A DNA stretch of 64,000 bases. Source: Qipengyuania intermedia. GTDB lineage: Bacteria > Pseudomonadota > Alphaproteobacteria > Sphingomonadales > Sphingomonadaceae. The number at the start of each line of letters is the position of its first letter. Position 1 is the first letter of the stretch. The position numbers and the translations under genes were made by a program. The DNA is taken from assembly GCF_019711615.1 (NCBI RefSeq), contig NZ_JAIGNS010000002.1, forward strand, positions 669,501 to 733,500, read 5' to 3'. Under the pieces are notes generated by a model. That model worked only from the letters and a program-made list of their open reading frames with translations, searched no databases and had not been told where the DNA came from. Below are positions 1-64,000 of the stretch, in pieces.

Positions 1-366
1 CCATTGGTCGAAATCCTGCCTGAGGCGCCATTCGCCGGGCTCAACCACATGGATAGCGCGCGGGGAGTGCTCTTCGACGGCGCGGGCCACTTCGCCGGTG
101 AAACTCCCGGCATTGTCCTTCGCGTCCAGCTTTACGTAATCGACGATCCACCCTGCATCACGCAATTCTTCGGCAAAATGGCGCATGGCGGAGAAAATCA
201 GGACGATCTTCTGCTTGTGATGCATGACGTAAGTCGCCTCGTCCCAGACTTCCATCATCAGGATCACAGTGTCGTCCTTGATCCGCCCGCGAAGGCTTGC
301 GAGGTCGCGGGTGAGCTGGTCGCCAAGGATCGGGACGAGGATCGGGCCGTCGGTATTGTCTGCCAT
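1..366 (-). CDS. Cryptochrome/photolyase-related protein, 5' part
   Basis: Reading the minus strand from the ATG at 366 gives 122 codons that stay open to the window edge, so only the N-terminus is visible. It starts MADNTDGPILVPILGDQL and continues with VILMMEVWDEATYVMHHKQK and FSAMRHFAEELRDAGW. This is the alpha/beta N-terminal pattern of the deoxyribodipyrimidine photolyase-related (DPRP, iron-sulfur bacterial cryptochrome/photolyase) family, whose usual length is about 500 residues. The family binds FAD and an Fe-S cluster and repairs (6-4) photoproducts or acts as a photoreceptor. Those cofactor regions lie outside the window, so the exact activity cannot be judged. The next gene downstream of its start in the window, yedK, is also a DNA-damage gene on the same strand. 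Confidence 0.8.
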   Translation of the reverse strand, partial: MADNTDGPILVPILGDQLTRDLASLRGRIKDDTVILMMEVWDEATYVMHHKQKIVLIFSAMRHFAEELRDAGWIVDYVKLDAKDNAGSFTGEVARAVEEHSPRAIHVVEPGEWRLRQDFDQW

Positions 367-398
367 GCGCCTTCAATGCGCGAGCGCACGACAGGTGC

Positions 399-1019
399 CT
401 AAAGCATGGAGGACTGCGCCGGGCGACCCGCCCACGGTACGTCGGTCCGGTCGATCGCGAGCAAGCCTTCGAACGGGCGACACAGCTCAAAAGCATCGTC
501 GGGCGATCCGTCCAGCCAGGTTTCGCGCTGATCCGCCGTCAGGATGACAGGCATCCGGTTGTGGATCTCGCTCATCTGTGGGGAAGCGTCGGTCATCACC
601 ATCGAATAACAATCGCCCCATTCCGCGCTGCCGCGCCAGATGCCCGCCACGGTAAAGACCTCGACATCGGGTATGGTCATCCAGGTGCGGGTCATGGCGC
701 CTTTCTTGCCCTGCGCTTCGGCAAAGCTTTCCAGCGGGATCAGGCAACGCCGCTCTGTAAAGCTCCTCTTCCAGAAGGGGCCGGAGAGCTTGTCGGTCCG
801 CGCATTGTTAACCGGCTTGGGCTTGAGCGGCTGGCCCTTTGCGCCCTTGCGCTGGAGGGGGAAGCCCCAGGTCATGGTTTCGACCTTGCCACCTGCGATC
901 ACGATGCCGGAATAGCCGGGATAGATCTCGCCGCCCGCATTGCTGCCGATTTCCGCCGCCACGTCGAACAATTGCGCGACTTCGGTGGCGTTCTTGGTCA
1001 TGCGATAGAGATTGCACAT
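399..1019 (-). CDS. yedK: SRAP-domain abasic-site protein YedK/HMCES
   Basis: 206-residue SOS response-associated peptidase (SRAP) protein. The family covalently traps abasic sites in single-stranded DNA through the N-terminal cysteine exposed after Met removal, which shields the lesion. Visible landmarks are Cys2 in MCNLYRMT, the Asn in NNARTD near residue 72, the active-site Glu in FAEAQG at about 101, and the active-site His in EIHNRMPVIL at about 153. Length fits the family (about 200-230). It follows priA on the same strand with an 11-bp gap, so the two may be cotranscribed. I see no LexA-type box directly in front of it. Confidence 0.93.
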   Translation of the reverse strand: MCNLYRMTKNATEVAQLFDVAAEIGSNAGGEIYPGYSGIVIAGGKVETMTWGFPLQRKGAKGQPLKPKPVNNARTDKLSGPFWKRSFTERRCLIPLESFAEAQGKKGAMTRTWMTIPDVEVFTVAGIWRGSAEWGDCYSMVMTDASPQMSEIHNRMPVILTADQRETWLDGSPDDAFELCRPFEGLLAIDRTDVPWAGRPAQSSML

Positions 1020-1030
1020 GGCAGCGCTAC

Positions 1031-3208
1031 TTACACGAAACTGTAGGGATCGACATCCACCCCGACACGGACGCCCGGAGGATGGTCGAGGCTGGAAAGC
1101 CAGCGACGGATCACATCCTGCAATTGCACGCTGCGGCGTGCGTTCATGAGCATGCGATAGCGATACCGCCCCCGCAGCAGCGCCATGGGAGCAGGTGCGG
1201 GGCCAAGGATCATGAGGTCAGGCACGTCGGGGCGCACATCGCCGATCCGCCTGGCCGCCTCGCGCGCCTCCGCCTCGTCTTCGGAGGAAATGATGATCGA
1301 CGCCCAGCGACCGAAGGGCGGGGCGCCAGCCTCGCGCCGCATTTCGGTCTCGGCCTCGTAGAAGGCGTCGCGGTCTCCCGCTGCAAGGGCGGCGATCACG
1401 CTGGCTTCGGGATGGCGGGTCTGGATCAGCACTTCGCCCGGCTTGGAGCCGCGCCCGGCCCGTCCGGCAACCTGTGCAACCTGCTGATAGGTCCGCTCGC
1501 CTGCGCGCAAGTCGCCTCCCTCGAGGCCGAGGTCGGCATCGACCACGCCGACCAGCGTAAGCTCCGGAAAGTGAAAGCCCTTGGTGACGAGCTGGGTGCC
1601 GACGATCACGTCGATCGCTCCTGTTTCGACCTGCGCGATGAATTCCGCGGCGCGACCCGGCGAATTGAGCGTGTCCGACGTGGCGACGAAGACGCGCGCA
1701 TCGGGCAGGCGCTCCGCGACCTCGTCGGCGATGCGCTCGACACCCGGGCCGCAGGCGACGAGGCAATCGGGCTCGCCGCATTCGGGGCAGGCGGCGGGGC
1801 TTGGCGTCTCGTGCCCACAATGGTGGCAGGCCAGGCGGCGTGTGAAGCGGTGTTCGACCAGCCAGGCGCTGCAATTGGGGCATTGGAAGCGGAAACCGCA
1901 GTTGCGGCACAGGGTCAGCGGCGCATAGCCGCGGCGGTTGAGGAAGAGAAGCGACTGTTCCTTGCGCTCCAGCCGCTCGGCGATGCCGTCGATCAGCCGC
2001 TGGGCCAGCCACATTCCTTGCGGCGGCTTTTCCTCGGTCAAATCGATCGTGTCGATGTCGGGCAGTTCCGCCCCGCCGAACCGGCTTGGCAAATCGAGCT
2101 TCGCATAAACGCCGCTTTCCGCCATCTGGAGGCTTTCCAAGGCCGGGGTCGCGCTGGCGAGGACAACCGGAATGCTTTCGAAATGTGCTCGCATGACGGC
2201 GACGTCGCGGGCATTGTAGCGCACGCCGTCTTCCTGCTTGAAGCTGGTTTCGTGCGCTTCGTCGACGACGATGAAGCCGAGGTTGCGAAACGGCAGGAAC
2301 AGGGCCGAACGCGCGCCCACCACGACCTGCGCATCGCCGCTCGCCACATTGCGCCATGCACGGCGGCGCTGGGTCGACTTTAGCGAGGAGTGCCACAGCA
2401 CGGGCGTGACCCCGAACCGCTCTTCGAAGCGGTGCAGAAAGTTTTCGGTCAGCGCGATTTCGGGCAGCAGGACCAGTACCTGCCGGCCCATCCGCAGCGC
2501 TTCGGCGACAGGTTCGAAATAGGTTTCGGTCTTGCCCGATCCGGTCACGCCGTCGAGCAGGTAAGGCGCAAATTTCTGCTGGCGCACGGCTTCGCTCAGC
2601 GTGTCTGCCGCGATCTTCTGGCTTTCGCTCAGGTCGACCTGCGTGAAATCGGGACGCGCTTGGTCGAAAGGACGGTCGCAGTCGACCTCCACCGGCTCCA
2701 GCACGCCCTGGTTTACCAGGCCGCGAAGTACGCCATCCGATACGCCGGCGATCCCGGCCAGCTCGCGGATAGTGGCCTGTTCGCCCTCAAGAGCCTCCAT
2801 CGCCGCATGGCGCTGCGGGGTCATGCGTTCGGGCATACCACCAGAGAGGCGGTATTCGGTGATCGTGGCCGGTCCCTTGAGCGCGCCGCCTGAAGACAAC
2901 GCCATGCGCGCGACGCTGGAAAGGGAGGCGACGTAGTAATCAGCCGTCCACTCGATCAAGCGCCTGAGCGGCGCAGACAAGGGAGGTACCGGCAGGATCG
3001 ATCGCAAAGGGCGCAGCTTTTCCGCCGGAACCTCGGTGCCGGGAAGCCGTTCGCTCTCCCAGACGATTCCGATGATCGTGCGCGGACCAAGCGGACACTC
3101 GACCACATGGCCCGGACCGACTGACATGCCTTCGGGCACCTTGTAGTCGAGCGGGCCGAGGGCGGCATTGAGGACGAGGCAGCGCACGCGGTTCATCGGA
3201 GGGCTCAT
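1031..3208 (-). CDS. priA: Primosomal protein N' (PriA helicase)
   Basis: 725-residue superfamily 2 helicase that recognises stalled forks and reloads the replisome. The N-terminal 3' DNA-binding domain is followed by Walker A GVTGSGKT at residues 220-227 and the DEAH box at 316-319. Eight cysteines at 434, 437, 443, 446, 461, 464, 474 and 477 form the two-zinc insertion typical of PriA. The C-terminal helicase motifs include GTQLVTKGFHFPELTLVGV and QVAGRAGRG. Full length for the family. Met5 is an alternative start. Its 5' end abuts a divergent gene at 3263, so the two share a short promoter region. Confidence 0.96.
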   Translation of the reverse strand: MSPPMNRVRCLVLNAALGPLDYKVPEGMSVGPGHVVECPLGPRTIIGIVWESERLPGTEVPAEKLRPLRSILPVPPLSAPLRRLIEWTADYYVASLSSVARMALSSGGALKGPATITEYRLSGGMPERMTPQRHAAMEALEGEQATIRELAGIAGVSDGVLRGLVNQGVLEPVEVDCDRPFDQARPDFTQVDLSESQKIAADTLSEAVRQQKFAPYLLDGVTGSGKTETYFEPVAEALRMGRQVLVLLPEIALTENFLHRFEERFGVTPVLWHSSLKSTQRRRAWRNVASGDAQVVVGARSALFLPFRNLGFIVVDEAHETSFKQEDGVRYNARDVAVMRAHFESIPVVLASATPALESLQMAESGVYAKLDLPSRFGGAELPDIDTIDLTEEKPPQGMWLAQRLIDGIAERLERKEQSLLFLNRRGYAPLTLCRNCGFRFQCPNCSAWLVEHRFTRRLACHHCGHETPSPAACPECGEPDCLVACGPGVERIADEVAERLPDARVFVATSDTLNSPGRAAEFIAQVETGAIDVIVGTQLVTKGFHFPELTLVGVVDADLGLEGGDLRAGERTYQQVAQVAGRAGRGSKPGEVLIQTRHPEASVIAALAAGDRDAFYEAETEMRREAGAPPFGRWASIIISSEDEAEAREAARRIGDVRPDVPDLMILGPAPAPMALLRGRYRYRMLMNARRSVQLQDVIRRWLSSLDHPPGVRVGVDVDPYSFV

Positions 3209-3262
3209 ATGGACGGCCTATGTCGCACACGACAAGGGTGGGACCTTCGAGGAGTAGAAATA

Positions 3263-3958
3263 ATGAACGATATTCTCACGGCCACCACTCACAGGCGCAA
3301 GTTCCTGGGCGGATTGACGCTCGGCGGGGCGGCCCTGGCGCTGCCGTCCTGCACATCGCTTGGCGGCTTCGGTTTCGTCGACGCCATCCAGCGCCTCCTG
3401 TTCCTGTCGAGCGAGCGGGCCTTTGCCCGGATGCTCGACGATGGCGGTTTCTGGGACGAACAGGTTGCGCAGGTCGGGCTGGAAAACCTGCTCGGTGCTC
3501 GTGGCGGTGTCCTCGGCAGCATCCTGACGTCCAACCTCTTCAAGGATCGCCTGTTCGATGCGTTTGGCGACATTGCCTATGAAGGCGCGGAGCGTGCCGC
3601 GCCGATCGTGGCGGATACCGTGCGCGTGATCGGCATTTCGAACGCCGTAGCACTTGTGAACGGCGGGCCGACCGCGGCGACCAGCTTCCTGCGCGGAGAG
3701 ATGGGCATGCGCCTGGTCGATGCGATGATTCCCGAACTGGGCGATGCGATGCGCCTTGCCGAAGATCCGCTCGTCGGACAGGCGCTCGGCGCGCTGACCG
3801 GCGTGAACGTGTCGCAAGTCGCCAGCAGGGTCGCGAACAGCATCGATGACACGATCTGGCGCGAGATGGGGTTCGAGGAAGCGGAGATTCGCCGCAATCC
3901 CCGTGCGACCAACGACCCCCTTATCATCGGCGTATTTGGCGGAGCGAGCGCCCTCTGA
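3263..3958 (+). CDS. DUF4197 family lipoprotein
   Basis: 231-residue protein whose C-terminal two thirds match the DUF4197 pattern: conserved alpha-helical stretches such as VGLENLLGARGGVLGSILTS, FGDIAYEGAERAAPIVADT and DDTIWREMGFEEAEIRRNP. Function is unknown. I start it at 3263 rather than 18 codons upstream because a GAGGAG ribosome site lies 8 bp ahead. The N-terminus HRRKFLGGLTLGGAALALPS then Cys combines a twin-arginine-like pair with a lipobox (LPSC), suggesting a lipoprotein possibly exported by Tat. It is divergent from priA. Confidence 0.82.
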   Translation: MNDILTATTHRRKFLGGLTLGGAALALPSCTSLGGFGFVDAIQRLLFLSSERAFARMLDDGGFWDEQVAQVGLENLLGARGGVLGSILTSNLFKDRLFDAFGDIAYEGAERAAPIVADTVRVIGISNAVALVNGGPTAATSFLRGEMGMRLVDAMIPELGDAMRLAEDPLVGQALGALTGVNVSQVASRVANSIDDTIWREMGFEEAEIRRNPRATNDPLIIGVFGGASAL

Positions 3959-4040
3959 GAAATTCCCATTGGGGAAAACAGGCTCCTGCGTGCGTGCTCG
4001 AACTTGAGCGACTCGCGTGCAGGAGCCTAGCCTTTACCGC

Positions 4041-4364
4041 ATGACGGATACCTTCGTCGCCTTGTCGGATCCCACACGCCGCCTCCTGCTCGACAGGTTG
4101 AGCGAGCAGGGCGGACTGACTCTATCGGAATTGAGCGAAGACCTGCCGATGACCCGGCAGGCGGTGGCCAAGCACCTTGCCGTGCTGGAAAGCGCCGAGC
4201 TGGTCGCGAGCGAGCGGGACGGGCGGTGCAAGCGGCACTACCTGAACCCGATGCCGCTGGCGAAGATGGCGAAGCGCTGGCTCGTCCGGTTCGAAGACGT
4301 GCCGCTAGGCTCGTTATCCGGCTTCCATGCGGCGCCCGCTATTCGACCAGCACACCACCCTTGA
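4041..4364 (+). CDS. ArsR-family transcriptional regulator
   Basis: 107-residue winged-helix repressor of the ArsR type, beginning MTDTFVALSDPTRRLLLDRL. The recognition helix is in DLPMTRQAVAKHLAVLESAE, followed by a wing SERDGRCKRHYLNP. This variant resembles the metal-independent ArsR regulators often paired with SRPBCC/AHSA1 genes, but no such partner is adjacent and I see no cysteine metal site. An upstream ATG at 4017 would add eight residues. Its last 26 bp overlap, convergently, the end of the amidohydrolase gene on the other strand. Confidence 0.85.
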   Translation: MTDTFVALSDPTRRLLLDRLSEQGGLTLSELSEDLPMTRQAVAKHLAVLESAELVASERDGRCKRHYLNPMPLAKMAKRWLVRFEDVPLGSLSGFHAAPAIRPAHHP

Positions 4365-5601
4365 TGACGGCATCGACGTCGGCGAGTTCGCCGACATCGG
4401 CCAGCGGATCTCCGCTGACGGCAATCATGTCGCCCCAGGCGCCGGGCTTGATCACGCCGACTTCGCCTTCCTGACCCAGCGCCTCTGCAGCCGTAACCGT
4501 GGCGGCCCGGATAGCTTCGAGCGGGGTCATGCCGTATTCGACCATGACGCGGAACTGACCGCCGACCAGCTCGTGCGGCATGACGGCGGCATCGCTGGCG
4601 AACACCATCTTCACGCCTGCTTCGTGCGCGCGGCGGAAATTGTCGCGCTGCGCCTGGCTTAGTGCGCGTTCCTTGGCGATGTTCTCTTCCAGCACACCGT
4701 TCGCGGCGCCCTGAGAGAGGGTGTATTCGGTGTTGAAGATATCCATCGAGAAGAAGGTGCCGCGTTCCTTGGCCAGACGGATGGCTTCATCATCGGCATA
4801 GCTGGCGTGTTCGATGGTATCGAAGCCGGCCCGGATCGCAGCCTTGATCCCGGGTGCACCGTGGGCATGGGCGGCGGCCTTCAAGCCCCAGAAATGCGCT
4901 TCGTCGGCAATTGCGGTCAGCTCTTCCAAGGTCAGTTGCTGGATACCGGGCGCGGTGTTGCGGCTGAAGACGCCGCCCGTGGCGCAGGCCTTGATGACTT
5001 CGGCGCCGTATTTGCGCTGCTCCCGCACGCGCTTGCGCAATTCGTCGGGGCTGTCGCCCACGGCGGGACTTTTTGCATCGAAGCTGGGGGGCAGGAACGT
5101 CTCGTCGCAATGTCCGCCGGTCGCGCCGAGCGAATGATTGGCGACGACGATGCGCGGACCGATGATCCAGCCTTCCTCGATCGCCTGGTCGATACCGATC
5201 ACGTTGTAGTCGTCATCGCCGACATTGCGCACGGTGGTGAAGCCAATTTCCAGCATGGTGCGGGCATTGGCGACGCCGACTGCGGTCCAGAACCGGTCGG
5301 TGAACTGCAGTCCCGAATAGCCGCCGTATTCCGGGCGACCGTCGAGGTGGACGTGCATGTCGATGAGGCCGGGCAGCAGCGTGTGACCGGCCAGATCGAT
5401 ATGCTTCGCACCGTCGGGAAGCGTGACGCCGGATTGCACGCTCGCCACCTTGCCATCGACCACGGTCACGACCGGATCGGCCAGATAACGCCCGGTCTCC
5501 ACATCAAGCATCCGGTCTGCCGTCACCACTACCGTTTCCGCAAGTGCGGGCGAGGCTGTGAGAGACACGATGGCGGCGGCGGCCAGCAGGACAGGCTTCA
5601 T
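4339..5601 (-). CDS. Secreted amidohydrolase (imidazolonepropionase-like)
   Basis: 420-residue metal-dependent amidohydrolase. An N-terminal signal peptide (KPVLLAAAAIVSLTASPALA) precedes the small beta-domain, then the TIM barrel with HxH in LIDMHVHLDG, a probable carbamylated Lys in EVIKACATGG, His in KAAAHAHGAPG and IEHASYAD, and the catalytic Asp in MVFASDAAVMPHE. The resemblance is to periplasmic Xaa-Pro dipeptidase/imidazolonepropionase-like hydrolases. The substrate cannot be read from sequence, though peptide or small cyclic amides are plausible. Start chosen at 5601 because AAGGGGAA precedes it and the signal peptide begins there; the open frame extends to 5757 without support. Confidence 0.87.
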   Translation of the reverse strand: MKPVLLAAAAIVSLTASPALAETVVVTADRMLDVETGRYLADPVVTVVDGKVASVQSGVTLPDGAKHIDLAGHTLLPGLIDMHVHLDGRPEYGGYSGLQFTDRFWTAVGVANARTMLEIGFTTVRNVGDDDYNVIGIDQAIEEGWIIGPRIVVANHSLGATGGHCDETFLPPSFDAKSPAVGDSPDELRKRVREQRKYGAEVIKACATGGVFSRNTAPGIQQLTLEELTAIADEAHFWGLKAAAHAHGAPGIKAAIRAGFDTIEHASYADDEAIRLAKERGTFFSMDIFNTEYTLSQGAANGVLEENIAKERALSQAQRDNFRRAHEAGVKMVFASDAAVMPHELVGGQFRVMVEYGMTPLEAIRAATVTAAEALGQEGEVGVIKPGAWGDMIAVSGDPLADVGELADVDAVIKGGVLVE

Positions 5602-5753
5602 TGTCAAATTCCCCTTGTTGCGGCGCTCCCCGGCCGCCCGCTTTTCATACAGGATGCGGGCGGGGAGGGAAGTGCGGCTTTTCGACCGGTTTCCCGGTGG
5701 CTTGCTGGCGTTTTTTCGGCCGGAATTGGAAGAGCGGACGGCGCGGGACGATC

Positions 5754-6128
5754 TCATTCATAGCTGACCACCTCGAACTCGATCCCGTCCCAGTCGAAGA
5801 AGTAGAAGGTACGCGGGCCGGGCTCGTATTTTCCGTGGCTGAAAGGTTCGAGACCGTGCTTCACCACGATGACCTCCGCCGCATCGAGATCGTCGACCAT
5901 GAAGGCGATGTGGTTGAGCGGCTGGCCCTTGCGATAATCGCCGACGACAGCCTCGCTGGTATAGAGCGAGACGTAATTGTCCTCGCCGCCAACATGGATC
6001 GTCCGGCCGTTCCCCATGGAAGGTCCGCTCCAGCGTTCGTGCCAGCCGAGCAGGTCCTTGAGCAGGGCGGCACTGCGATCCGGATCGGTGACGGAAATAT
6101 TGGCGTGTTCGAGACGTCCTTTTGGCAT
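5754..6128 (-). CDS. VOC/glyoxalase-family protein, predicted SoxR target
   Basis: 124-residue vicinal oxygen chelate protein with two beta-alpha-beta modules: GRLEHANISVTDPDRSAALL with a metal-ligand His, then LNHIAFMVDDLDAAEVIV and DWDGIEFEVVSYE with a terminal Glu ligand. Family members are glyoxalase I, fosfomycin resistance or dioxygenase-type enzymes; which applies here is unknown. The start at 6128 has a perfect AAGGAG ribosome site. It is divergent from soxR, and a SoxR box sits between the -35 and -10 of its promoter. This suggests induction by redox-cycling compounds and a role in detoxifying a reactive electrophile. Confidence 0.86.
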   Translation of the reverse strand: MPKGRLEHANISVTDPDRSAALLKDLLGWHERWSGPSMGNGRTIHVGGEDNYVSLYTSEAVVGDYRKGQPLNHIAFMVDDLDAAEVIVVKHGLEPFSHGKYEPGPRTFYFFDWDGIEFEVVSYE

Positions 6129-6185
6129 CGCTAAACTCCTTGTGTTCGATGCGGCACCGGGATGGTCCGCAAATGCGATGCACAC

Positions 6186-6216
6186 TCAATGCAACCTCAA
6201 GCTTAGTTGAGGTCAA
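6186..6216 (-). promoter_or_regulatory. SoxR box within promoter of the VOC gene
   Basis: Reading the minus strand there is TTGACC (6211-6216), then a 19-bp spacer, then CATTGA (6186-6191). The 18-bp element at 6195-6212 reads CCTCAAGCTTAGTTGAGG: 6-bp inverted arms CCTCAA/TTGAGG around six bases. It closely resembles the known E. coli soxS operator, and the overlong 19-bp spacer is the geometry MerR-family activators such as SoxR untwist. The -10 is weak. The same site could also affect soxR itself. Confidence 0.82.
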
Positions 6217-6243
6217 GCTTCGTTTTCGCTATCGCTGTGATCG

Positions 6244-6681
6244 ATGAAATCGAACGACCTCCTTCCCATCGGTGAACTGGCCCGCCGGACCGGCCTCAGC
6301 GTGTCGGCAATTCGGTTCTACGAAGAGCGTGGGCTGGTCGAAGCGCTGCGCACAAGCGGAAACCAGCGCCGCTTCCTGCGCGGCGATATCCGGCGGTTGA
6401 GCTTCATTCTGATTGCGCAGCGATTGGGGCTGTCACTGGCGGAAATCGAGGAGGCGCTCGTCGGCCTGCCACAAGGACGCACGCCCAACGCCGCCGACTG
6501 GAAACGCATCAGCGGCTCGATCCGCAAACGCATCGAAGACCAGATCGCCTCGCTCGAAAAGATGCGCGATAGCCTGGATGGGTGCATCGGCTGCGGTTGC
6601 CTTAGCCTGAAAAAATGTGCGCTTTACAATGCCGATGACAAATGGGGCGAAAGCGGCGCGGGGCCGCGCGTGCTGCGGTGA
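6244..6681 (+). CDS. soxR: Redox-sensing regulator SoxR
   Basis: 145-residue MerR-family activator. N-terminal winged helix with IGELARRTGLSVSAIRFYEE, a dimerisation helix, and the [2Fe-2S]-binding motif C-x2-C-x-C-x5-C at Cys114, 117, 119 and 125 (CIGCGCLSLKKC), which defines SoxR among MerR proteins. Oxidation of the cluster by redox-cycling agents switches on target promoters. In non-enteric bacteria SoxR usually controls a few detoxification or efflux genes directly rather than soxS. The divergent VOC gene with its SoxR box fits that pattern. Confidence 0.96.
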   Translation: MKSNDLLPIGELARRTGLSVSAIRFYEERGLVEALRTSGNQRRFLRGDIRRLSFILIAQRLGLSLAEIEEALVGLPQGRTPNAADWKRISGSIRKRIEDQIASLEKMRDSLDGCIGCGCLSLKKCALYNADDKWGESGAGPRVLR

Positions 6682-6785
6682 AAAGCGGATTGTCGCTTAG
6701 ATGGCGACAGTGCGAGGCGAGGCAGTTTTGAAGGTTACGCACTGTGTGATATTGATCGAGATGGGTCGTGTTGGGGGAGGTTTCG

Positions 6786-7631
6786 ATGCCTTACAAGCAC
6801 GCTCACTATTTCGTTGGTTTCGTTCTGCTAGTGACACTCGCAGGTTTTTGGGCGAGCTATTTCACGCAAATCAATGGCGTTCCGCTCGCGTTTCACGTTC
6901 ACGCGTTTACCGCGACGAGTTGGCTCCTGCTCGTCATCCTGCAAAGCATGTCGATACATAAGGGGCATGCTGCGCTTCATAAGCTGACCGGCAAGGCGAG
7001 CTTCGCGCTTTTTCCTCTCCTGATTCTCGGTTTCGTGATGATCATCAACGTAACGGCGGAGCGCTTCGCATCGCAGGAGAGTCCGTTTATCGCTCTGTTG
7101 GGACCGGCTTTTGGAACTGGCATGGCCATCGCCATTGCCGCATATCTAACGCTATTTTATCTCGCGCTTCGGCATCGCCGGAATATCAAGCTGCATGCGG
7201 GATACATGCTTGCAACGCCTCTGATTTTGTTTGAGTCGCCCTTTAGTCGAATTATCGACCAGTTCCTTCCGTGGATGAACTTTATTGGTAGCGAGGGGCC
7301 GCGCCAAGTCCTCGATGCGATCGCCATCAGCGACATGCTCGTAGCTGCGTTCGCGATTACCATTTACCTCCGAGATCGGAAAAATGGTGCGCCTTGGCTA
7401 GTCGCAACGTTTTTTGTCCTCATGCAAGCTGCGGTCATGTGGCTGGCGCCAGACATCCAATTCCTGCGAGCATTTTTCGAAGCCTACGCCCGGCTCCCGC
7501 AGGAGCTGACGATGGCGTTCGGTCTCCTTGCTGGCGCGATTGTTGGTTACCTTGGTTGGACGAGAGGAGTGAGCCGAGGAGGGAAAACGGCAAAAGGCAC
7601 TGGGATCAGCGCGTCCAAAGCTCTTCCCTGA
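6786..7631 (+). CDS. Unrecognised multi-pass membrane protein
   Basis: 281 residues with about seven hydrophobic segments, for example YFVGFVLLVTLAGFWASYF, ATSWLLLVILQSM, FALFPLLILGFVMIINV and TGMAIAIAAYLTLFYLALR. Histidines recur near membrane edges (HAHYF, FHVHAF, HKGHAALHK, RRNIKLHAGYM), which could be haem or metal ligands, but I do not recognise a named family with confidence. A GGGGGAGG ribosome site lies 5 bp before the start. Its codon choice is visibly less GC-rich than that of its neighbours, hinting at a different origin. It ends 21 bp from a convergent gene. Confidence 0.7.
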   Translation: MPYKHAHYFVGFVLLVTLAGFWASYFTQINGVPLAFHVHAFTATSWLLLVILQSMSIHKGHAALHKLTGKASFALFPLLILGFVMIINVTAERFASQESPFIALLGPAFGTGMAIAIAAYLTLFYLALRHRRNIKLHAGYMLATPLILFESPFSRIIDQFLPWMNFIGSEGPRQVLDAIAISDMLVAAFAITIYLRDRKNGAPWLVATFFVLMQAAVMWLAPDIQFLRAFFEAYARLPQELTMAFGLLAGAIVGYLGWTRGVSRGGKTAKGTGISASKALP

Positions 7632-7652
7632 CCTCAAGATCTAGGCGCTTGG

Positions 7653-8054
7653 TCACAGATCGGGGTATACCGCGCAAAGCTCGTCGAAACCTTCCGACTG
7701 CAGGTTGGCCCGCATGGTCCCGCTCGGCTCTTCCCACACGGTATCCGGGGCATTGCGCGCTGCGCAGAGGGCGTAGCGCACTTCCGGGTAATCGCTGAAG
7801 GCTTCAGGCTTCGGAAGGCCCCTAACTTCCAGGCTTCGATTGCTGGAATCGGAACGCATCACGCCAAGCAAATCGGCCTCCGGCCCTTCCACGATAAAGC
7901 TTCCATCGGCGGTCTCGGTGACTTCGGTTTCGACGTCGAGCTGGAAAGCGAACCAGATACTCACGATCAGAGTGAGGATGCCAAGGACCGCGATTCCCTT
8001 GATGAATCTCTCGATCCGGCGGGTTTCCTTCTGGGGGATTTCATCGTCGGTCAT
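7653..8054 (-). CDS. Hypothetical single-pass membrane protein
   Basis: 133 residues: a short charged cytosolic N-terminus (TDDEIPQKETRRIERFIKG), one membrane segment (IAVLGILTLIVSIWFAFQL), then an approximately 90-residue exported domain with two cysteines (YALCAARNA and DELCAVYPDL) that could form a disulfide. I do not recognise the family. It follows sixA on the same strand with an 18-bp gap, so dinG-sixA-this gene may form one transcription unit. Confidence 0.65.
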   Translation of the reverse strand: MTDDEIPQKETRRIERFIKGIAVLGILTLIVSIWFAFQLDVETEVTETADGSFIVEGPEADLLGVMRSDSSNRSLEVRGLPKPEAFSDYPEVRYALCAARNAPDTVWEEPSGTMRANLQSEGFDELCAVYPDL

Positions 8055-8072
8055 GTCGTCGATCCCGAATCT

Positions 8073-8600
8073 TCAATATTCCGGGCCCAGTTCCGCGTCG
8101 AGATCGCGGGGGCGGGCGAAGTGGACCAGCTTGCCGCAGCCTTCGGAAAGCTCCGACCAGTCGTCGATATCGAGTTCGAACACCGCGAAAGCGGCGGTGG
8201 GAAATTTGACCTTGGCTTCGTCGAAGAGGTCGTTCTCGTTCTTGGGCGCAACCAGTTCGAAAACCATGTCGCCGAAGCCCGGATTATGCCCGGCCAGCAG
8301 CAGAGTGTCGGCATCGCCGCCCATCTCGCTCGCCACTTCGCAGATCGTTTCGGTGGAGGCGAGGTAGAGGCGACGGTCCCATTCGGGTTCGGGCCCTATG
8401 GCGGCTTCTTGCAGCGTGAGCTTGACGCGTTCGGCAGGGCTGGCGACCAACCGGTCCCATTTGACCCCGTGATCGCGGATGTGTTCCCCGATCAGCCGTG
8501 CACCCTTGCGGCCGCGATCGTTCAGTCCCCGGTCGAAATCGCGCTTGTCGCTCTGCCCCCAATCGGACTTGGCGTGACGCAAAAGGCCGAGGATTTTCAC
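8073..8600 (-). CDS. sixA: Histidine phosphatase, SixA family
   Basis: 175-residue member of the histidine phosphatase (phosphoglycerate mutase-like) superfamily. The catalytic RH is in LGLLRHAKSDWG at the N-terminus, the second Arg lies in VASPAERVKLTLQEA, and the second catalytic His in LLLAGHNPGFGD. Family members such as SixA remove phosphate from phosphohistidine in phosphorelay proteins. Bacterial relatives of this subgroup are often only called phosphohistidine phosphatase-like. The start overlaps the stop of the helicase gene by 4 bp (ATGA), so translation is probably coupled. Confidence 0.88.
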   Translation of the reverse strand: MKILGLLRHAKSDWGQSDKRDFDRGLNDRGRKGARLIGEHIRDHGVKWDRLVASPAERVKLTLQEAAIGPEPEWDRRLYLASTETICEVASEMGGDADTLLLAGHNPGFGDMVFELVAPKNENDLFDEAKVKFPTAAFAVFELDIDDWSELSEGCGKLVHFARPRDLDAELGPEY

Positions 8601-11338
8601 GAGTCTTGTTTCTCCGCTGGGGGGTTCCCAACCTCTCCAACACCCTTCGCCACGCGCTGTAAAGCCTCGTCGAGGGTTACGCGCAGAACTGGCGTGCCGT
8701 CGGGGAAGGCGGACAGCAATCTGCTGGGGAAGGCGGAGGACAGGACGACGAAGTGTCCTGCATCGTCGCGGCTGCGGATCAGGCGACCGAATGCCTGTGC
8801 CAGCCGCGCGCGGATGATACGGTCGTCATAGCGTTTGGCACCGCCTTCCTGTTCGGACGCCGCCGCGCGGCGGGCACGATGGAGGATGGTCGGGCGGGGC
8901 CAGGGGACGGCTTCCATGACCACGCAGCGTAGCGATTCCCCAGGCACGTCGACCCCGTCGCGCAGGGCGTCGGTGCCAAGCAGGCTGGCGCGCGGATCGT
9001 CGCGGAAAATGTCGGTCAGTGTGCCGGTGTCGATCGGATCGACGTGCTGCGCGTAGAGCGGCAGGCCCGCGCGCGCCAGGCGGTCGGCAATCCGTCCGTA
9101 GACCGCGCGCATGCGCCGGATCGCGGTAAAGAGGCCGAGCACGCCGCCATCGCTCGCTTCGATCAGCCTGGCGTAGGCTCCGGCGAGGGCGGGGATATCG
9201 CCACGCTTGATGTCGGTGACGATGAGGACTTCGGCCCGCGACGCATAATCGAATGGGCTGTCCGATTGCGCGGTCTTCGGCATCAGTTCGAGATGCGGCG
9301 CGCCGCTCTTTGCGATGGCGTGTGGCCAGTCCGCGCCGCTCTCGTCACGGTCGGTCAGGGTTGCGCTGGTGAGCATGACGCCATGCGCAGGCTCCAGCAC
9401 GGTATGGGCGAAGGGCTTCATCGGATCGAGCCAGTGGCGGTAGAGCCCGACATCGAATTCGCGTGCATCGTTTCGGTCGACTGCCAGCCAGTCCACGAAA
9501 TCGGGATCTGCCGGACCGCCGAGGCGCGATAACAAGGCTTCCCAAGCGGCAATCAGGTCGATGCGCCATGCAAGCGAATGGCGCGCGCCCTCGATCCGCG
9601 CGCGGCCCTGGCCGTCGAGCCAGTCGGGCGCGTCCTCCAGCACGGCTTCCAGCCTTCCGGCAAGTTTCAGCAAGGGTGTGCGAATAGCGGCGAGCGCCTG
9701 CGCGGCGGTCCCCGCAGCCTCTACCAGTTCGCCGGGAAGCTGTGCAGTCTCGGTCTCGATACCGTAGCCTGCCTCCTGCCCGCTTTCGTCGCGCGCATAT
9801 GTGGTAGCCCGAACCTGCGCGAGCAGGGCTTCGACCGGACCGAAGGGCGTTCCTTCCGCAAGTCGTCCCAGCCAGCCCTCGGAAGGGAGGGCCTGCGCTG
9901 CCTCTACCGCAGCTTCCACCGCTTCGCCGCCTGCATCGTCATAGCTGGCCACGTCGGCAAGGCGAGCGGCAAGACCGCGGCGCCTTCCGCGCGAATTGCG
10001 TTCGGGGCCGATGATCCAGCGCCGCAGCTCGATCGCCTCCTGCCCTGTCAATGCGGCGGAGAAGGTGGAATCGGCAGCGTCGAAAACGTGATGGCCCTCG
10101 TCGAAGACGATGCGCGTCGGGCGGCTGGCGAGATCGCGCCCCCGCGCCGCGTTCACCATGACGAGAGCGTGGTTGGCGATTACGAGATCGGCCTGCGCTG
10201 CATTCCTGGCACTCCGCTCGATGAAGCACTTCCGGTAATGGGGGCAGCCGGCATAAACGCATTCGCCGCGCTGGTCGGTCAGTGCCGCAATCCCGCGCTT
10301 CCGGAAGAGCGTGCCGAGCCAGCCGGGCAGGTCCCCGCCGATCATGTCGCCGTCCTGCGTATAGGCCGCCCAGCGCGCCACCAGCTGCGCCAGGATCGCG
10401 GGCCGTCCGGTGAAGCCGCCTTGCAGCGCGTCTTCAAGGTTGAGCAGGCAGAGGTAATTCTCGCGCCCCTTGCGCACGACCACCGGCGGCGAGCCATCGG
10501 CGCGGGTTGCCGGCCATGCGCGCGCGCTCTCGCGGCGCAGCTGGCGCTGGAGGTTCTTGGTATAGGTGCTGACCCACACCGTCCCGCCCGATCGTTCCGC
10601 CCACAGCGATGCCGGGGCGAGATAGCCCAGCGTCTTGCCGATCCCGGTGCCCGCCTGGGCCAGCAGCACATGGGGCCGTTTCTGCCTGTCGCGCGGCCCG
10701 AAGACGTGACCGGCTCCGCGCGAGAAAAGGCGCTGGCCCTCGCGCCGTTCTGCCCCCTCGCCGGTCAGGCGTTCCAGCTGTGCCTCTATCTCGGGCTCGT
10801 CGATCAGGACCTGCGCAGGTTGCGGCCGATCTGGCGTTTCCTCCCACTCCGGCAGCTTGGTAAAGAGCCACTTCTCCGCCTTTTCCGGCTTGCGCACATG
10901 GGGGGCGAGGACATTGGCCCAAGGCCAGCGCAGGCGGGCGAGCGATTGCAGCGTCGACCATGCGCCCTCGCGCTCGGCCCAGTCGTCGCTCTCGCAGGTG
11001 GCCACCAGTGCGCTAGCTGCTTTCTGCAACAGCAGCGGCACATCGGCGTCGTCTGCCGGTTCTTCGAGGCCGAGCGCGTCGGCAAGGCCCTTGGGCGTGG
11101 GAACGCAGAATTTCGCCGGGTGGATGAAGGCAAACAGTTCCAGCAGGTCGAGGCCGGAAAGGTCGGGATAGCCCAGCCTGCTGGCGACCAGCGGCGCGTT
11201 CATCATCAGGAGCGGCGTATCCGCCGCCGCCATCACCGCCTCGCCCTTGGAGCAGCCGCGGGTGGAGCCGTTGGCATCGCGCAGCCAGGTTCCGGCGTGG
11301 CTGGCGTGGAGGGCAGGGAGGGGCAGCGGCTCGCTCAC
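8597..11338 (-). CDS. DinG/XPD-like ATP-dependent DNA helicase
   Basis: 913-residue superfamily 2 helicase of the DinG/Rad3 type. Walker A is in LAQAGTGIGKTLGYLAPA, the Fe-S cluster cysteines are in YLCLLNLED and CVYAGCPHYRKCFIE, and the Walker B box is DEGH in IVFDEGHHVFDA. C-terminal motifs include LTSATLTDRD and QAFGRLIRSRDDAGHF. It is longer than E. coli DinG because of a roughly 200-residue N-terminal region, a form seen in alphaproteobacteria. The family unwinds 5'-3' and clears R-loops or damaged structures. The start is a GTG; an ATG 35 codons in is an alternative. It is coupled to sixA downstream. Confidence 0.9.
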   Translation of the reverse strand: MSEPLPLPALHASHAGTWLRDANGSTRGCSKGEAVMAAADTPLLMMNAPLVASRLGYPDLSGLDLLELFAFIHPAKFCVPTPKGLADALGLEEPADDADVPLLLQKAASALVATCESDDWAEREGAWSTLQSLARLRWPWANVLAPHVRKPEKAEKWLFTKLPEWEETPDRPQPAQVLIDEPEIEAQLERLTGEGAERREGQRLFSRGAGHVFGPRDRQKRPHVLLAQAGTGIGKTLGYLAPASLWAERSGGTVWVSTYTKNLQRQLRRESARAWPATRADGSPPVVVRKGRENYLCLLNLEDALQGGFTGRPAILAQLVARWAAYTQDGDMIGGDLPGWLGTLFRKRGIAALTDQRGECVYAGCPHYRKCFIERSARNAAQADLVIANHALVMVNAARGRDLASRPTRIVFDEGHHVFDAADSTFSAALTGQEAIELRRWIIGPERNSRGRRRGLAARLADVASYDDAGGEAVEAAVEAAQALPSEGWLGRLAEGTPFGPVEALLAQVRATTYARDESGQEAGYGIETETAQLPGELVEAAGTAAQALAAIRTPLLKLAGRLEAVLEDAPDWLDGQGRARIEGARHSLAWRIDLIAAWEALLSRLGGPADPDFVDWLAVDRNDAREFDVGLYRHWLDPMKPFAHTVLEPAHGVMLTSATLTDRDESGADWPHAIAKSGAPHLELMPKTAQSDSPFDYASRAEVLIVTDIKRGDIPALAGAYARLIEASDGGVLGLFTAIRRMRAVYGRIADRLARAGLPLYAQHVDPIDTGTLTDIFRDDPRASLLGTDALRDGVDVPGESLRCVVMEAVPWPRPTILHRARRAAASEQEGGAKRYDDRIIRARLAQAFGRLIRSRDDAGHFVVLSSAFPSRLLSAFPDGTPVLRVTLDEALQRVAKGVGEVGNPPAEKQDS

Positions 11339-11401
11339 TCCCTGCCGTTAGAACACAAAAGGAACGCGGGGCAAGCGCCCAGCTGACCATTTTGCCGGCC
11401 G

Positions 11402-12610
11402 CTATGCGGCTATCGACAGCTCCGACGCGGCTAGTGCCTGTTCGAGGTCGGCGAAGATGTCCTCAGCCTCCTCCAGGCCGACCGACAGGCGCAGCAAGCC
11501 TTCGCCGATGCCGTGTTCCGCGCGCTCTTCGGGCGTGTAGGTGGAGTGGGTCATCGACGCGGGATGCTGGATCAGCGTTTCCGCATCGCCCAGCGACACG
11601 GCGCGGATGATCATCTCCAGCCGGTTCATGAACCGGATGCCCTGGTCGTACCCGCCAGCAAGATCGAAAGCGATCATGCCGCCCGCCAGCGCCATCTGGC
11701 GTTTGGCTAGCGCATGCTGGCCGAAGCTTTCGAGGCCCGGATAGTGGACGGCTGCGACTTGCGGCTGCGCTTCCAGCCAGCGTGCCACTTCCATGGCGGT
11801 CCTGCTGTGGCGTTCCATCCGCAAGGCCAGCGTCTTGAGGCCACGCATGATCAGCGTGGCGCTAAACGGACTCATCACCGCGCCGGTCATGTCCTTCAGC
11901 CCTTCGAGGCGCACCTTCTGCATGGTTTCGGCAGAGCCTGCGACCAGCCCGCCGACAAGGTCGCCGTGCCCGCCGAGATACTTGGTCGCGGAATGCACGA
12001 CGATGTCCGCACCCAGTTCGATCGGCCGGGTGAGGGCAGGGGTCGCGTAGGTGTTGTCGACCACGACCTGCGCATCGTAGCGATGCGCCACCTCGCTGAT
12101 CGCGGCAATGTCGACCAGCCGCATGTTCGGGTTCGCCGGAGTTTCGAAGTAGACAACCTTTACACCCCCATGCATCGCCGCCTCGAGCGCACTCGGATCG
12201 GTCAGGTCGACATGGGTCACTTTCACGCCGAATTTGGCAAGGCCGTGGCGGAAGAAGGCGAAGGTGCAGCCGTAAAGTGTCTTGTCGGTGACGATTTCAT
12301 CACCCGCTTCCAGCAGGCTCCACATGACGGCGGTAATCGCCCCCATGCCCGATGCGGCGGCGACACCGGCTTCCGCGCCTTCGAGAACGGCGAGGCGCTG
12401 TTCCAGCAGGTCAACCGTCGGGTTGCCGATGCGCGAATAGAAATAGCCGGGCTCTTCACCGGCAAAAATCGCGCCGCCCTGTTCCGCGCTCTCGAAAGCG
12501 AAGGTCGATGCAAGATGCATCGGCGGCGTCAGCGCGCCCTGGTTTTCGGCGGGGTCGTACCCGTGATGGATGGCGCGGCTGGAAAAACCGGAAAGCGTGG
12601 TGCGGGACAT
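11402..12610 (-). CDS. megL: Methionine gamma-lyase
   Basis: 402-residue PLP enzyme of the Cys/Met metabolism family. Residues follow methionine gamma-lyase closely: Tyr58 and Arg60 (YFYSRIGNPT) for PLP phosphate from the neighbouring subunit, Tyr113 and Cys115 in KTLYGCTFAFF (the cysteine is diagnostic of methionine gamma-lyase, Cys116 in Pseudomonas putida), and Lys210 in HSATKYLGGHGD for the Schiff base. The reaction gives methanethiol, ammonia and 2-oxobutyrate from methionine. Start at 12610 is preceded by GAGAGG. It is divergent from an Lrp-type gene, as in the P. putida mdeR-mdeA arrangement, so methionine-responsive control is likely. Confidence 0.92.
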   Translation of the reverse strand: MSRTTLSGFSSRAIHHGYDPAENQGALTPPMHLASTFAFESAEQGGAIFAGEEPGYFYSRIGNPTVDLLEQRLAVLEGAEAGVAAASGMGAITAVMWSLLEAGDEIVTDKTLYGCTFAFFRHGLAKFGVKVTHVDLTDPSALEAAMHGGVKVVYFETPANPNMRLVDIAAISEVAHRYDAQVVVDNTYATPALTRPIELGADIVVHSATKYLGGHGDLVGGLVAGSAETMQKVRLEGLKDMTGAVMSPFSATLIMRGLKTLALRMERHSRTAMEVARWLEAQPQVAAVHYPGLESFGQHALAKRQMALAGGMIAFDLAGGYDQGIRFMNRLEMIIRAVSLGDAETLIQHPASMTHSTYTPEERAEHGIGEGLLRLSVGLEEAEDIFADLEQALAASELSIAA

Positions 12611-12657
12611 GGAAGCCTCTCTGGATTGAAGTTGAGAGGTGTATATCCCCTGTCGAG

Positions 12658-12713
12658 TGGCATTTCTCTGCAAAGTATGCCAATATGGGGGCGGTTATTG
12701 GCAGATCATGCCA
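12658..12713. promoter_or_regulatory. Nested inverted repeats, candidate Lrp operator
   Basis: The 117-bp gap between megL and its divergent Lrp gene carries three overlapping dyads: TGGCAT (12658-12663) with ATGCCA (12677-12682); TGCCAATA (12678-12685) with TATTGGCA (12696-12703), a perfect 8-bp pair around 10 bp; and TGGCA (12699-12703) with TGCCA (12709-12713). The outer dyad centres lie 36 bp apart. Multiple phased dyads in a divergent intergenic region are typical of Lrp/AsnC operators. Binding by the neighbouring regulator is inferred. Confidence 0.62.
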
Positions 12714-12727
12714 CGACAAGGGATAAT

Positions 12728-13177
12728 ATGGACGCGAAAGATCGCCACATCTTGCGCGAGCTCCAGCGCGACGGTCGCCTGACCAATGCGGAGCTTGCAG
12801 AACGCGTGAACCTGTCGCCAAGCCCCTGCCTGCGCCGCGTCCGCAATCTGGAAAAGGCGGGAGTGATCGATCGCTACGTCGCCATCGTCGATCGCGAGGC
12901 CGCAGGCTACCCGGTCACGGCGTTCGTGCAGGTAACGCTGGCCCGCCACGACCGCGAGGTGGTGGACGGCTTCGAGAAGCGCGTGCGCGAAACGCCGCAA
13001 ATCCTCACCTGCCACCTGATGACGGGGAGTTCCGATTACCTGCTCCAGATAGTGGTCGCCGGCGTCGACGCCTATGAAGACTTCATGCGCGAAACGCTCC
13101 ACACGACCCCCGGCATCGCGACGATCAATACCAGCTTCGTCTACGGTACGGTCAAGGATACGGTCGAGTTGCCTTAG
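12728..13177 (+). CDS. Lrp/AsnC regulator, probable megL controller
   Basis: 149-residue Lrp/AsnC protein starting MDAKDRHILRELQRDGRLTN. The N-terminal helix-turn-helix includes AELAERVNLSPSPCLRRVRN, and the C-terminal RAM ligand-binding/oligomerisation domain contains CHLMTGSSDYLLQIVVAGVD. It is divergent from methionine gamma-lyase. In Pseudomonas the similarly placed Lrp protein MdeR activates mdeA, so the same role is the simplest inference. The reading frame remains open far upstream through the antisense of megL, but only this start has the correct Lrp N-terminus. Confidence 0.93.
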   Translation: MDAKDRHILRELQRDGRLTNAELAERVNLSPSPCLRRVRNLEKAGVIDRYVAIVDREAAGYPVTAFVQVTLARHDREVVDGFEKRVRETPQILTCHLMTGSSDYLLQIVVAGVDAYEDFMRETLHTTPGIATINTSFVYGTVKDTVELP

Positions 13178-13249
13178 CGGGCAGGAATGACCGTTTCCGG
13201 GGTTGAGACCAATTGATCGTGAGGTCTTTGGTTGGGTGGTTAGCGGACT

Positions 13250-13591
13250 TCAATAGCCCCAAATGCTCACGGGAATTTCGTCATTGCAATAGGCTTCGAT
13301 CCAGTCAGCAAGGCCTCGAACGAGGTCTGCGTGAGCCGCACTCGGGAGAATGCGTTTCTCTTGATCACGTAATCGCCTCAGCAACAACTTCCGCTCAGAA
13401 ACAGACGTTTCGTAAACTCCGTAGCGGTGTCCGGCAGTCCAATTGGCGCAAGCCGATTCGACCAAAGGTTCGATGTAGTCGAATGCCTCGTCACTTATCG
13501 CGACGCCGGAACCTGGATTTCCACGCCAAGCACCCTCAGCAAACTGGATGGTCATTCCGCCAATAAAGTCAGAGGTGGGTATCAAATTCAT
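13250..13591 (-). CDS. Hypothetical protein in lower-GC patch
   Basis: 113-residue soluble protein of unknown family, starting MNLIPTSDFIGGMTIQFAEG. It is largely helical in its C-terminal half (ETSVSERKLLLRRLRDQEKR, ADLVRGLADWIEAYC). No signal peptide or known motif is visible. The open frame extends to 13693, but the upstream portion has no ribosome site. Base composition around 13.2-14.0 kb is clearly less GC-rich than in neighbouring genes, which suggests recent acquisition. It lies in the same direction as the next small gene at 13722-13961. Confidence 0.55.
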   Translation of the reverse strand: MNLIPTSDFIGGMTIQFAEGAWRGNPGSGVAISDEAFDYIEPLVESACANWTAGHRYGVYETSVSERKLLLRRLRDQEKRILPSAAHADLVRGLADWIEAYCNDEIPVSIWGY

Positions 13592-13721
13592 ATTGTTCTT
13601 GAAGGCAGAGTTAGATCGTTTGTTAAAGTCCGCAATCGGGCAGCTTGCGACTGGTCCGCTCCTGGCGCAGCGATAACTCGGCAAATCAGTCACGAAGCGG
13701 GTGGGAAGCTGCCGCTAGCCG

Positions 13722-13961
13722 TCATTCTTCCACTACATTCAACGAGATCGTCGCGTAGCGTAGAACATAGGGCTTCTCGCTTGGTTTGGCAGTCGGGTAG
13801 CTGGAACCGAAGAAAGCCACGTAGCAGTCGTAGGCGTCAATGTCGGCATCATGCCAGCAGTGGACGACGACGCCGTATTCTGGGCCACCTTTGTCCTGTC
13901 CATCTAAGCGGACCTTCGTGCCGCGAGCGATGAAGCCGCGAGGCTGCTGACTGATTTTCAT
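13722..13961 (-). CDS. Small hypothetical protein, 79 aa
   Basis: 79 residues starting MKISQQPRGFIARGTKVRLD and containing YGVVVHCWHDADIDAYDCYV. The frame extends upstream without a plausible start. The central part resembles small SH3/KOW-like beta barrels that bind nucleic acid or cap other proteins, but that is only an impression. Family not recognised. It belongs to the same lower-GC patch as the gene at 13250 and lies upstream of it in the same direction. The 297 bp between it and lysK hold no gene that I can support, only the leader element described separately. Confidence 0.5.
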   Translation of the reverse strand: MKISQQPRGFIARGTKVRLDGQDKGGPEYGVVVHCWHDADIDAYDCYVAFFGSSYPTAKPSEKPYVLRYATISLNVVEE

Positions 13962-14155
13962 TTCAGCATCATAGCGCAATCTCGAATGGCAGCAATTGGG
14001 TCGTTGGCGGAAAGTCTGCTTTTCTCTCTTTGAGCCTGATAGCAGTCGCTGTCCTACATCGAAGCGTCGACCTATCGTTCGCCTCATGGACCAAGCCCCT
14101 CCACTGACCGAATTCGGCATCGCGACTGGCCATGAGGCGCATAGAGCGATTTCTT

Positions 14156-14192
14156 TCCCAGGACCGTGTTCCATGTGCTCCATTCTGTCGGA
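14156..14192 (+). repeat. 37-bp leader element, lysK copy
   Basis: This 37-bp stretch, beginning TCCCAGGACCGTGTTCCA and ending TCTGTCGGA, matches 33 of 37 positions of the sequence at 36063-36099 read on the opposite strand. All four differences are transitions. It ends 66 bp before the lysK start, while the other copy ends 59 bp before the aroQ start, in the same orientation relative to the gene. The internal TTCCA...TCCA direct repeat has 9-bp periodicity. Likely a shared promoter or leader signal; function unknown. Confidence 0.6.
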
Positions 14193-14258
14193 CCTGGCGC
14201 CCTGCGTTCCAACACTTCGCACTTGCAACAGGAACGGCGAGCGGCAAGAGGGATTGGC

Positions 14259-15887
14259 ATGAGCATGACCGATCTGATCACCGCCGCACGTGTGTCCAAG
14301 GCCTGGCCGTTCCAGGAGGCGCAGCGGCTGCTCAAACGCTATCCCGACGGCACCAAGCCCGATGGCAGCCCCGTGCTGTTCGAAACCGGCTATGGCCCAA
14401 GCGGCCTGCCGCATATCGGCACCTTCCAGGAAGTGCTGCGCACCACGCTGGTGCGCCGCGCGTTCGAGGCAATGATCGGTGCAAAGCCCGAAGACGGCAA
14501 GACGCGTCTGGTCGCATTCAGCGATGACATGGACGGCCTGCGCAAGGTGCCCGACAATGTGCCCAACCAGGCGCTGCTCGAAGCGAACCTGCACCTTCCG
14601 CTCAGCCGCGTGCCCGACCCGTTCGAAAAGGGCCACGAGAGCTTTGCGGCGCACAACAATGCCAAGCTGCGCGAATTCCTCGACCGCTTCGGCTTCCAGT
14701 ACGAGTTCATCGCGGCGAACGACATGTACAATTCAGGCCGCTTCGACGATGCGCTGCGGCAGGTCCTGCGTAAGAACCAGGACATCCTCGACATCATGCT
14801 GCCGACGCTGCGCGAAGAACGCCGCAAGACATACTCGCCGATCCTGCCAATCTCGCCCAGCACGGGCCGCGTGTTGCAGGTCCCGGTCGAAGTCGTCGAT
14901 GCGGAGGAAGGGACGATCCGGTTTGCCGAAGAGGACGGCACCGTGGTCGAACAGTCCGCGCTCGGCGGTATGTCCAAGCTGCAGTGGAAGGTCGACTGGG
15001 CGATGCGTTGGTATGCGCTCGGCGTCGATTACGAGATGTATGGCAAGGACCTGACCGATAGCGGCATCCAGTCGGGCAAGATCGTGCAGGTCCTTGGCGG
15101 GCGCAAGCCGGAGGGCCTGATCTACGAGATGTTCCTCGACCAGAACGGCGAGAAGATCTCCAAGTCCAAGGGCAATGGCCTGTCGATCGAGGAATGGCTG
15201 CAATACGGCAGCGAGGAGAGCCTCGGCTTCTACATCTTCCCCAATCCCAAGAGCGCCAAGCAGCTGCACGTCGGCGTGATCCCGCGCGCGGTCGACGATT
15301 ACTGGCAGTTCCGCGAGCGGCTGGCCGAGCAGGAGCTCGACAAGCAGCTCGGCAATCCGGTCTGGCACCTTGCGCGCGCCAATGGCGGGTTCGAGGGTTC
15401 GGAGGCGCCCGGCGCCGGGGACAGCCTGCCGGTGACCTATGGCCTGCTGCTCAACCTCGCCAGCGTGCTGGGGGCAGAGGCGAGCGAGGAATCGCTGCGT
15501 GACTATCTCGCCAGCTATATCGGAGCCGAGCGGATTACGCCTGAGCTCGACGTGCTGATCGGGACTGCTGTCGCCTATACACGCGACTACATCGTGCCGA
15601 CCTTATCCAAGCGCGCACCTGCCGCCAACGAGGCTGAGGCGTTGCGTGCGCTCGATGCGTACCTTGCAGAAGCGCCAGCCGATGCCAGCGCAGAGGATTT
15701 GCAGACGGAGGTTTATGAGATCGGCAAGCGCGAGGAATACGGCTTCGAGAACCTGCGTGACTGGTTCAAGGCGCTGTACCAGACGCTGCTCGGCAGCGAT
15801 CAGGGGCCGCGCATGGGGAGCTTCATCGCTCTCTACGGGATCGAGAACAGCCGCAAGCTTATTGCCGAAGCGCTGGCGCGCAACTGA
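14259..15887 (+). CDS. lysK: Lysyl-tRNA synthetase, class I
   Basis: 542-residue class I (archaeal-type) lysyl-tRNA synthetase, unrelated to the usual class II LysS. The HIGH-type motif is at residues 52-54 (GLPHIGTF) and the KMSKS-type motif KISKS at 299-303, with further class I LysRS stretches such as FSDDMDGLRKVPDNVPNQ and MYGKDLTDSGIQSGK. The C-terminal helical domain binds the anticodon. It charges tRNA-Lys in the cytoplasm. Class I LysRS is standard in many alphaproteobacteria. Start at 14259 is preceded by AAGAGGGA. A leader element shared with aroQ lies 66 bp upstream. Confidence 0.97.
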   Translation: MSMTDLITAARVSKAWPFQEAQRLLKRYPDGTKPDGSPVLFETGYGPSGLPHIGTFQEVLRTTLVRRAFEAMIGAKPEDGKTRLVAFSDDMDGLRKVPDNVPNQALLEANLHLPLSRVPDPFEKGHESFAAHNNAKLREFLDRFGFQYEFIAANDMYNSGRFDDALRQVLRKNQDILDIMLPTLREERRKTYSPILPISPSTGRVLQVPVEVVDAEEGTIRFAEEDGTVVEQSALGGMSKLQWKVDWAMRWYALGVDYEMYGKDLTDSGIQSGKIVQVLGGRKPEGLIYEMFLDQNGEKISKSKGNGLSIEEWLQYGSEESLGFYIFPNPKSAKQLHVGVIPRAVDDYWQFRERLAEQELDKQLGNPVWHLARANGGFEGSEAPGAGDSLPVTYGLLLNLASVLGAEASEESLRDYLASYIGAERITPELDVLIGTAVAYTRDYIVPTLSKRAPAANEAEALRALDAYLAEAPADASAEDLQTEVYEIGKREEYGFENLRDWFKALYQTLLGSDQGPRMGSFIALYGIENSRKLIAEALARN

Positions 15888-15891
15888 CGGA

Positions 15892-16560
15892 TTAGACGTG
15901 CTTGCGGGTCCTGTACCACTTGGTCAGGACGTATTTCGCGCCTTTGATAACCGGCGTTCCGGCATGCATCGTGGCTTCGTTGGGCACGCCGTCGGGGGTC
16001 GCGTTGTTCCACACCAGCAGCACGCCAGGCTTGGGTTCGATCGATGCGCCGACTTCTGTGAAGTGGGTGTGACCGCCTTCCTCGACCCGGTTGAGGAACG
16101 CCATGGCGGTCCAGCATCTCTGCCCGCCGCGCTTGCGTTCCAGTTTCCAGTATTCCTGGTCGGTGTAGAACCAGTCGTTGTGCGGCTTGAACTCCTGCCC
16201 CGGCAGGTAACGCTGCCCTTGGATCGCTTCGCCGGTGATCGAGTTCATGCCGAGAAGGTCGTCGATGCGGCGAGAGATGCCTTTGACGAAGGGATCGCGC
16301 GGATCGAAATTGCCCGAATAAGAGGTGCGGAATTTCTCGATATAGGCGGTTTCGTGCAGTTCGCTCGGCCTCGCTACGACGTCGATCATGGTGATGAAGC
16401 GGCGGCACTCCTCTGGTGAGAGGAAGTTCGGCACGGCGAATATCTCTGCCTTGTCCGTGGGGACCTTGTAGATTTCCGGGTCCGCCTCGAGGCGCTGGCG
16501 CACCTTTGCGCCAATGCGCTTGAGAGCATCCTGGTCGGGTATCGTAGCTGTCTTCGTCAT
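15892..16560 (-). CDS. Prolyl 4-hydroxylase-like 2OG-Fe(II) oxygenase
   Basis: 222-residue oxygenase with the full 2-oxoglutarate/Fe(II) set: His127 and Asp129 in FKPHNDWFYT, His199 in NEATMHAGTPV, and the 2-oxoglutarate-binding Lys209 in KGAKYVLTKWYR. Overall order and length match bacterial prolyl 4-hydroxylase alpha-subunit homologues. The substrate is unknown; elongation factor Tu and small proline-rich peptides are known substrates of relatives. Start chosen at 16560 with GGCGGG upstream; a possible ATG at 16578 adds six residues. The stop lies 5 bp from the convergent lysK stop. Confidence 0.9.
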   Translation of the reverse strand: MTKTATIPDQDALKRIGAKVRQRLEADPEIYKVPTDKAEIFAVPNFLSPEECRRFITMIDVVARPSELHETAYIEKFRTSYSGNFDPRDPFVKGISRRIDDLLGMNSITGEAIQGQRYLPGQEFKPHNDWFYTDQEYWKLERKRGGQRCWTAMAFLNRVEEGGHTHFTEVGASIEPKPGVLLVWNNATPDGVPNEATMHAGTPVIKGAKYVLTKWYRTRKHV

Positions 16561-16660
16561 CCCGCCGATTGTTAGCAATCACTACGCGGCTCGCAAGATG
16601 GCATCTTGTACTTCAATGCCGAACCGATAGTTTCGCGCACCGAACGAGGGGAGAAGCCGA

Positions 16661-17218
16661 ATGGAAATGGCCACCACAAATGCCAAGCGTTACTCACTGG
16701 TCGCAATGCTCTTTCACTGGGTCATCGCAATAGCGGTCATTGTGAACTGGAGGCTGGCGGAAGCGGCCGAGCATGCGGGCGATGCGGAAAAAGCCGCGAT
16801 CTTCGCCAATCACAAGGCGCTTGGCATAGTTATCCTTGTCCTGAGCCTGGCCCGGCTCGCCTGGCGCCTGACGCATCCGGTTCCGGCCCTCGATACGGTA
16901 GCGACCTGGGAGCGCATCCTTGCCCGCACGACCCATGTCATATTTTACGTCTTGCTAATCGGACTGCCGATCGGCGGTTGGCTGGGAAGCTCATATTTCG
17001 GTGGTGGGGTCGATGTCTTCGGTATCTTCACCTTGCCTGCCCTGCCGGTCGGTGAAAATCCGGATGCGGGCAAGGCGATCTTCGACCTCCACGCAACGGG
17101 CGGCTCGGTGATGATCTACCTCATCGGCTTGCACATACTGGGCGGACTGAAGCACACGTTCTTCGACAAGAATGGTGGCATTTTCCGGATGCTTCCCTTC
17201 GGCAAAGTCCCCGGCTGA
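16661..17218 (+). CDS. Cytochrome b561 family protein
   Basis: 185-residue membrane protein with four transmembrane helices and the haem-ligand histidines of bacterial cytochrome b561: MLFHWVIAIAVIVNW, FANHKALGIVILVLSLARL, RTTHVIFYVLLIGLPIGGW and FDLHATGGSVMIYLIGLHIL. The family binds two b haems and passes electrons from quinol in the inner membrane; some members (CybB) are superoxide:quinone oxidoreductases. An AGGGGAGAA ribosome site precedes the start. A strong terminator follows the stop directly. Confidence 0.92.
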   Translation: MEMATTNAKRYSLVAMLFHWVIAIAVIVNWRLAEAAEHAGDAEKAAIFANHKALGIVILVLSLARLAWRLTHPVPALDTVATWERILARTTHVIFYVLLIGLPIGGWLGSSYFGGGVDVFGIFTLPALPVGENPDAGKAIFDLHATGGSVMIYLIGLHILGGLKHTFFDKNGGIFRMLPFGKVPG

Positions 17219-17226
17219 CACGAAAA

Positions 17227-17252
17227 ACCCCCGCCGATCACTCGGCGGGGGT
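17227..17252. terminator. Bidirectional intrinsic terminator
   Basis: Perfect 10-bp stem ACCCCCGCCG/CGGCGGGGGT around a six-base loop, preceded by an A-run on the plus strand. It lies between the convergent ends of the cytochrome b561 gene and the RcnB-like gene. The A-run gives a U-tract for transcripts arriving on the minus strand; the plus-side tail is weaker. Confidence 0.85.
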
Positions 17253-17301
17253 ATCTTGCCCGAAAGGCCACTCTCATCCCTTCGGGCAGGAGCGTGAAGG
17301 C

Positions 17302-18348
17302 TTACCAGAAGAAGTCGTAGATCACGTCGACCACTTCGCCGCTGTAGGTGTCGACCAGCAGCACGTCGTCGTAATACCGGACCCAACGATAGGGGCCGTA
17401 GACTTCCGGCAGGCGATAGCGCCAGGGATCGTTGATCCAGTAGCGGCTGCCGAAGAACAGGTCTCCGATGTAGAAACCGATACTCAGGCGGCGATAGCGG
17501 TAATCGCGATAGGGCGCATAGTAACGACCAAGGCGATAGATGCTGCGATACCGCTTGCGGTAATCGTGCCAATTGTAGCGATGATTGTTCCGCCAGTCGG
17601 AACGGTTCCACGTATTGTAGTGATGCCAGCGGCGACCGTCCCAGTGACGCTTGCGGCTTTCGCGATGATCGCTGCGGCGCGCATCGCGGTAGCCGTCGCG
17701 ATAACCGTCCCGGCGGATCTGACGATCCTCGCGATTATCACGACGACGCTCGTCACGACGTCCTTCGCGATAGGCATCCCGGCGGATCTGCCGGTCCTCG
17801 CCATTGTCGCGGCGGCGTTCGTCCCGGCGACCCTCGCGATAGGCATCGCGGCGGTCTTCGCGTCGATCCGCGCGGCGTGCGTCGCGCACATCCTCACGGG
17901 TGATAGACGGTCTCATGTCGCGACGGGTCTCGTTGCGCTCGCTGCGGTTCCACTCGCGGCCCGAGCGGATTTGAGCGGTTTCGGCGCGGCGATCCGAGCG
18001 GTTCCATTCCCGACCGCGGCGCTCCTCGTTGCGAGCGACCGGCTGCGGACGTTCGGCGCGTTGCTGCGGACGGACCTCGCGACGCGGAGCCTCACGGCGA
18101 ACCTGTTGACGTGCCTCACGGCGCTCGCTGCGCGGGTCATTTCGTGCCTCGCGGCGTTCCTGCCGTCGTTCCAGTCGCCGTTCCTGGCGACGATCGTCAC
18201 GGCGTTCCTGGCGTTCGCCCCGATCGCGCTCTGCACGTTGCAGGTCGGCTGCAGTTGCGGCTTCGGCCTGGGCCGGAACCATTGCGGCCGCCATCGCGAT
18301 GGCGAGGGCACCCAGAGCGCTGCCTTTCATCAGCTTCGTAAAAGTCAT
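17302..18348 (-). CDS. RcnB-family periplasmic protein, Arg-rich
   Basis: 348 residues. A signal peptide (MKGSALGALAIAMAAAMVPAQAEA) is followed by an extremely Arg/Glu/Asp-rich, probably helical or disordered region at about 35-235, including two and a half near-identical 23-residue repeats. An aromatic His/Tyr-rich segment (RRWHHYNTWNRSDWRNNHRY) comes next, and then the C-terminal RcnB domain PYRWVRYYDDVLLVDTYSGE. RcnB proteins are periplasmic and in E. coli influence nickel/cobalt export; most relatives are uncharacterised. Start at 18348 has AAGGAAC upstream. Most of the protein is low complexity, so function from homology is limited to the C-terminus. Confidence 0.82.
   Translation of the reverse strand: MTFTKLMKGSALGALAIAMAAAMVPAQAEAATAADLQRAERDRGERQERRDDRRQERRLERRQERREARNDPRSERREARQQVRREAPRREVRPQQRAERPQPVARNEERRGREWNRSDRRAETAQIRSGREWNRSERNETRRDMRPSITREDVRDARRADRREDRRDAYREGRRDERRRDNGEDRQIRRDAYREGRRDERRRDNREDRQIRRDGYRDGYRDARRSDHRESRKRHWDGRRWHHYNTWNRSDWRNNHRYNWHDYRKRYRSIYRLGRYYAPYRDYRYRRLSIGFYIGDLFFGSRYWINDPWRYRLPEVYGPYRWVRYYDDVLLVDTYSGEVVDVIYDFFW
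17716..17853 (-). repeat. Two tandem 69-bp coding repeats
   Basis: Within the RcnB-like gene, residues 166-188 and 189-211 are two copies of a 23-residue unit beginning RRDAYREGRRDERRRDN and ending EDRQI, differing at one residue (Gly or Arg). They correspond to 69-bp units at 17785-17853 and 17716-17784. A third, degenerate copy (RRDGYRDGYRDARRSDHRES) follows. Such repeats can change number by slippage or recombination. Confidence 0.85.
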
Positions 18349-18532
18349 GGAGCGTTCCTTTTTGCTCAAAAGCCGCTCCACCACCTGCGGCTCCAATGTC
18401 GATATACCGTTATGTATCACAACGGCCTGACGCGAAACTGAACCGCCCTGTCATGCTGCCGTTAATGTTACGGGCTAGAATCCTGAACGTTTTGGCTTGA
18501 CACCAACTGGAGCCACGTGCGTTTGGAAACGC

Positions 18533-19102
18533 ATGTACGACGATCTCGAAAAGGTCCGCGCCGATATTGCCGACCGCTTCTGCATTGCTGCCTCCAGCCG
18601 CAAATCGCCCATGCATTCTCCTGTCGTGGTCACGCAGGACGCCGATGCGCGGATCATGATCCTGAGGGATTTCGAGTCGGATGAATGGATGCTACGGTTT
18701 CATACCGATGCGCGATCTCCCAAGACCGCCGTGATAGGCGAGGGCGCGCCCATGGCGGTTCTGTTCTACGATCCCGACGAGAAGGTGCAGATCAGGGTGC
18801 GCGGAACAGGTCGCATCGAGACGCAGTCCGCGTTGGCCGATCTCGCATGGAGCGAAAGCAGCAACTTTGCCAGGCGCTGCTACCTTGGCGCACCTCCGGG
18901 CGAAAAGCGCGAGCAGCCCTCGAGCGGGCTTCCCGATTGGGCAGAGGGCATCCAGCCGAGCGACGAGCAGCTCGCTCCAGCGCGAGAGCATTTTGCTGTG
19001 CTGCTGGTAAAGGTGGAGCAGGCGGACTGGTATTGGCTCTCCAACGAAGGACACCGCCGTGCGCTGATCGGGCGCGAAACCGCCTCGTGGATTACGCCGT
19101 AG
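18533..19102 (+). CDS. Pyridoxamine 5'-phosphate oxidase-like flavoprotein
   Basis: 189-residue protein of the PNPOx-like split-barrel FMN-binding superfamily. It begins MYDDLEKVRADIADRF and contains the typical SPVVVTQDADARIMILRDFE, FHTDARSPKTAVIGEG and LFYDPDEKVQIRVRGTGRIE, ending WYWLSNEGHRRALIG. The family includes true pyridoxamine phosphate oxidases and uncharacterised FMN proteins; this one fits the alphaproteobacterial pyridoxamine 5'-phosphate oxidase-like group rather than PdxH. The start is poorly defined: no strong ribosome site, and a frame open from 18497. Confidence 0.8.
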   Translation: MYDDLEKVRADIADRFCIAASSRKSPMHSPVVVTQDADARIMILRDFESDEWMLRFHTDARSPKTAVIGEGAPMAVLFYDPDEKVQIRVRGTGRIETQSALADLAWSESSNFARRCYLGAPPGEKREQPSSGLPDWAEGIQPSDEQLAPAREHFAVLLVKVEQADWYWLSNEGHRRALIGRETASWITP

Positions 19103-19173
19103 CGGCGCCAGACCGTCGGCCCGTAATCTTCGTGACGGAGCCGGCGTAGAGGAAAAGAAAGGACAGCCGGACT

Positions 19174-19213
19174 GGCTGGTCGTTCCCGCGCAAGGCACAG
19201 GGAACGACCAGCC
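19174..19213. terminator. Long perfect hairpin between convergent genes
   Basis: GGCTGGTCGTTCCC (19174-19187) pairs without mismatch with GGGAACGACCAGCC (19200-19213) around a 12-base loop. It sits between the convergent ends of the flavoprotein and the FKBP gene, where a terminator is expected. The U-tract is poor on the plus side; the minus side has a pyrimidine-rich stretch after about 10 bases. It could act as a terminator or mRNA-stabilising hairpin. Confidence 0.6.
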
Positions 19214-19231
19214 GATGTCCGTATGCCGGTA

Positions 19232-19669
19232 TCAGGCCGCTTGCTGGATGTCGCGCAGCGTCAGGTCGAAGGTGACGTCTTCGCCTGCCAGCGGATGATT
19301 TCCGTCCGCTTTCACGCTCTCTTCGCCGACCTCAAGGATGAACAGGGTCATCGGCTGGCCGTCGGGGGATTGTGCATTGAGCTGCATGCCCGGCTGCGGG
19401 GCCGGTTCAGGCGGCAGGTTCGCACGCGGAATATCGATGACCAGTTCGTCACGGCGCGGTCCGAAGGCCTTGTCATAAGGGATTTCGACCGTCTTCTCGT
19501 CGCCCACTTCCATGCTGGTCAGCGCTTCTTCGATCAGCGGGAAGATCTGGCCGCTGCCGATCGTGACCTGCTGGGGACCGACCTGTGCCGTGTTACCGAT
19601 TTCCTGGCCATCGCCACGCTTGAGCACATAATCGATGGTTACGGTGTCGCCGTTGTTGGGAGTTGTCAT
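19232..19669 (-). CDS. FKBP-type peptidyl-prolyl isomerase, SlyD-like
   Basis: 145-residue prolyl isomerase. The FKBP core is VTIDYVLKRGDGQEIGNT and IGSGQIFPLIEEALTSMEVG, with the IF (insert-in-flap) chaperone domain between YDKAFGPRRDELVIDIPRAN and FILEVGEESVKADGNHPLAG, and the return strand GEDVTFDLTLRDI. The NHPLAGEDVTFDL signature is typical of SlyD. It lacks the His/Cys-rich metal-binding tail of E. coli SlyD, so a nickel role is not expected. Cytoplasmic folding helper. Confidence 0.93.
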   Translation of the reverse strand: MTTPNNGDTVTIDYVLKRGDGQEIGNTAQVGPQQVTIGSGQIFPLIEEALTSMEVGDEKTVEIPYDKAFGPRRDELVIDIPRANLPPEPAPQPGMQLNAQSPDGQPMTLFILEVGEESVKADGNHPLAGEDVTFDLTLRDIQQAA

Positions 19670-19840
19670 GAATATCCTTGAATTTCGTGTTCGCGGCGAA
19701 TCTCGATCGCCGTCGGGAACGGGGCCCGCGTTTCGGGCGCCTCGCGGCCGCTTGTGTCAAACCGGAAGGGGTGGAGTCAAATAACGCCACCGATCGACGC
19801 CACATTATCGCTGAAACCAGGCCGTGGCAGGCTATTGCAA

Positions 19841-21649
19841 TCAGACCCGTACCAGATTGCCCTCGAATACGACCGAGCGGTTGCGGCCGCCTCGCTTGGC
19901 AAAATAGAGCGCCTTGTCGGCGGCATTCAGCAATGTGACATCGCTTGCGCCTTCAGCCAGTTCGGCAATGCCGATGCTGAGAGTGACCTCGCTTAGACCC
20001 TCCACCGGCCAGGCATAAGTGCACAGGAAATCGTGAAGGGCGGTGCAGCGCTGGTCCAGTTCGCTGGCACCGGCTCCGCGGGAAACGACGAGGAACTCTT
20101 CGCCTCCGAGCCGCCCGACCTCGCCGATTTCGTCAAAACGATCGGACAGGATTTGCGCAATCTGCTGGAGGGTGCGGTCGCCGGCTTCATGCCCGAAGCG
20201 GTCGTTGACGGACTTGAAATGGTCGACGTCGACGATGGCAAGCGCGATCTTTTCGCCGGTGCCGCGCGCATCCAGAACGGTCCGTTCGAGGTCGGCCAGG
20301 ATTTTGCGTCTGTTGGCAATGCCGGTGAGGTGATCGGTTTCCGCAAGCGCACGGTGTTCTTCCGCCTTGCGTTCTGCGTGAGCGCGTGCGTCTGCCAGCT
20401 CGCGCATGGTGTTCGCCCGATCCGTGATATCCATCATCGTGCCGAAGATGGAGATCTTGTCCGGATCCTCGGACCATTCGACCTCACCGCGGCATTCGGT
20501 GTCGAAAATCTCACCGTAAGGTCCCGCAATGCGCGCCTCGAAGACGAAAGGTACGCCGGTGGCCAGTGCCTGGAGAAGGATGTGGGAGACGCGCTTGCGG
20601 TCGCTATCCTGGAAGAGTTCCGCGATGTCCGCAACGGTATGCGGCTGGGTATCCAGACCGACCATCCGCCGCGCTTCGGGTGACAGGTAAACGGGACCTT
20701 CGGCGGGCGCGTATCGCCAGTGGCCGACCTTGGCCGCCTTTTCCGCAGCGGTCAGGAAGCGATTGCTCCTCGACAGATTGACGAGGTCGTTCTGGCGCTG
20801 GGTCAGCATGAGCGCGACGGGCAGGGCCGAGACCAGCAGGCCGAGGAAATAGACCTGCAGGAAGAGAACTTTCTGCCCCTGCAATTCGAAAAAGCCGCTG
20901 ACCGGACCGAGGTCGTAGACCGTCAGGATCGAGCCGATCACCGCCACCACCAGTAGCGACAGCGCCGCGCCGCTCAGGCCGAGGGCGGCGGTCGCAATCG
21001 AAATCGCGAGGACGGGAAGAAACAGCAGGGGCACTTCTGCCTGGCCGAACGCGGCAAGCGAGGCCACGGCCACGAGCATAAGCGCCCAGATTGTACGCAT
21101 GCTGAGCAGGCGTCGGCGGCTATCGTCGCTCTGCACGAGGAAGAGGATGAAGGGAGCTACGATCAGCATTCCCAGGCCGACCGTGGTCGCCCAGGAAATC
21201 AGGAATCCTAGGTCGAAGTTCGCGCTCAGGATGCCTGCGACACCGGCGCTGAACACACTGACTACCGTGGCCGAGGCGGCAAAGCGGATAAGGTTGAGGG
21301 GGCGCGCGAGCAGCTTGCCGCGGCTTTTCTCTCCGCCCATGAGGTAAAAGACCAGCCAGCCTTCGGCGAGGTTCGCGACCGTGTATCCGAAGCACGCGAG
21401 CAGCGACACGCCGGTAATGTAGTTCGCAACCAGGCTGGCGATGCCGACACCCACAGTCACGGCCGTGCGGCCCTTGCCGGACAGATGTAGCAGGGAGGCG
21501 ACGAAGATACCGCTCGATGGCCAGACTGCCGCAATGCCGTCCTCGCCTTGCGTCAGTTCCAGTGCGATATATGCGCAAGCGAGCCAGGCCAGGCTGTAGG
21601 CCGCAGGCCAGACTAAAGTCTCGCTCCGGTTTGCAGTCGATCGGTTCAC
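19841..21649 (-). CDS. MASE1-PAS diguanylate cyclase
   Basis: 602-residue membrane sensor. About eight hydrophobic segments (residues 10-290) form a MASE1-type sensory domain with the typical AAVWPSSGIFVASLLHLSGK. A PAS domain follows at about 300-410 (KVGHWRYAPAEGPVYLSPEA), then a GGDEF domain with LTGIANRR and GGEEF at 515-519, which makes cyclic di-GMP from two GTP. The residues five before GGEEF do not form an RxxD inhibitory site, so product feedback at that site is unlikely. No EAL domain. It lies alone between FKBP and ettA. Confidence 0.92.
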   Translation of the reverse strand: MNRSTANRSETLVWPAAYSLAWLACAYIALELTQGEDGIAAVWPSSGIFVASLLHLSGKGRTAVTVGVGIASLVANYITGVSLLACFGYTVANLAEGWLVFYLMGGEKSRGKLLARPLNLIRFAASATVVSVFSAGVAGILSANFDLGFLISWATTVGLGMLIVAPFILFLVQSDDSRRRLLSMRTIWALMLVAVASLAAFGQAEVPLLFLPVLAISIATAALGLSGAALSLLVVAVIGSILTVYDLGPVSGFFELQGQKVLFLQVYFLGLLVSALPVALMLTQRQNDLVNLSRSNRFLTAAEKAAKVGHWRYAPAEGPVYLSPEARRMVGLDTQPHTVADIAELFQDSDRKRVSHILLQALATGVPFVFEARIAGPYGEIFDTECRGEVEWSEDPDKISIFGTMMDITDRANTMRELADARAHAERKAEEHRALAETDHLTGIANRRKILADLERTVLDARGTGEKIALAIVDVDHFKSVNDRFGHEAGDRTLQQIAQILSDRFDEIGEVGRLGGEEFLVVSRGAGASELDQRCTALHDFLCTYAWPVEGLSEVTLSIGIAELAEGASDVTLLNAADKALYFAKRGGRNRSVVFEGNLVRV

Positions 21650-21695
21650 GATAACCCCCTGAAAGATATCTGACCGATCGACTGTTGCGTCAAGC

Positions 21696-23375
21696 TTAAC
21701 GCGTCAGCTTCTTGTAGGCGAGGCGGGTCGGGCGATCCGCGGCATCGCCGAGGCGGCGACGCTTGTCTTCCTCGTAGGCTTCGAAGTTGCCTTCGAACCA
21801 TTCGACGTGACTATCGCCTTCGAAAGCGAGGATGTGCGTCGCGAGACGGTCAAGGAAGAAGCGGTCGTGCGAGATGACCACGGCGCAGCCGGCGAAGTTC
21901 TCGATCGCCTCTTCCAGCGCGCCCAGCGTTTCCACGTCGAGGTCGTTGGTCGGTTCGTCCAGCAGCAGGACGTTGCCGCCCTCCTTCAGCATCTTCGCCA
22001 TGTGCACGCGGTTGCGTTCACCGCCCGAGAGCTTGCCGACGTTCTTCTGCTGGTCCGCGCCCTTGAAGTTGAAGGCACCGACATAGGCGCGGGTCGAGGT
22101 GTCGTGACCGTTGACCTTCATATAGTCCAGGCCATCGGAAATCTCTTCCCAGACATTGTTCTTCGGGTCGAGGTGGTCGCGGCTCTGGTCGACATAGCCG
22201 AGATGGACGGTGCTGCCGATTTCCACCGTGCCGCTGTCGGGTTCTTCCTTGCCGGTCAGGATCTTAAACAGCGTGGACTTGCCCGCGCCGTTCGGTCCGA
22301 TCACGCCGACGATGCCGCCCGGAGGCAGCATGAAGGAGAGGTTTTCGAAGAGCAGCTTGTCACCATAGGCCTTGGAGATGTTCTTGGCCTCGATCACCTT
22401 GCCGCCGAGCCGCTCGGGCACCTGGATGACGATCTGCGCCTTGCCGGGGCGCCGGTCCTTCTGGCTTTCCTGCAGTTCCTCGAACTTGCGGATACGCGCC
22501 TTGGACTTGGTCTGGCGAGCACTGGGCGTCTGCCGGATCCATTCGAGCTCGCGCGAAAGGGCCTTCGAACGCCCACTTTCCTCGCGGCTTTCTTGCTCGA
22601 GACGCTTGGCCTTTTTCTCGAGGTAGGTCGAGTAATTACCCTCGTAGGGGTAGTAGCTGCCGCGGTCGAGTTCGAGGATCCATTCCACCACATTGTCGAG
22701 GAAGTAGCGGTCGTGGGTGATCATCAGCACCGCACCCGCATATTCCTTGAGGTGGTTTTCCAGCCACTGCACGCTTTCGGCATCAAGATGGTTGGTCGGT
22801 TCGTCCAGGAGCAGGATGGAGGGCTTCTGGATGAGCAGGCGCGTGAGCGCCACGCGGCGCTTTTCACCACCCGACAGGTCGGTCACGGGCCAATCTCCCG
22901 GGGGGCAGCGCAGTGCTTCCATCGCGACTTCCAGCTGGTTGTCGAGCGTCCAGCCGTCGACTGCGTCGATCTGTTCCTGCAACGTGCCCATCTCTTCCAT
23001 CAGCGCATCGAAATCGGTGTCGTCTTGCGGGTCGCCCATTTCGGCGCTGATGGCGTTGAAGCGGTCGACCTTGTCGGCGATTTCGCGCGCGCCGTCCTTG
23101 ACGTTCTCAAGCACGGTCTTGCTCTCGTCGAGCTCGGGCTCCTGCTCCAGATATCCGACGGTGATGTTCTCGCCCGGCCACGCCTCGCCAGTGAAATCGG
23201 TGTCGATGCCGGCCATGATCTTGATCAGCGTCGACTTACCCGCGCCGTTGGGGCCCACGATGCCGATCTTGGCACCCTGGTAGAACTGCAGGTTGATGTT
23301 GCTGAGCACGGGCTTGGAAGCACCGGGGAAGGTCTTGGTCATGTCCTTCATGACAAAGGCGTATTGGGCGGCCAT
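21696..23375 (-). CDS. ettA: Energy-dependent translational throttle protein EttA
   Basis: 559-residue ABC-F ATPase with two cassettes and no membrane domain. The first Walker A is GPNGAGKSTLIKIMAG with signature LSGGEKRRVAL and DEPTNHLDAESV; the second is GPNGAGKSTLFKILTG with LSGGERNRVHMAKML and DEPTNDLDVETL. The EttA-type linker (P-site tRNA interaction motif) lies between them, with the arm region ESREESGRSKALSRELEWI. EttA gates the ribosome into elongation according to ATP/ADP ratio. Length and ordering are exactly those of EttA (about 555). Confidence 0.96.
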   Translation of the reverse strand: MAAQYAFVMKDMTKTFPGASKPVLSNINLQFYQGAKIGIVGPNGAGKSTLIKIMAGIDTDFTGEAWPGENITVGYLEQEPELDESKTVLENVKDGAREIADKVDRFNAISAEMGDPQDDTDFDALMEEMGTLQEQIDAVDGWTLDNQLEVAMEALRCPPGDWPVTDLSGGEKRRVALTRLLIQKPSILLLDEPTNHLDAESVQWLENHLKEYAGAVLMITHDRYFLDNVVEWILELDRGSYYPYEGNYSTYLEKKAKRLEQESREESGRSKALSRELEWIRQTPSARQTKSKARIRKFEELQESQKDRRPGKAQIVIQVPERLGGKVIEAKNISKAYGDKLLFENLSFMLPPGGIVGVIGPNGAGKSTLFKILTGKEEPDSGTVEIGSTVHLGYVDQSRDHLDPKNNVWEEISDGLDYMKVNGHDTSTRAYVGAFNFKGADQQKNVGKLSGGERNRVHMAKMLKEGGNVLLLDEPTNDLDVETLGALEEAIENFAGCAVVISHDRFFLDRLATHILAFEGDSHVEWFEGNFEAYEEDKRRRLGDAADRPTRLAYKKLTR

Positions 23376-23497
23376 CGGGCGTATCCTTGGGTCGATTCTG
23401 TTCGGAACGGGAAGTTGTGGGCCAGATAGTCATAGCTGTGGCCGGGGGCAAGCCGGGTCTGGCAATCGCATGGCTGCTGGCCTAGCCCTGCCTGACC

Positions 23498-24673
23498 ATG
23501 ACCGACACGCTCGCTCAACAATCGGCATTGCCCAAGGTGGCGATTCTGTTCGCCCAGTATGCCGCATTCCATGTCGACCGGGTCGAGGCCGCGGCGCGCA
23601 GGCTTGCCGGTCGAGCTGAGGTCAAAGCGGTCGAGTATGCGACCTCCAGCGAAACCTATGCATGGGAGCCAGCATCGGGGTTCGAGCATGCCCGGCACGT
23701 GACGCTTTTTCCCGGCAGTTCGTATGACGATGTCGGGCACCTGGCACGCTACCGCGCGGCGATGAAGGCGGTCGCCGATGCCGACATGGTCTGTGTGGGC
23801 GTGCCGTATTCGGAACGCGACATCATCGCCCTGTCATGGCGATTGAAGGCGGCGGGAACGCGCTGCGTCATGATGACCGAGAGCAAGTTCGACGATTTTC
23901 CTCGCATACTGCCGCGGGAACAAGCCAAGGCGCGGCTGCTGTCCTGCTATCGTGCGGCTATCGTTGGCGGCCTGCGCCAGCGCGAATACCTGCGCTTCCT
24001 CGGCTTCGGCGACAAGCCGATCCTGCCAGGCTACGACAGTGTGGGCGTCGACCGAATTCGTGCGCAAGGCACCGGAAGCGAAGCGCGATGGGCGGACAGG
24101 CATTTCCTGTATGTCGGCCGTTTTGTCGAAAAGAAGAACTTGCCGGTCTTGCTGGCCGGCTACGCCCGCTATCGAGAGCTTGCGGGTCCTGCTGCGCGCA
24201 AGCTGGTGATGGCGGGCGATGGTGATCTGCGCGAAGCTCTGGAAAAGCAGGCAGGCGAGGGCGTCGCGTTCACGGGGTTTCTGCGTGCCGAACAGGTATC
24301 GCGGCGCCTGGCGGGAGCGCTGGCGCTGTGCCTCGTCAGTACGGAGGAACAATGGGGTCTCGTCGTCAACGAGGCGGCTGCCTTTGCTGTCCCAGCGATC
24401 GTGTCCACGGCTGTCGGGGCGAGGGATGTCCTGGTGCGCAATGGGGTCACCGGCTTCGTGGTCGAACCACAGTCGGTTGAAGGGGTCGCCCGCGCAATGC
24501 TCGCACTGTCGCAGTCCGAGCCAGCCTGGCAGCGCTATTCCGATGCCACTGCGGCACGAGCTCATATGGGCGATGTCGAACGCTTTGCGGATGCCGTCGA
24601 AGCGCTGTTCGACCCCGACAGCGAGGGAGCAACGCGCGCGCTCGATTTCTGGGACGAAATGGCGACAAGCTGA
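23498..24673 (+). CDS. Glycosyltransferase, GT4-like
   Basis: 391-residue GT-B fold glycosyltransferase. N-terminal domain VAILFAQYAAFHVDRVEAAA; the C-terminal nucleotide-sugar half holds FLYVGRFVEKKNLPVLLAGY, LVMAGDGDLREALEKQ and the GT4 acceptor/donor motif EEQWGLVVNEAAAFAVPAI. Donor and acceptor sugars are unknown. It is divergent from ettA and no polysaccharide cluster surrounds it, so it may modify a lipid or small molecule. No signal peptide; cytoplasmic face. Confidence 0.85.
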   Translation: MTDTLAQQSALPKVAILFAQYAAFHVDRVEAAARRLAGRAEVKAVEYATSSETYAWEPASGFEHARHVTLFPGSSYDDVGHLARYRAAMKAVADADMVCVGVPYSERDIIALSWRLKAAGTRCVMMTESKFDDFPRILPREQAKARLLSCYRAAIVGGLRQREYLRFLGFGDKPILPGYDSVGVDRIRAQGTGSEARWADRHFLYVGRFVEKKNLPVLLAGYARYRELAGPAARKLVMAGDGDLREALEKQAGEGVAFTGFLRAEQVSRRLAGALALCLVSTEEQWGLVVNEAAAFAVPAIVSTAVGARDVLVRNGVTGFVVEPQSVEGVARAMLALSQSEPAWQRYSDATAARAHMGDVERFADAVEALFDPDSEGATRALDFWDEMATS

Positions 24674-24739
24674 CGGTTACGAACAGGCACGCTGCGTTTG
24701 CATCTTGGCAGGGCTACAGCTTTTGCTAGCTAGCCCGCC

Positions 24740-26089
24740 ATGAAAAAACAGTTGCTTGCGCTTGCCGCCATCGCTTTCGCCGTCCCCGCCAGTGCCGATC
24801 GTGCCGATGATGCGCTGGCAGGCGACACCATCGCCTGGGATTTCGTGGAAGGGATTACCACCGAAGTCGGTCCGCGCATGCCGGGTACCGAAGCCGAAGC
24901 CCGTGGCCGCGTGTGGGCGATGGACTGGCTTCGCCGGAATGGTTTCGCGAACGTCGCTGACGAACCGTTCGAGATGGAAACCTGGGTGCGCGGACAGGAA
25001 ATGGCCTGGGTTACCACGCCTGCGACCCAGCCGATGGCGATAACCGCACTGTCTACCACCAGTTCGACCGGACCCGAAGGCGTCGAGGCCGAGGTGATCT
25101 ATTTCCCGACCTATGCCGACCTCGTGGCGGCGGACGCCGCCAGCCTCCAGGGCAGGATAGCCTTCGTCAGTCATGACATGCGCCAGACCCAGGACGGATC
25201 GAGTTACGGCTTTGCCGGTCCGGCCCGCTGGATGGCCCCTTCGACGGCGGCCAGCAAGGGCGCAGTGGCAACCGTAATCCGCTCTGTCGGTACGGACAGC
25301 CACCGCGTTCCGCACACGGGCACGACTACCTTTGCAGAAGGGGTCGAGCCAATCCCGGCGGGCGCGCTTTCCAATCCGGATGCCGATAATCTGGAGCGGC
25401 TTTTCGCCCGCGGGAATCCGGTCCGTATGAAACTGGTTCTCACCCCGCGAGACCTCGGCATGACGACGAGCGGCAATGTCGTCGGCGAGATTGTCGGTAG
25501 CGATCCATCGCTCGAGCCGGTGCTGCTCGCCTGCCATCTCGACAGTTGGGACCTTGGTACGGGTGCTATCGATGACGGCGCAGGTTGCGGGATCATCGCC
25601 GCCGCCGCAAAGCATGTCGCAGCGCAAGGACAGCCGCTGCGCACGATCCGCGTGCTGTTTGCCGGTGCCGAGGAAACGGGCCTCTGGGGCAGTGCAGCAT
25701 ATGCGGAGGCGCATGCCGATGAGCCGGTCTACGTCGGTCTGGAGAGCGATTTCGGTGCCGATCGCATCTGGCGGATCGAAACCAACTTCACGGCCAGCGA
25801 TCCCGATCTTTACCGCGAACTGGCGGCGGCAGTTGCCCGTTTCGGCGTTGCACCGACGCGTATCGTCGCAACGGGCGGTGCCGATCTCAACCTGGTGCGC
25901 GAACAGGGCGGAGCCTTGCTCGACCTGCAGCAGGACGGGACGCGCTATTTCGACCTGCACCACACCGCCGACGACACGCTGGACAAGATCGACCCGGCGC
26001 AATTGCGCCAGAACGTGGCAGTGTGGACTGCGGTGGTCGGTATCCTCGCCAATCGCAAAGCCGCGATTTTGCGGGATGCGGGAGAGTAG
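24740..26089 (+). CDS. M28-family secreted metallopeptidase
   Basis: 449-residue zinc peptidase. A signal peptide (KKQLLALAAIAFAVPASA) precedes a PA-like insert and the M28 catalytic domain with the five zinc ligands in order: His in LACHLDSWD, Asp in GAIDDGAGCG, the Glu-Glu pair in FAGAEETGLWG, Asp in LESDFGADR, and His in DLHHTADDT. Relatives are carboxypeptidase Q/aminopeptidase-type enzymes acting on exported or scavenged peptides. No good ribosome site is visible before the ATG, and a small GGGCTA/TAGCCC dyad lies in that region. Confidence 0.9.
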   Translation: MKKQLLALAAIAFAVPASADRADDALAGDTIAWDFVEGITTEVGPRMPGTEAEARGRVWAMDWLRRNGFANVADEPFEMETWVRGQEMAWVTTPATQPMAITALSTTSSTGPEGVEAEVIYFPTYADLVAADAASLQGRIAFVSHDMRQTQDGSSYGFAGPARWMAPSTAASKGAVATVIRSVGTDSHRVPHTGTTTFAEGVEPIPAGALSNPDADNLERLFARGNPVRMKLVLTPRDLGMTTSGNVVGEIVGSDPSLEPVLLACHLDSWDLGTGAIDDGAGCGIIAAAAKHVAAQGQPLRTIRVLFAGAEETGLWGSAAYAEAHADEPVYVGLESDFGADRIWRIETNFTASDPDLYRELAAAVARFGVAPTRIVATGGADLNLVREQGGALLDLQQDGTRYFDLHHTADDTLDKIDPAQLRQNVAVWTAVVGILANRKAAILRDAGE

Positions 26090-26100
26090 GTATCATACAT

Positions 26101-26147
26101 AACCACCCGTAATCTCGAGACCTTGGGCAAAGTCTCAACGGGTGGTT
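26101..26147 (+). terminator. Two-tier hairpin between M28 gene and cyclase
   Basis: Outer arms AACCACCCGT (26101-26110) and ACGGGTGGTT (26138-26147) pair perfectly over 10 bp. Inner arms GAGAC (26117-26121) and GTCTC (26132-26136) add a second helix with an asymmetric internal loop. It begins 11 bp after the peptidase stop. There is no proper U-run, only TTAACCTTT. Probably a terminator, though its position before a diguanylate cyclase leaves room for a leader role. Confidence 0.55.
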
Positions 26148-26191
26148 AACCTTTCGGGGTTAACGCGGCAATTGAACAAGACAGGGCGGGG

Positions 26192-27403
26192 ATGCGCGAA
26201 CAAATCATCGGAATGATCACGCCAACCATGGCGGTAATGTTCAGTGTCGGTTTCCTCCTTCTGTGGAAGCGCGGGACGCTGGGCAATTACGTGCTCGCGT
26301 TTGCCGCTGCCTATGCTTTTTTCGCGATCGGTTTCGGGGTCACGCACCTGTTCGACACCGGTTCGCCTTACGTGTTCCACACTACCCAGTTCTTCTACAC
26401 GCTGAGCACTGCGTCCGGAATCTGGGGCGTGGCGCGCCGCGTCGACCAGCCGCCCCACCTCGGCGTTTTGCTGATAATCTATGCGCTGTCGGCGGGAACG
26501 CTGGCGCTTGCGATCCTGCTATCGGACGACCTGACATCGCGCCTTATCATCGTCAACATGGGCTATGGGGTCATGTACGTTGTCGCGGTCATGTCGCTGC
26601 TCAATGCGCATCGCCGCGATACGATCGACAAGATCGTCATCGGGATGCAGGCGCTCCTGGCCGCGCAATTCCTTATCCGTCCGCTGCTGACGCTAATGAT
26701 CGAAGGCAGCATTCCGGCAGCGGCCTATCGTGAATCGCTCTACTACTCCGTCCTCAACCTGTCGCTTGCGCTGCTGTCACTGCTGGCGGCAATGGTTCTG
26801 GTGGCAGCCTGCATTTATGACCAGATTGCCGCCGTTCGCGAGCGCGCCGAGCTCGACCTTCTGACCGGCCTGCGTACGCGCCGTGCCTTCGAACAGGATG
26901 CGATCGCTTATCTCGAGCGCGCGAAACAGGAAGGGGTCCCCGTTTCGCTGGTTGTGGCGGATATCGATCATTTCAAGGCGGTCAACGACATCTATGGCCA
27001 CCAGACCGGCGACCGCGCCATCGCGCGTTTCGGCGAAGTCGTGCGCGGGACAATTCGCGATACCGACATTGCCGGACGTATCGGAGGCGAAGAGTTTTGC
27101 ATTTTGGCGTGGAATTGCGACGGGAAGGCGGCGGTTGCCATGGCCGAGCGTGTCCGCAATCGCTTCGGAGTAAGCGCAATCGAAGGGATGCCGGAAGACC
27201 ACCGCCTCACAGCGAGTTTCGGTATCGCAGGGCGCTGCGAGGGCGAGGGCTACGGAAAGCTTTTCGCGCGCAGCGACGCAGCACTCTATGCTGCCAAGCA
27301 AGGCGGCAGAAACCGCTCCGTTCACGATGAGAAAGCGGGTGAGACATCTCTCATCGCGTCGGTCTCTTCCAAGCCATCGCTGCCGAAAGCCGCCAATTCC
27401 TGA
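26192..27403 (+). CDS. Membrane diguanylate cyclase with I-site
   Basis: 403 residues. Six hydrophobic helices at about 8-210 form an unassigned membrane sensor, followed by a GGDEF domain with LDLLTGLRTRRAFEQD, the metal-binding VADIDHFKAVND and GGEEF at 298-302. RDTD at 289-292 sits at the correct distance to be the RxxD inhibitory site, so product feedback is expected, unlike the MASE1 cyclase at 19841. It makes cyclic di-GMP. A GGCGGGG ribosome site precedes the start. It abuts the convergent MATE gene with no spacing. Confidence 0.93.
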   Translation: MREQIIGMITPTMAVMFSVGFLLLWKRGTLGNYVLAFAAAYAFFAIGFGVTHLFDTGSPYVFHTTQFFYTLSTASGIWGVARRVDQPPHLGVLLIIYALSAGTLALAILLSDDLTSRLIIVNMGYGVMYVVAVMSLLNAHRRDTIDKIVIGMQALLAAQFLIRPLLTLMIEGSIPAAAYRESLYYSVLNLSLALLSLLAAMVLVAACIYDQIAAVRERAELDLLTGLRTRRAFEQDAIAYLERAKQEGVPVSLVVADIDHFKAVNDIYGHQTGDRAIARFGEVVRGTIRDTDIAGRIGGEEFCILAWNCDGKAAVAMAERVRNRFGVSAIEGMPEDHRLTASFGIAGRCEGEGYGKLFARSDAALYAAKQGGRNRSVHDEKAGETSLIASVSSKPSLPKAANS

Positions 27404-28750
27404 TTAGGATTGCGGGCGCGCATTCCCGAACTCGCGCCCCAGCAGATAAGGCACCGCGCCAAGCTGCAGCACTCCCCGCACGCCCAGGAACAGTGTGAAG
27501 GATAACCACAGGCCGTGTGCGCCCATCGGCCATGTTAGCCATAGTGCAAGGGCGAAGGCGGCCGCAGCTCCTGCCATCGTCACCAGCAGCGCCCTCGTCC
27601 AGCTGGCACCGACATAAACTCCGTCGAGGACGAAGCTGACTACGCCTGCAAAGGGGATCACGATCAGCCACCAGCCGAGCTCCTGCGCTACCGTTTCCAC
27701 CGCTGGGGTAGAGGCGAAGCTTGCAAGGATCGGGTCCGCGAAGATTGCGAACCCTGTTGCGACCAGGGCTGCCGCTGCCACCCCTCGCAAGAGAATGGCT
27801 CGCAGATATGCGCTGAAACCTGCGCGGTCTCGGGCGCCAGAGCGCTCGCCGTTGAGAACTTGCGCTGCGTTCTCGAACCCGTCGAGTAGGAGGGCGCTGA
27901 AAATGAACATCTGGTAGAGAATGCCGTTCGCGGCGAGCACGACTGCACCGCGCTCCGCCGATAGACGGGTCAGCGCGGCGAGGGCGATCGTCAGGACAAG
28001 AGTGCGCAGGAACAGGTCGCGGTTGACCGACAGGAATGGCTTCAGTGCGCTCCATCCGAGCGTGCCTTTCTCCGCAAGACTCCGGCGCAAACGCGCCAGG
28101 AATTCGCCGCGCGCCAGGAACAGAGCCACTGCGAAAAGCTTGGCGTATTCGGCGATAAGGCTGGACCAGCCGATACCGGCTATTCCCCAGTCGAGGCCGA
28201 GAACAAACCATAGTCCGAGTGCGATATTCGCCAGATTGTAGGCGACTTCGAAGACCAGCACCGCGGTCATCTGGCGGCGACCGACCATGAAGCCGATCAG
28301 CGCAAGGTTGGCCATGACTGCCGGGGCGGACCAATACCTTATCTCGGCATAGATGCGCGCAGCCTCCAGCACTTCGCCCGAAGCACCCAGCGCGCCCAGT
28401 GCAGCCGGAAGCAGCACGGGTTTTGCGATCAATAAGGCGGCCGCAATGACCAACCCGACGGCAAGCCCGCGAACCAGCATCGCGACCTGCGCGTCCTTGC
28501 CCGCCCGCGTGCCCTCCTGCGCGACGAGGCCCGTAGTGCCAGTCTTCAGGAAATTCATCACGGTAAACAAGACGGCAAACAGGCGCGCGCCGACATCGAC
28601 TGCGCCCTGCGTCGGCGCATCGCCCAACTGCCCGACAATCCACATGTCGCCGATCCCGATCAGCGCCGTTGCCACATTGGTGACCATGGCGGGCAGGGCG
28701 ATGGCCCAGATGGCGCGCTTGTCGACAGTGACAGGGCCAGCGGCGGTCAT
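27404..28750 (-). CDS. MATE-family efflux transporter (DinF-like)
   Basis: 448-residue integral membrane protein with twelve predicted helices in two repeated halves: N-terminal [20 protein letters not shown] and [20 protein letters not shown], with the second half near [20 protein letters not shown]. It belongs to the MATE (NorM/DinF) Na+ or H+ drug antiporter family, DinF branch. An AGGAGGAAA ribosome site precedes the start at 28750; the frame extends further only because it runs into the adjacent tRNA gene. Substrate unknown. The gene is just downstream of tRNA-Pro on the same strand. Confidence 0.93.
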
Positions 28751-28781
28751 GCGGCTTTCCTCCTGCCTCCGTATGGATTGC

Positions 28782-28858
<77 letters not shown>

Positions 28859-28891
28859 ACACGGGCAATCCCGGCTGACAACACGGACGAC

Positions 28892-28968
28892 TGGTGGGCC
28901 CGGCAGGACTCGAACCCGCGACCTAGCCGTTATGAGCGGCCAGCTCTAACCAACTGAGCTACAGGCCC
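28892..28968 (-). tRNA. tRNA-Ile2 (anticodon CAT, lysidine type)
   Basis: 77-nt cloverleaf: acceptor GGGCCTG/CGGGCCC, D arm GCTC-AGTTGGTTA-GAGC, anticodon stem GGCCG/CGGCT with loop CTCATAA, T arm GCGGG-TTCGAGT-CCTGC, discriminator A and CCA. The anticodon is CAT, but C4-G69 and C5-G68 in the acceptor are the TilS identity pairs. I therefore call it the isoleucine tRNA whose C34 becomes lysidine and which reads AUA, rather than a methionine tRNA. Confidence 0.85.
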
Positions 28969-29029
28969 CATGTCATCTGTGGTCAGACGAATGCGCCGCC
29001 TAGACGCGCCGTCCGACGAGCGCAAGCGC

Positions 29030-30031
29030 TCAAACCTCAACCTGGTGCATGATTTCACCGACGCTGGTCGGTTTCACCCCGCGCAGCTCGAAATAGCCAT
29101 AAACCGCACGCAGCCAGTCGTATAGCGCGTCGACATCATCTTCGTCGCGCACATAGGGCGTATGCCCCGGCACGAGGGAAGGACTGTGCAGGCTCAGGAC
29201 AAGCAGTTCGAGGCCATCGTCGAGCGCGATATCGATACACCGGATCGCTTCTTCCCTGGTCGTGCCTTCGGGGGTGAGGGGGATGCGTTCAAGCATAGCT
29301 GTACGCGCAAGCGCGCCTCCGAGACCCGGAAATTTCCGGACGAGCGGCTGCAGCGCGGCTCCCTGCCTGCGCAGCATTCCCCAATAGCAAGTCGTGAGCG
29401 GAATCTCGAGCAGGCTGCGCTGTTCGTCGCTCCAGTAGGGATAATTTGGATGGCGCGAGAAATCCGGCCCGCCTTCTCCCGAATAATCGTGATGGGGCCT
29501 GACAGACGTGTCGATGGCGATGCCGCGTTGCTTCAGGATCGCGGCGGTATTGGCACCGACGCCATACCGCCCGGCACGATAGATGAGGGGCGAGACGCCG
29601 AGCTTCTGCTCGATCGCATCGACGAGATTGTCGAATTTCTCCTGCTCGAGGTCAGCCGGCAAATTGCCCGCAAAACTGTTGTGCGCCGTCACCGTTTCGC
29701 GCTGTGGTGGATTGACCCATGGATGGAGCTGAACCCCGAGTTCGGCGCGCCCGCTGGTAACCAGCGGAGGAAAGATCTCCCTCGCCTGGTCCGAAGAGAC
29801 CACTGGCCAATCGACGAGATAGACTGGGATGACGCCGATGCCCTCGCAGAATTCCTGGAACTTCTCGATCCGCATCAGGTGGTCGACCCTGTGCCCGGTC
29901 GGCGAAAGCGGTTTATTCCAGTCGAACTCTTCTTCGGTATCGATTGTCAGCAACGCGCGCCGACCGAACCCCGGTTTGAACCGTGCCCTTAATGTTGGGG
30001 GCGGAGGATCGAGAAGGCTGCGTTCGGACAA
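29030..30031 (-). CDS. Polysaccharide deacetylase-like protein (WalW type)
   Basis: 333 residues resembling the WalW/polysaccharide deacetylase-like group of the carbohydrate esterase 4 fold: strand ALLTIDTEEEFDWNKPLSPT with acidic metal/catalytic residues, VQLHPWVNPPQ with a ligand His, YRAGRYGVGANTAAILKQ, and LLVLSLHSPSLVPGHTPYV near the end. Such proteins occur near exopolysaccharide or sugar-modification genes; here the downstream neighbour of its start is a histidine kinase gene. No signal peptide. Deacetylase activity is inferred from the fold only. Confidence 0.75.
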   Translation of the reverse strand: MSERSLLDPPPPTLRARFKPGFGRRALLTIDTEEEFDWNKPLSPTGHRVDHLMRIEKFQEFCEGIGVIPVYLVDWPVVSSDQAREIFPPLVTSGRAELGVQLHPWVNPPQRETVTAHNSFAGNLPADLEQEKFDNLVDAIEQKLGVSPLIYRAGRYGVGANTAAILKQRGIAIDTSVRPHHDYSGEGGPDFSRHPNYPYWSDEQRSLLEIPLTTCYWGMLRRQGAALQPLVRKFPGLGGALARTAMLERIPLTPEGTTREEAIRCIDIALDDGLELLVLSLHSPSLVPGHTPYVRDEDDVDALYDWLRAVYGYFELRGVKPTSVGEIMHQVEV

Positions 30032-30077
30032 ATCTGCTTCCCCAAGCTTATCTGGTCGAGGGGGCCGTTACCCGCTT

Positions 30078-31841
30078 TTACCCGGTCGCGTTATCCGGTT
30101 GCCCTTCAGGGCTAGGCAGGCTCTCCACCCCGGTCAAGAGCGGTAGGCTGAGAACCAGCGCGTCTTCCACCCTCGCCAGTTCGCCGCCCGCAGCGCGAGC
30201 TTCGGCGCGTGCAAGACGCAGGGAAAAACCGGCGCCGAAGATCCCAGCGCTTAACGCGCCTGCGTTGGCACGGGTTTCGACCGAAAACACGTCTTCCGCA
30301 GACTTCAGGCCAGAGGGCAGGCTGAGGGCGAACTCCACCTGTTCGCCGCCTGTTTCCATCTTGATCGCAACCGTCTCGCCCGCGGAAAGCGTACCCGCAA
30401 TTGTCGCAAGCAACCGCCAAGCCAGCCGCTCCGCTTCCGCAGCGGATAGCGCGATGGGGGCGCGACCTTCGCCAAGATCGGTATCGAACCGTGCGACGCG
30501 CGGGCTGAGCACGGGCTGCAACTGCGCGACTTGCTTGCGCGCAATAGCTGCGAAATCGGCATCGCCCGCCTCCAGCTCCAGCGATCCGGTTTCGAGCTTG
30601 GCTAGCCGGTCCAGTTCCTCGAACCCGGCGAGGATATGGGCGGCATCGCCTGCGATGGTCGCGGCGATGGCGCGGTATTCATGCGGGACCGGCCCGATAA
30701 CCTGCTGCTGGATGATCTCGGCATAGCCCTGCATCGCGTTGACCGGTGTACGCAGCTCGTGAAGTAGCTGGCGCAGGCGGTCGGCCTCCGCCTCGCGCCG
30801 GTCCTCGACCTGAGAGACCGCACGGCGGAAGCGGCCTACGTAGCCGTAGAAGCGCCCTTCCGAACGCGTGAAGCGCGGGGTTGCGTCGACGATCCAGTCA
30901 CCCTCGATCCGCCCCGCGCCGCGCAAATGCACGGCAAGCCCGGATAGGGGTTGCCGCATCCTCAGTACGCGGCCGGCGTGATCCGGATTGGCCGCAGCTC
31001 CGGCAAGATCGATCCCCACCACCATCGGCGCGATACCGCTCTCGGCCCAGTCTATCCGTCCGTCGGTGTCGCTGCCGAACACGAACTGGTCGAGCGGCCT
31101 CGCGTGCGGTGCTGCGTCCTTCTCGCCCAGCGGAAGGCGCGGATTGTCTTCGTCCAGTACCCTTTCGCTGCGCACCTTCTGGAAGGCCTCGATCCGGTCG
31201 ACGAGCGCGCGAATGCCTTCCTTTCCGGGCTCGATCGGCCGCCCCTCTGGTTCTGGCTTTTCCTCGGCAGGAACTTCGGGTGTTTCGAGCGTGCCGAGCG
31301 ACAGAGGAGCAGGCTCTTCAAGAATCTCTTCCGGAGTGTCTTGGGGTGCCCCGACCGGAGGCGGGGCGATCGGGAGATCTTCGCCCAATTGCTCGAGTAC
31401 GGGCTGCGGAAGGGCGCGGTCCGAGACGCCGAGGGCATCGAGAACGCGCTCCGCCGCAGCGGGAAGATCGCGTCGGTGGCGCAGGAAACCGCGCGCACGG
31501 ATCGGCAGGCGCGGGATGATTTCTTCCCATTCCTTGCCCGTAAGATTCGCCCGGTATAGGGCCGCCGCCGCAATATGGGGGTGTGCCTCGCCGAACCATT
31601 TCACCAGTTCCGGATTGCGGAAACGCCAGCCGTTTTCGCCCACGATCGCTGCCCGGTCGGCGACTGAAATCATCTCGCCTAGTGCAATCAGTCGCAGGTA
31701 AGCTGCTGCTTTCAGGGCCTTGTCGCCTGCTTGCGGACGTTCGCCGAGCAGGTCGATCAGCTGCCGGAACTGCGTTTTGGCCGCACGCTCCCCGCCCGCG
31801 CGATTGCGCAGCACAGTAGCAAGGCGGTCGTCAAAATGCAT
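30078..31841 (-). CDS. Histidine kinase-like protein, degenerate ATPase domain
   Basis: 587-residue soluble protein. The N-terminal 150 residues are helical and unassigned, a Pro/Glu-rich linker spans about 150-205, and a PAS-like segment precedes the HisKA dimerisation helix with His361 in LLHELRTPVNAMQGY. The ATPase region that follows is poorly conserved: where the N-box should be there is AERLAWRLLATIAGTLSAGE without the usual Asn, and the G2 box reads FGAGFSLRLARAEARAAGGE instead of GTGLGL. It has no membrane helices. Either an unusual kinase or a pseudokinase/phosphotransferase-type dimer; no response regulator is adjacent. Confidence 0.8.
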   Translation of the reverse strand: MHFDDRLATVLRNRAGGERAAKTQFRQLIDLLGERPQAGDKALKAAAYLRLIALGEMISVADRAAIVGENGWRFRNPELVKWFGEAHPHIAAAALYRANLTGKEWEEIIPRLPIRARGFLRHRRDLPAAAERVLDALGVSDRALPQPVLEQLGEDLPIAPPPVGAPQDTPEEILEEPAPLSLGTLETPEVPAEEKPEPEGRPIEPGKEGIRALVDRIEAFQKVRSERVLDEDNPRLPLGEKDAAPHARPLDQFVFGSDTDGRIDWAESGIAPMVVGIDLAGAAANPDHAGRVLRMRQPLSGLAVHLRGAGRIEGDWIVDATPRFTRSEGRFYGYVGRFRRAVSQVEDRREAEADRLRQLLHELRTPVNAMQGYAEIIQQQVIGPVPHEYRAIAATIAGDAAHILAGFEELDRLAKLETGSLELEAGDADFAAIARKQVAQLQPVLSPRVARFDTDLGEGRAPIALSAAEAERLAWRLLATIAGTLSAGETVAIKMETGGEQVEFALSLPSGLKSAEDVFSVETRANAGALSAGIFGAGFSLRLARAEARAAGGELARVEDALVLSLPLLTGVESLPSPEGQPDNATG

Positions 31842-32062
31842 CGAAGCTCCGGAAGCTTAGGTGGTTTGCAGGCGGGTAACCATTACGCGCGCGTCCCTTC
31901 TATCGCTCCAACAAACGTGATGAACGAGATGTTTCCGACACGTTGCAAAGCGGGACGATTGCTGGCAAAGATAATAATGTTAGCCAATATGATGGTTGCG
32001 CCTTTTCAACATTTCTTAAGTGCGCAGCGTCCTTATGGCGCATCAAATTATCGAGGACTCGC

Positions 32063-32527
32063 ATGGCCAATCTCGACGAAATCGATCGTCGCCTGCTTTC
32101 GGAACTGCAGGACGAAGGCAGAATCACCAACGTCGAGCTGGCGCATCGCGTCGGCCTGACCGCACCGCCTTGCCTGCGCCGCGTTCGCGCGCTGGAAGAG
32201 GACGGGGTCATTCGTGGCTATCACGCCGAACTCGACCCGTCGAAGCTGGGCTTCTCGATCACGGTTTTCGCCATGGTCAGCCTGAAAAGCCAGGCCGAAG
32301 ATGCGCTGCGCGAATTCGAAGCGGCGATGCTGGACCTGCCCGAAGTGCGCGAAGTCCACATGCTGAACGGCGAGATCGATTTCATCATCAAGATCGTCAG
32401 CAAGGATTTGCAGAGCTTCCAGGAATTCCTGACCAGCAAGCTGACGCCTGCGCCCAATGTGGCCAGCGTGAAGACCTCGCTGACCATTCGTACTTCGAAG
32501 AGCGAACCCGGCGTCCCGCTCGGCTGA
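32063..32527 (+). CDS. Lrp/AsnC-family regulator
   Basis: 154-residue Lrp protein: helix-turn-helix in NVELAHRVGLTAPPCLRRVR, then the RAM domain with VREVHMLNGEIDFIIKIVSK. The start at 32063 gives the normal Lrp N-terminus MANLDEIDRRLLSELQDEGR; the frame stays open upstream to 31943 without homology. The preceding 221 bp are AT-rich and probably hold its promoter. It is close to the alphaproteobacterial leucine-responsive Lrp group; targets cannot be told from position, as the next gene is a GFA protein. Confidence 0.93.
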   Translation: MANLDEIDRRLLSELQDEGRITNVELAHRVGLTAPPCLRRVRALEEDGVIRGYHAELDPSKLGFSITVFAMVSLKSQAEDALREFEAAMLDLPEVREVHMLNGEIDFIIKIVSKDLQSFQEFLTSKLTPAPNVASVKTSLTIRTSKSEPGVPLG

Positions 32528-32531
32528 CTGC

Positions 32532-32951
32532 GTGGTCGAGGGTCATTGCCTCTGCAAGGCAGTCCGCATCGAGGTCGCGGACGCTTCGGGCGAGATCGAG
32601 ATATGCCAGTGCACCATGTGCCGTCGCTGGGGCGGGGCGTTCTACAGCGCGCTGGAAAGCAAGCAATTCACGGTCCACGGCAAGGAGAGCGTCGTCGTTT
32701 ACCGCTCGAGCGAATGGGCCGAACGCGCCTTCTGCAGGACCTGCGGATCGAACCTGTGGTTCAAATTTCTCCCCACCGGCAACTGCAGCTTTTCGGCCGG
32801 CCTATTCGACAGCGCGAGTGGCGCAAAGGTCGAGAAAGAGATTTTCGTCGACGAGGCAGCCAGCTGGACCTGCATAGAAGGCGAACATCGTAAGATGACC
32901 GGCGAAGAGATCATCGCGAAAGCGAAGGCGGCGGGGTTCAGTTTCAACTAG
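32532..32951 (+). CDS. GFA/CENP-V-like zinc protein
   Basis: 139-residue member of the GFA (glutathione-dependent formaldehyde-activating/CENP-V) family. Zinc-binding cysteines are in GHCLCKAVRIEV, ICQCTMCRRWGG and FCRTCGSNLWFK. The family name comes from a contested Gfa activity, and most members are uncharacterised. The start is a GTG 5 bp after the Lrp stop, so cotranscription with lrp is likely. Length is normal. Confidence 0.88.
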   Translation: MVEGHCLCKAVRIEVADASGEIEICQCTMCRRWGGAFYSALESKQFTVHGKESVVVYRSSEWAERAFCRTCGSNLWFKFLPTGNCSFSAGLFDSASGAKVEKEIFVDEAASWTCIEGEHRKMTGEEIIAKAKAAGFSFN

Positions 32952-32983
32952 CCTTCGATCAGCGTTTGTAACGATTGCGGCGC

Positions 32984-33682
32984 TCAGTCCATATTAAAGC
33001 GGAGCAGATCGGGTAGTTCGTCAACTGAATAGTCAAGCTGAAGCACTCGCCTCCTACCGACTTCAAGCGACCGGTCTGAAGCATGGAGGATAGGTGTCGA
33101 GTAGAGCCATACATCGCCAGCTTGAGCCAGACAGCAGAATTGTTCGCATTCCGAAACTCTATCTTCGACAGAATCCTCGGGCACGCGTCCCATCCGGTGC
33201 GATCCAAGCGCGATTTTCAACGGCGCGTTGTCATTGCCGACGTTGTCGATGTGAATACGGATCGTCATCATCCGTTCGAGCAGATTGAATGGCGGCTCCA
33301 CATGGATCGCACCGTTTTTCCTGTTCCAAGCGCGGTACCCTGGGGTGTCAATCCGTTCTTTCACGCAGATTGTCCGGTCCTGATGCCAGGCAAGGGACCA
33401 ATTCATCGTTGAAGACTTGTCGAAGGCAATTGCCCTGACAGGCCTGGCAGCAGGACCAATACGTCGCTCCACGGCGCAGCCGATTGGTCCAGTGCGCGAG
33501 AGCAAGGGAGCGGCGTCGCCCAGATTCCTCAAGCGCCGACCGGCCTCTCGACCTTCACAGGAAAAGAAGCCTTCAAATCTGTTTAGGAACGGCCGAGCGA
33601 CGCCTGCCAGCAATTCAGCACCGTCTCGCGAAAGGCTGAGTTCGCTCAGACCTCGCGCTCCTTGAGCCAGTCCTCGAGCCAC
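32984..33682 (-). CDS. Phytanoyl-CoA dioxygenase-like oxygenase
   Basis: 232-residue 2OG-Fe(II) oxygenase of the PhyH family. Metal ligands His and Asp are in [14 protein letters not shown], the distal His in [12 protein letters not shown] with Arg residues RRRVLQLDY for 2-oxoglutarate; [20 protein letters not shown] and [13 protein letters not shown] also match. The substrate is unknown. The GTG start proposed here overlaps the end of accC by 37 bp and lacks a good ribosome site, so the true start may differ. Base composition is lower in GC than the acc genes it follows. Confidence 0.75.
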
Positions 33683-34995
33683 TTGATCGAGTAGTTGCCC
33701 GTCTGGACATCCTCCTGCTCCAGCAGGGCCTGGTGGAGCGGGATGGAGGTCTTCACGCCCTCAACCACCATTTCCTCCAGAGCGCGCTTGAGGCGCATCA
33801 TGCAGCCTTCGCGGTTACGGCCGTAGACGATCAGCTTGGCGATCATGCTGTCGTAATAGGGCGGGATCGAATAGCCGGCATAAAGCCCGCTATCGACGCG
33901 TACGTGCATGCCGCCAGCCGGGTGGTAATAAGTGACCTTGCCGGGGCTGGGCGCGAAGGTGAACGGATCTTCCGCGTTGATGCGGCACTCGATCGCGTGG
34001 CCCTTGAACTCGAGTTCTTCCTGCTTGACCGAAAGCGGGTGACCGGCGGCGATCCGGATCTGTTCGCGCACGAGGTCGACGCCGGTGATCGCTTCGGTGA
34101 CGGGATGTTCGACCTGCAGGCGGGTGTTCATCTCGATGAAGTAGAACTCGCCGTTTTCCCACAGGAACTCGATCGTGCCCGCGCCGCGATAGCCCATGTC
34201 GCGCATCGCCTTGGAGCAGACCTCGCCCATGCGCATGCGGTCTTCGTCCGAGATGACGGGGGAGGGCGCTTCTTCGAGCACTTTCTGGTGGCGGCGCTGG
34301 AGCGAGCAATCGCGCTCACCAAGGTGAATGGCATTGCCTTCGCCGTCGCCGAAGACCTGGAATTCGATGTGGCGCGGATTGCCCAGGTATTTCTCGATAT
34401 AGACGGTTGCATCGCCAAAGGCGGCCTTCGCCTCGCTCCCGGCCTGCTGCATCAGCGTTTCGAGCTGGTCTTCGCTTTCGCAAACCTTCATCCCGCGCCC
34501 GCCGCCGCCGCTGGCGGCCTTGATGATGACGGGATAGCCGATCTCGTCGGCGATCTTGCGCGCTTCCTCGATCTCGGAAACAGCGCCGTCGCTGCCGGGC
34601 ACCAGCGGGAGGCCGAGCTTGCCTGCGGTGCGCTTGGCTTCGACCTTGTCGCCCATCGTACGGATGTGTTCGGGCTTGGGGCCGATCCACTTGATGTCGT
34701 GCGCTTCGACGATCTCGGCGAACTTGGCGTTTTCCGACAGGAAGCCGTAGCCGGGATGGATCGCATCGGCCTGCGCGATTTCGGCGGCCGAGATGATGTT
34801 GGCGATGTTGAGATAGCTGTCGGTCGCGCTCGGCGGGCCGATGCAGACCGCATGGTCTGCCAGGCGCACGTGCATGGCGTCGGCGTCGGCGGTGGAATGC
34901 ACCGCGACCGTCTCTATGCCCATCTCGTGCGCGGCGCGATGGATGCGGAGCGCGATTTCGCCGCGATTGGCGATAAGGATACGCGAAATTGTCAT
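33646..34995 (-). CDS. accC: Biotin carboxylase, acetyl-CoA carboxylase subunit
   Basis: 449-residue ATP-grasp enzyme that carboxylates the biotin on AccB with bicarbonate and ATP, the first step of fatty acid synthesis. N-terminal [20 protein letters not shown], the glycine-rich ATP loop [16 protein letters not shown], metal-binding [18 protein letters not shown], and the bicarbonate Arg region are all present. Standard length for AccC. It is 8 bp downstream of accB, within an aroQ-accB-accC operon. Confidence 0.98.
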
Positions 34996-35003
34996 GACCT
35001 GCC

Positions 35004-35492
35004 TCAGCCGACGACGACGAGCGGCTGGTCGAATTCGACGGGCTGGGCGTTCTCGACGAGGATCGCCTTGACCGTGCCAGACTTGTCGGCGGCGATCGGG
35101 TTCATGACCTTCATCGCTTCGACGATCAGGAGGGTCTGGCCTTCCTTCACGCTGTCCCCGACTTTCACGAAGTCGGCTGCGCCCGGTTCGGGAGCGAGGT
35201 AGACGGTGCCGACCATGGGCGACTTGAGCGCACCGGCGACGTCAGCGTCAGCCGGGGACGGGTCGTTACCGGGAGCCGGTGCCGGAGCGGCAGCGGGTGC
35301 AGGCGCTGCTGCCATCGGGGCAGGGGCGGCCATGGCCACGGCGCCGCCACGCGATACGCGGATCTTGCGATCGCCATCCTCGACCTCGATCTCGGTGAGG
35401 CCCGTATCGCCCAGCATTTCAGCCAGCTCGCGAACCAGCGAAGTGTCGACGTTCATACCGGATTTTCCGGCGCTACCTTTGCGTTCGGCCAT
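35004..35492 (-). CDS. accB: Biotin carboxyl carrier protein
   Basis: 162-residue BCCP. N-terminal [20 protein letters not shown], an Ala/Pro-rich flexible linker at about residues 55-85, and the biotinyl domain with the modified Lys in [13 protein letters not shown]. It carries carboxybiotin between AccC and the AccAD carboxyltransferase. GAGGGA precedes the start at 35492; Met13 is an alternative. It overlaps no gene and is followed directly by accC. Confidence 0.97.
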
Positions 35493-35568
35493 GAATGGTC
35501 CCTCGTTAACTGTTGCACGCGCCTATGCTCTGGCTCGGCGTGCAAGACAAGGGGGCGTGACGATTGCG

Positions 35569-36003
35569 TTACAAGGAGGCGGCCTTGTCCAACGCTACGG
35601 CATAGCTGCGTGCGCCGAGGCCCTGGACGCAATCCACAGCTGCCATCCCGACATAGGAAACATGGCGGAATTCCTCGCGTTTCGAGGGGTCGGACAGGTG
35701 CACTTCGATGACCGGAACCGTGATGGCTCGGCACGCATCGAGCAGGGCGACAGAAGTGTGGGTATAGGCTGCTGCGTTGAGCAGGACGGCCCTTGCGCCT
35801 GCGCTATTCGCCTCGTGAAGCCAGTCAACCAGCTGCCCTTCGTGGTTCGTCTGGCGAAAGTCGATTGAGAGACCGAGACCCTTCGCCTGTTCGTGCAACG
35901 CGGTCTCGATATCGGCAAGCGTGTCGGAGCCGTAGATCTCCGGCTCGCGCGTGCCGAGAAGGTTCAGGTTCGGGCCGTTGAGGACGTAGACGAGGCTGCT
36001 CAT
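35569..36003 (-). CDS. aroQ: Type II 3-dehydroquinate dehydratase
   Basis: 144-residue dodecameric dehydroquinase of the shikimate pathway, removing water from 3-dehydroquinate. Landmarks: YVLNGPNLNLLGTREPEIYG with the active-site Asn and catalytic loop Arg/Tyr, RQTNHEGQLVDWLHEA, LNAAAYTHTSVAL, and VIEVHLSDPSKREEFRHVS with catalytic His. It is first in the aroQ-accB-accC group, an arrangement common in bacteria. A 37-bp element shared with the lysK leader lies 59 bp upstream of its start. Confidence 0.97.
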   Translation of the reverse strand: MSSLVYVLNGPNLNLLGTREPEIYGSDTLADIETALHEQAKGLGLSIDFRQTNHEGQLVDWLHEANSAGARAVLLNAAAYTHTSVALLDACRAITVPVIEVHLSDPSKREEFRHVSYVGMAAVDCVQGLGARSYAVALDKAASL

Positions 36004-36062
36004 GCCGCGTCTCCTAGCCCAGCCGGGCGCGCAGGGACATAGTTTGATTGCCCCCGCACGCC

Positions 36063-36099
36063 TCCGACAGAGTGGAACATGTGGAACACGGTCCTGGGA
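36063..36099 (-). repeat. 37-bp leader element, aroQ copy
   Basis: On the minus strand this reads TCCCAGGACCGTGTTCCACA and onward to TCTGTCGGA, matching the lysK copy at 14156-14192 at 33 of 37 positions. It lies 59 bp upstream of aroQ in the same orientation relative to the gene, in the gap after the holin gene. It contains a TGTTCCA-type direct repeat spaced 9 bp start to start. Confidence 0.6.
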
Positions 36100-36102
36100 G
36101 AA

Positions 36103-36516
36103 TTATTTCTCCATTCCTTTTGCCTTCCCCCACTGGCGCGCAGCCGTGTAGCCGAGGTAGCCGGTGCCGAAGAGGGCGTAGAGCTCGTCCGGAAGCCCGC
36201 GCAGGTAGCGCGTGATGCCATCGCCGATGTCCCCGGCAGTCTCCGGAAGGAAGGCCGCAAGTATGCCCATCGGCAGCGCGAACAGGATCATCGCATACAT
36301 CACATAGAGGAAGCTGGGACGGGCGCGGCTGGTCCATGGGTCACTGGAATTGGCCTCGGCGACGATGGCGGCAAGGCGGGCTTCGATGGATTTGAGTTCG
36401 TGTGTCCCTTCCAGCGCCAAAAGTTCGAGCTTTGCCTTGGCGCGCGCTTCCTTGTCCGGGATGATCTTGTCGATGATCGAGGCGATAGGGCCGATAAGCG
36501 ATTCGATGATTGCCAT
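36103..36516 (-). CDS. GTA-type 3TM holin family protein
   Basis: 137 residues. The amphipathic N-terminus MAIIESLIGPIASIIDKIIP is followed by a charged helix (DKEARAKAKLELLALEGTHE), then two or three hydrophobic segments (YVMYAMILFALPMGILAAFL, ELYALFGTGYLGYTAARQW). This layout is that of the 3TM holin family linked to gene transfer agent release. GGAGGAACC precedes the start at 36516. No capsid, tail or endolysin genes are near, so it is a stand-alone holin or has an unrelated membrane role. Confidence 0.8.
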   Translation of the reverse strand: MAIIESLIGPIASIIDKIIPDKEARAKAKLELLALEGTHELKSIEARLAAIVAEANSSDPWTSRARPSFLYVMYAMILFALPMGILAAFLPETAGDIGDGITRYLRGLPDELYALFGTGYLGYTAARQWGKAKGMEK

Positions 36517-36654
36517 AATTGGTTCCTCCAAAAGCAATTGGATAACCAATTTGGAACATGTAGGAAACGGATCGGCTCAGCCGGGCGGGTTTGATTGTGT
36601 CGCAAGGGCAAGTGGGTTAGAGCAGTCGCTGTCGAAAGAGATGCGGAGCATCGG

Positions 36655-37062
36655 ATGAAACGGGTCATTTCGAATATTGCGGCAACTGCAGGTGTGCTGG
36701 CGCTGGTCGCCGGCGGTGCCGTCGCGCAACCGGTCGAGCCGATCCCCTCGACCGCGGAAGGCGCGCTCGACATTCCCGAACTGTGGGATTGCGATCGGAT
36801 CGAGCCGGAATATGCGCAATGGCTGGAAGACGGCAATGCGCCGGAAGACTGGCGCTATGTCGGCAAGACCTACCGCGACGTCGACGATGACGAGCTCTAT
36901 TCCTGGCAAGACTGGCTCGACTGGGTCGATGATGCTGGCTGCGGTGCGGGAATCGCCGAGGCCGGGAAATCGCCCAAGGCAATCGTCGGCGTGCTGGTCG
37001 CTTTCTATGCGACCGGCCTGATCGCAGCACTCAGCGGCGACCGCGCAATCAGCCCGGGCTGA
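36655..37062 (+). CDS. Hypothetical small exported protein
   Basis: 135 residues with a signal peptide (ISNIAATAGVLALVAGGAVA), an acidic Trp-rich mature region (WDCDRIEPEYAQWLEDGNAP, DELYSWQDWLDWVDDAGCG) with two cysteines that could pair, and a C-terminal hydrophobic segment (AIVGVLVAFYATGLIAAL) that may anchor it. No family recognised. A weak GCGGAG ribosome site precedes the start at 36655; the frame is open from 36595. It stands alone between the divergent holin gene and tRNA-Pro. Confidence 0.65.
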   Translation: MKRVISNIAATAGVLALVAGGAVAQPVEPIPSTAEGALDIPELWDCDRIEPEYAQWLEDGNAPEDWRYVGKTYRDVDDDELYSWQDWLDWVDDAGCGAGIAEAGKSPKAIVGVLVAFYATGLIAALSGDRAISPG

Positions 37063-37106
37063 TCCCGGCCGAATCCACAAAAATCCAATTTTCCGGTGTA
37101 ACCCAC

Positions 37107-37183
37107 TGGTCGGGACGACTGGATTCGAACCAGCGACCCCTACACCCCCAGTATAGTGCGCTACCAGACTGCGCCACGTCCCG
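37107..37183 (-). tRNA. tRNA-Pro (anticodon GGG)
   Basis: 77-nt cloverleaf on the minus strand: acceptor CGGGACG/CGTCCCG, D arm GCGC-AGTCTGGTA-GCGC, anticodon stem CTATA/TGTAG with loop CTGGGGG giving GGG, T arm GCTGG-TTCGAAT-CCAGT, discriminator A and encoded CCA. Confidence 0.97.
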
Positions 37184-37382
37184 ATACCAGTGGAGGCGGC
37201 CCTATAGGGGGGAGTTCTGTGCATGGCAAGCGCCAAGCTGCCGCAATTCATTGCCCTGCAATCGCGTTCCTGCTAACTGCGCGCGCTCTTGGCGAGGGGG
37301 CTTTCGGCCGGAAGCTTGATTGCTCCGCAACCGGTCCCATCTCGCACGAACAACAGCATCAACGGATACAGGCTTTTCCTTC

Positions 37383-37709
37383 ATGATCGACCTTCTCGCC
37401 GCCGCCGGCTCCGCCGCAGCCCAGCCGCCGGTCTGGCTGCAGATTCTTCCGTGGGTCGCGATCTTCGCCATCTTCTGGTTCCTGATGATCCGCCCGCAGA
37501 TGCGCCAGCAGAAAGCGCACCAGGAAAAGATCGCCGGTTTGAAGCGCGGTGACGAAGTGGTGACGGCAGGCGGCCTCGTCGGCAAGATCACCAAGGTCGA
37601 AGACCAGTTCGTCGAAGTCGAACTGTCGAAGGGCATGAAGGTCCGCGCCGTGCGCAACACCATTGGCGAAGTGCTCTCGGGCACCACCGCCAAGCCCGCC
37701 AACGACTGA
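37383..37709 (+). CDS. yajC: Sec translocase accessory subunit YajC
   Basis: 108-residue single-pass membrane protein. The membrane helix is ILPWVAIFAIFWFLMIRPQM, then the conserved YajC cytosolic part QKAHQEKIAGLKRGDEVVTA and GGLVGKITKVEDQFVEVELS. It joins SecDF and YidC to aid protein export and insertion. First gene of a yajC-secD-secF operon. Start chosen at 37383, where the YajC N-terminus begins; no strong ribosome site is visible. Confidence 0.95.
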   Translation: MIDLLAAAGSAAAQPPVWLQILPWVAIFAIFWFLMIRPQMRQQKAHQEKIAGLKRGDEVVTAGGLVGKITKVEDQFVEVELSKGMKVRAVRNTIGEVLSGTTAKPAND

Positions 37710-37733
37710 TCCGGCAAGAGGCAAACAGCAGAC

Positions 37734-39326
37734 ATGCTCGATTTTCCAACCTGGAGGAAAGCGTTCCTGTGGGGCATCGCCGTCATCGGCATGCTCCTGT
37801 CGCTGCCTTCCCTGTTCTCGCTCGCCAATCTCGACTGGCCCGAACAGCTTCCCGATCCGGTCGTAAACCTCGGTCTCGACCTTGCCGGCGGTAGCCACAT
37901 CCTGCTCGAAGCAGAGCGGGACGAAGTGGCTTCGATGCGGCTCGAAGACATGGAAGAAAGCGTTCGCAACGCCATGCGCCGCGCAGAGCCGCGCATTCGC
38001 ATCGGCGACGTGTCCACCGCGGACGGCCAGCTCAGTTTCCTGCTCGACGACGTCGCCGATGTCGATCGTGCCCGGGCTGAACTCGAAGACCTGATGAACG
38101 GCACCGGCCCGGTCCGCGAATGGGACCTCCAGGTCGTCGACGGGCAGCGCTTTGTGCTGACGCAGACCGCAGCGGGCCTCGACAATGCGGTCGATGCCGC
38201 GATGGAAGGCGCGCTGCGCACCGTCGGCATCCGTATCGACGGCCTCGGCACGCGCGAGCCGACGATCCTGCGCCAGGGCGACACCCGCATCGTGGTGCAG
38301 GTTCCCGGCTTGCAGGATCCCGAACAGCTCAAGGAACTGCTCGGCAAGACCGCCAAGCTGGAATTCAAACTCGTCGAACGCCAGGCCAGTGCCGAAGAAG
38401 TGGCGCGTGGTTTCGTGGCGGGCGGCGAAGTCTATCCCTATGCCGAAGGCGAAGGCTTCCCCAACGGGGTCGTCGTCCAGCGCATCGGCGGGATCGACGG
38501 CGAGACGCTTACCGGCGCACAGCAGAATTTCGATCCGCAGACCAACGAGCCGGTCGTCTCGATCACATTCAACCCCGACGGCGGGCGCCGCTTTGCGCGG
38601 ATGACCACGCAATACACGGGTCGCCAGTTCGCCATCATCCTTGATGACGAGGTGATCTCCGCTCCGGTCATGCGCGATCCGATCCAGAACGGCCAGTCGC
38701 AGATTTCCGGCGGCTTCACGGTCGAAACTGCGAACAACCTCGCGATCCAGCTGCGCTCCGGCGCGCTTCCGGTGGACCTCAGCGTGGTCGAAGAGCGCAC
38801 GGTGGGGCCCGACCTCGGCGCCGATTCGATCAAGCAGGGCATGATCGCCATCGTGATCGGCACGCTGCTGGTCATGGGCTTGATGATCGCGAGCTACGGC
38901 CGCTTCGGCATCTATGCGACGGTGGCACTGGTCATCAACGTGCTGATGCTGCTCGGTATCATGGCGGCGCTCAACATGACGCTGACCCTGCCGGGCATCG
39001 CAGGCTTCGTCCTGACGATCGGTGCGGCCGTCGACGCCAACGTGCTGATCAACGAGCGCATTCGCGAAGAGCGGAAACGGGGGAGACGCGTGATCGCGGC
39101 GGTGGAGAACGGCTACAAGGAAGCCAGCCGCGCCATTTATGACGCGAACATCACCAACTTTATCGCAGGCGTCCTGCTGTTCAGCTTCGGCTCCGGACCG
39201 ATCAAGGGCTTTGCCGTGGTCCTCGTCGTCGGCCTGTTCACCAGCGTCTTTACCGCCCTGCCGCTGACCCGCATGTGGGTCGCCGGATGGCTGCGCAAGG
39301 CGCGCCCATCCGACATCAATCTTTGA
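37734..39326 (+). CDS. secD: Protein translocase subunit SecD
   Basis: 530-residue membrane protein. First helix KAFLWGIAVIGMLLSLPSLF, a large periplasmic P1 domain (VNLGLDLAGGSHILLEAERD, with the SecD-type GLDLAGG), and a C-terminal group of five helices with GTLLVMGLMIASYGRFGIYA, TIGAAVDANVLINERIREER (the conserved charged residues of the proton path) and SFGSGPIKGFAVVLVVG. Uses proton motive force to pull proteins out on the periplasmic side. Followed by secF with an 11-bp gap. Confidence 0.97.
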   Translation: MLDFPTWRKAFLWGIAVIGMLLSLPSLFSLANLDWPEQLPDPVVNLGLDLAGGSHILLEAERDEVASMRLEDMEESVRNAMRRAEPRIRIGDVSTADGQLSFLLDDVADVDRARAELEDLMNGTGPVREWDLQVVDGQRFVLTQTAAGLDNAVDAAMEGALRTVGIRIDGLGTREPTILRQGDTRIVVQVPGLQDPEQLKELLGKTAKLEFKLVERQASAEEVARGFVAGGEVYPYAEGEGFPNGVVVQRIGGIDGETLTGAQQNFDPQTNEPVVSITFNPDGGRRFARMTTQYTGRQFAIILDDEVISAPVMRDPIQNGQSQISGGFTVETANNLAIQLRSGALPVDLSVVEERTVGPDLGADSIKQGMIAIVIGTLLVMGLMIASYGRFGIYATVALVINVLMLLGIMAALNMTLTLPGIAGFVLTIGAAVDANVLINERIREERKRGRRVIAAVENGYKEASRAIYDANITNFIAGVLLFSFGSGPIKGFAVVLVVGLFTSVFTALPLTRMWVAGWLRKARPSDINL

Positions 39327-39337
39327 GGAAACGGACG

Positions 39338-40315
39338 ATGAAACTTCTCAAGCTCGTCCCCGACGACACCAACATCAAGTTCCTCAAGTGGCGCGTGCCC
39401 TTCTTCGTGGTCAGCATCCTGCTGATCGCGGCAAGCTGGGCGCTCGTGGCGACCAAGGGCCTCAACTACGGCGTCGACTTCGCCGGTGGCCTGGAGGTAC
39501 GTGCAACCTTCACCGAACGTAGCGAGGCACCGGTGGCGCAGCTGCGCGACGATGTGGAGGCGCTCGGCTACGGGTCGCCGGTCGTCCAGCGCTTCGGCGA
39601 GGACAACCAGGTCTCCATCCGCGTGCGCCTGCCCGACGAGATCGCTGCCGACAAGGATGCTGCGCAAGCTGCGGCCAATGCGGTGGTCGATGAACTGCAG
39701 GGCAATTACCCCGATTTCCGCCTGGACGGGAACGACAACGTATCCGGCAAGGTGTCGGGCGAATTCCGCGAGGATGCGGTCCTCGCACTGGTCGCCGCCA
39801 TGCTGGCGGTCGCGCTCTACATCTGGATCCGCTTCGAATGGCAATTCGGGGTCGGCGCGCTGTTCGCGCTGTTCCACGACGTCAGCCTGACACTGGGCAT
39901 GTTCGCGCTGTTCCAGCTGGAATTCAGCCTCCAGATCATCGCGGCGATCTTGGCCATCATCGGCTATTCGCTGAACGATACGATCGTCGTCTACGACCGC
40001 ATCCGGGAGAATTTGAAGAAATATCGCAAGATGCCCGTGCCCGAACTTCTCGACCTGTCGGTGAACGAGACACTGGCGCGTACGGTGATGACCTCGCTGA
40101 CCCTGCTGGTGGCACTGCTGCCGCTGTTGCTGATCGGTCCGGCAAGCCTGTTCGGACTGACTGCGGGCATCACACTGGGTCTCTTCGTGGGTACGTACAG
40201 CTCGGTCTACATGGCCTCGCCGCTACTCATCTGGATGGGCGTCAATTCGGACAGCTTCGTCCCGGAAGAAACGGTCGCGGACAAGCAGGAGCGCGTTGCG
40301 CGCGGAGAAGTCTAA
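39338..40315 (+). CDS. secF: Protein translocase subunit SecF
   Basis: 325-residue partner of SecD. Six helices, N-terminal LVPDDTNIKFLKWRVPFFVV and the SecF signature LNYGVDFAGGLEVRATFTER, then IIGYSLNDTIVVYDRIRENL with the conserved Asp/Arg of the proton relay and a final GITLGLFVGTYSSVYMASPL. GAGGAAAC precedes the start at 39338. Last gene of the yajC-secDF operon; its stop overlaps the stop of the convergent glycosyltransferase by 3 bp. Confidence 0.97.
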   Translation: MKLLKLVPDDTNIKFLKWRVPFFVVSILLIAASWALVATKGLNYGVDFAGGLEVRATFTERSEAPVAQLRDDVEALGYGSPVVQRFGEDNQVSIRVRLPDEIAADKDAAQAAANAVVDELQGNYPDFRLDGNDNVSGKVSGEFREDAVLALVAAMLAVALYIWIRFEWQFGVGALFALFHDVSLTLGMFALFQLEFSLQIIAAILAIIGYSLNDTIVVYDRIRENLKKYRKMPVPELLDLSVNETLARTVMTSLTLLVALLPLLLIGPASLFGLTAGITLGLFVGTYSSVYMASPLLIWMGVNSDSFVPEETVADKQERVARGEV

Positions 40316-41508
40316 CCTGCGATCAGGCGATCGTAATGGGCGCCCAGCGCCTTTCCGTTCGCTTCCCAGCTATAAGCGTCGACACAGGCGGCTACCTCCA
40401 GGGGTGGCCGCCTGTTTTGCAAAACCAGCCTGATCCCCTCGCGCACTGCATCGGTTCGACGGGCAACGATGACCCCGGCCGCGGGCGTGTTCACGACCTC
40501 GCGCGCGCCGCCAGCGTCGGTAATGACGACGGGCGTGCCGCAGGCCAGCGCCTCGATCCATGCATTGGCGAGACCCTCGCTGGCAGACGGCAGGGCCATC
40601 ACGTCGGCAGCTGACAGGACGAGGGGCAGCAGGTCGTGATCAAGGCTGCCGAGGAAGTGGACGCGGTCGGCGACACCTTCAGAGCGGACCAGGGCGCGCA
40701 GGCTCGCCTCGTCCTCACCCTTGCCGACGACCACGAGACGGGCGTCGGGCAGGTCGGCGATGGCCTTGATGACGAGCGCCTGTCCCTTGCGTTCGATGAG
40801 CGCACCCACCGTAGCGATCAGCTGGTCGCGTGCGCCGATTTCAATGCCCAGTTCGCTACCGAGCCGGTTGCGCAATTGTGTGTGTCCGAGCGGCCGGAAG
40901 CGGTCGCGGTCCAGCCCGGTACGATGGATGAGGATCTTCGAGCGGTCCATGCCCAGCGCCGCCATGTCGTCCGCCAATGCTTCGGATACGCTGAGCAGTC
41001 CTCTTGCCTGACTGGCCGCGGATGTCAGAGCGTGAGCGCCATAGTTGCGTCCGCCCCAATAGTGGATGTCGGCCCCGCGTGCCTTGATCGACAGCGGCAA
41101 GTCGAATTCGGCCGCGATACGCGCCGCTGCCGGACCATCGGGATAGAAGAACTGCGCATCGACCAGATCGAACGGCTTTTCCTCATGAAGCCGCCTCGCG
41201 AGGGGCATCACTGCCTTGGCGATGAGGCGAGGATTGAGCCTGCCGCCGATTTTCGGAAGCAGGCGAAACGTCGGTCGGTGTATCGCGATACCGTTTTCCT
41301 CGCCGTCGACCGCAGCCTGCTTCGCCTCGCGGTATCGGCCCAGAGCAAGGGGAGGCAGTCCGATAGGGTTGATCACGACGGGCTGCCAGTCGGTATGCCG
41401 GGCTAGCGCCTCGATCGAGCGCGCGACGAAGGTCCCGAACCTAGGCGCCGAAGCATTGGGCCACAATGTCGACAGGACCAGTGCCCGCCGCGGTTGGGGA
41501 GAGGTCAC
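40312..41508 (-). CDS. Glycosyltransferase, GT4 family
   Basis: 398-residue GT-B fold enzyme. The N-terminus RALVLSTLWPNASAPRFGTF is typical of GT4 mannosyl- or glucosyltransferases; the donor domain has ATVGALIERKGQALVIKAIA, LVVVGKGEDEASLRALV, LPLVLSAADVMALPS and the EX7E-type SEGLANAWIEALACGTPVVI. The start is a GTG whose last bases overlap the TGA of the upstream XRE gene (GTGA), so the two genes are translationally coupled. Acceptor unknown; a role in surface polysaccharide is plausible. Confidence 0.88.
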   Translation of the reverse strand: MTSPQPRRALVLSTLWPNASAPRFGTFVARSIEALARHTDWQPVVINPIGLPPLALGRYREAKQAAVDGEENGIAIHRPTFRLLPKIGGRLNPRLIAKAVMPLARRLHEEKPFDLVDAQFFYPDGPAAARIAAEFDLPLSIKARGADIHYWGGRNYGAHALTSAASQARGLLSVSEALADDMAALGMDRSKILIHRTGLDRDRFRPLGHTQLRNRLGSELGIEIGARDQLIATVGALIERKGQALVIKAIADLPDARLVVVGKGEDEASLRALVRSEGVADRVHFLGSLDHDLLPLVLSAADVMALPSASEGLANAWIEALACGTPVVITDAGGAREVVNTPAAGVIVARRTDAVREGIRLVLQNRRPPLEVAACVDAYSWEANGKALGAHYDRLIAG

Positions 41509-42077
41509 AGCCGGCGGACCAGCATTTCGGCCACCCCGATCCAGGGCGGGCCGTCGACCACCTGCTGTTTCTCCCCGTGACCGGGCGGAAGGATCCCCAC
41601 GAGGCTGCCTTGCCGATCGATCAAGCGACCAAAGGCAAAACGCCCGGCCTTGCGCGGGACGAGAACGTCGCGGTTGACTGCGCGCCCGGCATCTTCCGGA
41701 TCGATCTGACGCAGCCAGAGCTGGTCGCCGGGACGGTATTCGCCATGCGGATAGTCGATGGTGAGCACCACCAGCGCACCTTCGGCCCCAAGATCGGTGG
41801 CGAGAAGCGCGTCGCGCGTCCTGTCGAGTGCTTCCGCTCCATCCTTGCCCAGCGTGGCGACCACTTGAGGGTGGGCGGCTTTTTCGGAGCGGACGAGCAC
41901 TTCCGGCTCGACGCCCAGTGCGGCGGCGATCCGCTCCATCCATTTCAGCGACAGGTTACGCATTCCGGTCTCGAGCCGTCCGACCGTCTGCGGCGTCGTC
42001 GGCGGGTCGCACGCCTCCGCCAAGTCGGCCAGCGTCCAGCCCTTCTCCTTGCGAATGTCGCGGATACGGTTGATCAA
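41505..42077 (-). CDS. XRE regulator with degenerate S24-like domain
   Basis: 190 residues. N-terminal XRE helix-turn-helix in IRKEKGWTLADLAEACDPPT and VGRLETGMRNLSLKWMERIA. The C-terminal approximately 90 residues (HGEYRPGDQLWLRQIDPEDA, GRFAFGRLIDRQGSLVGILP) resemble the LexA/CI S24 peptidase fold, but the catalytic Ser and Lys positions are not conserved, so self-cleavage is not expected. It is coupled to the glycosyltransferase downstream. An IS1595-type element begins 59 bp upstream of its start and probably disturbs its promoter. Confidence 0.82.
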   Translation of the reverse strand: MINRIRDIRKEKGWTLADLAEACDPPTTPQTVGRLETGMRNLSLKWMERIAAALGVEPEVLVRSEKAAHPQVVATLGKDGAEALDRTRDALLATDLGAEGALVVLTIDYPHGEYRPGDQLWLRQIDPEDAGRAVNRDVLVPRKAGRFAFGRLIDRQGSLVGILPPGHGEKQQVVDGPPWIGVAEMLVRRL

Positions 42078-42127
42078 GCGCCCTCTCCAATAACCGAATT
42101 GGTTTTTCTACTTTCCTACACTAACCG

Positions 42128-42135
42128 ATAATATG
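42128..42135. repeat. Target-site duplication, left copy
   Basis: ATAATATG, identical to 44443-44450, immediately outside the left terminal inverted repeat. An 8-bp duplication is the expected size for the IS1595 family. Confidence 0.92.
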
Positions 42136-42164
42136 GGCAATTGTATACTTTAGTTAGCAGCCCA
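42136..42164 (+). repeat. Left terminal inverted repeat of IS1595 element
   Basis: Begins GGCAATTGTATACTTTAG and ends AGCAGCCCA; matches the reverse complement of 44414-44442 at 26 of 29 positions, with differences at positions 8, 18 and 25. Confidence 0.93.
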
Positions 42165-42182
42165 TGATTCGGAGTTTGGAAA

Positions 42183-42353
42183 GTGGCTCGGTCATCCGAT
42201 AGCAAAGAAACCAATGAGGTTATAGAGGTCACGCCTGAGATGGTGGAGGCGGGGCTAGAGTTGTATTCGGAAATGGCGTGGCACGACCCGCGAAGTCCGG
42301 CTTCACCTAGGGAGTTGGTGGAGGCCCTTCTTCGTCTCCGTAAAGATATGTAA
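42183..42353 (+). CDS. Small passenger protein, 56 aa
   Basis: GTG-started 57-codon frame inside the IS element, with GGAGTTTGG as a possible ribosome site 5-10 bp upstream. The product is acidic and helical: VARSSDSKETNEVIEVTPEM, then VEAGLELYSEMAWHDPRSPA and RELVEALLRLRKDM. The VTPEM-VEAG-L pattern resembles short uncharacterised proteins of alphaproteobacteria and their phages. It is convergent with the 190-residue ORF and overlaps its end by 47 bp. Function unknown; coding status is likely but unproven because of its size. Confidence 0.6.
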   Translation: MARSSDSKETNEVIEVTPEMVEAGLELYSEMAWHDPRSPASPRELVEALLRLRKDM

Positions 42354-42879
42354 ATAGGTCGCCCAGCTCGCCGTGGAGAATTCCAAGGTTACGCCTTTCT
42401 TTTTGAATACGAGTCACAAGTGCCTTTACGTCGCCTAGAGTTTGGAACTCCGTAATACTGCGAAGGTCGACCTTGACCTCCCCCGAACCCTTGACCCTCT
42501 TCACGGTGGTGCCCTTCTTTAGTCGCATGAAGCGCTCGCCAGCGACATACCAAAGGTCGTGAATGTATCGGTTTCGATCGTTCCTCAGTTCGTTTCCGAT
42601 GAAATTTAGGGTCTTGTCGGCGCGGCCTCTAAAATCAGTGTCGGTCTCGACATAACGGGTCAGGGCCTTTGCGATCTGGATGTTCGTTCTCAGATCCACG
42701 TTGGCATCCACGGCAAGAAGGAACTTTCCAAACCCCTGATCCTGCATCAGATGTTTAGATTGGACGTTTGTCAGGGCTATGATTAGGCTTGCTACATCAT
42801 CCTCGAGCCATGCCCATTCGTAGACAACTTGCCCAAGCGCGGCGTAGAGGGCGTTATAGGTAGCGGAGTTTTCATCCAT
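42307..42879 (-). CDS. IS passenger protein with HEPN-like RxxxxH motif
   Basis: 190-residue helical protein starting MDENSATYNALYAALGQVVY. Features are EWAWLEDDVASLIIALTNVQ, then GNELRNDRNRYIHDLWYVAG and a basic region LKKGTTVKRVKGSGEVKVDL. The R-N-R-Y-I-H hexamer fits the R-x4-H core of HEPN domains, many of which are toxins or ribonucleases, and the W-x-x-LE helix before it is common in such proteins. Similarity is by motif only. It lies inside the IS1595 element, is lower in GC than the chromosome, and its ATG is back to back with that of the 48-residue ORF at 42878. A TTG at 42888 is an alternative start. Confidence 0.72.
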   Translation of the reverse strand: MDENSATYNALYAALGQVVYEWAWLEDDVASLIIALTNVQSKHLMQDQGFGKFLLAVDANVDLRTNIQIAKALTRYVETDTDFRGRADKTLNFIGNELRNDRNRYIHDLWYVAGERFMRLKKGTTVKRVKGSGEVKVDLRSITEFQTLGDVKALVTRIQKERRNLGILHGELGDLFTYLYGDEEGPPPTP

Positions 42880-43024
42880 GGAAGACAATGAAACCTATTC
42901 CGAAGAGGAAACCAAAGCGCGGCGCGAGGCCGCACTAAAGCGGATGCTGGCAACGCCGCACAAGCCGCATAAGAAGGGGCAGGCCGAAGCCCGCCCCAAC
43001 CGTTCACGCAAGAAGCCAGACTAA
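42878..43024 (+). CDS. Small passenger protein, 48 aa
   Basis: 49-codon frame starting with ATG at 42878, directly divergent from and overlapping the start of the 190-residue ORF. The product is acidic at the start (MEDNETYSEEETKARREAAL) and then basic with ALKRMLATPHKPHKKGQAEA and RSRKKPD. The ALKRML-TP-xPHK pattern resembles a widespread class of short alphaproteobacterial proteins of unknown function, which supports it being real. A back-to-back arrangement with a putative HEPN-like protein is reminiscent of small regulator/toxin pairs, but they are on opposite strands and no interaction is known. Confidence 0.58.
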   Translation: MEDNETYSEEETKARREAALKRMLATPHKPHKKGQAEARPNRSRKKPD

Positions 43025-43469
43025 AGCCCAAGCAATTGGCCAGAGGCACTTTGCTAGGTTGATCTGAACGACCATTGTTACCGTGGTCTTGGTTTTCATT
43101 ACTGATCCCCAAGGCCGCAAGCGCTCGCAGCCTAAGAGGCAAACGAAGAAGCTTCTGGTGCAACCACTGAGGCAAGGTTGCGAGCAATCTCCCCACCATT
43201 CACGGTCGCGAGCCGATCATGGTAGCGGTAATGTGGAGTCCAACGCCAAGCTCGGCGGCAGCGATTGCGGCACCGCCGCTAGTGGTGGCCCGGCACAGCC
43301 GGGTCCAAAACGCCCGTTTAGGTTGGTTGGCATTACCATGCACCTTCCGGCATGTTCGGGTATCCGCCCCGAATGCTTTCCGATGCCCTTGGATGGTGGG
43401 GCAAAATTTTATCGGAGTCGAGTCCAACGCTTACGGCGCTCACCAATCTGGCGGGGTGCTACGACCTTC
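43025..43469. other. Gene-poor segment inside the IS element
   Basis: 445 bp between the 48-residue ORF and the transposase stop. I see no convincing gene. A 31-residue minus-strand frame (43004-43099; KTKTTVTMVVQINLAKCLWP then a hydrophobic tail) could be a tiny membrane peptide, and a 75-codon TTG-started minus frame (43200-43427) has no ribosome site or recognisable product. The stretch may hold a regulatory RNA or decayed cargo. Confidence 0.5.
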
Positions 43470-44378
43470 TTAGGCGGCGAGACGATTAGTCCGCCGATAA
43501 GTAAGGCGACGCCCAAAACCACCCTTAATGATTTCGCCTGCGCGTTCCGCATCGCTCATGTCGCGAGTGCTGGCGCGTAAATCGAACTCGGCAAGGTAGC
43601 GGTGAAGGTGAGCCTCGCTAAGGTGGTGGTAGGTGCCGACCACACCGCGCTTGAAAATCGAAAAGAAGTTCTCAGCGCTGTTAGAGTGGAACATGCCTTC
43701 CGCGTAGATCGCTGCGCGGTGGTTTACGGCATGATGCGAGGTAAACTCCTTGCCTACGCTGATGTAGCCCTTGTGCTCATCGGTCATGAGGCTGGATGCA
43801 CGGTCAACGTTCTGGACCAGCACACCGCGAAGGGTGTTGGCGTGGACGTTGGCAACATGGAACGAACGCGAGGCCCCGCCACGCTCCACTAGGGAGACGA
43901 CGATCTGCTTCTTGGGGACAGGACCCCAGGCGCGGTTTTTGGCCTTGCCGCCTACATAGGTTTCATCTGCTTCGACGATCTGGCCAGCGCCACCAATTGG
44001 ACCGTCGCCATTGGCACCGTCCATGGCTTCACGAATGCGATGGCAAAGGAACCACGCAGTCTTGTAGCTGACGCCGATCATGCGGCCCATCTGAGCGGCG
44101 CTCATGCCCTTCTTGGAGGCGGCCATGATGTGCGTAGCAAGCAACCACTTGTTCAAGGGAACGTGGCTGCGCTCCATGACGGTGCCGGTGCGGACAGTGA
44201 ACTTGTCGCGGCAGTCATTGCAAAGGAACATTCCGGCCTGCGTCTTACCCTTCATGCGGTGGACGTTGTCCGAACCACAATGGGGACAAACTGGTTCGCC
44301 ACCCCAACGCGTTTCTTCGATGTGCGCCTCTGCCTTGGCAGCGTCATGGAAAATGGGGTTGGTGATGTCGATATTCAT
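43470..44378 (-). CDS. IS1595-family transposase
   Basis: 302 residues, full length for the family. The N-terminal zinc ribbon has VCPHCGSDNVHRMKGKT and FLCNDCRDKFTVRTGT, then a helix-turn-helix region (KGMSAAQMGRMIGVSYKTAW) and the ISXO2-like catalytic domain: first Asp in VEADETYVGGKAKN, second Asp in LMTDEHKGYISVG, and the DDN/E-type third motif in FHSNSAENFFSIFKRGVVG. It moves the element by cut-and-paste transposition. No frameshift or stop is seen, so it is probably active. Its start is 64 bp from the right end of the element. Confidence 0.95.
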   Translation of the reverse strand: MNIDITNPIFHDAAKAEAHIEETRWGGEPVCPHCGSDNVHRMKGKTQAGMFLCNDCRDKFTVRTGTVMERSHVPLNKWLLATHIMAASKKGMSAAQMGRMIGVSYKTAWFLCHRIREAMDGANGDGPIGGAGQIVEADETYVGGKAKNRAWGPVPKKQIVVSLVERGGASRSFHVANVHANTLRGVLVQNVDRASSLMTDEHKGYISVGKEFTSHHAVNHRAAIYAEGMFHSNSAENFFSIFKRGVVGTYHHLSEAHLHRYLAEFDLRASTRDMSDAERAGEIIKGGFGRRLTYRRTNRLAA

Positions 44379-44413
44379 GGCGGTTTCCTTGCTTACCCAT
44401 CTTATGACAGATG

Positions 44414-44442
44414 TGGACTGCTAAGTAAAGTATATAATTGCC
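44414..44442 (-). repeat. Right terminal inverted repeat of IS1595 element
   Basis: On the minus strand begins GGCAATTATATACTTTAC and ends AGCAGTCCA; 26 of 29 positions match the left end at 42136-42164. Confidence 0.93.
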
Positions 44443-44450
44443 ATAATATG
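44443..44450. repeat. Target-site duplication, right copy
   Basis: ATAATATG, a perfect copy of 42128-42135, directly outside the right end of the element. Confidence 0.92.
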
Positions 44451-44480
44451 CAAGCGGTCTCTCCACAGGCATGGAGGTGA

Positions 44481-44957
44481 ATGGTGCGAAAGCAGTTGGT
44501 CGAACGCGAGCTGACCGAAGAAGGCCCTCGCAAGGGAGGCTCGGCGAAAGGCAGAAAGCGAACCGTAACGGTGAATGCCGCGGAATCGCCGCTGTCCTGG
44601 GCGCATGCGCGGGGCCATCTCGACGACCGCCTGTTCGATGCAGGCGAGCGGTTGCGGGCCGATTACGAGCGCGCACAAATCGCCCCGGGAATCACGATGC
44701 GCTGGGACCCCGTCCGCGTGGACGGCGGAGGCGGTGACGGCATGACGCCGGGTGAGCGCCAGCTTGCGGCCCGCGCTCGCTTCGACGGAGCGATGGCGCT
44801 GGCGGGCAGCGGCCTGAAGGATGTCCTGTGGCACGTCGTCTGCAATTGCGAGAGCCTGTCCCATGCCGAAAAGGGCCTTGGCTGGCCCGCAAGGAGCGGA
44901 AAGCTGGTGCTCCGGCTGGCACTGGACCGGGTGGCCGATTTCTATCGGATCCGCTGA
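44481..44957 (+). CDS. DUF6456 domain protein
   Basis: 158 residues. A basic N-terminus (RKQLVERELTEEGPRKGGSA) leads into a DUF6456-type helical domain: AESPLSWAHARGHLDDRLFD, AGERLRADYERAQIAPGITM-RWD, ALAGSGLKDVLWHVVCNCES and LGWPARSGKLVLRLALDRVA. DUF6456 proteins are common in alphaproteobacteria and look like DNA-binding or structural regulators, but their function is unknown. GGAGGTGA precedes the start. Before the IS insertion it would have been divergent from the XRE gene at 41505 with a short shared promoter; now the element lies only 38 bp upstream of its start. Confidence 0.85.
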   Translation: MVRKQLVERELTEEGPRKGGSAKGRKRTVTVNAAESPLSWAHARGHLDDRLFDAGERLRADYERAQIAPGITMRWDPVRVDGGGGDGMTPGERQLAARARFDGAMALAGSGLKDVLWHVVCNCESLSHAEKGLGWPARSGKLVLRLALDRVADFYRIR

Positions 44958-45520
44958 GCGACGTTCTGGCGTAGCCGCGGGAGGACCTGCTCCTCGAACC
45001 AGGGGTTCTGTCGCATCCATAGTGTCGAGCGCCATGCGGGGTGGGGTAGGGGCAGAAATTCCGGCAGGTATTCTGCAAAGTTCCGGACACGCTGAGTCAT
45101 CGAAAGCTGGCGCGTGCGCGGAAGGTAATAGGCTTGCGCATAAGCACCGACGAGCAATGTCAGTCTGTCTTTGGGCAGGATTTCGAGCACGCTTTCATGC
45201 CATAGCGGCGCGCATTCGGGCCGGGGCGGTTTGTCGCCTCCGCTGGCCTTGCCCGGATAGCAGAAGCCCATCGGGACGAGCGCGACCTGCTGTGGATCGT
45301 ACATCTGCTCCTTGGTGAGGCCGGTCCATTCGCGCAGCCGGTCACCGCTCGCATCGTCCCATGGAATGCCGCTTTCATGGACTTTCGATCCGGGCGCCTG
45401 GCCGATGATGAGGAGGCGTGCCTCGGGCGAAAAGCTGGCGACGGGACGCACACCGTGGGGCAAGTGCTTTTCGCACAGCCGGCAGGCGGCGATCCGCGAT
45501 GCAAGCGCTTCTGCGCTCAA
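44942..45520 (-). CDS. Uracil-DNA glycosylase superfamily protein
   Basis: 192 residues of the UDG fold: ARLLIIGQAPGSKVHESGIP with motif A-like GQAPG, WDDASGDRLREWTGLTKEQM, CYPGKASGGDKPPRPECAP, and motif B-like LPLPHPAWRSTLWM with His. N-terminal Cys14 and Cys17 (CRLCEKH) recall Fe-S UDG families, but a full four-cysteine set is not evident. This subgroup is annotated only as uracil-DNA glycosylase family. Its start overlaps the uup stop by 4 bp, and its end overlaps the convergent DUF6456 gene by 16 bp. Confidence 0.85.
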   Translation of the reverse strand: MSAEALASRIAACRLCEKHLPHGVRPVASFSPEARLLIIGQAPGSKVHESGIPWDDASGDRLREWTGLTKEQMYDPQQVALVPMGFCYPGKASGGDKPPRPECAPLWHESVLEILPKDRLTLLVGAYAQAYYLPRTRQLSMTQRVRNFAEYLPEFLPLPHPAWRSTLWMRQNPWFEEQVLPRLRQNVAQRIR

Positions 45521-47322
45521 AGCGCCTCTGCCATTTCCGCCAGCATCAGCCAGCGTTCTTCGGCCGCGTCCTTCTCGGTCCGGGCGTTCTCGATCCCTTC
45601 GCTGATCGTGGCGAATTTCTTGGGATCCTTGGTGTAGAGATCGGGGTCGGACAGTATCGTCTCGCCCTTGGCGATGGCGGCTTCAAGTTCCTCTATACGC
45701 GCAGGCAGCAATTCGAGGTCGCGCTGGTCCTTGTAGGACAGTTTCGTCGGCTTCGCCCTGACTTGCTCGGCAGACTTGGCGGCGGGCTTGTCCTGGCGCT
45801 TCTCTTTTGCCTGAACGGGCGCGCGGCGTTTTTTTTCCCAGTCCTCATAGCCACCGGCTACGATATCGACCTTGCCGGTACCGTCGAGGCCGAGCGTGAT
45901 GGTGACGGTGCGATCGAGGAAGTCGCGATCGTGGCTGACGATCAGCACGGTGCCTTCGTAATCCGCGATCACTTCCTGCAGGAGGTCCAGCGTTTCGAGG
46001 TCGAGATCGTTGGTCGGCTCGTCCAGCACGAGGAGGTTCGATGCCTTGGCGAATTCGCGCGCCAGAAGCAGCCGCGAACGTTCGCCGCCGGACAGGACCG
46101 CGACTTTCATGTCGACGATCTTGGGGTCGAACAGGAATTCCTTGAGATAGCCCTGCACGTGCTTGCGGTTGCCGCGCACGTCGATCCAGTCGCCGCCTTC
46201 GGCCAGCACCTGGCGGACGGTCTTGTCGTCGGTGAGCAACTGGCGTTGCTGGTCGATCATCACGCCGGTCAGGGTCTTGGCGATTTCCACCGTGCCGCTG
46301 TCGGGTTCCAGTTCGCCGGTCAGCATTTTCAGCAGCGTCGTCTTGCCTGCACCGTTGGAGCCGACAATGCCGATCCGGTCGCCGCGCTGGATGCGCAGGT
46401 TGAACGGCTTGATGATCGTGCGCTCGCCGTAAGACTTGGTGATGCCTTCCGCGACGATAACCGACTTGGACTTGAAGTCCTCTTCAGTCGCCAGCTTCAG
46501 CTTGGCGGTGCCCGCGCTCGCAATCATCGAGGCGCGCTGCGCGCGCATCTGCCATAATTTTTCCAGCCTGCCCTGGTTGCGCTTGCGCCGCGCGGTGACG
46601 CCGCGCTCCAGCCAGTGCGCCTCTAGCTTCAGCTTCGCGTCGAGCTTTTCTGCCGCGCGCGCTTCCTCGGCGTAGACCTGTTCTTCCCAGGCTTCGTAAC
46701 CGCCGAAACCGACTTCTTTGCGACGAAGATTGCCGCGGTCGAGCCAGACGGTCGCGCGGGTCAGGCGTTTCAGGAAGGTGCGGTCGTGGCTTATGACCAA
46801 GAAAGCGCCGCGATAGCGGTCGAGCCAGCCTTCGAGGAATTCGATGGCCGCCAGATCGAGATGGTTCGTCGGCTCGTCCATCAGCAACAGGTCGGGATCC
46901 TGCGCCAGCGCGCGGGCAATGGCGGCGCGGCGCTTCTCGCCGCCGCTGGCGCCCTCGGTCGCACGGCTCATATCGATGCCGAGCTGGCCGGCGATGGCCT
47001 CTACCTCGTGCTCTTGCGGCGCGTGAGCACCATCGAGCGCCCAATCCATCAGCGTGGAGTGGCCAGAAAGATCGGGGTCCTGTTCAAGCAGGACGATACG
47101 CGTGCCCGGCTTGATCTTGCGCGTCCCTGCATCGGTTTCCAGCTGGCCGTCGATCATGCGGAAAAGCGTGGTCTTGCCGACACCGTTGCGGCCGATCAGC
47201 GCCAGCCGGTCGCGCGGGCCAATATGCAGGTCGAGCGGGTCGTGATCCGGCCCGCCGAACAGCCACTTGCCGCCCTGTTGGAGGGCCATGCCTTCGAGGC
47301 TGAGGATGGGGGGCTGTGCCAT
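45517..47322 (-). CDS. uup: ABC-F ATPase Uup
   Basis: 601-residue tandem ATPase without membrane helices. First cassette GRNGVGKTTLFRMIDGQ with signature SGGEKRRAAIARAL and DEPTNHLDLAAI; second GSNGAGKTTLLKMLTGELEP with SGGERSRLLLAREF and DEPTNDLDLETL. The C-terminal coiled coil with DNA-binding character (LSYKDQRDLELLPARIEELE) is the Uup hallmark. Uup acts on ribosomes and limits precise transposon excision. Start at 47322 gives the normal N-terminus MAQPPILSLEGMALQQGGKW. Coupled to the UDG-like gene downstream. Confidence 0.94.
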   Translation of the reverse strand: MAQPPILSLEGMALQQGGKWLFGGPDHDPLDLHIGPRDRLALIGRNGVGKTTLFRMIDGQLETDAGTRKIKPGTRIVLLEQDPDLSGHSTLMDWALDGAHAPQEHEVEAIAGQLGIDMSRATEGASGGEKRRAAIARALAQDPDLLLMDEPTNHLDLAAIEFLEGWLDRYRGAFLVISHDRTFLKRLTRATVWLDRGNLRRKEVGFGGYEAWEEQVYAEEARAAEKLDAKLKLEAHWLERGVTARRKRNQGRLEKLWQMRAQRASMIASAGTAKLKLATEEDFKSKSVIVAEGITKSYGERTIIKPFNLRIQRGDRIGIVGSNGAGKTTLLKMLTGELEPDSGTVEIAKTLTGVMIDQQRQLLTDDKTVRQVLAEGGDWIDVRGNRKHVQGYLKEFLFDPKIVDMKVAVLSGGERSRLLLAREFAKASNLLVLDEPTNDLDLETLDLLQEVIADYEGTVLIVSHDRDFLDRTVTITLGLDGTGKVDIVAGGYEDWEKKRRAPVQAKEKRQDKPAAKSAEQVRAKPTKLSYKDQRDLELLPARIEELEAAIAKGETILSDPDLYTKDPKKFATISEGIENARTEKDAAEERWLMLAEMAEAL

Positions 47323-47365
47323 AACGCAGCGCGAGGTAGTCGCGCCGCCCCCAAGCTGCAAGCGC

Positions 47366-48940
47366 CTACTGGGCGGCTGCGCGCGAACCTTTCTGCATTT
47401 CCACCATTGCGGCAACGCTTTCGAGCAGTTTGGGCGCGTCGTAGATCACGCCGTCCTTGATCGTCCAGCGCACGCCGCCGACCTGCTCGATTGTGCCGGC
47501 CTCGCGGTTCAGCTTCGTGTGACCGGTGCCGTAGAGCAGCTTGAGATTGTCAAGGGGATTGCCCGGGACGATTACCAGATCGGCCAGCTTGCCCACCTGG
47601 ATCGTGCCCATCGGCGCCTCTTCACCGCGCGGATCGTAGATTTCCTGCGCGCCTGCGGTGGTGGCGGCGCGGATGACCTCCAGCGGGCTGAGACCTGCTT
47701 CGCGCAGCATTTCGAGCTCGCCGATATAGGCGAAGCCCCACGTCTGGTAGATATAACCCGGATCGCTTCCTGCGGTGACGCGCCCGCCCCGGCGGTGGAA
47801 TTCGGCAGTCAGGTCGAACCAGTAGCGGTAGAACTTGCGCCAGGCGACCTCGTCTTCCGTGCTCCAGTCCTTGTAATAGCTGCCATGGTTGGTGGCGCTG
47901 GGTGCGTAGAAATCCATCAGCGAGGGCAGGCTGTAACGCGCATGCCAGTCGCGGTTTTTCGCGGCCATGACGTCGCGGCTGGCAGAATAGATGTTGAAGG
48001 TGGGGCTGAGCGTCACGCCGCTTTCGATCAGGAAATCGATATAGGCGTCCCATTCCTCGCTATGCGGCTCGACCACCTGGTCGGCGAGGCGGGCGACCCA
48101 GCCGAAACGCGATTGCTCGTCGAAATAATTGTAGCCCTGCGGATAACGGGGCAGCGCATTGTCATCGAGAAGGCTTTCGAAGTGGCCGTAAAAATGCGTG
48201 ATCCCGTCGAGGCCCAGTTCGACCGCCTTGCGGGCATTCACCCTCTGCACCCCCGGCTGCGCGAGGTGGGCGACCGTGCCGAGGCCCTGTTTCTCTGCCT
48301 CGTCCAGCGCCGCGCCGAGCACGTCAGGCATGGCTGAGTTGAAGAACTTGATGCCCCAGAACCCCTGTGCCTCGGCCCAGCGCACCCATTCGCGCGCTCC
48401 GGTTTCTGTCGTCGGGGCGGGGCGGCCCCATTTGTCGCCGAACACGGCGTAAGGGAACAGGCGCGGGGCAACGATTGCATTCGCCTCGCTGCGCTGGCGG
48501 TCGGTAAGGTCGGGCTGGCCGGGTCCGAAATAGAAGCTCACCCCGCGCACGCTGGTCACGCCATGTGCGAGCCAGAGGCGATAGCCATAGGAGGGCTGCG
48601 CAGCCTTGGACGGATCGCCATTGTGGCCGTGCGTGTCCACGAAGCCGGGCATGACGGCCATCCCTGTGGCATCGATCACGCGGTCCGCCGATGCTTTAAC
48701 GTCGGCAGGAGCACCGCCGCCATGGATGGCCGCGATGCGATTGCCCTCGATGACGATATCGACCGGACCCATGGGCGGCGCACCCGATCCTTCGATCATC
48801 GTGGCGCCCGAGACGATCAGCGTTCCGAACGGCCCTTCCGCTTCGCCCGGCTGGATGTCGGGCACCGGCTCCATCTGCGCCGCAAGCCCGCTCCCGAGCG
48901 TCGCCGCTGCCATCGCGATGAGATATTTGCCAAGCCGCAT
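47366..48940 (-). CDS. Secreted amidohydrolase
   Basis: 524-residue exported amidohydrolase. A signal peptide (GKYLIAMAAATLGSGLAA) is followed by the beta sandwich (GTLIVSGATMIEGSGAPPMG) and TIM barrel with the first metal site in MPGFVDTHGHNGDPSKAAQP, histidines in GTVAHLAQPGV and GITHFYGHFESLL, the catalytic Asp in RVTAGSDPGYIYQ, and the C-terminal IQVGKLADLVIVPGNPLDNL. It differs from the amidohydrolase at 4339 in size and detail. Substrate unknown. AGGGGGA precedes the start at 48940. Confidence 0.87.
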   Translation of the reverse strand: MRLGKYLIAMAAATLGSGLAAQMEPVPDIQPGEAEGPFGTLIVSGATMIEGSGAPPMGPVDIVIEGNRIAAIHGGGAPADVKASADRVIDATGMAVMPGFVDTHGHNGDPSKAAQPSYGYRLWLAHGVTSVRGVSFYFGPGQPDLTDRQRSEANAIVAPRLFPYAVFGDKWGRPAPTTETGAREWVRWAEAQGFWGIKFFNSAMPDVLGAALDEAEKQGLGTVAHLAQPGVQRVNARKAVELGLDGITHFYGHFESLLDDNALPRYPQGYNYFDEQSRFGWVARLADQVVEPHSEEWDAYIDFLIESGVTLSPTFNIYSASRDVMAAKNRDWHARYSLPSLMDFYAPSATNHGSYYKDWSTEDEVAWRKFYRYWFDLTAEFHRRGGRVTAGSDPGYIYQTWGFAYIGELEMLREAGLSPLEVIRAATTAGAQEIYDPRGEEAPMGTIQVGKLADLVIVPGNPLDNLKLLYGTGHTKLNREAGTIEQVGGVRWTIKDGVIYDAPKLLESVAAMVEMQKGSRAAAQ

Positions 48941-49068
48941 TCCGGTCCCCCTACTCCTGCGCATGCGCTACCGCCATCGGACGAAGATGAAAAGGAGGGA
49001 ACCTCGGCGTTCAGCCGTTGGTAAAGGTGGGGAGCCGAAAAACGCGTCTCAACAAAAGGAGTTACGTT

Positions 49069-49788
49069 ATGATCCGCCATACCGTCCCAGCTCTCGCAGC
49101 GCTTGCGATGGCCGGTACCGCACAGGCTGCCGAAGTGCAGATCGCGGCGACCGGCCCCGTCGTGGAGCTCAGCATTACCGAGCAGATCGAGGCGGAGCCC
49201 GACATCGTGAATGTGGGCGCAGGCGTGGTGACCAACGCACCCACTGCAGTCGAAGCCCTGCGACAGAATTCGGTCGAGATGCGCAAGGTGATCGACCGGA
49301 TCAAGGCGCTGGGCGTGGCGGAGCGGGATATCCAGACCTCCGGCATCAACCTGAACGCGCGCTACGATTACGACCAACGCCAGCAGCGCCAGGTTTTCCG
49401 CGGCTACCAGGCGATGAACCAGGTCAGCGTGAAGCTGCGCAATATCGACGAGACCGGCAAAGTGCTCGACGCGCTTGTCGTGGCGGGCGCGACCAATCTC
49501 GACGGTCCGCGCTTCAGCCTCGAAGACGACGCGCAAGCCAAGGCTCGTGCAAGGGCCACGGCGATGCAGCGGGGCCGCGAACAGGCGCTCGAGTATGCGC
49601 AGCTTGCGGGATTTAGCGGCATTCGCCTGCTGGAAGTGAACGAGACGATCACCGGTCGCTCGCCGGGTCCGTACCCTGTGGTGCGCACCGCCTCTCTCGA
49701 GGCCGCTGCCGACCAGTCGGCTCCGGTCCAGCCCGGCCTCGTTAGCACCGGCGTCAACGTAACAGTGAAATACGAGATGACCCGCTGA
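49069..49788 (+). CDS. SIMPL (DUF541) periplasmic protein
   Basis: 239 residues: signal peptide (IRHTVPALAALAMAGTAQA) and a SIMPL/DUF541 domain with ITEQIEAEPDIVNVGAGVVT, VIDRIKALGVAERDIQTSGI, and YQAMNQVSVKLRNIDETGKV. Members such as the 26-kDa BP26 periplasmic immunogen of Brucella form large ring assemblies; the physiological role is not settled, with oxidative or membrane stress suggested. AAAGGAG precedes the start. It lies just ahead of the PepSY-regulator-kinase set but has its own ribosome site. Confidence 0.9.
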   Translation: MIRHTVPALAALAMAGTAQAAEVQIAATGPVVELSITEQIEAEPDIVNVGAGVVTNAPTAVEALRQNSVEMRKVIDRIKALGVAERDIQTSGINLNARYDYDQRQQRQVFRGYQAMNQVSVKLRNIDETGKVLDALVVAGATNLDGPRFSLEDDAQAKARARATAMQRGREQALEYAQLAGFSGIRLLEVNETITGRSPGPYPVVRTASLEAAADQSAPVQPGLVSTGVNVTVKYEMTR

Positions 49789-49789
49789 A

Positions 49790-49826
49790 CCATTGTGAAC
49801 GTGCACATTCACGACTTGTTCAATGG
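49790..49826 (+). promoter_or_regulatory. Dyad region upstream of the PepSY gene
   Basis: CCATTG (49790-49795) faces CAATGG (49821-49826) around a core with GTGAAC, ATTCAC and GTTCA steps; GTGAACGTGCACATTCAC is itself a dyad. TGAACG/CGTTCA recurs upstream of the response regulator gene. Candidate regulator box; binding is inferred. Confidence 0.4.
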
Positions 49827-49850
49827 CTCGGGAGTAGTCACTAAAGCATC

Positions 49851-50156
49851 ATGAAACGCCTGCTTGCATCCTTCCTCGCTTTCGGTCTCGTGGCCGGCCC
49901 GCTTATGGCGACCCCGGCAGAGGCGCAGCGTCGCACCGACCAGGGCGAAGCACGCAAGGAAATGCGGGCAGGCAATATCATGCGCGCCCGCGAAATCGAA
50001 AACCGCATCGTGCCTTCTATGGGCGACGCGGAATATCTCGGTTTCGACTATGATTCGACCGCGATGGCCTACCGCCTGAAGTTCATCAAGGACGGCAAGG
50101 TGAAGTTCGTCGACGTCGATGCTCGCACCGGCCGCGTGCTGCGCCGAAGCCGCTGA
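49851..50156 (+). CDS. PepSY-like periplasmic protein
   Basis: 101 residues. A signal peptide (RLLASFLAFGLVAGPLMATP) is followed by a small alpha/beta domain: RKEMRAGNIMRAREIENRIV, then DAEYLGFDYDSTAMAYRLKF and VKFVDVDARTGRVLRRSR, the strand pattern and DARTGRVL ending typical of PepSY-type domains. Such small exported proteins often precede two-component systems of the PhoPQ kind and may modulate the sensor. Here a response regulator and kinase follow after 105 bp. Confidence 0.8.
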   Translation: MKRLLASFLAFGLVAGPLMATPAEAQRRTDQGEARKEMRAGNIMRAREIENRIVPSMGDAEYLGFDYDSTAMAYRLKFIKDGKVKFVDVDARTGRVLRRSR

Positions 50157-50195
50157 TCCGTCCAACACGTGGTCTGATCAGGGAACAAGAAACTC

Positions 50196-50227
50196 CGTTC
50201 ATCTTGACGCGTTCATCTACATGAACG
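50196..50227 (+). promoter_or_regulatory. Triple CGTTCAT box before regulator gene
   Basis: CGTTCATCT at 50196-50204 is repeated at 50210-50218, and the inverted form ATGAACG lies at 50221-50227, so GTTCATCTACATGAAC (50211-50226) is also a dyad. It ends 35 bp before the response regulator start. Probably an autoregulatory binding site for the OmpR-type regulator. Confidence 0.5.
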
Positions 50228-50261
50228 ACACGCTTTACGCAGATTACAAGGACGGAAATTC

Positions 50262-50939
50262 ATGCGGATCCTGATTGTCGAGGACGAACCTACGCTCGGC
50301 CAGCAGCTCAAGACCACTCTCGAGCAGAACGGCTATGCGGTCGACTTGTCGACCGATGGCGAAGACGGGCACTTCCTCGGTTCCACCGAAGATTACGATG
50401 CTGTGATCCTCGACCTCGGGCTGCCCGAGATCGACGGTCTGACCGTGCTTGGCATGTGGCGTAAGGAAGGGCGCAAGTTCCCCGTCCTGGTGCTCACCGC
50501 GCGCGACAGCTGGTCGGACAAGGTCGCCGGCCTCGACGCAGGCGCGGACGACTATCTCGCCAAGCCGTTTCAGACCGAAGAGCTTATCGCCCGCCTGCGC
50601 GCTCTCATCCGCCGCGCTTCGGGCAATACCTCGAGCGAACTGACAGCCGGACAGGTCCGCCTGGACACCCGTTCGGGCCGCGTCACGCTGGCGGGCGAGC
50701 CGGTCAAGCTGACGGCGCAGGAATACAAGCTGCTGAGCTACCTCATGCACCACAAGGGCAAGGTGGTCAGCCGCACCGAACTGATCGAGCACATTTACGA
50801 TCAGGATTTCGACCGCGATTCCAATACGATCGAGGTCTTCGTTACGCGCATCCGCAAGAAACTGGGTGCAGAGGTAATCACGACTATCCGTGGACTTGGG
50901 TACAGCCTCGACGACCCCGCTGACGCGCCCCGAGCCTGA
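50262..50939 (+). CDS. OmpR/PhoP-type response regulator
   Basis: 225 residues: receiver domain with the phosphorylated Asp51 in AVILDLGLPEIDG, acidic pocket IVEDEP, and Lys in DDYLAKPFQ; then an OmpR-type winged helix with LTAQEYKLLSYLMHHKGKVV and SNTIEVFVTRIRKKLGAEVI. It regulates transcription when phosphorylated by the kinase encoded next, whose GTG start lies 50 bp inside the end of this gene. Overall character and the PepSY neighbour suggest a PhoP-like envelope or cation response. Confidence 0.95.
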   Translation: MRILIVEDEPTLGQQLKTTLEQNGYAVDLSTDGEDGHFLGSTEDYDAVILDLGLPEIDGLTVLGMWRKEGRKFPVLVLTARDSWSDKVAGLDAGADDYLAKPFQTEELIARLRALIRRASGNTSSELTAGQVRLDTRSGRVTLAGEPVKLTAQEYKLLSYLMHHKGKVVSRTELIEHIYDQDFDRDSNTIEVFVTRIRKKLGAEVITTIRGLGYSLDDPADAPRA

Positions 50940-52377
50940 GGATACTCCGGCTGGCGAGGCGCGTCGCGCGGCGGATATTCCGCCCGGTGACGCGTCTGCG
51001 CCGCCCGCCGGCCCCGTGACGCTGCCGGACGCCAAGCCGCCGCAACGCAGCCTTGCCAAGCGCATGATGGTCATCGCGGCCGTCTGGATCGGCCTCTTGC
51101 TGGTGGGCGGAGGCTTTGCGCTGGACCGCACGCTGACGCGGCTGGTGCAGAACAATTTCGACAACCAGCTGGAATATGTGCTGACCGCGCTGATCTCGTC
51201 TGCGGAGATCGACAACAATGGCGAGGTCTGGACCTATCGCTCCCTGGGCGACCAGCGTTTTCTCGAACCATACAGCGGCGTGTACTGGCAGATCAGCGGG
51301 GAGGGGCGCGAAACCTTTCCCAGTCGTAGCCTATGGGACCGCACACTGACGGTCGATGGATCGCATCGCGACAACGATCCGCATTATTACGATTCCTACC
51401 AGTTCGACGGCGAACCGCTGCGGGTGGTGGAGCGCAACGTTGAACTGCCCGATAGCGATGTGGTGTGGACCTTCACCGTCGCATCCGCTCGCGAGGAACT
51501 CGATTACCAGATTGCCCGGATCCGTTCGATCCTGATCTGGAGCTTCGCCGTGCTTGGCCTTGGCCTCCTGATCATGGCGATCCTGCAAAGCTACTATGGC
51601 CTGTCGCCGCTGCGACGCGTGCGTGCTGCGATCCAGTCCATGCGTTCGGAAGGGGCGAACCGCATTACCGAACCGCTTCCGCTGGAGGTCGAGCCGCTGG
51701 TGGAAGAGATCAACGGATTGCTCGCGCATAGTGAAAAGCAGGCAGAGGAAGCGAGGATGCACGCGGGCAATCTCGCCCATGCGCTCAAGACCCCGCTGAC
51801 GGTCCTCACCAATGCCGCCACCGCGCACGATCCCAAGCTGTCCGACCTCGTGTGCCGCGAAACCAAGACCATGCAGCGCCACGTCGAACACCACCTTGCG
51901 CGGGCGAGGGCGGTCGGACGGCGGGCAAGCGGCCATGCGCGCGCCGATGTCTGGCCCAGCGCGGAAAGCGTCTTGCGAGCCGTGACGCGCATCTATGAGA
52001 ACACCCGCTTCGACCTCGACGGAAATAAGCTGTCCGCCGTCTCGATCGAGCGGCAGGATCTCGACGAAATCCTCGGCAATCTCATCGAGAACGCGGCCAA
52101 GTATGGCGGCGGCAGCGTCTTCGTGACGATCGATGCCGCACGCGATGAAGAGCTGTGCACCATCTGGGTCGAGGATGACGGCACCGGCATTCCCGAAAGC
52201 GAGCGTGCCCGCATATTCGACCGCGGCGCGCGGCTGGACACGGGAAAGCCGGGCACTGGCCTCGGCCTCGCGATCGTTCGGGACGTGGCGGAAATCTACG
52301 GCGGCTTGGTCGAACTCGACGAGAGCGAAGACCTCGGCGGACTTCTCGTGAAGCTCAGCCTGCCTCGGGCGGGTTAA
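50890..52377 (+). CDS. Membrane sensor histidine kinase (PhoQ-like)
   Basis: 495 residues. A Pro/Ala-rich N-terminal tail is followed by TM1 (MVIAAVWIGLLLVGGGFAL, about 60-78), a periplasmic sensor domain of about 130 residues rich in acidic and aromatic residues, and TM2 (ILIWSFAVLGLGLLIMAIL). Then come a HAMP-like linker, HisKA with His297 in NLAHALKTPLTVL, and a complete HATPase: N-box GNLIENAAKYGG, G1 VEDDGTGIPESE, G2 GTGLGLAIVRDVAE. The GTG start overlaps the regulator gene by 50 bp; a later start inside the Pro-rich tail is possible. It pairs with the upstream regulator. Confidence 0.93.
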   Translation: MDLGTASTTPLTRPEPEDTPAGEARRAADIPPGDASAPPAGPVTLPDAKPPQRSLAKRMMVIAAVWIGLLLVGGGFALDRTLTRLVQNNFDNQLEYVLTALISSAEIDNNGEVWTYRSLGDQRFLEPYSGVYWQISGEGRETFPSRSLWDRTLTVDGSHRDNDPHYYDSYQFDGEPLRVVERNVELPDSDVVWTFTVASAREELDYQIARIRSILIWSFAVLGLGLLIMAILQSYYGLSPLRRVRAAIQSMRSEGANRITEPLPLEVEPLVEEINGLLAHSEKQAEEARMHAGNLAHALKTPLTVLTNAATAHDPKLSDLVCRETKTMQRHVEHHLARARAVGRRASGHARADVWPSAESVLRAVTRIYENTRFDLDGNKLSAVSIERQDLDEILGNLIENAAKYGGGSVFVTIDAARDEELCTIWVEDDGTGIPESERARIFDRGARLDTGKPGTGLGLAIVRDVAEIYGGLVELDESEDLGGLLVKLSLPRAG

Positions 52378-52700
52378 CTCCCACGCGCCCGTTCGTGGTG
52401 GCGAATGACTTCGTCGATGATGAAACGCAGGAATTTCTCGCTGAACTCGGGGTCTAACTCGCTTTCCTCTGCCAGGCGGCGCAGGCGCGCGATCTGCTCT
52501 TTCTCGCGGTTGGGGTCGGCCGGAGGCAGCGTCACCTTCGCCTTGTATTCCCCGACCGCCTGCGTGATGCGAAAGCGTTCGGCGAGCATGTGAACGATAG
52601 CCGCATCGATGTTGTCGATGCTCTTGCGATAGCCGGCCAGGACCTTGTCGTCCCCCGGTTGAGGTTGCGCCGTTTGCGTCATTGCTTGCCAAGCTATCAT
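52374..52700 (-). CDS. Chorismate mutase (AroQ class)
   Basis: 108-residue all-helical chorismate mutase converting chorismate to prephenate for Phe/Tyr synthesis. Active-site residues follow the AroQ pattern: Arg in YRKSIDNIDAAIVHMLAERF, Lys in VGEYKAKVTLPPADPNREKE, and FSEKFLRFIIDEVIRHHE in the last helix. I start it at ATG 52700; MTQTAQ at 52682 is an alternative. It is divergent from the polyprenyl synthase gene with a 49-bp gap and convergent with the sensor kinase, overlapping its stop by 4 bp. Confidence 0.9.
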   Translation of the reverse strand: MIAWQAMTQTAQPQPGDDKVLAGYRKSIDNIDAAIVHMLAERFRITQAVGEYKAKVTLPPADPNREKEQIARLRRLAEESELDPEFSEKFLRFIIDEVIRHHERARGS

Positions 52701-52749
52701 CAATTGCTCTCTTGCCAAGAAAGCATGTGCAGCGCATGGCCAAGTTGCA

Positions 52750-53766
52750 ATGACAGCCGACGTCGTACCCCTCCCGCGCAAGGGCCCGCAGCCCTCGATC
52801 GATCCCATGCTCGCGCTCACCGCCTCGGGCATGAACCAGGTCAATCAGGTCATTCTCGACCGGATGCAGAGCGAGGTGCCGCTGATCCCTGCGCTGGCCG
52901 GACACCTTATTTCGGGCGGCGGCAAGCGGCTGCGGCCCATGCTGACGCTCGCCGGGGCGGAACTGGTCGGGTATAGCGGGACTCGCCATTACAAGCTCGC
53001 CGCGGCGGTCGAGTTCATCCACACCGCCACGCTGCTCCACGACGATGTCGTCGATGGCAGCGATCTGAGGCGCGGCAAGGCGGCGGCCAATATCATCTAC
53101 GGCAATCCCGCGACCGTCCTGGTCGGCGATTTCCTTTTCAGCCGTTCGTTCGAACTGATGACCGAGGACGGCAGCCTGAAGGTGTTGAAGATCCTGTCCG
53201 GTGCCAGTGCGATCATCGCGGAAGGCGAGGTCGACCAGCTGACCGCCCAGCGCAAGATCGACACGAGCGAGGAACGCTACCTCCACATCATCCGCGCCAA
53301 GACCGCAGCCCTGTTCGCCGCGGCGAGCCGAATTGCCGCCGTCGTCGCGGAATGCGGTGAGGAAGAAGAGCGCGCGCTCGATGAATACGGACGCAACCTC
53401 GGGGTTGCCTTTCAGCTGGTCGACGACGCGCTCGACTACGATGCAGACGCGGCGCAAATGGGCAAGGACCAGGGCGACGATTTCCGCGAAGGTAAGATGA
53501 CCCTGCCGGTCATTCTCGCCTACGCACGCGGCAACGAGGAAGAGCGCGCTTTCTGGAAATCGGCGATCGCCGGGTTCCGTTCAGGCGATGAAGACCTGGC
53601 CGAAGCGATCCGCCTGATCGGCAAGTACAACGCCGTTGCCGACACCAAGGCACGGGCCCGCCACTTCGCCCAGCGCGCAATCGACGCGCTATCGATCTTC
53701 CCCGATGGCAAGGCCCGCCAGGCGATGGCACAGGCGGCACTGTTCGCGGTCGCACGCGGGCATTGA
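52750..53766 (+). CDS. Polyprenyl diphosphate synthase
   Basis: 338-residue trans-prenyltransferase of the octaprenyl/decaprenyl type that builds the ubiquinone side chain. FARM in TATLLHDDVVDGSDLRRG and SARM in AFQLVDDALDYDADAAQMGK are intact, with GGGKRLRPML upstream for diphosphate binding and the chain-length region free of bulky residues just before FARM. Length and the VGDFLFSRSFELM and EGEVDQLTAQRKIDTSEERY stretches fit IspB-like enzymes. Alphaproteobacteria usually make Q10, so decaprenyl is likely, but chain length cannot be proved. Confidence 0.93.
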   Translation: MTADVVPLPRKGPQPSIDPMLALTASGMNQVNQVILDRMQSEVPLIPALAGHLISGGGKRLRPMLTLAGAELVGYSGTRHYKLAAAVEFIHTATLLHDDVVDGSDLRRGKAAANIIYGNPATVLVGDFLFSRSFELMTEDGSLKVLKILSGASAIIAEGEVDQLTAQRKIDTSEERYLHIIRAKTAALFAAASRIAAVVAECGEEEERALDEYGRNLGVAFQLVDDALDYDADAAQMGKDQGDDFREGKMTLPVILAYARGNEEERAFWKSAIAGFRSGDEDLAEAIRLIGKYNAVADTKARARHFAQRAIDALSIFPDGKARQAMAQAALFAVARGH

Positions 53767-53789
53767 GCTTTCCCCAGCGAAGAGAAGAA

Positions 53790-54206
53790 CTACTGCGCCT
53801 CGATGAGGCGATAGCTTCTCTCGTGCCATAAGGGATAACCGCTTACCTCGTAATCTGTGCGAATCTGCAGGAAATCGCGCGCCCATTGAACAGACACGTC
53901 TACGGGGTAGGACTGCGGTCCTTGAAGCCTGCAACTCCATACCGACTTGAAAGAATTTCCGTCCAATTCAATCGGTGTGTCATCGCAATTGTCGGAGAAA
54001 ACCTTGCTTAGCACGAAGCGTCGCAGATCGTCTTCGGACGATATGTCGATAAAAGCTTCCGACGACGGCAACTCGACATCCATCTCTGTCGATTGCGAAG
54101 CATACGTGCCCCGCTGAGGGAATTCTGGCCCGAAGACCGGACCGCCCTCTGCAGAACATGACGCAAGCGCGATGCTCGACATGGCCAAACCGAGATATTT
54201 TCCCAT
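53790..54206 (-). CDS. Hypothetical lipoprotein
   Basis: 138-residue lipoprotein candidate: MGKYLGLAMSSIALASCSAE with lipobox LASC and Cys at about 17. The mature part is acidic (MDVELPSSEAFIDISSEDDL, DNCDDTPIELDGNSFKSVW) with two further cysteines (SDNCDD, VWSCRLQ) that may pair. No known domain. Start chosen at 54206 because the signal peptide begins there; the open frame runs to 54293. It is divergent from hrpB and its codon use is less GC-biased than that of its neighbours. Confidence 0.65.
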   Translation of the reverse strand: MGKYLGLAMSSIALASCSAEGGPVFGPEFPQRGTYASQSTEMDVELPSSEAFIDISSEDDLRRFVLSKVFSDNCDDTPIELDGNSFKSVWSCRLQGPQSYPVDVSVQWARDFLQIRTDYEVSGYPLWHERSYRLIEAQ

Positions 54207-54371
54207 CGCGATCTCTACCCTTCGTGACCCATCCGTCGGATTAGCCCAAAAATCGCAATATCTTCTTAATTTCAAGGATGTTTCTCTGCGCAAATGAGAC
54301 GCTCGATGTGCAGCTATGGAAAATCCGTTCCGTCCGCTCTATCCCCACGCAAAGCTGGTTCAGAAAATTCA

Positions 54372-56795
54372 GTGTCTATACTTCCAATCTTTGAGGTAAT
54401 CCCGGATTTGCTTGATTGCCTGCGCGAGCGTACGGGCGCCGTCCTCATCGCTCCTCCGGGTGCAGGTAAGACGACCGCCGTTGCGCCTGCTTTGATTACC
54501 CAGGACTGGTGCACGGGCACAATCATACTCACATCGCCGCGCCGTGTTGCGGCTCGCGCTGGTGCCGAGCGCATGGCAGAGATGCTGGACGAAAAGCCGG
54601 GCGAGACGATCGGCTACCTGACCCGCCTCGACAGCAAGCGGGGTCCGAAAACGCGGGTCCTGGTCGTTACCGAAGCGATTTTCGTCAACATGCTCGTACA
54701 GGATCCCGAACTGGAGGGCGTCTCGGCAGTCCTGTTCGACGAGGCGCATGAGCGTCATCTCGACAGTGACCTCGGCCTGGCTCTGGCACTGGAAAGTCGC
54801 GCTGTGCTGCGCGACGACCTGCGGGTCCTTGTCATGTCGGCGACCATCGACGGCACGCGGTTCGCGGATTTGCTGGGCGTGGACACGCCGGTCATCGAAA
54901 GCGAAGGCCGCGCCCACCCATTGCACATCGAATGGCTCGGGTCTTCGCCGCAAATGCGGGTGGAGGACGCCATGACGTCGGCCATCGCCCAGGCATGGCG
55001 TGACGAAAAAGGCGATATCCTGGCGTTCCTACCCGGCGTGGGTGAGATCGAGCGCACGCGTGAGCGAGTGGAGGCGCGACTGCCCGAAGCCGTGGTCCTT
55101 CCGTTTCACGGACAGGTGCAAGGCGCGGACCAGCGCGCTGCGATCCGCCGCGATCCGCAGGGGCGCCGCCGGATCGTGCTCGCCACTGCGATTGCGGAGA
55201 CCTCGCTGACGCTCGACGGCGTTTCGGTGGTCGTCGATGCCGGACTATCGCGCCGCGCCGAATTCGACCGAGCAGCTGGCACCACGCATCTGGTGACGCA
55301 CCGCGCGAGCCAGGCGGCTGCGGCGCAGCGGGCAGGGCGCGCGGCGAGGCAGGGTCCGGGAGTTGCCTATCGATTGTGGGAAGAGGGCGGCCATGCCGGA
55401 CGCCCCGCATTCGATCCTCCGGAGATGGAGACCGCAGACCTCGCGCCGCTGGTCCTGACACTTGCGAAATGGGGCACGAACGAGCCGGCCGAGTTGCAGT
55501 GGCTCGACAAGCCTTCCCCCCCTTCCGTGGCTGCAGCGCGCACCACCTTGCAGGCGCTCGGCGCGCTCGACGGTGAAGGGCGCATTACGCCAGCCGGTGA
55601 GAAGCTGGCGCGGCTACCGATGGACCCGGCTTCGGCTGCGATGGTCATTTTCGGGGCGGAACACGGCGTGGCGGAACGTGCGGCCAAGCTGGCCCTCCTG
55701 TTGCAGGAAAGGGCGCTGGGGGGGCGCGGAGAGGACTTGGAAGCGCGCCTGCAACGTTGGGACGGCGATCGCGGCCAGCGTGCAGAGGCGAGCCGGAAAT
55801 TGGCAAAGCGTTGGGCAGCCCAGGCGAAGGACCTTGTGGAGCAGGTAGGGGGTGAAGCGCCACCCGCCGCCATCATGCTCGCAGCGGGTCGGCCCGAATT
55901 CATCGCCAAACGACGCGATGCAAGTGGCGAGGGCTGGATATCCGCAGGGGGCAGGGGCTTTTCCCTGGATCCGACGTCGTCGCTGGCCCGATCGTCCTAT
56001 CTCGTTATCGGCGATGCGCAGGGGCAGGCCAAAGCCGCCCGGATCACCTCGGCAATCGCGCTCGAGGAAGGCGATCTCGAGCGCTGGCTGGGTGATCGGA
56101 TCGAAGGGCGGTCGGTCTTGCGATGGGGCGGGAATCGTATCGAAGCGCGGCTCGAGCGGCGGCTCGGCGCGATCACGTTGGCGAGCGGCCCCGACCCGGC
56201 CCCTGACGAGCAGGCTATTGTGGACAGCCTTGTGGAAAAGGCGTTGGAGAACCCGGCAAAGCTGGTTCCGCAGACGCTTGCTGCTCGGGCTGCCTTTGTC
56301 GGTGTCGACGCGTTTGAGCCTGAAAGTTTGCGCGATACTATCGACCTATGGCTTGTGCCTTTGCTGGCCGGCAGGCGCGATCTGGATTTGCCCAAAGGCC
56401 GGCTGGTCGATGCGCTCCTCAATCTCCTCGACTGGGACGCTCGCCAAAAGCTGGATAGCGAGGCACCGCGGGAATTTACCTCGCCTGCCGGGACCACGCA
56501 TCCGATCGACTATACCGGCGACGATGCGCCCAGCGTGGAAGTCCGCGTACAGGCATTGTTCGGGCTGGAGCGACATCCCATGATCGGCAAGACGCCCCTG
56601 CTGCTCAAGCTCACCAGCCCTGCCGGACGCCCTATTCAGTCGACCCGCGACCTGCCGGGATTCTGGCGCGGTAGCTGGGACGATGTGCGCAAGGACATGA
56701 AGGGACGCTATCCCAAGCATCGCTGGCCCGAGGAACCGTGGACCGAAAAGCCGAGTTTGAAGACCAAGAACGCCTTCCATAAATCGGGAGGTTGA
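54372..56795 (+). CDS. hrpB: ATP-dependent helicase HrpB
   Basis: 807-residue DEAH-box helicase. Walker A LIAPPGAGKTTAVAPALI, DEAH in VLFDEAHERHLDSDLGLAL, SAT in LVMSATIDGTRF, motif V/VI ATAIAETSLTLDGVSVVVDA and QRAGRAARQGPGVAYRLW. The HA2/ratchet domain and the HrpB-specific C-terminus (PKHRWPEEPWTEKP) follow. I prefer the GTG at 54372 because homologues begin right at the ILPIFEVIPDLLDCLRE segment; an ATG at 54294 would add 26 unmatched residues. Role in RNA metabolism, not firmly known. Confidence 0.94.
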   Translation: MSILPIFEVIPDLLDCLRERTGAVLIAPPGAGKTTAVAPALITQDWCTGTIILTSPRRVAARAGAERMAEMLDEKPGETIGYLTRLDSKRGPKTRVLVVTEAIFVNMLVQDPELEGVSAVLFDEAHERHLDSDLGLALALESRAVLRDDLRVLVMSATIDGTRFADLLGVDTPVIESEGRAHPLHIEWLGSSPQMRVEDAMTSAIAQAWRDEKGDILAFLPGVGEIERTRERVEARLPEAVVLPFHGQVQGADQRAAIRRDPQGRRRIVLATAIAETSLTLDGVSVVVDAGLSRRAEFDRAAGTTHLVTHRASQAAAAQRAGRAARQGPGVAYRLWEEGGHAGRPAFDPPEMETADLAPLVLTLAKWGTNEPAELQWLDKPSPPSVAAARTTLQALGALDGEGRITPAGEKLARLPMDPASAAMVIFGAEHGVAERAAKLALLLQERALGGRGEDLEARLQRWDGDRGQRAEASRKLAKRWAAQAKDLVEQVGGEAPPAAIMLAAGRPEFIAKRRDASGEGWISAGGRGFSLDPTSSLARSSYLVIGDAQGQAKAARITSAIALEEGDLERWLGDRIEGRSVLRWGGNRIEARLERRLGAITLASGPDPAPDEQAIVDSLVEKALENPAKLVPQTLAARAAFVGVDAFEPESLRDTIDLWLVPLLAGRRDLDLPKGRLVDALLNLLDWDARQKLDSEAPREFTSPAGTTHPIDYTGDDAPSVEVRVQALFGLERHPMIGKTPLLLKLTSPAGRPIQSTRDLPGFWRGSWDDVRKDMKGRYPKHRWPEEPWTEKPSLKTKNAFHKSGG

Positions 56796-56812
56796 ATTAT
56801 GGGGCGCTCACT

Positions 56813-57091
56813 ATGGCAGCGAGAATCTACCAACGTCCGCAAAGCGCGATGCAATCCGGCAAGGCCCGCACCGATGAGTGGGTGCTGGAATTCGAACAGT
56901 CCGAAGCGCGCAAGGCCGATCCCCTGATGGGCTGGACCGGCAGCGGCGATACGCAGGTCCAGGTGCAGCTCAAGTTCCCGAGCAAGGACGAGGCCAAGGC
57001 ATACGCCGAAAAATACGGCATTCCCGCCCGCGTCCACGCGACGCCGCCTCACAATCTGAAGCTGCAGGCCTACGCCGATAATTTCCGGTAA
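56813..57091 (+). CDS. NADH dehydrogenase accessory subunit (NDUFS4-like)
   Basis: 92-residue ETC complex I subunit family protein, equivalent to the 18-kDa/NDUFS4 accessory subunit of mitochondrial complex I found in alphaproteobacteria. Diagnostic stretches are ARIYQRPQSAMQSGKARTDE, WVLEFEQSEARKADPLMGWT, DTQVQVQLKFPSKDEAKAYA and PPHNLKLQAYADNFR. It helps stabilise the N-module where NADH is oxidised. Start at ATG 56813; a TTG at 56792 is less likely. It sits between hrpB and the SRP RNA, away from nuo genes. Confidence 0.93.
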   Translation: MAARIYQRPQSAMQSGKARTDEWVLEFEQSEARKADPLMGWTGSGDTQVQVQLKFPSKDEAKAYAEKYGIPARVHATPPHNLKLQAYADNFR

Positions 57092-57145
57092 TCGCTCCGC
57101 CTGAAATGCGGAGTTGAATTCTGGGCAATCCGCCGCCATATGGCG

Positions 57146-57237
57146 CGCCGGGAGTCGGGTGGACGTTTGCGTTCGCTCACCGGGTCAGGTCCGGAAGGAA
57201 GCAGCCCAGGTGAATTGCGACGGGTCGCTCGGCTCCT
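57146..57237 (+). ncRNA. ffs: Signal recognition particle RNA (4.5S type)
   Basis: Contains the invariant SRP RNA tetraloop/symmetric-loop signature GTCAGGTCCGGAAGGAAGC followed by AGCC (57184-57206), flanked by pairing 5' GCCG (57147-57150) and 3' CGGC (57230-57233) arms. Small bacterial form of about 90-100 nt. Ends are approximate. It binds Ffh for cotranslational membrane targeting, and its position just ahead of dnaX is common in proteobacteria. Confidence 0.92.
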
Positions 57238-57292
57238 TTATTTTCCCACACCCTTCATGACATTCGGCGCGTGTGCGCCTACCTAATCCTGC

Positions 57293-59116
57293 ATGGGTGA
57301 TTCACCGGACAATACTGACGGTCTTCCGTGGGAAGCCGAGGCTGAAGAAGCGGACACGCCGAGCGCTGCCGAGCTCGAGGCTGCTGGCCAGAACTCGATG
57401 TTCGGGGACGCTCCCGAACCCGCCCCGGCTCCTGCTGAACAGCCCCCGGTTGCCGTGGCCGAAGCTGCCCCGGCTCCTGCCGTAGCTGCGCCCGAGGCTG
57501 CGCAGCCTTATCGTGTGCTCGCACGCAAGTACCGTCCGCAGACCTTTGCCGAACTGATCGGCCAGGATGCAATGGTCAGGACGCTGGCCAATGCCATCGC
57601 TCGCGACCGGCTGGCGCATGCGTTTCTGATGACCGGCGTGCGCGGGGTGGGGAAGACCTCGACCGCGCGCCTGATCGCCAAGGCTCTCAATTGCGTCGGT
57701 CCGGATGGAGAGGGTGGTCCGACGATCAGCCCCTGCGGCGTCTGCGAGCCCTGTACGGCGATCGCCGAAGGTCGGCATATCGATGTTATCGAGATGGACG
57801 CCGCCAGCCATACCGGCGTCGACGACGTTCGCGAGATCATCGAAGCGGTACGCTATGCGGCCGTATCTGCGCGCTACAAGATCTACATCATCGACGAAGT
57901 TCACATGCTGTCGCGCAATGCGTTCAATGCCTTGCTCAAGACGCTTGAAGAACCGCCGGCGCATGTGAAATTCCTCTTCGCCACGACCGAGGTGGACAAA
58001 CTTCCGGTCACGGTCCTCAGCCGCACGCAGCGTTTCGACTTGCGCCGTATCCCGGTCGAATTGCTCGAATCGCACTTTGCGGAAATCTGCCGCAAGGAAG
58101 GGGTCGAGGCCGAGGACGAGGCGCTGCACATCATCGCCAACGCTGCCGAGGGCTCGGTGCGTGACGGCCTGTCCATCCTCGACCAGGCGATTGCCCATGC
58201 CGACATGGAAACCGGCGGGAAGGTTTCTGCAGAACGCGTTCGCGACATGCTTGGCCTTGCCGATCGCGGGGCGCAGCGGCGCCTGTTCGCTCACCTTCTC
58301 GACGGCGATTCCAAGGCTGCACTGAAGGCCGTCGACGACCAGTATGCACTGGGTGTCGAGCCCTTGTCGCTGATGCGCGCGCTCATGGATCTTACCCACC
58401 GCATCGCGCTTGCGCAGGTGGCCGGAGAGGCCGACGCACCGACCGCCGAAGAGCGCGAGCAACTGGATGACTGGGCGAAGCGGCTCGAAGTCGGTCAGGT
58501 CCATCGCCTCTGGCAATTGTTGCTCAAGGGGCATGACGAGGTGCGGCAGGCACCCGATCCACTCGTATCCGCCCGAATGGCTCTGTTGCGCGTGCTCCAC
58601 GCTTCGAACCTGCCCGATCCGGGAAAGCTGGCGAAAAAGCTGGAAGAACTGGCCGAACGCGGCCCGGCGCCTGCCGCCGCTTCTCAAGACACCAGCGGCG
58701 CTGGAGCGCCATCTGCTTCGCTCGACTGGGAAACGCTCGTCGACAAGGTCGACAACGCCGGTCATTTGCAGGCCGCCAGCATCATGCGCCTGCAGGTACG
58801 CCCGATCTTGGTGGAGCAGGGCAGGTTGGTCTATCATCGGTCGGACAAGTTCAGCGATGCGATCGAGCCGGTGCTGAAGGACGCGCTTTACGCAATCAGC
58901 GGAGAACGCTGGGCGCTGGAAAGCGGCGATCCGGCCAAGGCTCGCCCATCGCTGGTTGAAATCGAGAAAGCGGAGCGTGAAGAGGCCAAGGCCAAGCTAC
59001 GCGAACATCCGCTGGTGAAAGCCACATTCGCGGCATTTCCCGATGCCGAACTTATCGAAGACGGCGCCGAGCTCCCCCCGCAACGGCGCGAAATACCCTG
59101 GAGTCGAAACGCATGA
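57293..59116 (+). CDS. dnaX: DNA polymerase III subunit gamma/tau
   Basis: 607-residue clamp-loader ATPase. An Ala/Pro-rich N-terminal extension of about 70 residues precedes the AAA+ core: YRVLARKYRPQTFAELIGQD, Walker A GVRGVGKT at 115-122, zinc cysteines 134, 148, 151 and 154, DEVH at 201-204, sensor 1 FLFATTEVDKLPVTV, then domain III and a tau-like C-terminal domain. A G-AAA-AAG run at 58633-58639 does not open a short alternate product, so only tau is expected. Followed by ybaB with a 4-bp ATGA overlap. Confidence 0.97.
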   Translation: MGDSPDNTDGLPWEAEAEEADTPSAAELEAAGQNSMFGDAPEPAPAPAEQPPVAVAEAAPAPAVAAPEAAQPYRVLARKYRPQTFAELIGQDAMVRTLANAIARDRLAHAFLMTGVRGVGKTSTARLIAKALNCVGPDGEGGPTISPCGVCEPCTAIAEGRHIDVIEMDAASHTGVDDVREIIEAVRYAAVSARYKIYIIDEVHMLSRNAFNALLKTLEEPPAHVKFLFATTEVDKLPVTVLSRTQRFDLRRIPVELLESHFAEICRKEGVEAEDEALHIIANAAEGSVRDGLSILDQAIAHADMETGGKVSAERVRDMLGLADRGAQRRLFAHLLDGDSKAALKAVDDQYALGVEPLSLMRALMDLTHRIALAQVAGEADAPTAEEREQLDDWAKRLEVGQVHRLWQLLLKGHDEVRQAPDPLVSARMALLRVLHASNLPDPGKLAKKLEELAERGPAPAAASQDTSGAGAPSASLDWETLVDKVDNAGHLQAASIMRLQVRPILVEQGRLVYHRSDKFSDAIEPVLKDALYAISGERWALESGDPAKARPSLVEIEKAEREEAKAKLREHPLVKATFAAFPDAELIEDGAELPPQRREIPWSRNA

Positions 59117-59451
59117 AATCGATGGAAGAAATGATCGCTGCAGCCCAGAAGGCAGCCGAAACGATCCAGACGCAGATGGGCGAGGCGCAGGCCAAGCTCG
59201 ACACGATCGAAGTCGAAGGAACCGCCGGTGGCGGCCTTGTGAAGGTCCGCGCCTCCGCTCGCGGTCGCATTATCGGTGTCGAGATCGACGACAGCCTGAT
59301 GAAGCCGGAAGAAAAGCAGATGGTCGAAGACCTCGTGGCCGCCGCCTTCAACGACGCGCGCGACAAGGCGGACCGCAAGTCGGCTGAAGAAATGCAGAAG
59401 ATCCAGGGCGGTATGGGACTGCCGCCGGGCTTCAACCTTCCGGGAATGTAA
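59113..59451 (+). CDS. ybaB: Nucleoid-associated protein YbaB/EbfC
   Basis: 112-residue YbaB/EbfC family DNA-binding protein. MKSMEEMIAAAQKAAETIQT, TAGGGLVKVRASARGRIIGV and ALMK-type segment DDSLMKPEEKQMVEDLVAAA match, with the family C-terminal MQKIQGGMGLPPGFNLPGM. It binds DNA as a dimer and is almost always encoded directly after dnaX. The start overlaps the dnaX stop, so translation is coupled. Confidence 0.96.
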   Translation: MKSMEEMIAAAQKAAETIQTQMGEAQAKLDTIEVEGTAGGGLVKVRASARGRIIGVEIDDSLMKPEEKQMVEDLVAAAFNDARDKADRKSAEEMQKIQGGMGLPPGFNLPGM

Positions 59452-59488
59452 GCCTGGCGCGCCGAGCGCCGCCCAATCCCCAACATGT

Positions 59489-59522
59489 TGCGCCCTCCAC
59501 GTTGCGAAGCGTGGGGGGCGCA
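59489..59522 (+). terminator. Strong hairpin between ybaB and lon
   Basis: TGCGCCCTCCACG (59489-59501) pairs with CGTGGGGGGCGCA (59510-59522) over 13 bp with a single T-G pair and an 8-base loop. It lies 37 bp after the ybaB stop and 55 bp before the lon start. There is no U-run after it, so it may be a partial terminator or a leader structure for lon. Confidence 0.5.
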
Positions 59523-59577
59523 CCCATATTCAGGGTCAAGGACGGTCCCACCAACCTCGCGGACCGCAAACGGACGC

Positions 59578-61980
59578 ATGAATATGACTGAGAGTTTCCC
59601 CCTTCTTCCCCTGCGCGACATTGTCGTTTTCCCCGGCATGGTCGTTCCGCTGTTCGTGGGCCGCGACAAGTCGGTCGCGGCGCTCGAAGTGGCGATGGAA
59701 GGATCGAAGGACATCTTCCTCCTCTCGCAGCTGGATCCCGGCTGCGATGACCCCGAAGGCAGCGACCTTTACGACCTCGGTGTCGTGGCGCAGGTCCTCC
59801 AGCTGCTGAAGCTTCCCGATGGCACCGTGCGCGTGCTGGTCGAAGGCCAGGAACGCGCAAAGCTCGAGGCGCTTCGCCCCGAAGGCGAGCATGTCGTGGC
59901 CGATGTCTCGATCATCGAGGAGCCGACCGCTGCAGGCAGCGAAGTCACGGCCATGATGCGCCAGGTCGTCGACCAGTTCGGCGAATACGCCAAACTCAAC
60001 AAGAAGGTCGGGGAAGACGCCGCCGAACAGCTGCGCGAAATCGACGATGCAGGCGAACTCGCCGACACGATTGCCGCCGCCATCAATGCAAAGGTGTCGG
60101 ACAAGCAATCGCTGCTGATCGAGCCCGATCCGCTCAAGCGGCTGGAAATGGTAATGTCCTTCATGGAAGGCGAGCTGTCGGTGCTGCAGGTGGAACGCCG
60201 CATCCGCGGGCGCGTGAAGCGCCAGATGGAGAAGACCCAGCGCGAATATTACCTCAACGAACAGCTCAAGGCGATCCAGAACGAGCTGGGCGGTGACGAC
60301 GAAGACGGCGGCAACGAGATTGCCGAGCTGACCGAGAAGATCGGCAAGACCAAGCTGTCGAAGGAAGCCAAGGCGAAGGCCGAGGCCGAGCTAAAGAAGC
60401 TCAAGGCCATGCAGCCGATGAGCGCCGAGGCGACCGTCATTCGCAATTACCTCGACGTGCTGCTCGGCTTGCCGTGGGGCAAGAAGAGCAAGGTCAAGAA
60501 AGACATCGGCAAGGCGCAGGAGATCCTGGATGCGGATCACTATGGCCTCGAGAAGGTCAAGGACCGGATCATCGAATATCTTGCCGTGCAGGCGCGCACC
60601 AACAAGCTGAAAGGCCCGATCCTGTGCCTCGTCGGCCCTCCCGGCGTCGGCAAGACCAGCCTCGGCAAGTCGATCGCGAAAGCGACCGGCCGCGAATTCG
60701 TGCGCCAGTCACTTGGCGGCGTGCGCGACGAGGCGGAAATCCGCGGTCACCGCCGGACGTACATCGGCTCGCTTCCGGGGAAGATCGTCACCAACCTCAA
60801 GAAGGCCGGCAAGAGCAATCCGCTCTTCCTCCTCGATGAGATCGACAAGCTCGGCCAGGATTTCCGCGGCGATCCCGCCTCGGCCCTGCTCGAAGTGCTG
60901 GACCCGGAACAGAACAACAAGTTCCAGGACCATTACCTCGAACTCGATCTCGACCTGTCGGACATCATGTTCGTGACGACTGCGAACAGCCTCAACCTGC
61001 CGCAGCCGCTGCTCGATCGCATGGAGATCATCCGGCTGGAAGGATATACCGAGGACGAGAAGGTCGAAATCGCATCGCGTCACCTCCTGCCCAAGCAGGT
61101 GAAGGACCATGGCCTAAAACCCGAAGAGTTCGAGCTGACCGAAGAGGCGCTGCGCGATCTCATCCGCTACTATACCCGCGAGGCTGGCGTGCGTACGCTG
61201 GAGCGGGAGCTGGCACGGCTGGCACGCAAGAGCTTGCGCAAGATCCTCGAGGGCAAGGCGACCGCAGTCACCATTACGCCGGAAAACCTCAGCGAGTTCG
61301 CCGGTGTGCGCAAGTTCAAGCACGGTATGAGCGAAGACGAACCGCAGGTGGGTGCCGTCACCGGCCTTGCATGGACCGAAGTGGGCGGCGAACTGCTGAC
61401 CATCGAAAGCGTCACGACACCGGGCAAGGGTGAAATCAAGACCACCGGCAAGCTGGGCGAAGTGATGAACGAAAGCGTCGCCGCCGCCTTCAGCTTCGTG
61501 AAGGCGCGGGCACCTGCCTATGGCATCAAGCCCAGCATCTTCCAGCGCAAGAACATCCACATCCACCTTCCCGAAGGCGCCGTTCCGAAAGACGGCCCCA
61601 GTGCGGGTGTCGGCATGGTGACGTCGATCGTATCGACCCTGTCGGGCGTACCGGTGCGTGCAGACGTAGCGATGACCGGCGAAGTGACCTTGCGTGGCCG
61701 GGTGCTGGCGATTGGCGGCCTCAAGGAAAAGCTGCTTGCAGCCCTGCGCGGAGGCATCAAGAAGGTGCTGATCCCGGATGAAAACGTTAAGGATCTCGCG
61801 GAAATACCGGACAATGTGAAGGAGGGCCTGGAGATCGTGGCGGTCAGCCATGTCGACGAGGTTCTCGAACATGCTCTCACGGCGATCCCGGCACCGATCG
61901 AATGGACTGAGGCGGATGACCTCGCGAGCCAGCCGGTCAACCCGGGCGCCGGAGGTGCGGCGGCTCCTACGGCACATTAA
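59578..61980 (+). CDS. lon: Lon protease
   Basis: 800-residue ATP-dependent serine protease. N-terminal LAN domain FPLLPLRDIVVFPGMVVPLF, coiled-coil middle, AAA+ module with Walker A LVGPPGVGKTSLGKSIAKAT and LLDEIDKLGQDFRG, and the protease domain with catalytic Ser675 in PKDGPSAGVGMVTS and Lys718 in AIGGLKEKLLAALRG, 43 residues apart as in E. coli. It degrades misfolded and regulatory proteins. Start at 59578 (an ATG two codons later is equivalent); upstream codons in frame are not conserved. hup follows as a separate unit. Confidence 0.98.
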   Translation: MNMTESFPLLPLRDIVVFPGMVVPLFVGRDKSVAALEVAMEGSKDIFLLSQLDPGCDDPEGSDLYDLGVVAQVLQLLKLPDGTVRVLVEGQERAKLEALRPEGEHVVADVSIIEEPTAAGSEVTAMMRQVVDQFGEYAKLNKKVGEDAAEQLREIDDAGELADTIAAAINAKVSDKQSLLIEPDPLKRLEMVMSFMEGELSVLQVERRIRGRVKRQMEKTQREYYLNEQLKAIQNELGGDDEDGGNEIAELTEKIGKTKLSKEAKAKAEAELKKLKAMQPMSAEATVIRNYLDVLLGLPWGKKSKVKKDIGKAQEILDADHYGLEKVKDRIIEYLAVQARTNKLKGPILCLVGPPGVGKTSLGKSIAKATGREFVRQSLGGVRDEAEIRGHRRTYIGSLPGKIVTNLKKAGKSNPLFLLDEIDKLGQDFRGDPASALLEVLDPEQNNKFQDHYLELDLDLSDIMFVTTANSLNLPQPLLDRMEIIRLEGYTEDEKVEIASRHLLPKQVKDHGLKPEEFELTEEALRDLIRYYTREAGVRTLERELARLARKSLRKILEGKATAVTITPENLSEFAGVRKFKHGMSEDEPQVGAVTGLAWTEVGGELLTIESVTTPGKGEIKTTGKLGEVMNESVAAAFSFVKARAPAYGIKPSIFQRKNIHIHLPEGAVPKDGPSAGVGMVTSIVSTLSGVPVRADVAMTGEVTLRGRVLAIGGLKEKLLAALRGGIKKVLIPDENVKDLAEIPDNVKEGLEIVAVSHVDEVLEHALTAIPAPIEWTEADDLASQPVNPGAGGAAAPTAH

Positions 61981-62009
61981 CAAAAGACACGTTGCACTGC
62001 AGCGAATCG

Positions 62010-62042
62010 AAAAGGCGTCCGGGCCGCGGTCCGGGCGCTTTT
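62010..62042 (+). terminator. Intrinsic terminator of lon
   Basis: GCGTCCGG and CCGGGCGC form an 8-bp stem (one T-G pair) around GCCGCGGT, extended by A-rich and T-rich flanks (AAAAG before, TTTT after). It lies 29 bp past the lon stop. Confidence 0.8.
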
Positions 62043-62128
62043 CCCGTTGCGGGACACAATAGCCGAACGGTTCATCGCAGAAATCGAATTCGTGGCGCGA
62101 AGTTGGCGCTTTTTCGCGGATTTTGCCT

Positions 62129-62157
62129 TTGACAGCGCGCCCAAAAGCCTCTCAATT
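62129..62157 (+). promoter_or_regulatory. Probable sigma-70 promoter of hup
   Basis: TTGACA at 62129-62134, 17-bp spacer, TCAATT at 62152-62157, about 68 bp before the hup start. The -35 is perfect and the -10 weak. Confidence 0.5.
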
Positions 62158-62225
62158 CCCTCGCCTTCGGTGACGTGATTCACCGGCTTTATTTCAAAAC
62201 ACCAATTGAGGGGGTTTCCATCAAA

Positions 62226-62498
62226 ATGAACAAGAACGACCTGATCAGCGCGGTTGCCGATTCGAGTGGCCTTTCCAAGAGCGACGCCGCAGGCGCCGTC
62301 GAAGGCGTTTTCGACGCGATCACCAAATCGCTCTCGAACGGTGACGAAGTCCGCCTGGTCGGCTTCGGCACGTTCTCGGTTGCCAAGCGCAAGGCTTCGA
62401 CCGGTCGCAACCCCCGCACCGGCGAACCGATGACGATCAAGGCATCCAACCAGCCGAAGTTCAAGGCCGGCAAGGGTCTCAAGGACGCGGTCAACTAA
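62226..62498 (+). CDS. hup: DNA-binding protein HU
   Basis: 90-residue histone-like HU protein. Helical dimerisation part MNKNDLISAVADSSGLSKSD, the beta-arm with GFGTFSVAKRKASTGRNPRT including the Pro that intercalates DNA, and the end IKASNQPKFKAGKGLKDAVN. It bends and compacts DNA. GGGGG precedes the start at 62226; an upstream in-frame ATG at 62175 is not conserved. Gene order lon-hup is widely conserved, here with separate terminator and promoter. Confidence 0.97.
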   Translation: MNKNDLISAVADSSGLSKSDAAGAVEGVFDAITKSLSNGDEVRLVGFGTFSVAKRKASTGRNPRTGEPMTIKASNQPKFKAGKGLKDAVN

Positions 62499-62547
62499 GA
62501 CTGCTTCGTTGCTGCCCCGCCAATGTGCGGCTGGCAGTTATGAAAAT

Positions 62548-62587
62548 AAAACGCCGCAGCCCGCTCCATGCGTGGCTGCGGCGTTTT
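62548..62587. terminator. Intrinsic terminator after hup
   Basis: AAAACGCCGCAGCC (62548-62561) pairs perfectly with GGCTGCGGCGTTTT (62574-62587) around a 12-base loop, followed by TCTTT. It serves hup on the plus strand and, with the A-run, the convergent lipoprotein gene. Confidence 0.93.
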
Positions 62588-62611
62588 TCTTTGGGCTTTG
62601 GAGTTTGATCC

Positions 62612-63472
62612 TCAGTCGAACGCGATGAGCGCGGTCGGCGCCTGTTCGGTGCGCTGGTCGATTTCCCAGACCAGCGTCTGTCCACGGGGGTTATTGACGG
62701 GTCCTTCGTCGGTATTGTTGGCAAGGATGCGCCCGTCGGTGACAATCGTGAAAGTCCCGTTCGGCATGAGGATATTCGGCATCTCGCCATCCTCGCCTTC
62801 CCCCTTCGCCTTGCCCATCGATGCAAGTCCCATCATCCCGGCCATCATGCCCTGCATGGGGTTGCCGCCGCCCTGCGACGCAAAGCCCGGAGCATCGACG
62901 CGGACCTGATTGCCGTCGCGCAGCATCATCGTGACGAACATGTTCGCCATCGGCATTTTCTCGACCATCGGGAAAGCGAAAGCGTGGGTCATCTTCCCCG
63001 TGACGCTGAAGTCGACATCGAAAATTCCGTCGCCCTTGTATTCTACCGTTTCCCAGCCGCGCTGGCGCTCCAGCTGCTCGGCCAGCTTCTGGGCCGCTTC
63101 CGGATCCGACGGGTCGAACCCGCCGAGCATCTGCTTGGCCTGCTCGGCCTCTCGCTCGGCCTTGGCACGGCGTTCGCTTGCACCCTCCTGCCATTCGGCG
63201 CGTTGCTCATTCACTTCCGCAAGCGAGCACTCGCGCACTTCCCAGGTCTCCTCGTCGACGCATTCCGCTTCGAACTTCTCTTCGGACTTGGCGCCCATTT
63301 CCGCGAGCTTGCTCAGCGCCAGCATCTGGATTTCGCCATCGTAGCTGTAAGCGAACGTGCCGTCCTTCATGAGCTGCATTTCGCTGGTGAAAGTGCCAGG
63401 TGACAGCAGGCAGCCGGTCAAGGCGAGCGAGCTGGCCGCCGCCAGAGTGGCTGCGCGAATCGGTGTAGTCAT
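62612..63472 (-). CDS. Hypothetical lipoprotein with Met-rich segment
   Basis: 286 residues. Signal peptide and lipobox IRAATLAAASSLALTGCLLS, then a strand-rich start (SEMQLMKDGTFAYSYDGEIQ), a charged coiled-coil region at about 90-140 (EWQEGASERRAKAEREAEQA), and a beta-rich domain. Two cysteines sit in ECVDEETWEVRECSLAE. A methionine cluster near 190-215 (MPMANMFVTMML; NPMQGMMAGMMGLASMG) is striking and could bind copper or a hydrophobic partner. No named family recognised. Outer-membrane lipoprotein is the likely location. Confidence 0.75.
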   Translation of the reverse strand: MTTPIRAATLAAASSLALTGCLLSPGTFTSEMQLMKDGTFAYSYDGEIQMLALSKLAEMGAKSEEKFEAECVDEETWEVRECSLAEVNEQRAEWQEGASERRAKAEREAEQAKQMLGGFDPSDPEAAQKLAEQLERQRGWETVEYKGDGIFDVDFSVTGKMTHAFAFPMVEKMPMANMFVTMMLRDGNQVRVDAPGFASQGGGNPMQGMMAGMMGLASMGKAKGEGEDGEMPNILMPNGTFTIVTDGRILANNTDEGPVNNPRGQTLVWEIDQRTEQAPTALIAFD

Positions 63473-63502
63473 GAATTCCCCCCGGTCGAGTTTGTCGGTC
63501 CG

Positions 63503-64000
63503 TCAGTTGCGCGTAGCTACGGCATACAATGCCACGGCAGCTGCATTGGAAACGTTAAGGCTCTCGATTTCGGACGAGATCGGCAGTCTCGCGAGCGCAT
63601 CGCAATGGCCTTCGATATTCTGCCGCATGCCCTCTCCCTCGGCGCCAAGGACGATGGCGACAGGCCCGGCAGGCAAAGCCTCTGCCAAGGTGGCCTCGGC
63701 ATGGCCGGTGAGGCCGATGCGCCAATATCCTGCCTCGGCAATTTCATCGAGCGCACGGGCAAGATTGACGACCCGGATCCACGGCAGCGTTTCAAGTGCC
63801 CCCGATGCCGTCTTGCCGATGACGCCACCTTCGGGCGGGGCATGACGATCCTGCGTCACGATCGCCGCCGCGCCGAATGCCTTGGCCGAGCGCATGATCG
63901 CTCCGACATTGTGCGGATCGGTCACCTGGTCCAGCAGGACGATCGGCCGCGCAGGATCGCCGTCCAGCACCTCGTCCAGAAACTTGTCCTCCAGTGCCGC
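63503..64000 (-). CDS. rlmB: 23S rRNA methyltransferase RlmB, 3' part
   Basis: 166 codons are visible before the window edge; the N-terminal substrate-binding domain is cut off. The SPOUT catalytic domain is present: LLDQVTDPHNVGAIMRSAKA (motif 1), AIVLGAEGEGMRQNIEGHCD (motif 2) and LPISSEIESLNVSNAAAVAL (motif 3), forming the deep trefoil knot that binds S-adenosylmethionine. The family 2'-O-methylates 23S rRNA at G2251 (E. coli numbering). TrmH-family relatives cannot be fully excluded without the missing N-terminus. Confidence 0.9.
   Translation of the reverse strand, partial: AALEDKFLDEVLDGDPARPIVLLDQVTDPHNVGAIMRSAKAFGAAAIVTQDRHAPPEGGVIGKTASGALETLPWIRVVNLARALDEIAEAGYWRIGLTGHAEATLAEALPAGPVAIVLGAEGEGMRQNIEGHCDALARLPISSEIESLNVSNAAAVALYAVATRN

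Follow-up and report, generated by a model that had tools for sequence, protein, structure and literature searches.

A constant carrier and a putatively exchangeable cargo slot in a probable transporter insertion sequence of the IS1595 family from Qipengyuania intermedia

Comparison of a complete IS1595-family element from Qipengyuania intermedia with its relatives suggests that this putative transporter insertion sequence (tIS) probably combines a constant carrier with an exchangeable cargo slot, which we describe together with a model of recombination, expression and defence or addiction. At the level of sequence, the element is an insertion with a target-site duplication (TSD), a start codon is shared by two divergent genes, homology between relatives ends at a sharp border, and the cargo is decoupled from the transposase. 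Because relatives hold different passengers, often joined at the same start codon, the element looks like a cargo-swapping vehicle. Passenger genes are already known for IS1595; a slot of this kind was not found in the published literature searched.

The element and its lineage

In the window (the 64,000-nucleotide stretch of contig NZ_JAIGNS010000002.1 analysed here), a first-pass annotation made from the letters alone had described a complete 2,307-bp IS1595-type element with 29-bp inverted ends, a perfect 8-bp duplication, three extra ORFs and a 445-bp gene-poor stretch, all of which were borne out (Table 1). The terminal repeats are complementary at 26/29 positions (90%), as claimed, and ATAATATG stands at both flanks, so that terminal inverted repeats and an 8-bp target duplication, as expected of a member of the IS1595 family with its seven named subgroups, are both present. 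The transposase matches NCBIfam transpos_IS1595 (NF033547) at 184.9 bits (cut-off 75), the Pfam IS1595 DDE domain (DDE_Tnp_IS1595, PF12762) at 108.3 bits (cut-off 27) and, at its N-terminus, Zn_ribbon_IS1595 (PF12760) at 44.4 bits (cut-off 25.4), a zinc ribbon which, in the excerpt of PMC8101967, defines the family except for the IS1016 group.

The empty site, proposed as a check by the same annotation, is intact: when the flanks were joined at a single ATAATATG, one blastn match spanned the junction in 24/24 loci (68–83% identity). These were the best other loci, all in congeneric genomes, from a search in which the downstream flank had a match in 59 of 60 genomes. One such site (L310) reads ...CTAACCGAAAATATGCAAGC.... 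Because it is uninterrupted in all 24 genus loci, the element in the window is an insertion; the opposite possibility raised by the annotation, that the cargo is native to this locus in relatives, proved negative in these loci. The element is present in one copy in its own genome. Searched against plasmids, it gave 38 records, each covering at most 27% of the query with matches confined to the transposase part, and an Rfam search over its whole length gave two matches, both well under the gathering score. The gene-poor stretch is 87% identical to that of L058 over 173 bp, with shorter matches in other relatives.

A total of 121 non-redundant relatives, mostly alphaproteobacterial, were delimited with perfect 8-bp duplications and terminal repeats; the same search with the downstream part of the 121 loci shuffled found none (0/121), which rules out chance. 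They measure 1,824–4,324 bp, and not one is a bare insertion sequence. The idea that passengers are peculiar to this clade was dropped: among 20 IS1595 outgroup loci fetched (30–38% identical), 12 have recognisable ends by a looser end-finder (8/200 in its shuffled null), and 11 of these 12 exceed 1.7 kb. The earlier claim that the window element carries passengers is supported. Beyond what the letters alone could show, the third ORF alone is exchangeable and the two tiny ORFs (tiny1 and tiny2) are conserved parts of the lineage.

Table 1. Features of the element, in positions of the window
Feature	Positions	Strand	Basis
Target-site duplication, left copy, ATAATATG	42128..42135		sequence and script check
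Complete IS1595-family element, 2,307 bp	42136..44442		ends, duplication, empty site
Terminal inverted repeat, cargo end	42136..42164	+	29 nt
tiny2, 56-aa ORF, GTG start, VTPEMVEAG core	42183..42353	+	family in 41/121 elements
Cargo gene; HEPN-like product of 190 aa when started at the ATG of the shared CATG	42307..42879	-	ORF, alignment, model
Codons of R102-N-R-Y-I-H107, HEPN-type Rx4H motif	42559..42576	-	alignment and sequence
CATG with both start codons (tiny1 +, cargo -); constant/variable border	42877..42880		comparisons across lineage
tiny1, 48-aa ORF with RREAALKRMLATPHKPHK core	42878..43024	+	family in 103/121 elements
Terminator-like hairpin GGGGCGGGCTTCGGCCTGCCCC, then TTCTTAT	42976..42997	-	inside 3' part of tiny1
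No evident gene, 445 bp between transposase and tiny1	43025..43469		ORF list, comparison with relatives
IS1595-family transposase, 302 aa, open throughout	43470..44378	-	profile matches
Terminal inverted repeat, transposase end	44414..44442	-	29 nt
Target-site duplication, right copy, ATAATATG	44443..44450		sequence and script check

The shared start codon and the border of homology

In 68 of the 103 elements with tiny1, this gene and the divergent cargo start within one CATG, as compared with 90 of 1,315 nearby minus-strand ATGs in a local null (which replaced a looser null, 203/1,513, that counts internal methionines). The 35 elements lacking a shared start are divergent with separate starts (18) or have the cargo on the tiny1 strand (17). 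Because an additional in-frame ATG or GTG lies upstream in 32 of 67 cargo ORFs, we infer the CATG to be the true cargo start from the homology break; the longest form of the window cargo ORF (193 aa) begins at a TTG at 42888.

This break was located in 135 pairs of shared-start elements with transposases at least 70% identical and cargos of different clusters. In 94 pairs, collinear homology extends past the CATG or stops at most 60 bp short of it; in these it ends at a median of 0 relative to the last CATG base (exactly 0 in 29/94, between -12 and +6 in 72%); 41 pairs have no collinear homology near the CATG, and any match within the cargo was found in 4/135. In a typical pair with differing cargo, homology stops at the CATG and resumes at the terminal repeat. 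Thus L072 and L162, which are separate insertions because their TSDs differ, are 93.8% identical over positions 1–1653 (1,653 bp, CATG at 1649–1652) and beyond that share the last 24 bp alone; with L183/L188 included, DNA identity is 93.8–95% up to the CATG and none past it. The right-hand homology spans 24–34 bp at the terminal repeat in most of 13 closely read pairs. Two pairs, L214/L219 and L171/L172, differ in the non-coding gap too, which has been exchanged along with the cargo, and crossovers would therefore also fall upstream.

Cargo is decoupled from the transposase, and its difference among relatives with near-identical transposases speaks for a tIS carrying genes not directly involved in transposition. 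For transposases at least 90% identical (12 pairs, not all independent), a cargo BLASTP match was found in one, and the fraction of pairs with cargo of the same cluster is 0.17, 0.31, 0.25, 0.27, 0.20 and 0.13 across transposase identity bins from at least 90% down to 40–50%. The window element and L057, with transposases 81% identical, carry HEPN-like and HNH-like cargo, respectively. Tandem arrangements also occur: L064 consists of two whole elements, and L133 is an array of the form TSD-(tnp-tiny1-HNH-like cargo)-TSD-(tiny1-cargo with RNDIVH)-TSD, its two tiny1 copies being 94.5% alike over 110 bp. The latter, with two cargo modules and one transposase, is plausibly an exchange intermediate. 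No exchange event was caught within one strain lineage, and we infer recombination from the mosaics.

Cargo proteins, small conserved proteins and the terminator

HEPN superfamily RNases are characterized, in the excerpt of PMC3710099, by an Rx4-6H motif with a polar residue after R, located at a helix end, and by an N-terminal helix in which an acidic residue is conserved. The window cargo has such a motif, whose R and H are invariant in 35 aligned cargo proteins; in an AF2 model (pLDDT 84.9) helix 81–107 ends at H107, and a glutamate of the N-terminal helix is nearly invariant among cargo relatives. The first-pass description of the 193-aa ORF as HEPN-like therefore holds at the motif level, but in contrast to known HEPN RNases the protein has no profile match, and a fold search did not confirm HEPN. 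Indeed, Foldseek with two HEPN-like models retrieved no solved structure (PDB) at E ≤ 0.001 and none among viral structures (best A0A4Y5TZQ9, E 0.0046); a sequence search of solved structures with the window cargo gave 11 matches (E 0.02–0.92), none of them HEPN. The window cargo has no match in Pfam, NCBIfam or PADLOC, and hence none to a defence model, with two in PHROGs at E 0.13 and 0.29. Its 35 aligned relatives yielded one match each to HEPN_RiboL-PSP (8.8e-6), HEPN_Cthe2314 (0.012) and HEPN_AbiU2 (0.021), plus weak matches to unrelated families, and the 121 cargos include profile matches to DUF4145 (4), HEPN (1) and MtlR (1). The HEPN-type motif R[ND]xxxH is found in 60/121 cargos, the other half being devoid of it, and in 42/68 shared-start cargos (shuffles: mean 3.0, maximum 8); 46 cargos form one loose HEPN-like cluster. 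We regard the HEPN-like cargo as a predicted RNase. The window cargo occurs in 3/396 genomes order-wide, its own included, with no tblastn match in plasmids and none in genome contigs by peptide patterns.

A Pfam scan of the 121 main cargo ORFs matched 23 families, naming few cargos; recombinase and integrase families are absent among them. Defence-family matches, some to known and some to candidate families, concern a minority of cargos: PADLOC PD-Lambda-5_A in at least 3/121 among the matches listed (25 of 120 models; L086, E 3e-178), and, among 10 cargos scanned singly, PDC-S46 (in L148, E 5e-255), a type II methyltransferase (MTase_II, in L275), PDC-M24B and NsnA/PD-T4-2-like matches.

The tiny1 family (signature EDEVLKRMLxTPPKPHK), normally one per element, lies opposite the transposase in 100 of 103 elements; a model rebuilt from A1 alone recovered 102 elements and nothing in reversed sequences. 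Codon-position entropies of 0.77/0.70/1.45 (30 cores) indicate coding, upon which the notion of mere antisense noise was dropped; judged by this substitution pattern, tiny1 is a real protein. Its identity follows that of the transposase weakly (Spearman 0.153, Mantel null maximum 0.122), with medians of 0.78, 0.59, 0.42, 0.35, 0.32 and 0.32 from the bin of at least 90% down to 40–50%. No tiny1 was detected in 18/121 elements, whose ends and TSD are nonetheless intact; five of these have an R[ND]xxxH cargo, and two of the five (L250, L297) belong to the main HEPN-like cluster. Conversely, tiny1 occurs away from a transposase in 8/19 loci of a class-wide search and in seven weaker order-wide loci (L135–L141); at L075 it overlaps at the start with a HEPN-like gene, and there is neither a transposase nor recognisable terminal repeats. 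Pfam gave five single matches for 33 tiny1 rows (best E 0.011, unrelated families), and the tiny ORFs of the window matched nothing in Pfam, NCBIfam, PADLOC or PHROGs. The tiny2 family (EITPEMIEAG) lies opposite the transposase in 41/41 elements, its model match starting 34–62 bp from the far end in 30 of them; in the window, it overlaps the cargo gene tail to tail at the cargo 3' end.

The hairpin inside tiny1 reads from the transposase towards the cargo and separates the two genes. Such terminators pass in 31/67 shared-start elements (shuffles: mean 2.0, maximum 3; other strand 1/67) and fail in 36/67, by a test that replaced an earlier, too weak version (53/67, shuffles mean 31). No promoter could be assigned.

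Proposed model, alternatives and related systems

In the model we favour, the constant carrier would comprise the two terminal repeats, the transposase, often a cargo-facing terminator, and tiny1, which commonly has its start codon in common with the divergent cargo; roughly one element in three also has tiny2 at the far end, pointing into the element. The variable slot would begin at the shared CATG and extend in the direction of the far repeat. We take tiny1 to be probably a regulator, acting on the cargo or on transposition, and less likely a partner reserved for one toxin. Two elements inserted side by side may recombine in shared transposase or tiny1 DNA (and the terminal repeat), pairing transposase A with cargo B. 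The terminator would halt transposase read-through and the DNA from there to the CATG would drive the cargo, so that any gene joined at the CATG would be expressed. The cargo, a HEPN-like predicted RNase in half of the elements, may earn its place through phage defence or addiction. A bolder version, which we put forward tentatively and with more doubt than belief, is a minimal platform for gene capture: tiny1, together with its antisense strand, would form a general acceptor, packing terminator, promoter and start codon into about 120 bp, at whose CATG unrelated, in many cases immune-type, genes are joined, tiny1 being a cargo-independent control protein. If true, a 2.3-kb transposon would shuffle single-gene defences through alphaproteobacteria without an integrase or integron.

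Several other explanations bear on the same observations. A toxin-antitoxin arrangement, with a HEPN RNase toxin and tiny1 as a promiscuous antitoxin making the element addictive, would suit the frequent adjacency and shared start of the two genes, their persistence at L075, the HEPN toxin also described in a Tn3-family transposon (excerpt of PMC7157771) and the existence of hyperpromiscuous antitoxin domains (excerpt of PMC10440598). We consider it unlikely: tiny1 also stands beside HNH-like, DUF3800, PD-Lambda-5 and GmrSD-like cargos, motif-bearing cargos occur where no tiny1 was detected, and type II pairs, which the same excerpt of PMC10440598 gives as bicistronic operons, consist of two genes with a cognate partner, whereas tiny1 and cargo are divergent and start-overlapping, with tiny1 constant across unrelated cargos. 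Rather unlikely, too, is a role for tiny1 and tiny2 confined to assisting or regulating transposition and unconnected with the cargo, the shared start being compaction only; tiny1 identity does drop with transposase identity, and one tiny1 per element is the rule, but the shared start is far above its local rate, intact ends and TSD also occur where tiny1 was not detected, and L075 retains tiny1 and cargo with no transposase.

As to how cargo is swapped, a specialised reaction at the CATG and terminal repeat, either site-specific or linked to the transposase, instead of homologous recombination, would account for the exact borders and the short right-hand homology. It appears quite improbable in view of the upstream crossovers in L214/L219 and L171/L172 and of the absence of recombinases among the 23 Pfam families matched by the main cargo ORFs; crossovers anywhere in tiny1 or the transposase would give the same picture, because the CATG is simply where homology ends. 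The view that nothing is exchanged and cargo just evolves very fast in a fixed place, to which the loose HEPN-like cluster might point, deserves almost no credence: L072/L162 and L183/L188 refute it as a general account, and the HNH-like versus HEPN-like cargos of L057 and the window also speak against it.

To our knowledge, passengers of small transposons tend to be recorded singly. Here, a whole lineage is available with a slot border often readable to the base, which makes testable (i) the way in which cargo is changed in a small transposon, (ii) whether two divergent genes both use a single CATG and (iii) whether the unknown ORFs that occupy slots of this kind have immune functions. Together, the tiny1 signature and the CATG also provide a simple means of collecting cargo genes, half of which here are HEPN-like by motif.

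The defining paper for tIS is reportedly Siguier 2009. Integron gene cassettes can likewise be exchanged and are expressed from a platform that stays constant; in the window lineage, by contrast, the main cargo ORFs include no integrase family, a start codon forms the border and a slot normally holds one cargo. Tn7-like transposons are larger and have several transposition proteins, whereas the elements of this lineage are mostly 2–3 kb with usually one main cargo gene. Nearly all Tn7-like transposons resemble them in carrying cargo, with defence genes enriched (excerpt of PMC8649781). In Tn3-family transposons, toxin-type genes, HEPN included, similarly occupy a favoured place beside the transposition genes and are repeatedly acquired and exchanged between transposons; there, according to the excerpt of PMC7157771, whole toxin-antitoxin pairs sit beside res sites, while in the present lineage the tiny gene stays constant and the partner with which it has a start codon in common changes. 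Finally, IS1595 tIS (ISNha5 group, tISCpe8, MTnSag1) share the transposase, the 8-bp duplication and passenger genes (excerpts of PMC11891212 and PMC5704250); the window lineage differs from them in its conserved tiny1 and tiny2, its directional terminator, a slot often opening at a shared start codon, and cargos of which half are HEPN-like.

The element, its relatives and their distribution

The complete IS1595-type element proposed in the first-pass annotation is borne out: it measures 2,307 bp (42136-44442), has inverted ends matching at 26/29 positions and ATAATATG duplicated on either side, and encodes a 302-aa IS1595 transposase in an open frame on the minus strand. It is present as a single copy in its own genome, and the empty site that the annotation had suggested looking for exists in other genomes of the genus, where the flanks fused at one ATAATATG align as a single match across the junction in 24/24 fetched loci (25 were kept, one being the window's own). 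According to two papers (PMC11891212, PMC5704250), IS1595 elements with passenger genes are already known; among the open-licence papers listed for IS1595 together with passengers, cargo, HEPN or defence, none was recognised as describing the exchangeable cargo slot analyzed here.

Transposase searches yielded matches (E ≤ 0.001, distant IS1595 counted in) in 130 of 396 genomes of the order, at least 544 relatives in 84,980 species genomes and 510 relatives in IMG/VR, from which the best 80 of the at least 544 and the best 80 of the 510 were used. A script requiring a perfect 8-bp target-site duplication (TSD) and matching inverted ends, applied to 223 loci, delimited 128 elements, or 121 once near-copies were removed (35 from viral contigs, 50 from named genomes and 36 from other loci); it left out 86 transposase matches with ends not recognisable to it. 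All 121 are 1,824-4,324 bp long, and with the downstream half of the loci shuffled the finder recovered 0/121; cargo is therefore the rule among the delimited elements of this clade. Cargo carriage extends beyond the clade as well. Looser finder settings (shuffled null 8/200) revealed recognisable ends in 12/20 fetched outgroup loci with transposases ~30-38% identical, one of them (L371) a bare IS of 1,150 bp.

Several additional observations concern distribution. In the distant IS1595 set of the order (L353-L372, ~30-38% identity), 11/20 loci combine ends, 0.8-2 kb of cargo and different terminal repeats. The 80 named loci (best 80 of at least 544) are, by record title, alphaproteobacterial nearly throughout, the odd ones being one Patescibacteria and one Prosthecobacter MAG, and many IMG/VR relatives (L229-L308) lie on viral-classed contigs, the source of 35 of the delimited elements. 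An IS1595 transposase is recurrent on Pseudosulfitobacter pseudonitzschiae plasmids (30 plasmid records); on one of these (L128), tiny1 was not found, and short hypothetical ORFs adjoin the transposase. A 29-bp, 93% match to window 43164-43192 is located at 7331-7359 of L093 (G033), a locus where transposase and tiny1 were both looked for and neither was found.

Features of the window element and of two relatives with matched cargo (positions in the window or in the named locus)
Feature	Position	Orientation	Description
TSD	flanking 42136-44442, both sides		ATAATATG
tiny1	42878-43024	opposite transposase	48-aa ORF, conserved family
tiny2	42183-42353	opposite transposase	conserved family
Shared CATG	42877-42880	both strands	start of tiny1 and cargo
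Terminator-like hairpin	42997-42976	reads transposase to cargo	inside tiny1
L148 cargo	7566-9761		candidate defence family PDC-S46, match nearly whole length
L086 cargo	5024-6403		PD-Lambda-5_A; L201 and L261 in same cluster

A cargo slot bordered by the shared CATG

Relatives of tiny1 are found in 103/121 elements, in 100 of them opposite the transposase strand, and remain undetected in 18/121; detection is partly circular, the model having been trained on these same elements, and a model rebuilt from A1 alone gave 102/121, with 0 matches in reversed sequences. In 68/103 tiny1 elements a single CATG opens both tiny1 and an opposite-strand ORF of at least 80 aa, the same test being passed locally by 90/1,315 neighbouring minus-strand ATGs. 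The exceptions comprise 18 divergent elements without a shared start and 17 with cargo on the tiny1 strand. One of the 17 is L086, in which the PD-Lambda-5_A gene and an ORF resembling (by eye) a D12-type methyltransferase are oriented towards tiny1.

Sequence information is high as far as the CATG and approximately zero beyond it (21 elements). Among 135 pairs with transposases at least 70% identical, shared starts and different cargo clusters, 94 have collinear homology that comes no less close to the CATG than 60 bp or runs past it. Relative to the last base of the CATG, the median end point of this homology is 0 bp, and in 29/94 it stops precisely there. In the clearest pair, L072 (G157) and L162 (uncultured Erythrobacter) are 93.8% identical over 1,653 bp, with the CATG (1649-1652) within, and past it have the last 24 bp alone in common, their TSDs being different; L183/L188 follow the same pattern. 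The non-coding gap differs too in L214/L219 and L171/L172, and therefore the exchange does not always start at the CATG. The window element and L057, with transposases 81% identical, carry a HEPN-like and an HNH-like cargo, respectively. Over 101 elements tiny1 identity drops, weakly, with transposase identity (Spearman 0.153, null maximum 0.122), while the same-cargo-cluster fraction has no comparably clear drop across transposase-identity bins (0.17, 0.31, 0.25, 0.27, 0.20 and 0.13, high to low).

Upstream of the CATG, a GC-rich hairpin followed by a T-rich stretch, directed from transposase to cargo, occurs in 31/67 shared-start elements vs. 2.0 expected (other strand, 1/67; three control stretches, 0-3/67). 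Such a hairpin would account for the fact that many tiny1 proteins end in a palindromic, proline-rich stretch. Given the hairpin, a cargo promoter would have to lie between it and the CATG; none could be assigned.

From the sequence arrangement we infer that recombination in tandem arrays would be the simplest route of cargo change. In L133 (G241 contig 93, 4723-7975) a single transposase is followed by two tandem modules, each with tiny1, cargo (HNH-like, then one with RNDIVH) and terminal repeat, and an identical 8 bp, AGCACCCT, stands at three places. Recombination between its tiny1 copies (94.5% identity over 110 bp) would lose the first cargo and bring the second behind the transposase. 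In L064 (G186, 7646-12588) two different elements, both complete, stand in tandem, and each of the three borders carries AAGAGGCG.

Cargo proteins

Loose clustering (single linkage, phmmer E<1e-4 within the set of 121) resolved the cargos into 49 clusters, the largest of 46, with the 68 shared-start cargos in 19. An R[ND]xxxH-type motif, described as a signature of HEPN RNases in the part available of PMC3710099, is present in 42/68 shared-start cargos (shuffles 3.0, maximum 8), 13/35 other tiny1 elements and 5/18 without tiny1 (total 60/121). In the window cargo R102 and H107 are invariant across 35 relatives, and helix 81-107 of its structure model (pLDDT 84.9) terminates at H107. The HEPN-like ORF of the first-pass annotation has the motif; comparison of this model and a second model (pLDDT 86.3) with solved structures gave no match at E ≤ 0.001, nor did the window protein match any protein family, and for these reasons it may be labelled only "HEPN-like". 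PD-Lambda-5_A is matched by three cargos; the available part of PMC9519451 describes PD-Lambda-5 as protecting against phages. Other cargo matches include PDC-S46, PDC-M24B, type II methyltransferase, GmrSD-like, DUF3800, HNH_5 (weak), SocA/Panacea and Trypsin_2.

Constant small ORFs

A tiny1 search of the same 396 genomes, independent of the transposase, gave 49 places, 37 of them strong (E ≤ 1.8e-8). Of the strong places, 34 adjoin a transposase match (judged by eye), and the remaining three are L129 with a transposase remnant, L130 with a remnant in an ORF (by eye, missed by tblastn) and L075 with none; among the 12 weaker places, the eight within L135-L141 are without a transposase match. 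When 240 genomes were sampled across the class, tiny1 (E ≤ 0.001) occurred in 20; of 19 newly fetched loci, 11 place an IS1595 transposase no more than 1.5 kb away and 8 have none. Hence, the link between tiny1 and these elements is strong in the order (34/37) and looser in the class (11/19). The third codon positions of tiny1 vary most (entropy 0.77/0.70/1.45 bits, 30 cores), which shows that the protein is under selection.

The tiny2 family is represented in 41/121 elements, all 41 opposite the transposase, with codon-position entropies of 0.36/0.21/1.2 (22 cores). The motif GGCCTGTC lies within the last 150 bp of 68/121 elements vs. 0/121 in a control stretch and coincides with the tiny2 start in several; elsewhere, in elements with tiny2 undetected, it may represent a tiny2 remnant.

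A separate observation concerns L075 (G209, 7967-9899), where the starts of tiny1 and of a HEPN-like gene overlap and a tiny2-like ORF is also present; transposase and terminal repeat were looked for at this locus and neither was found, and an ORF resembling (by eye) a Panacea/DUF4065 protein is situated in the neighbourhood.
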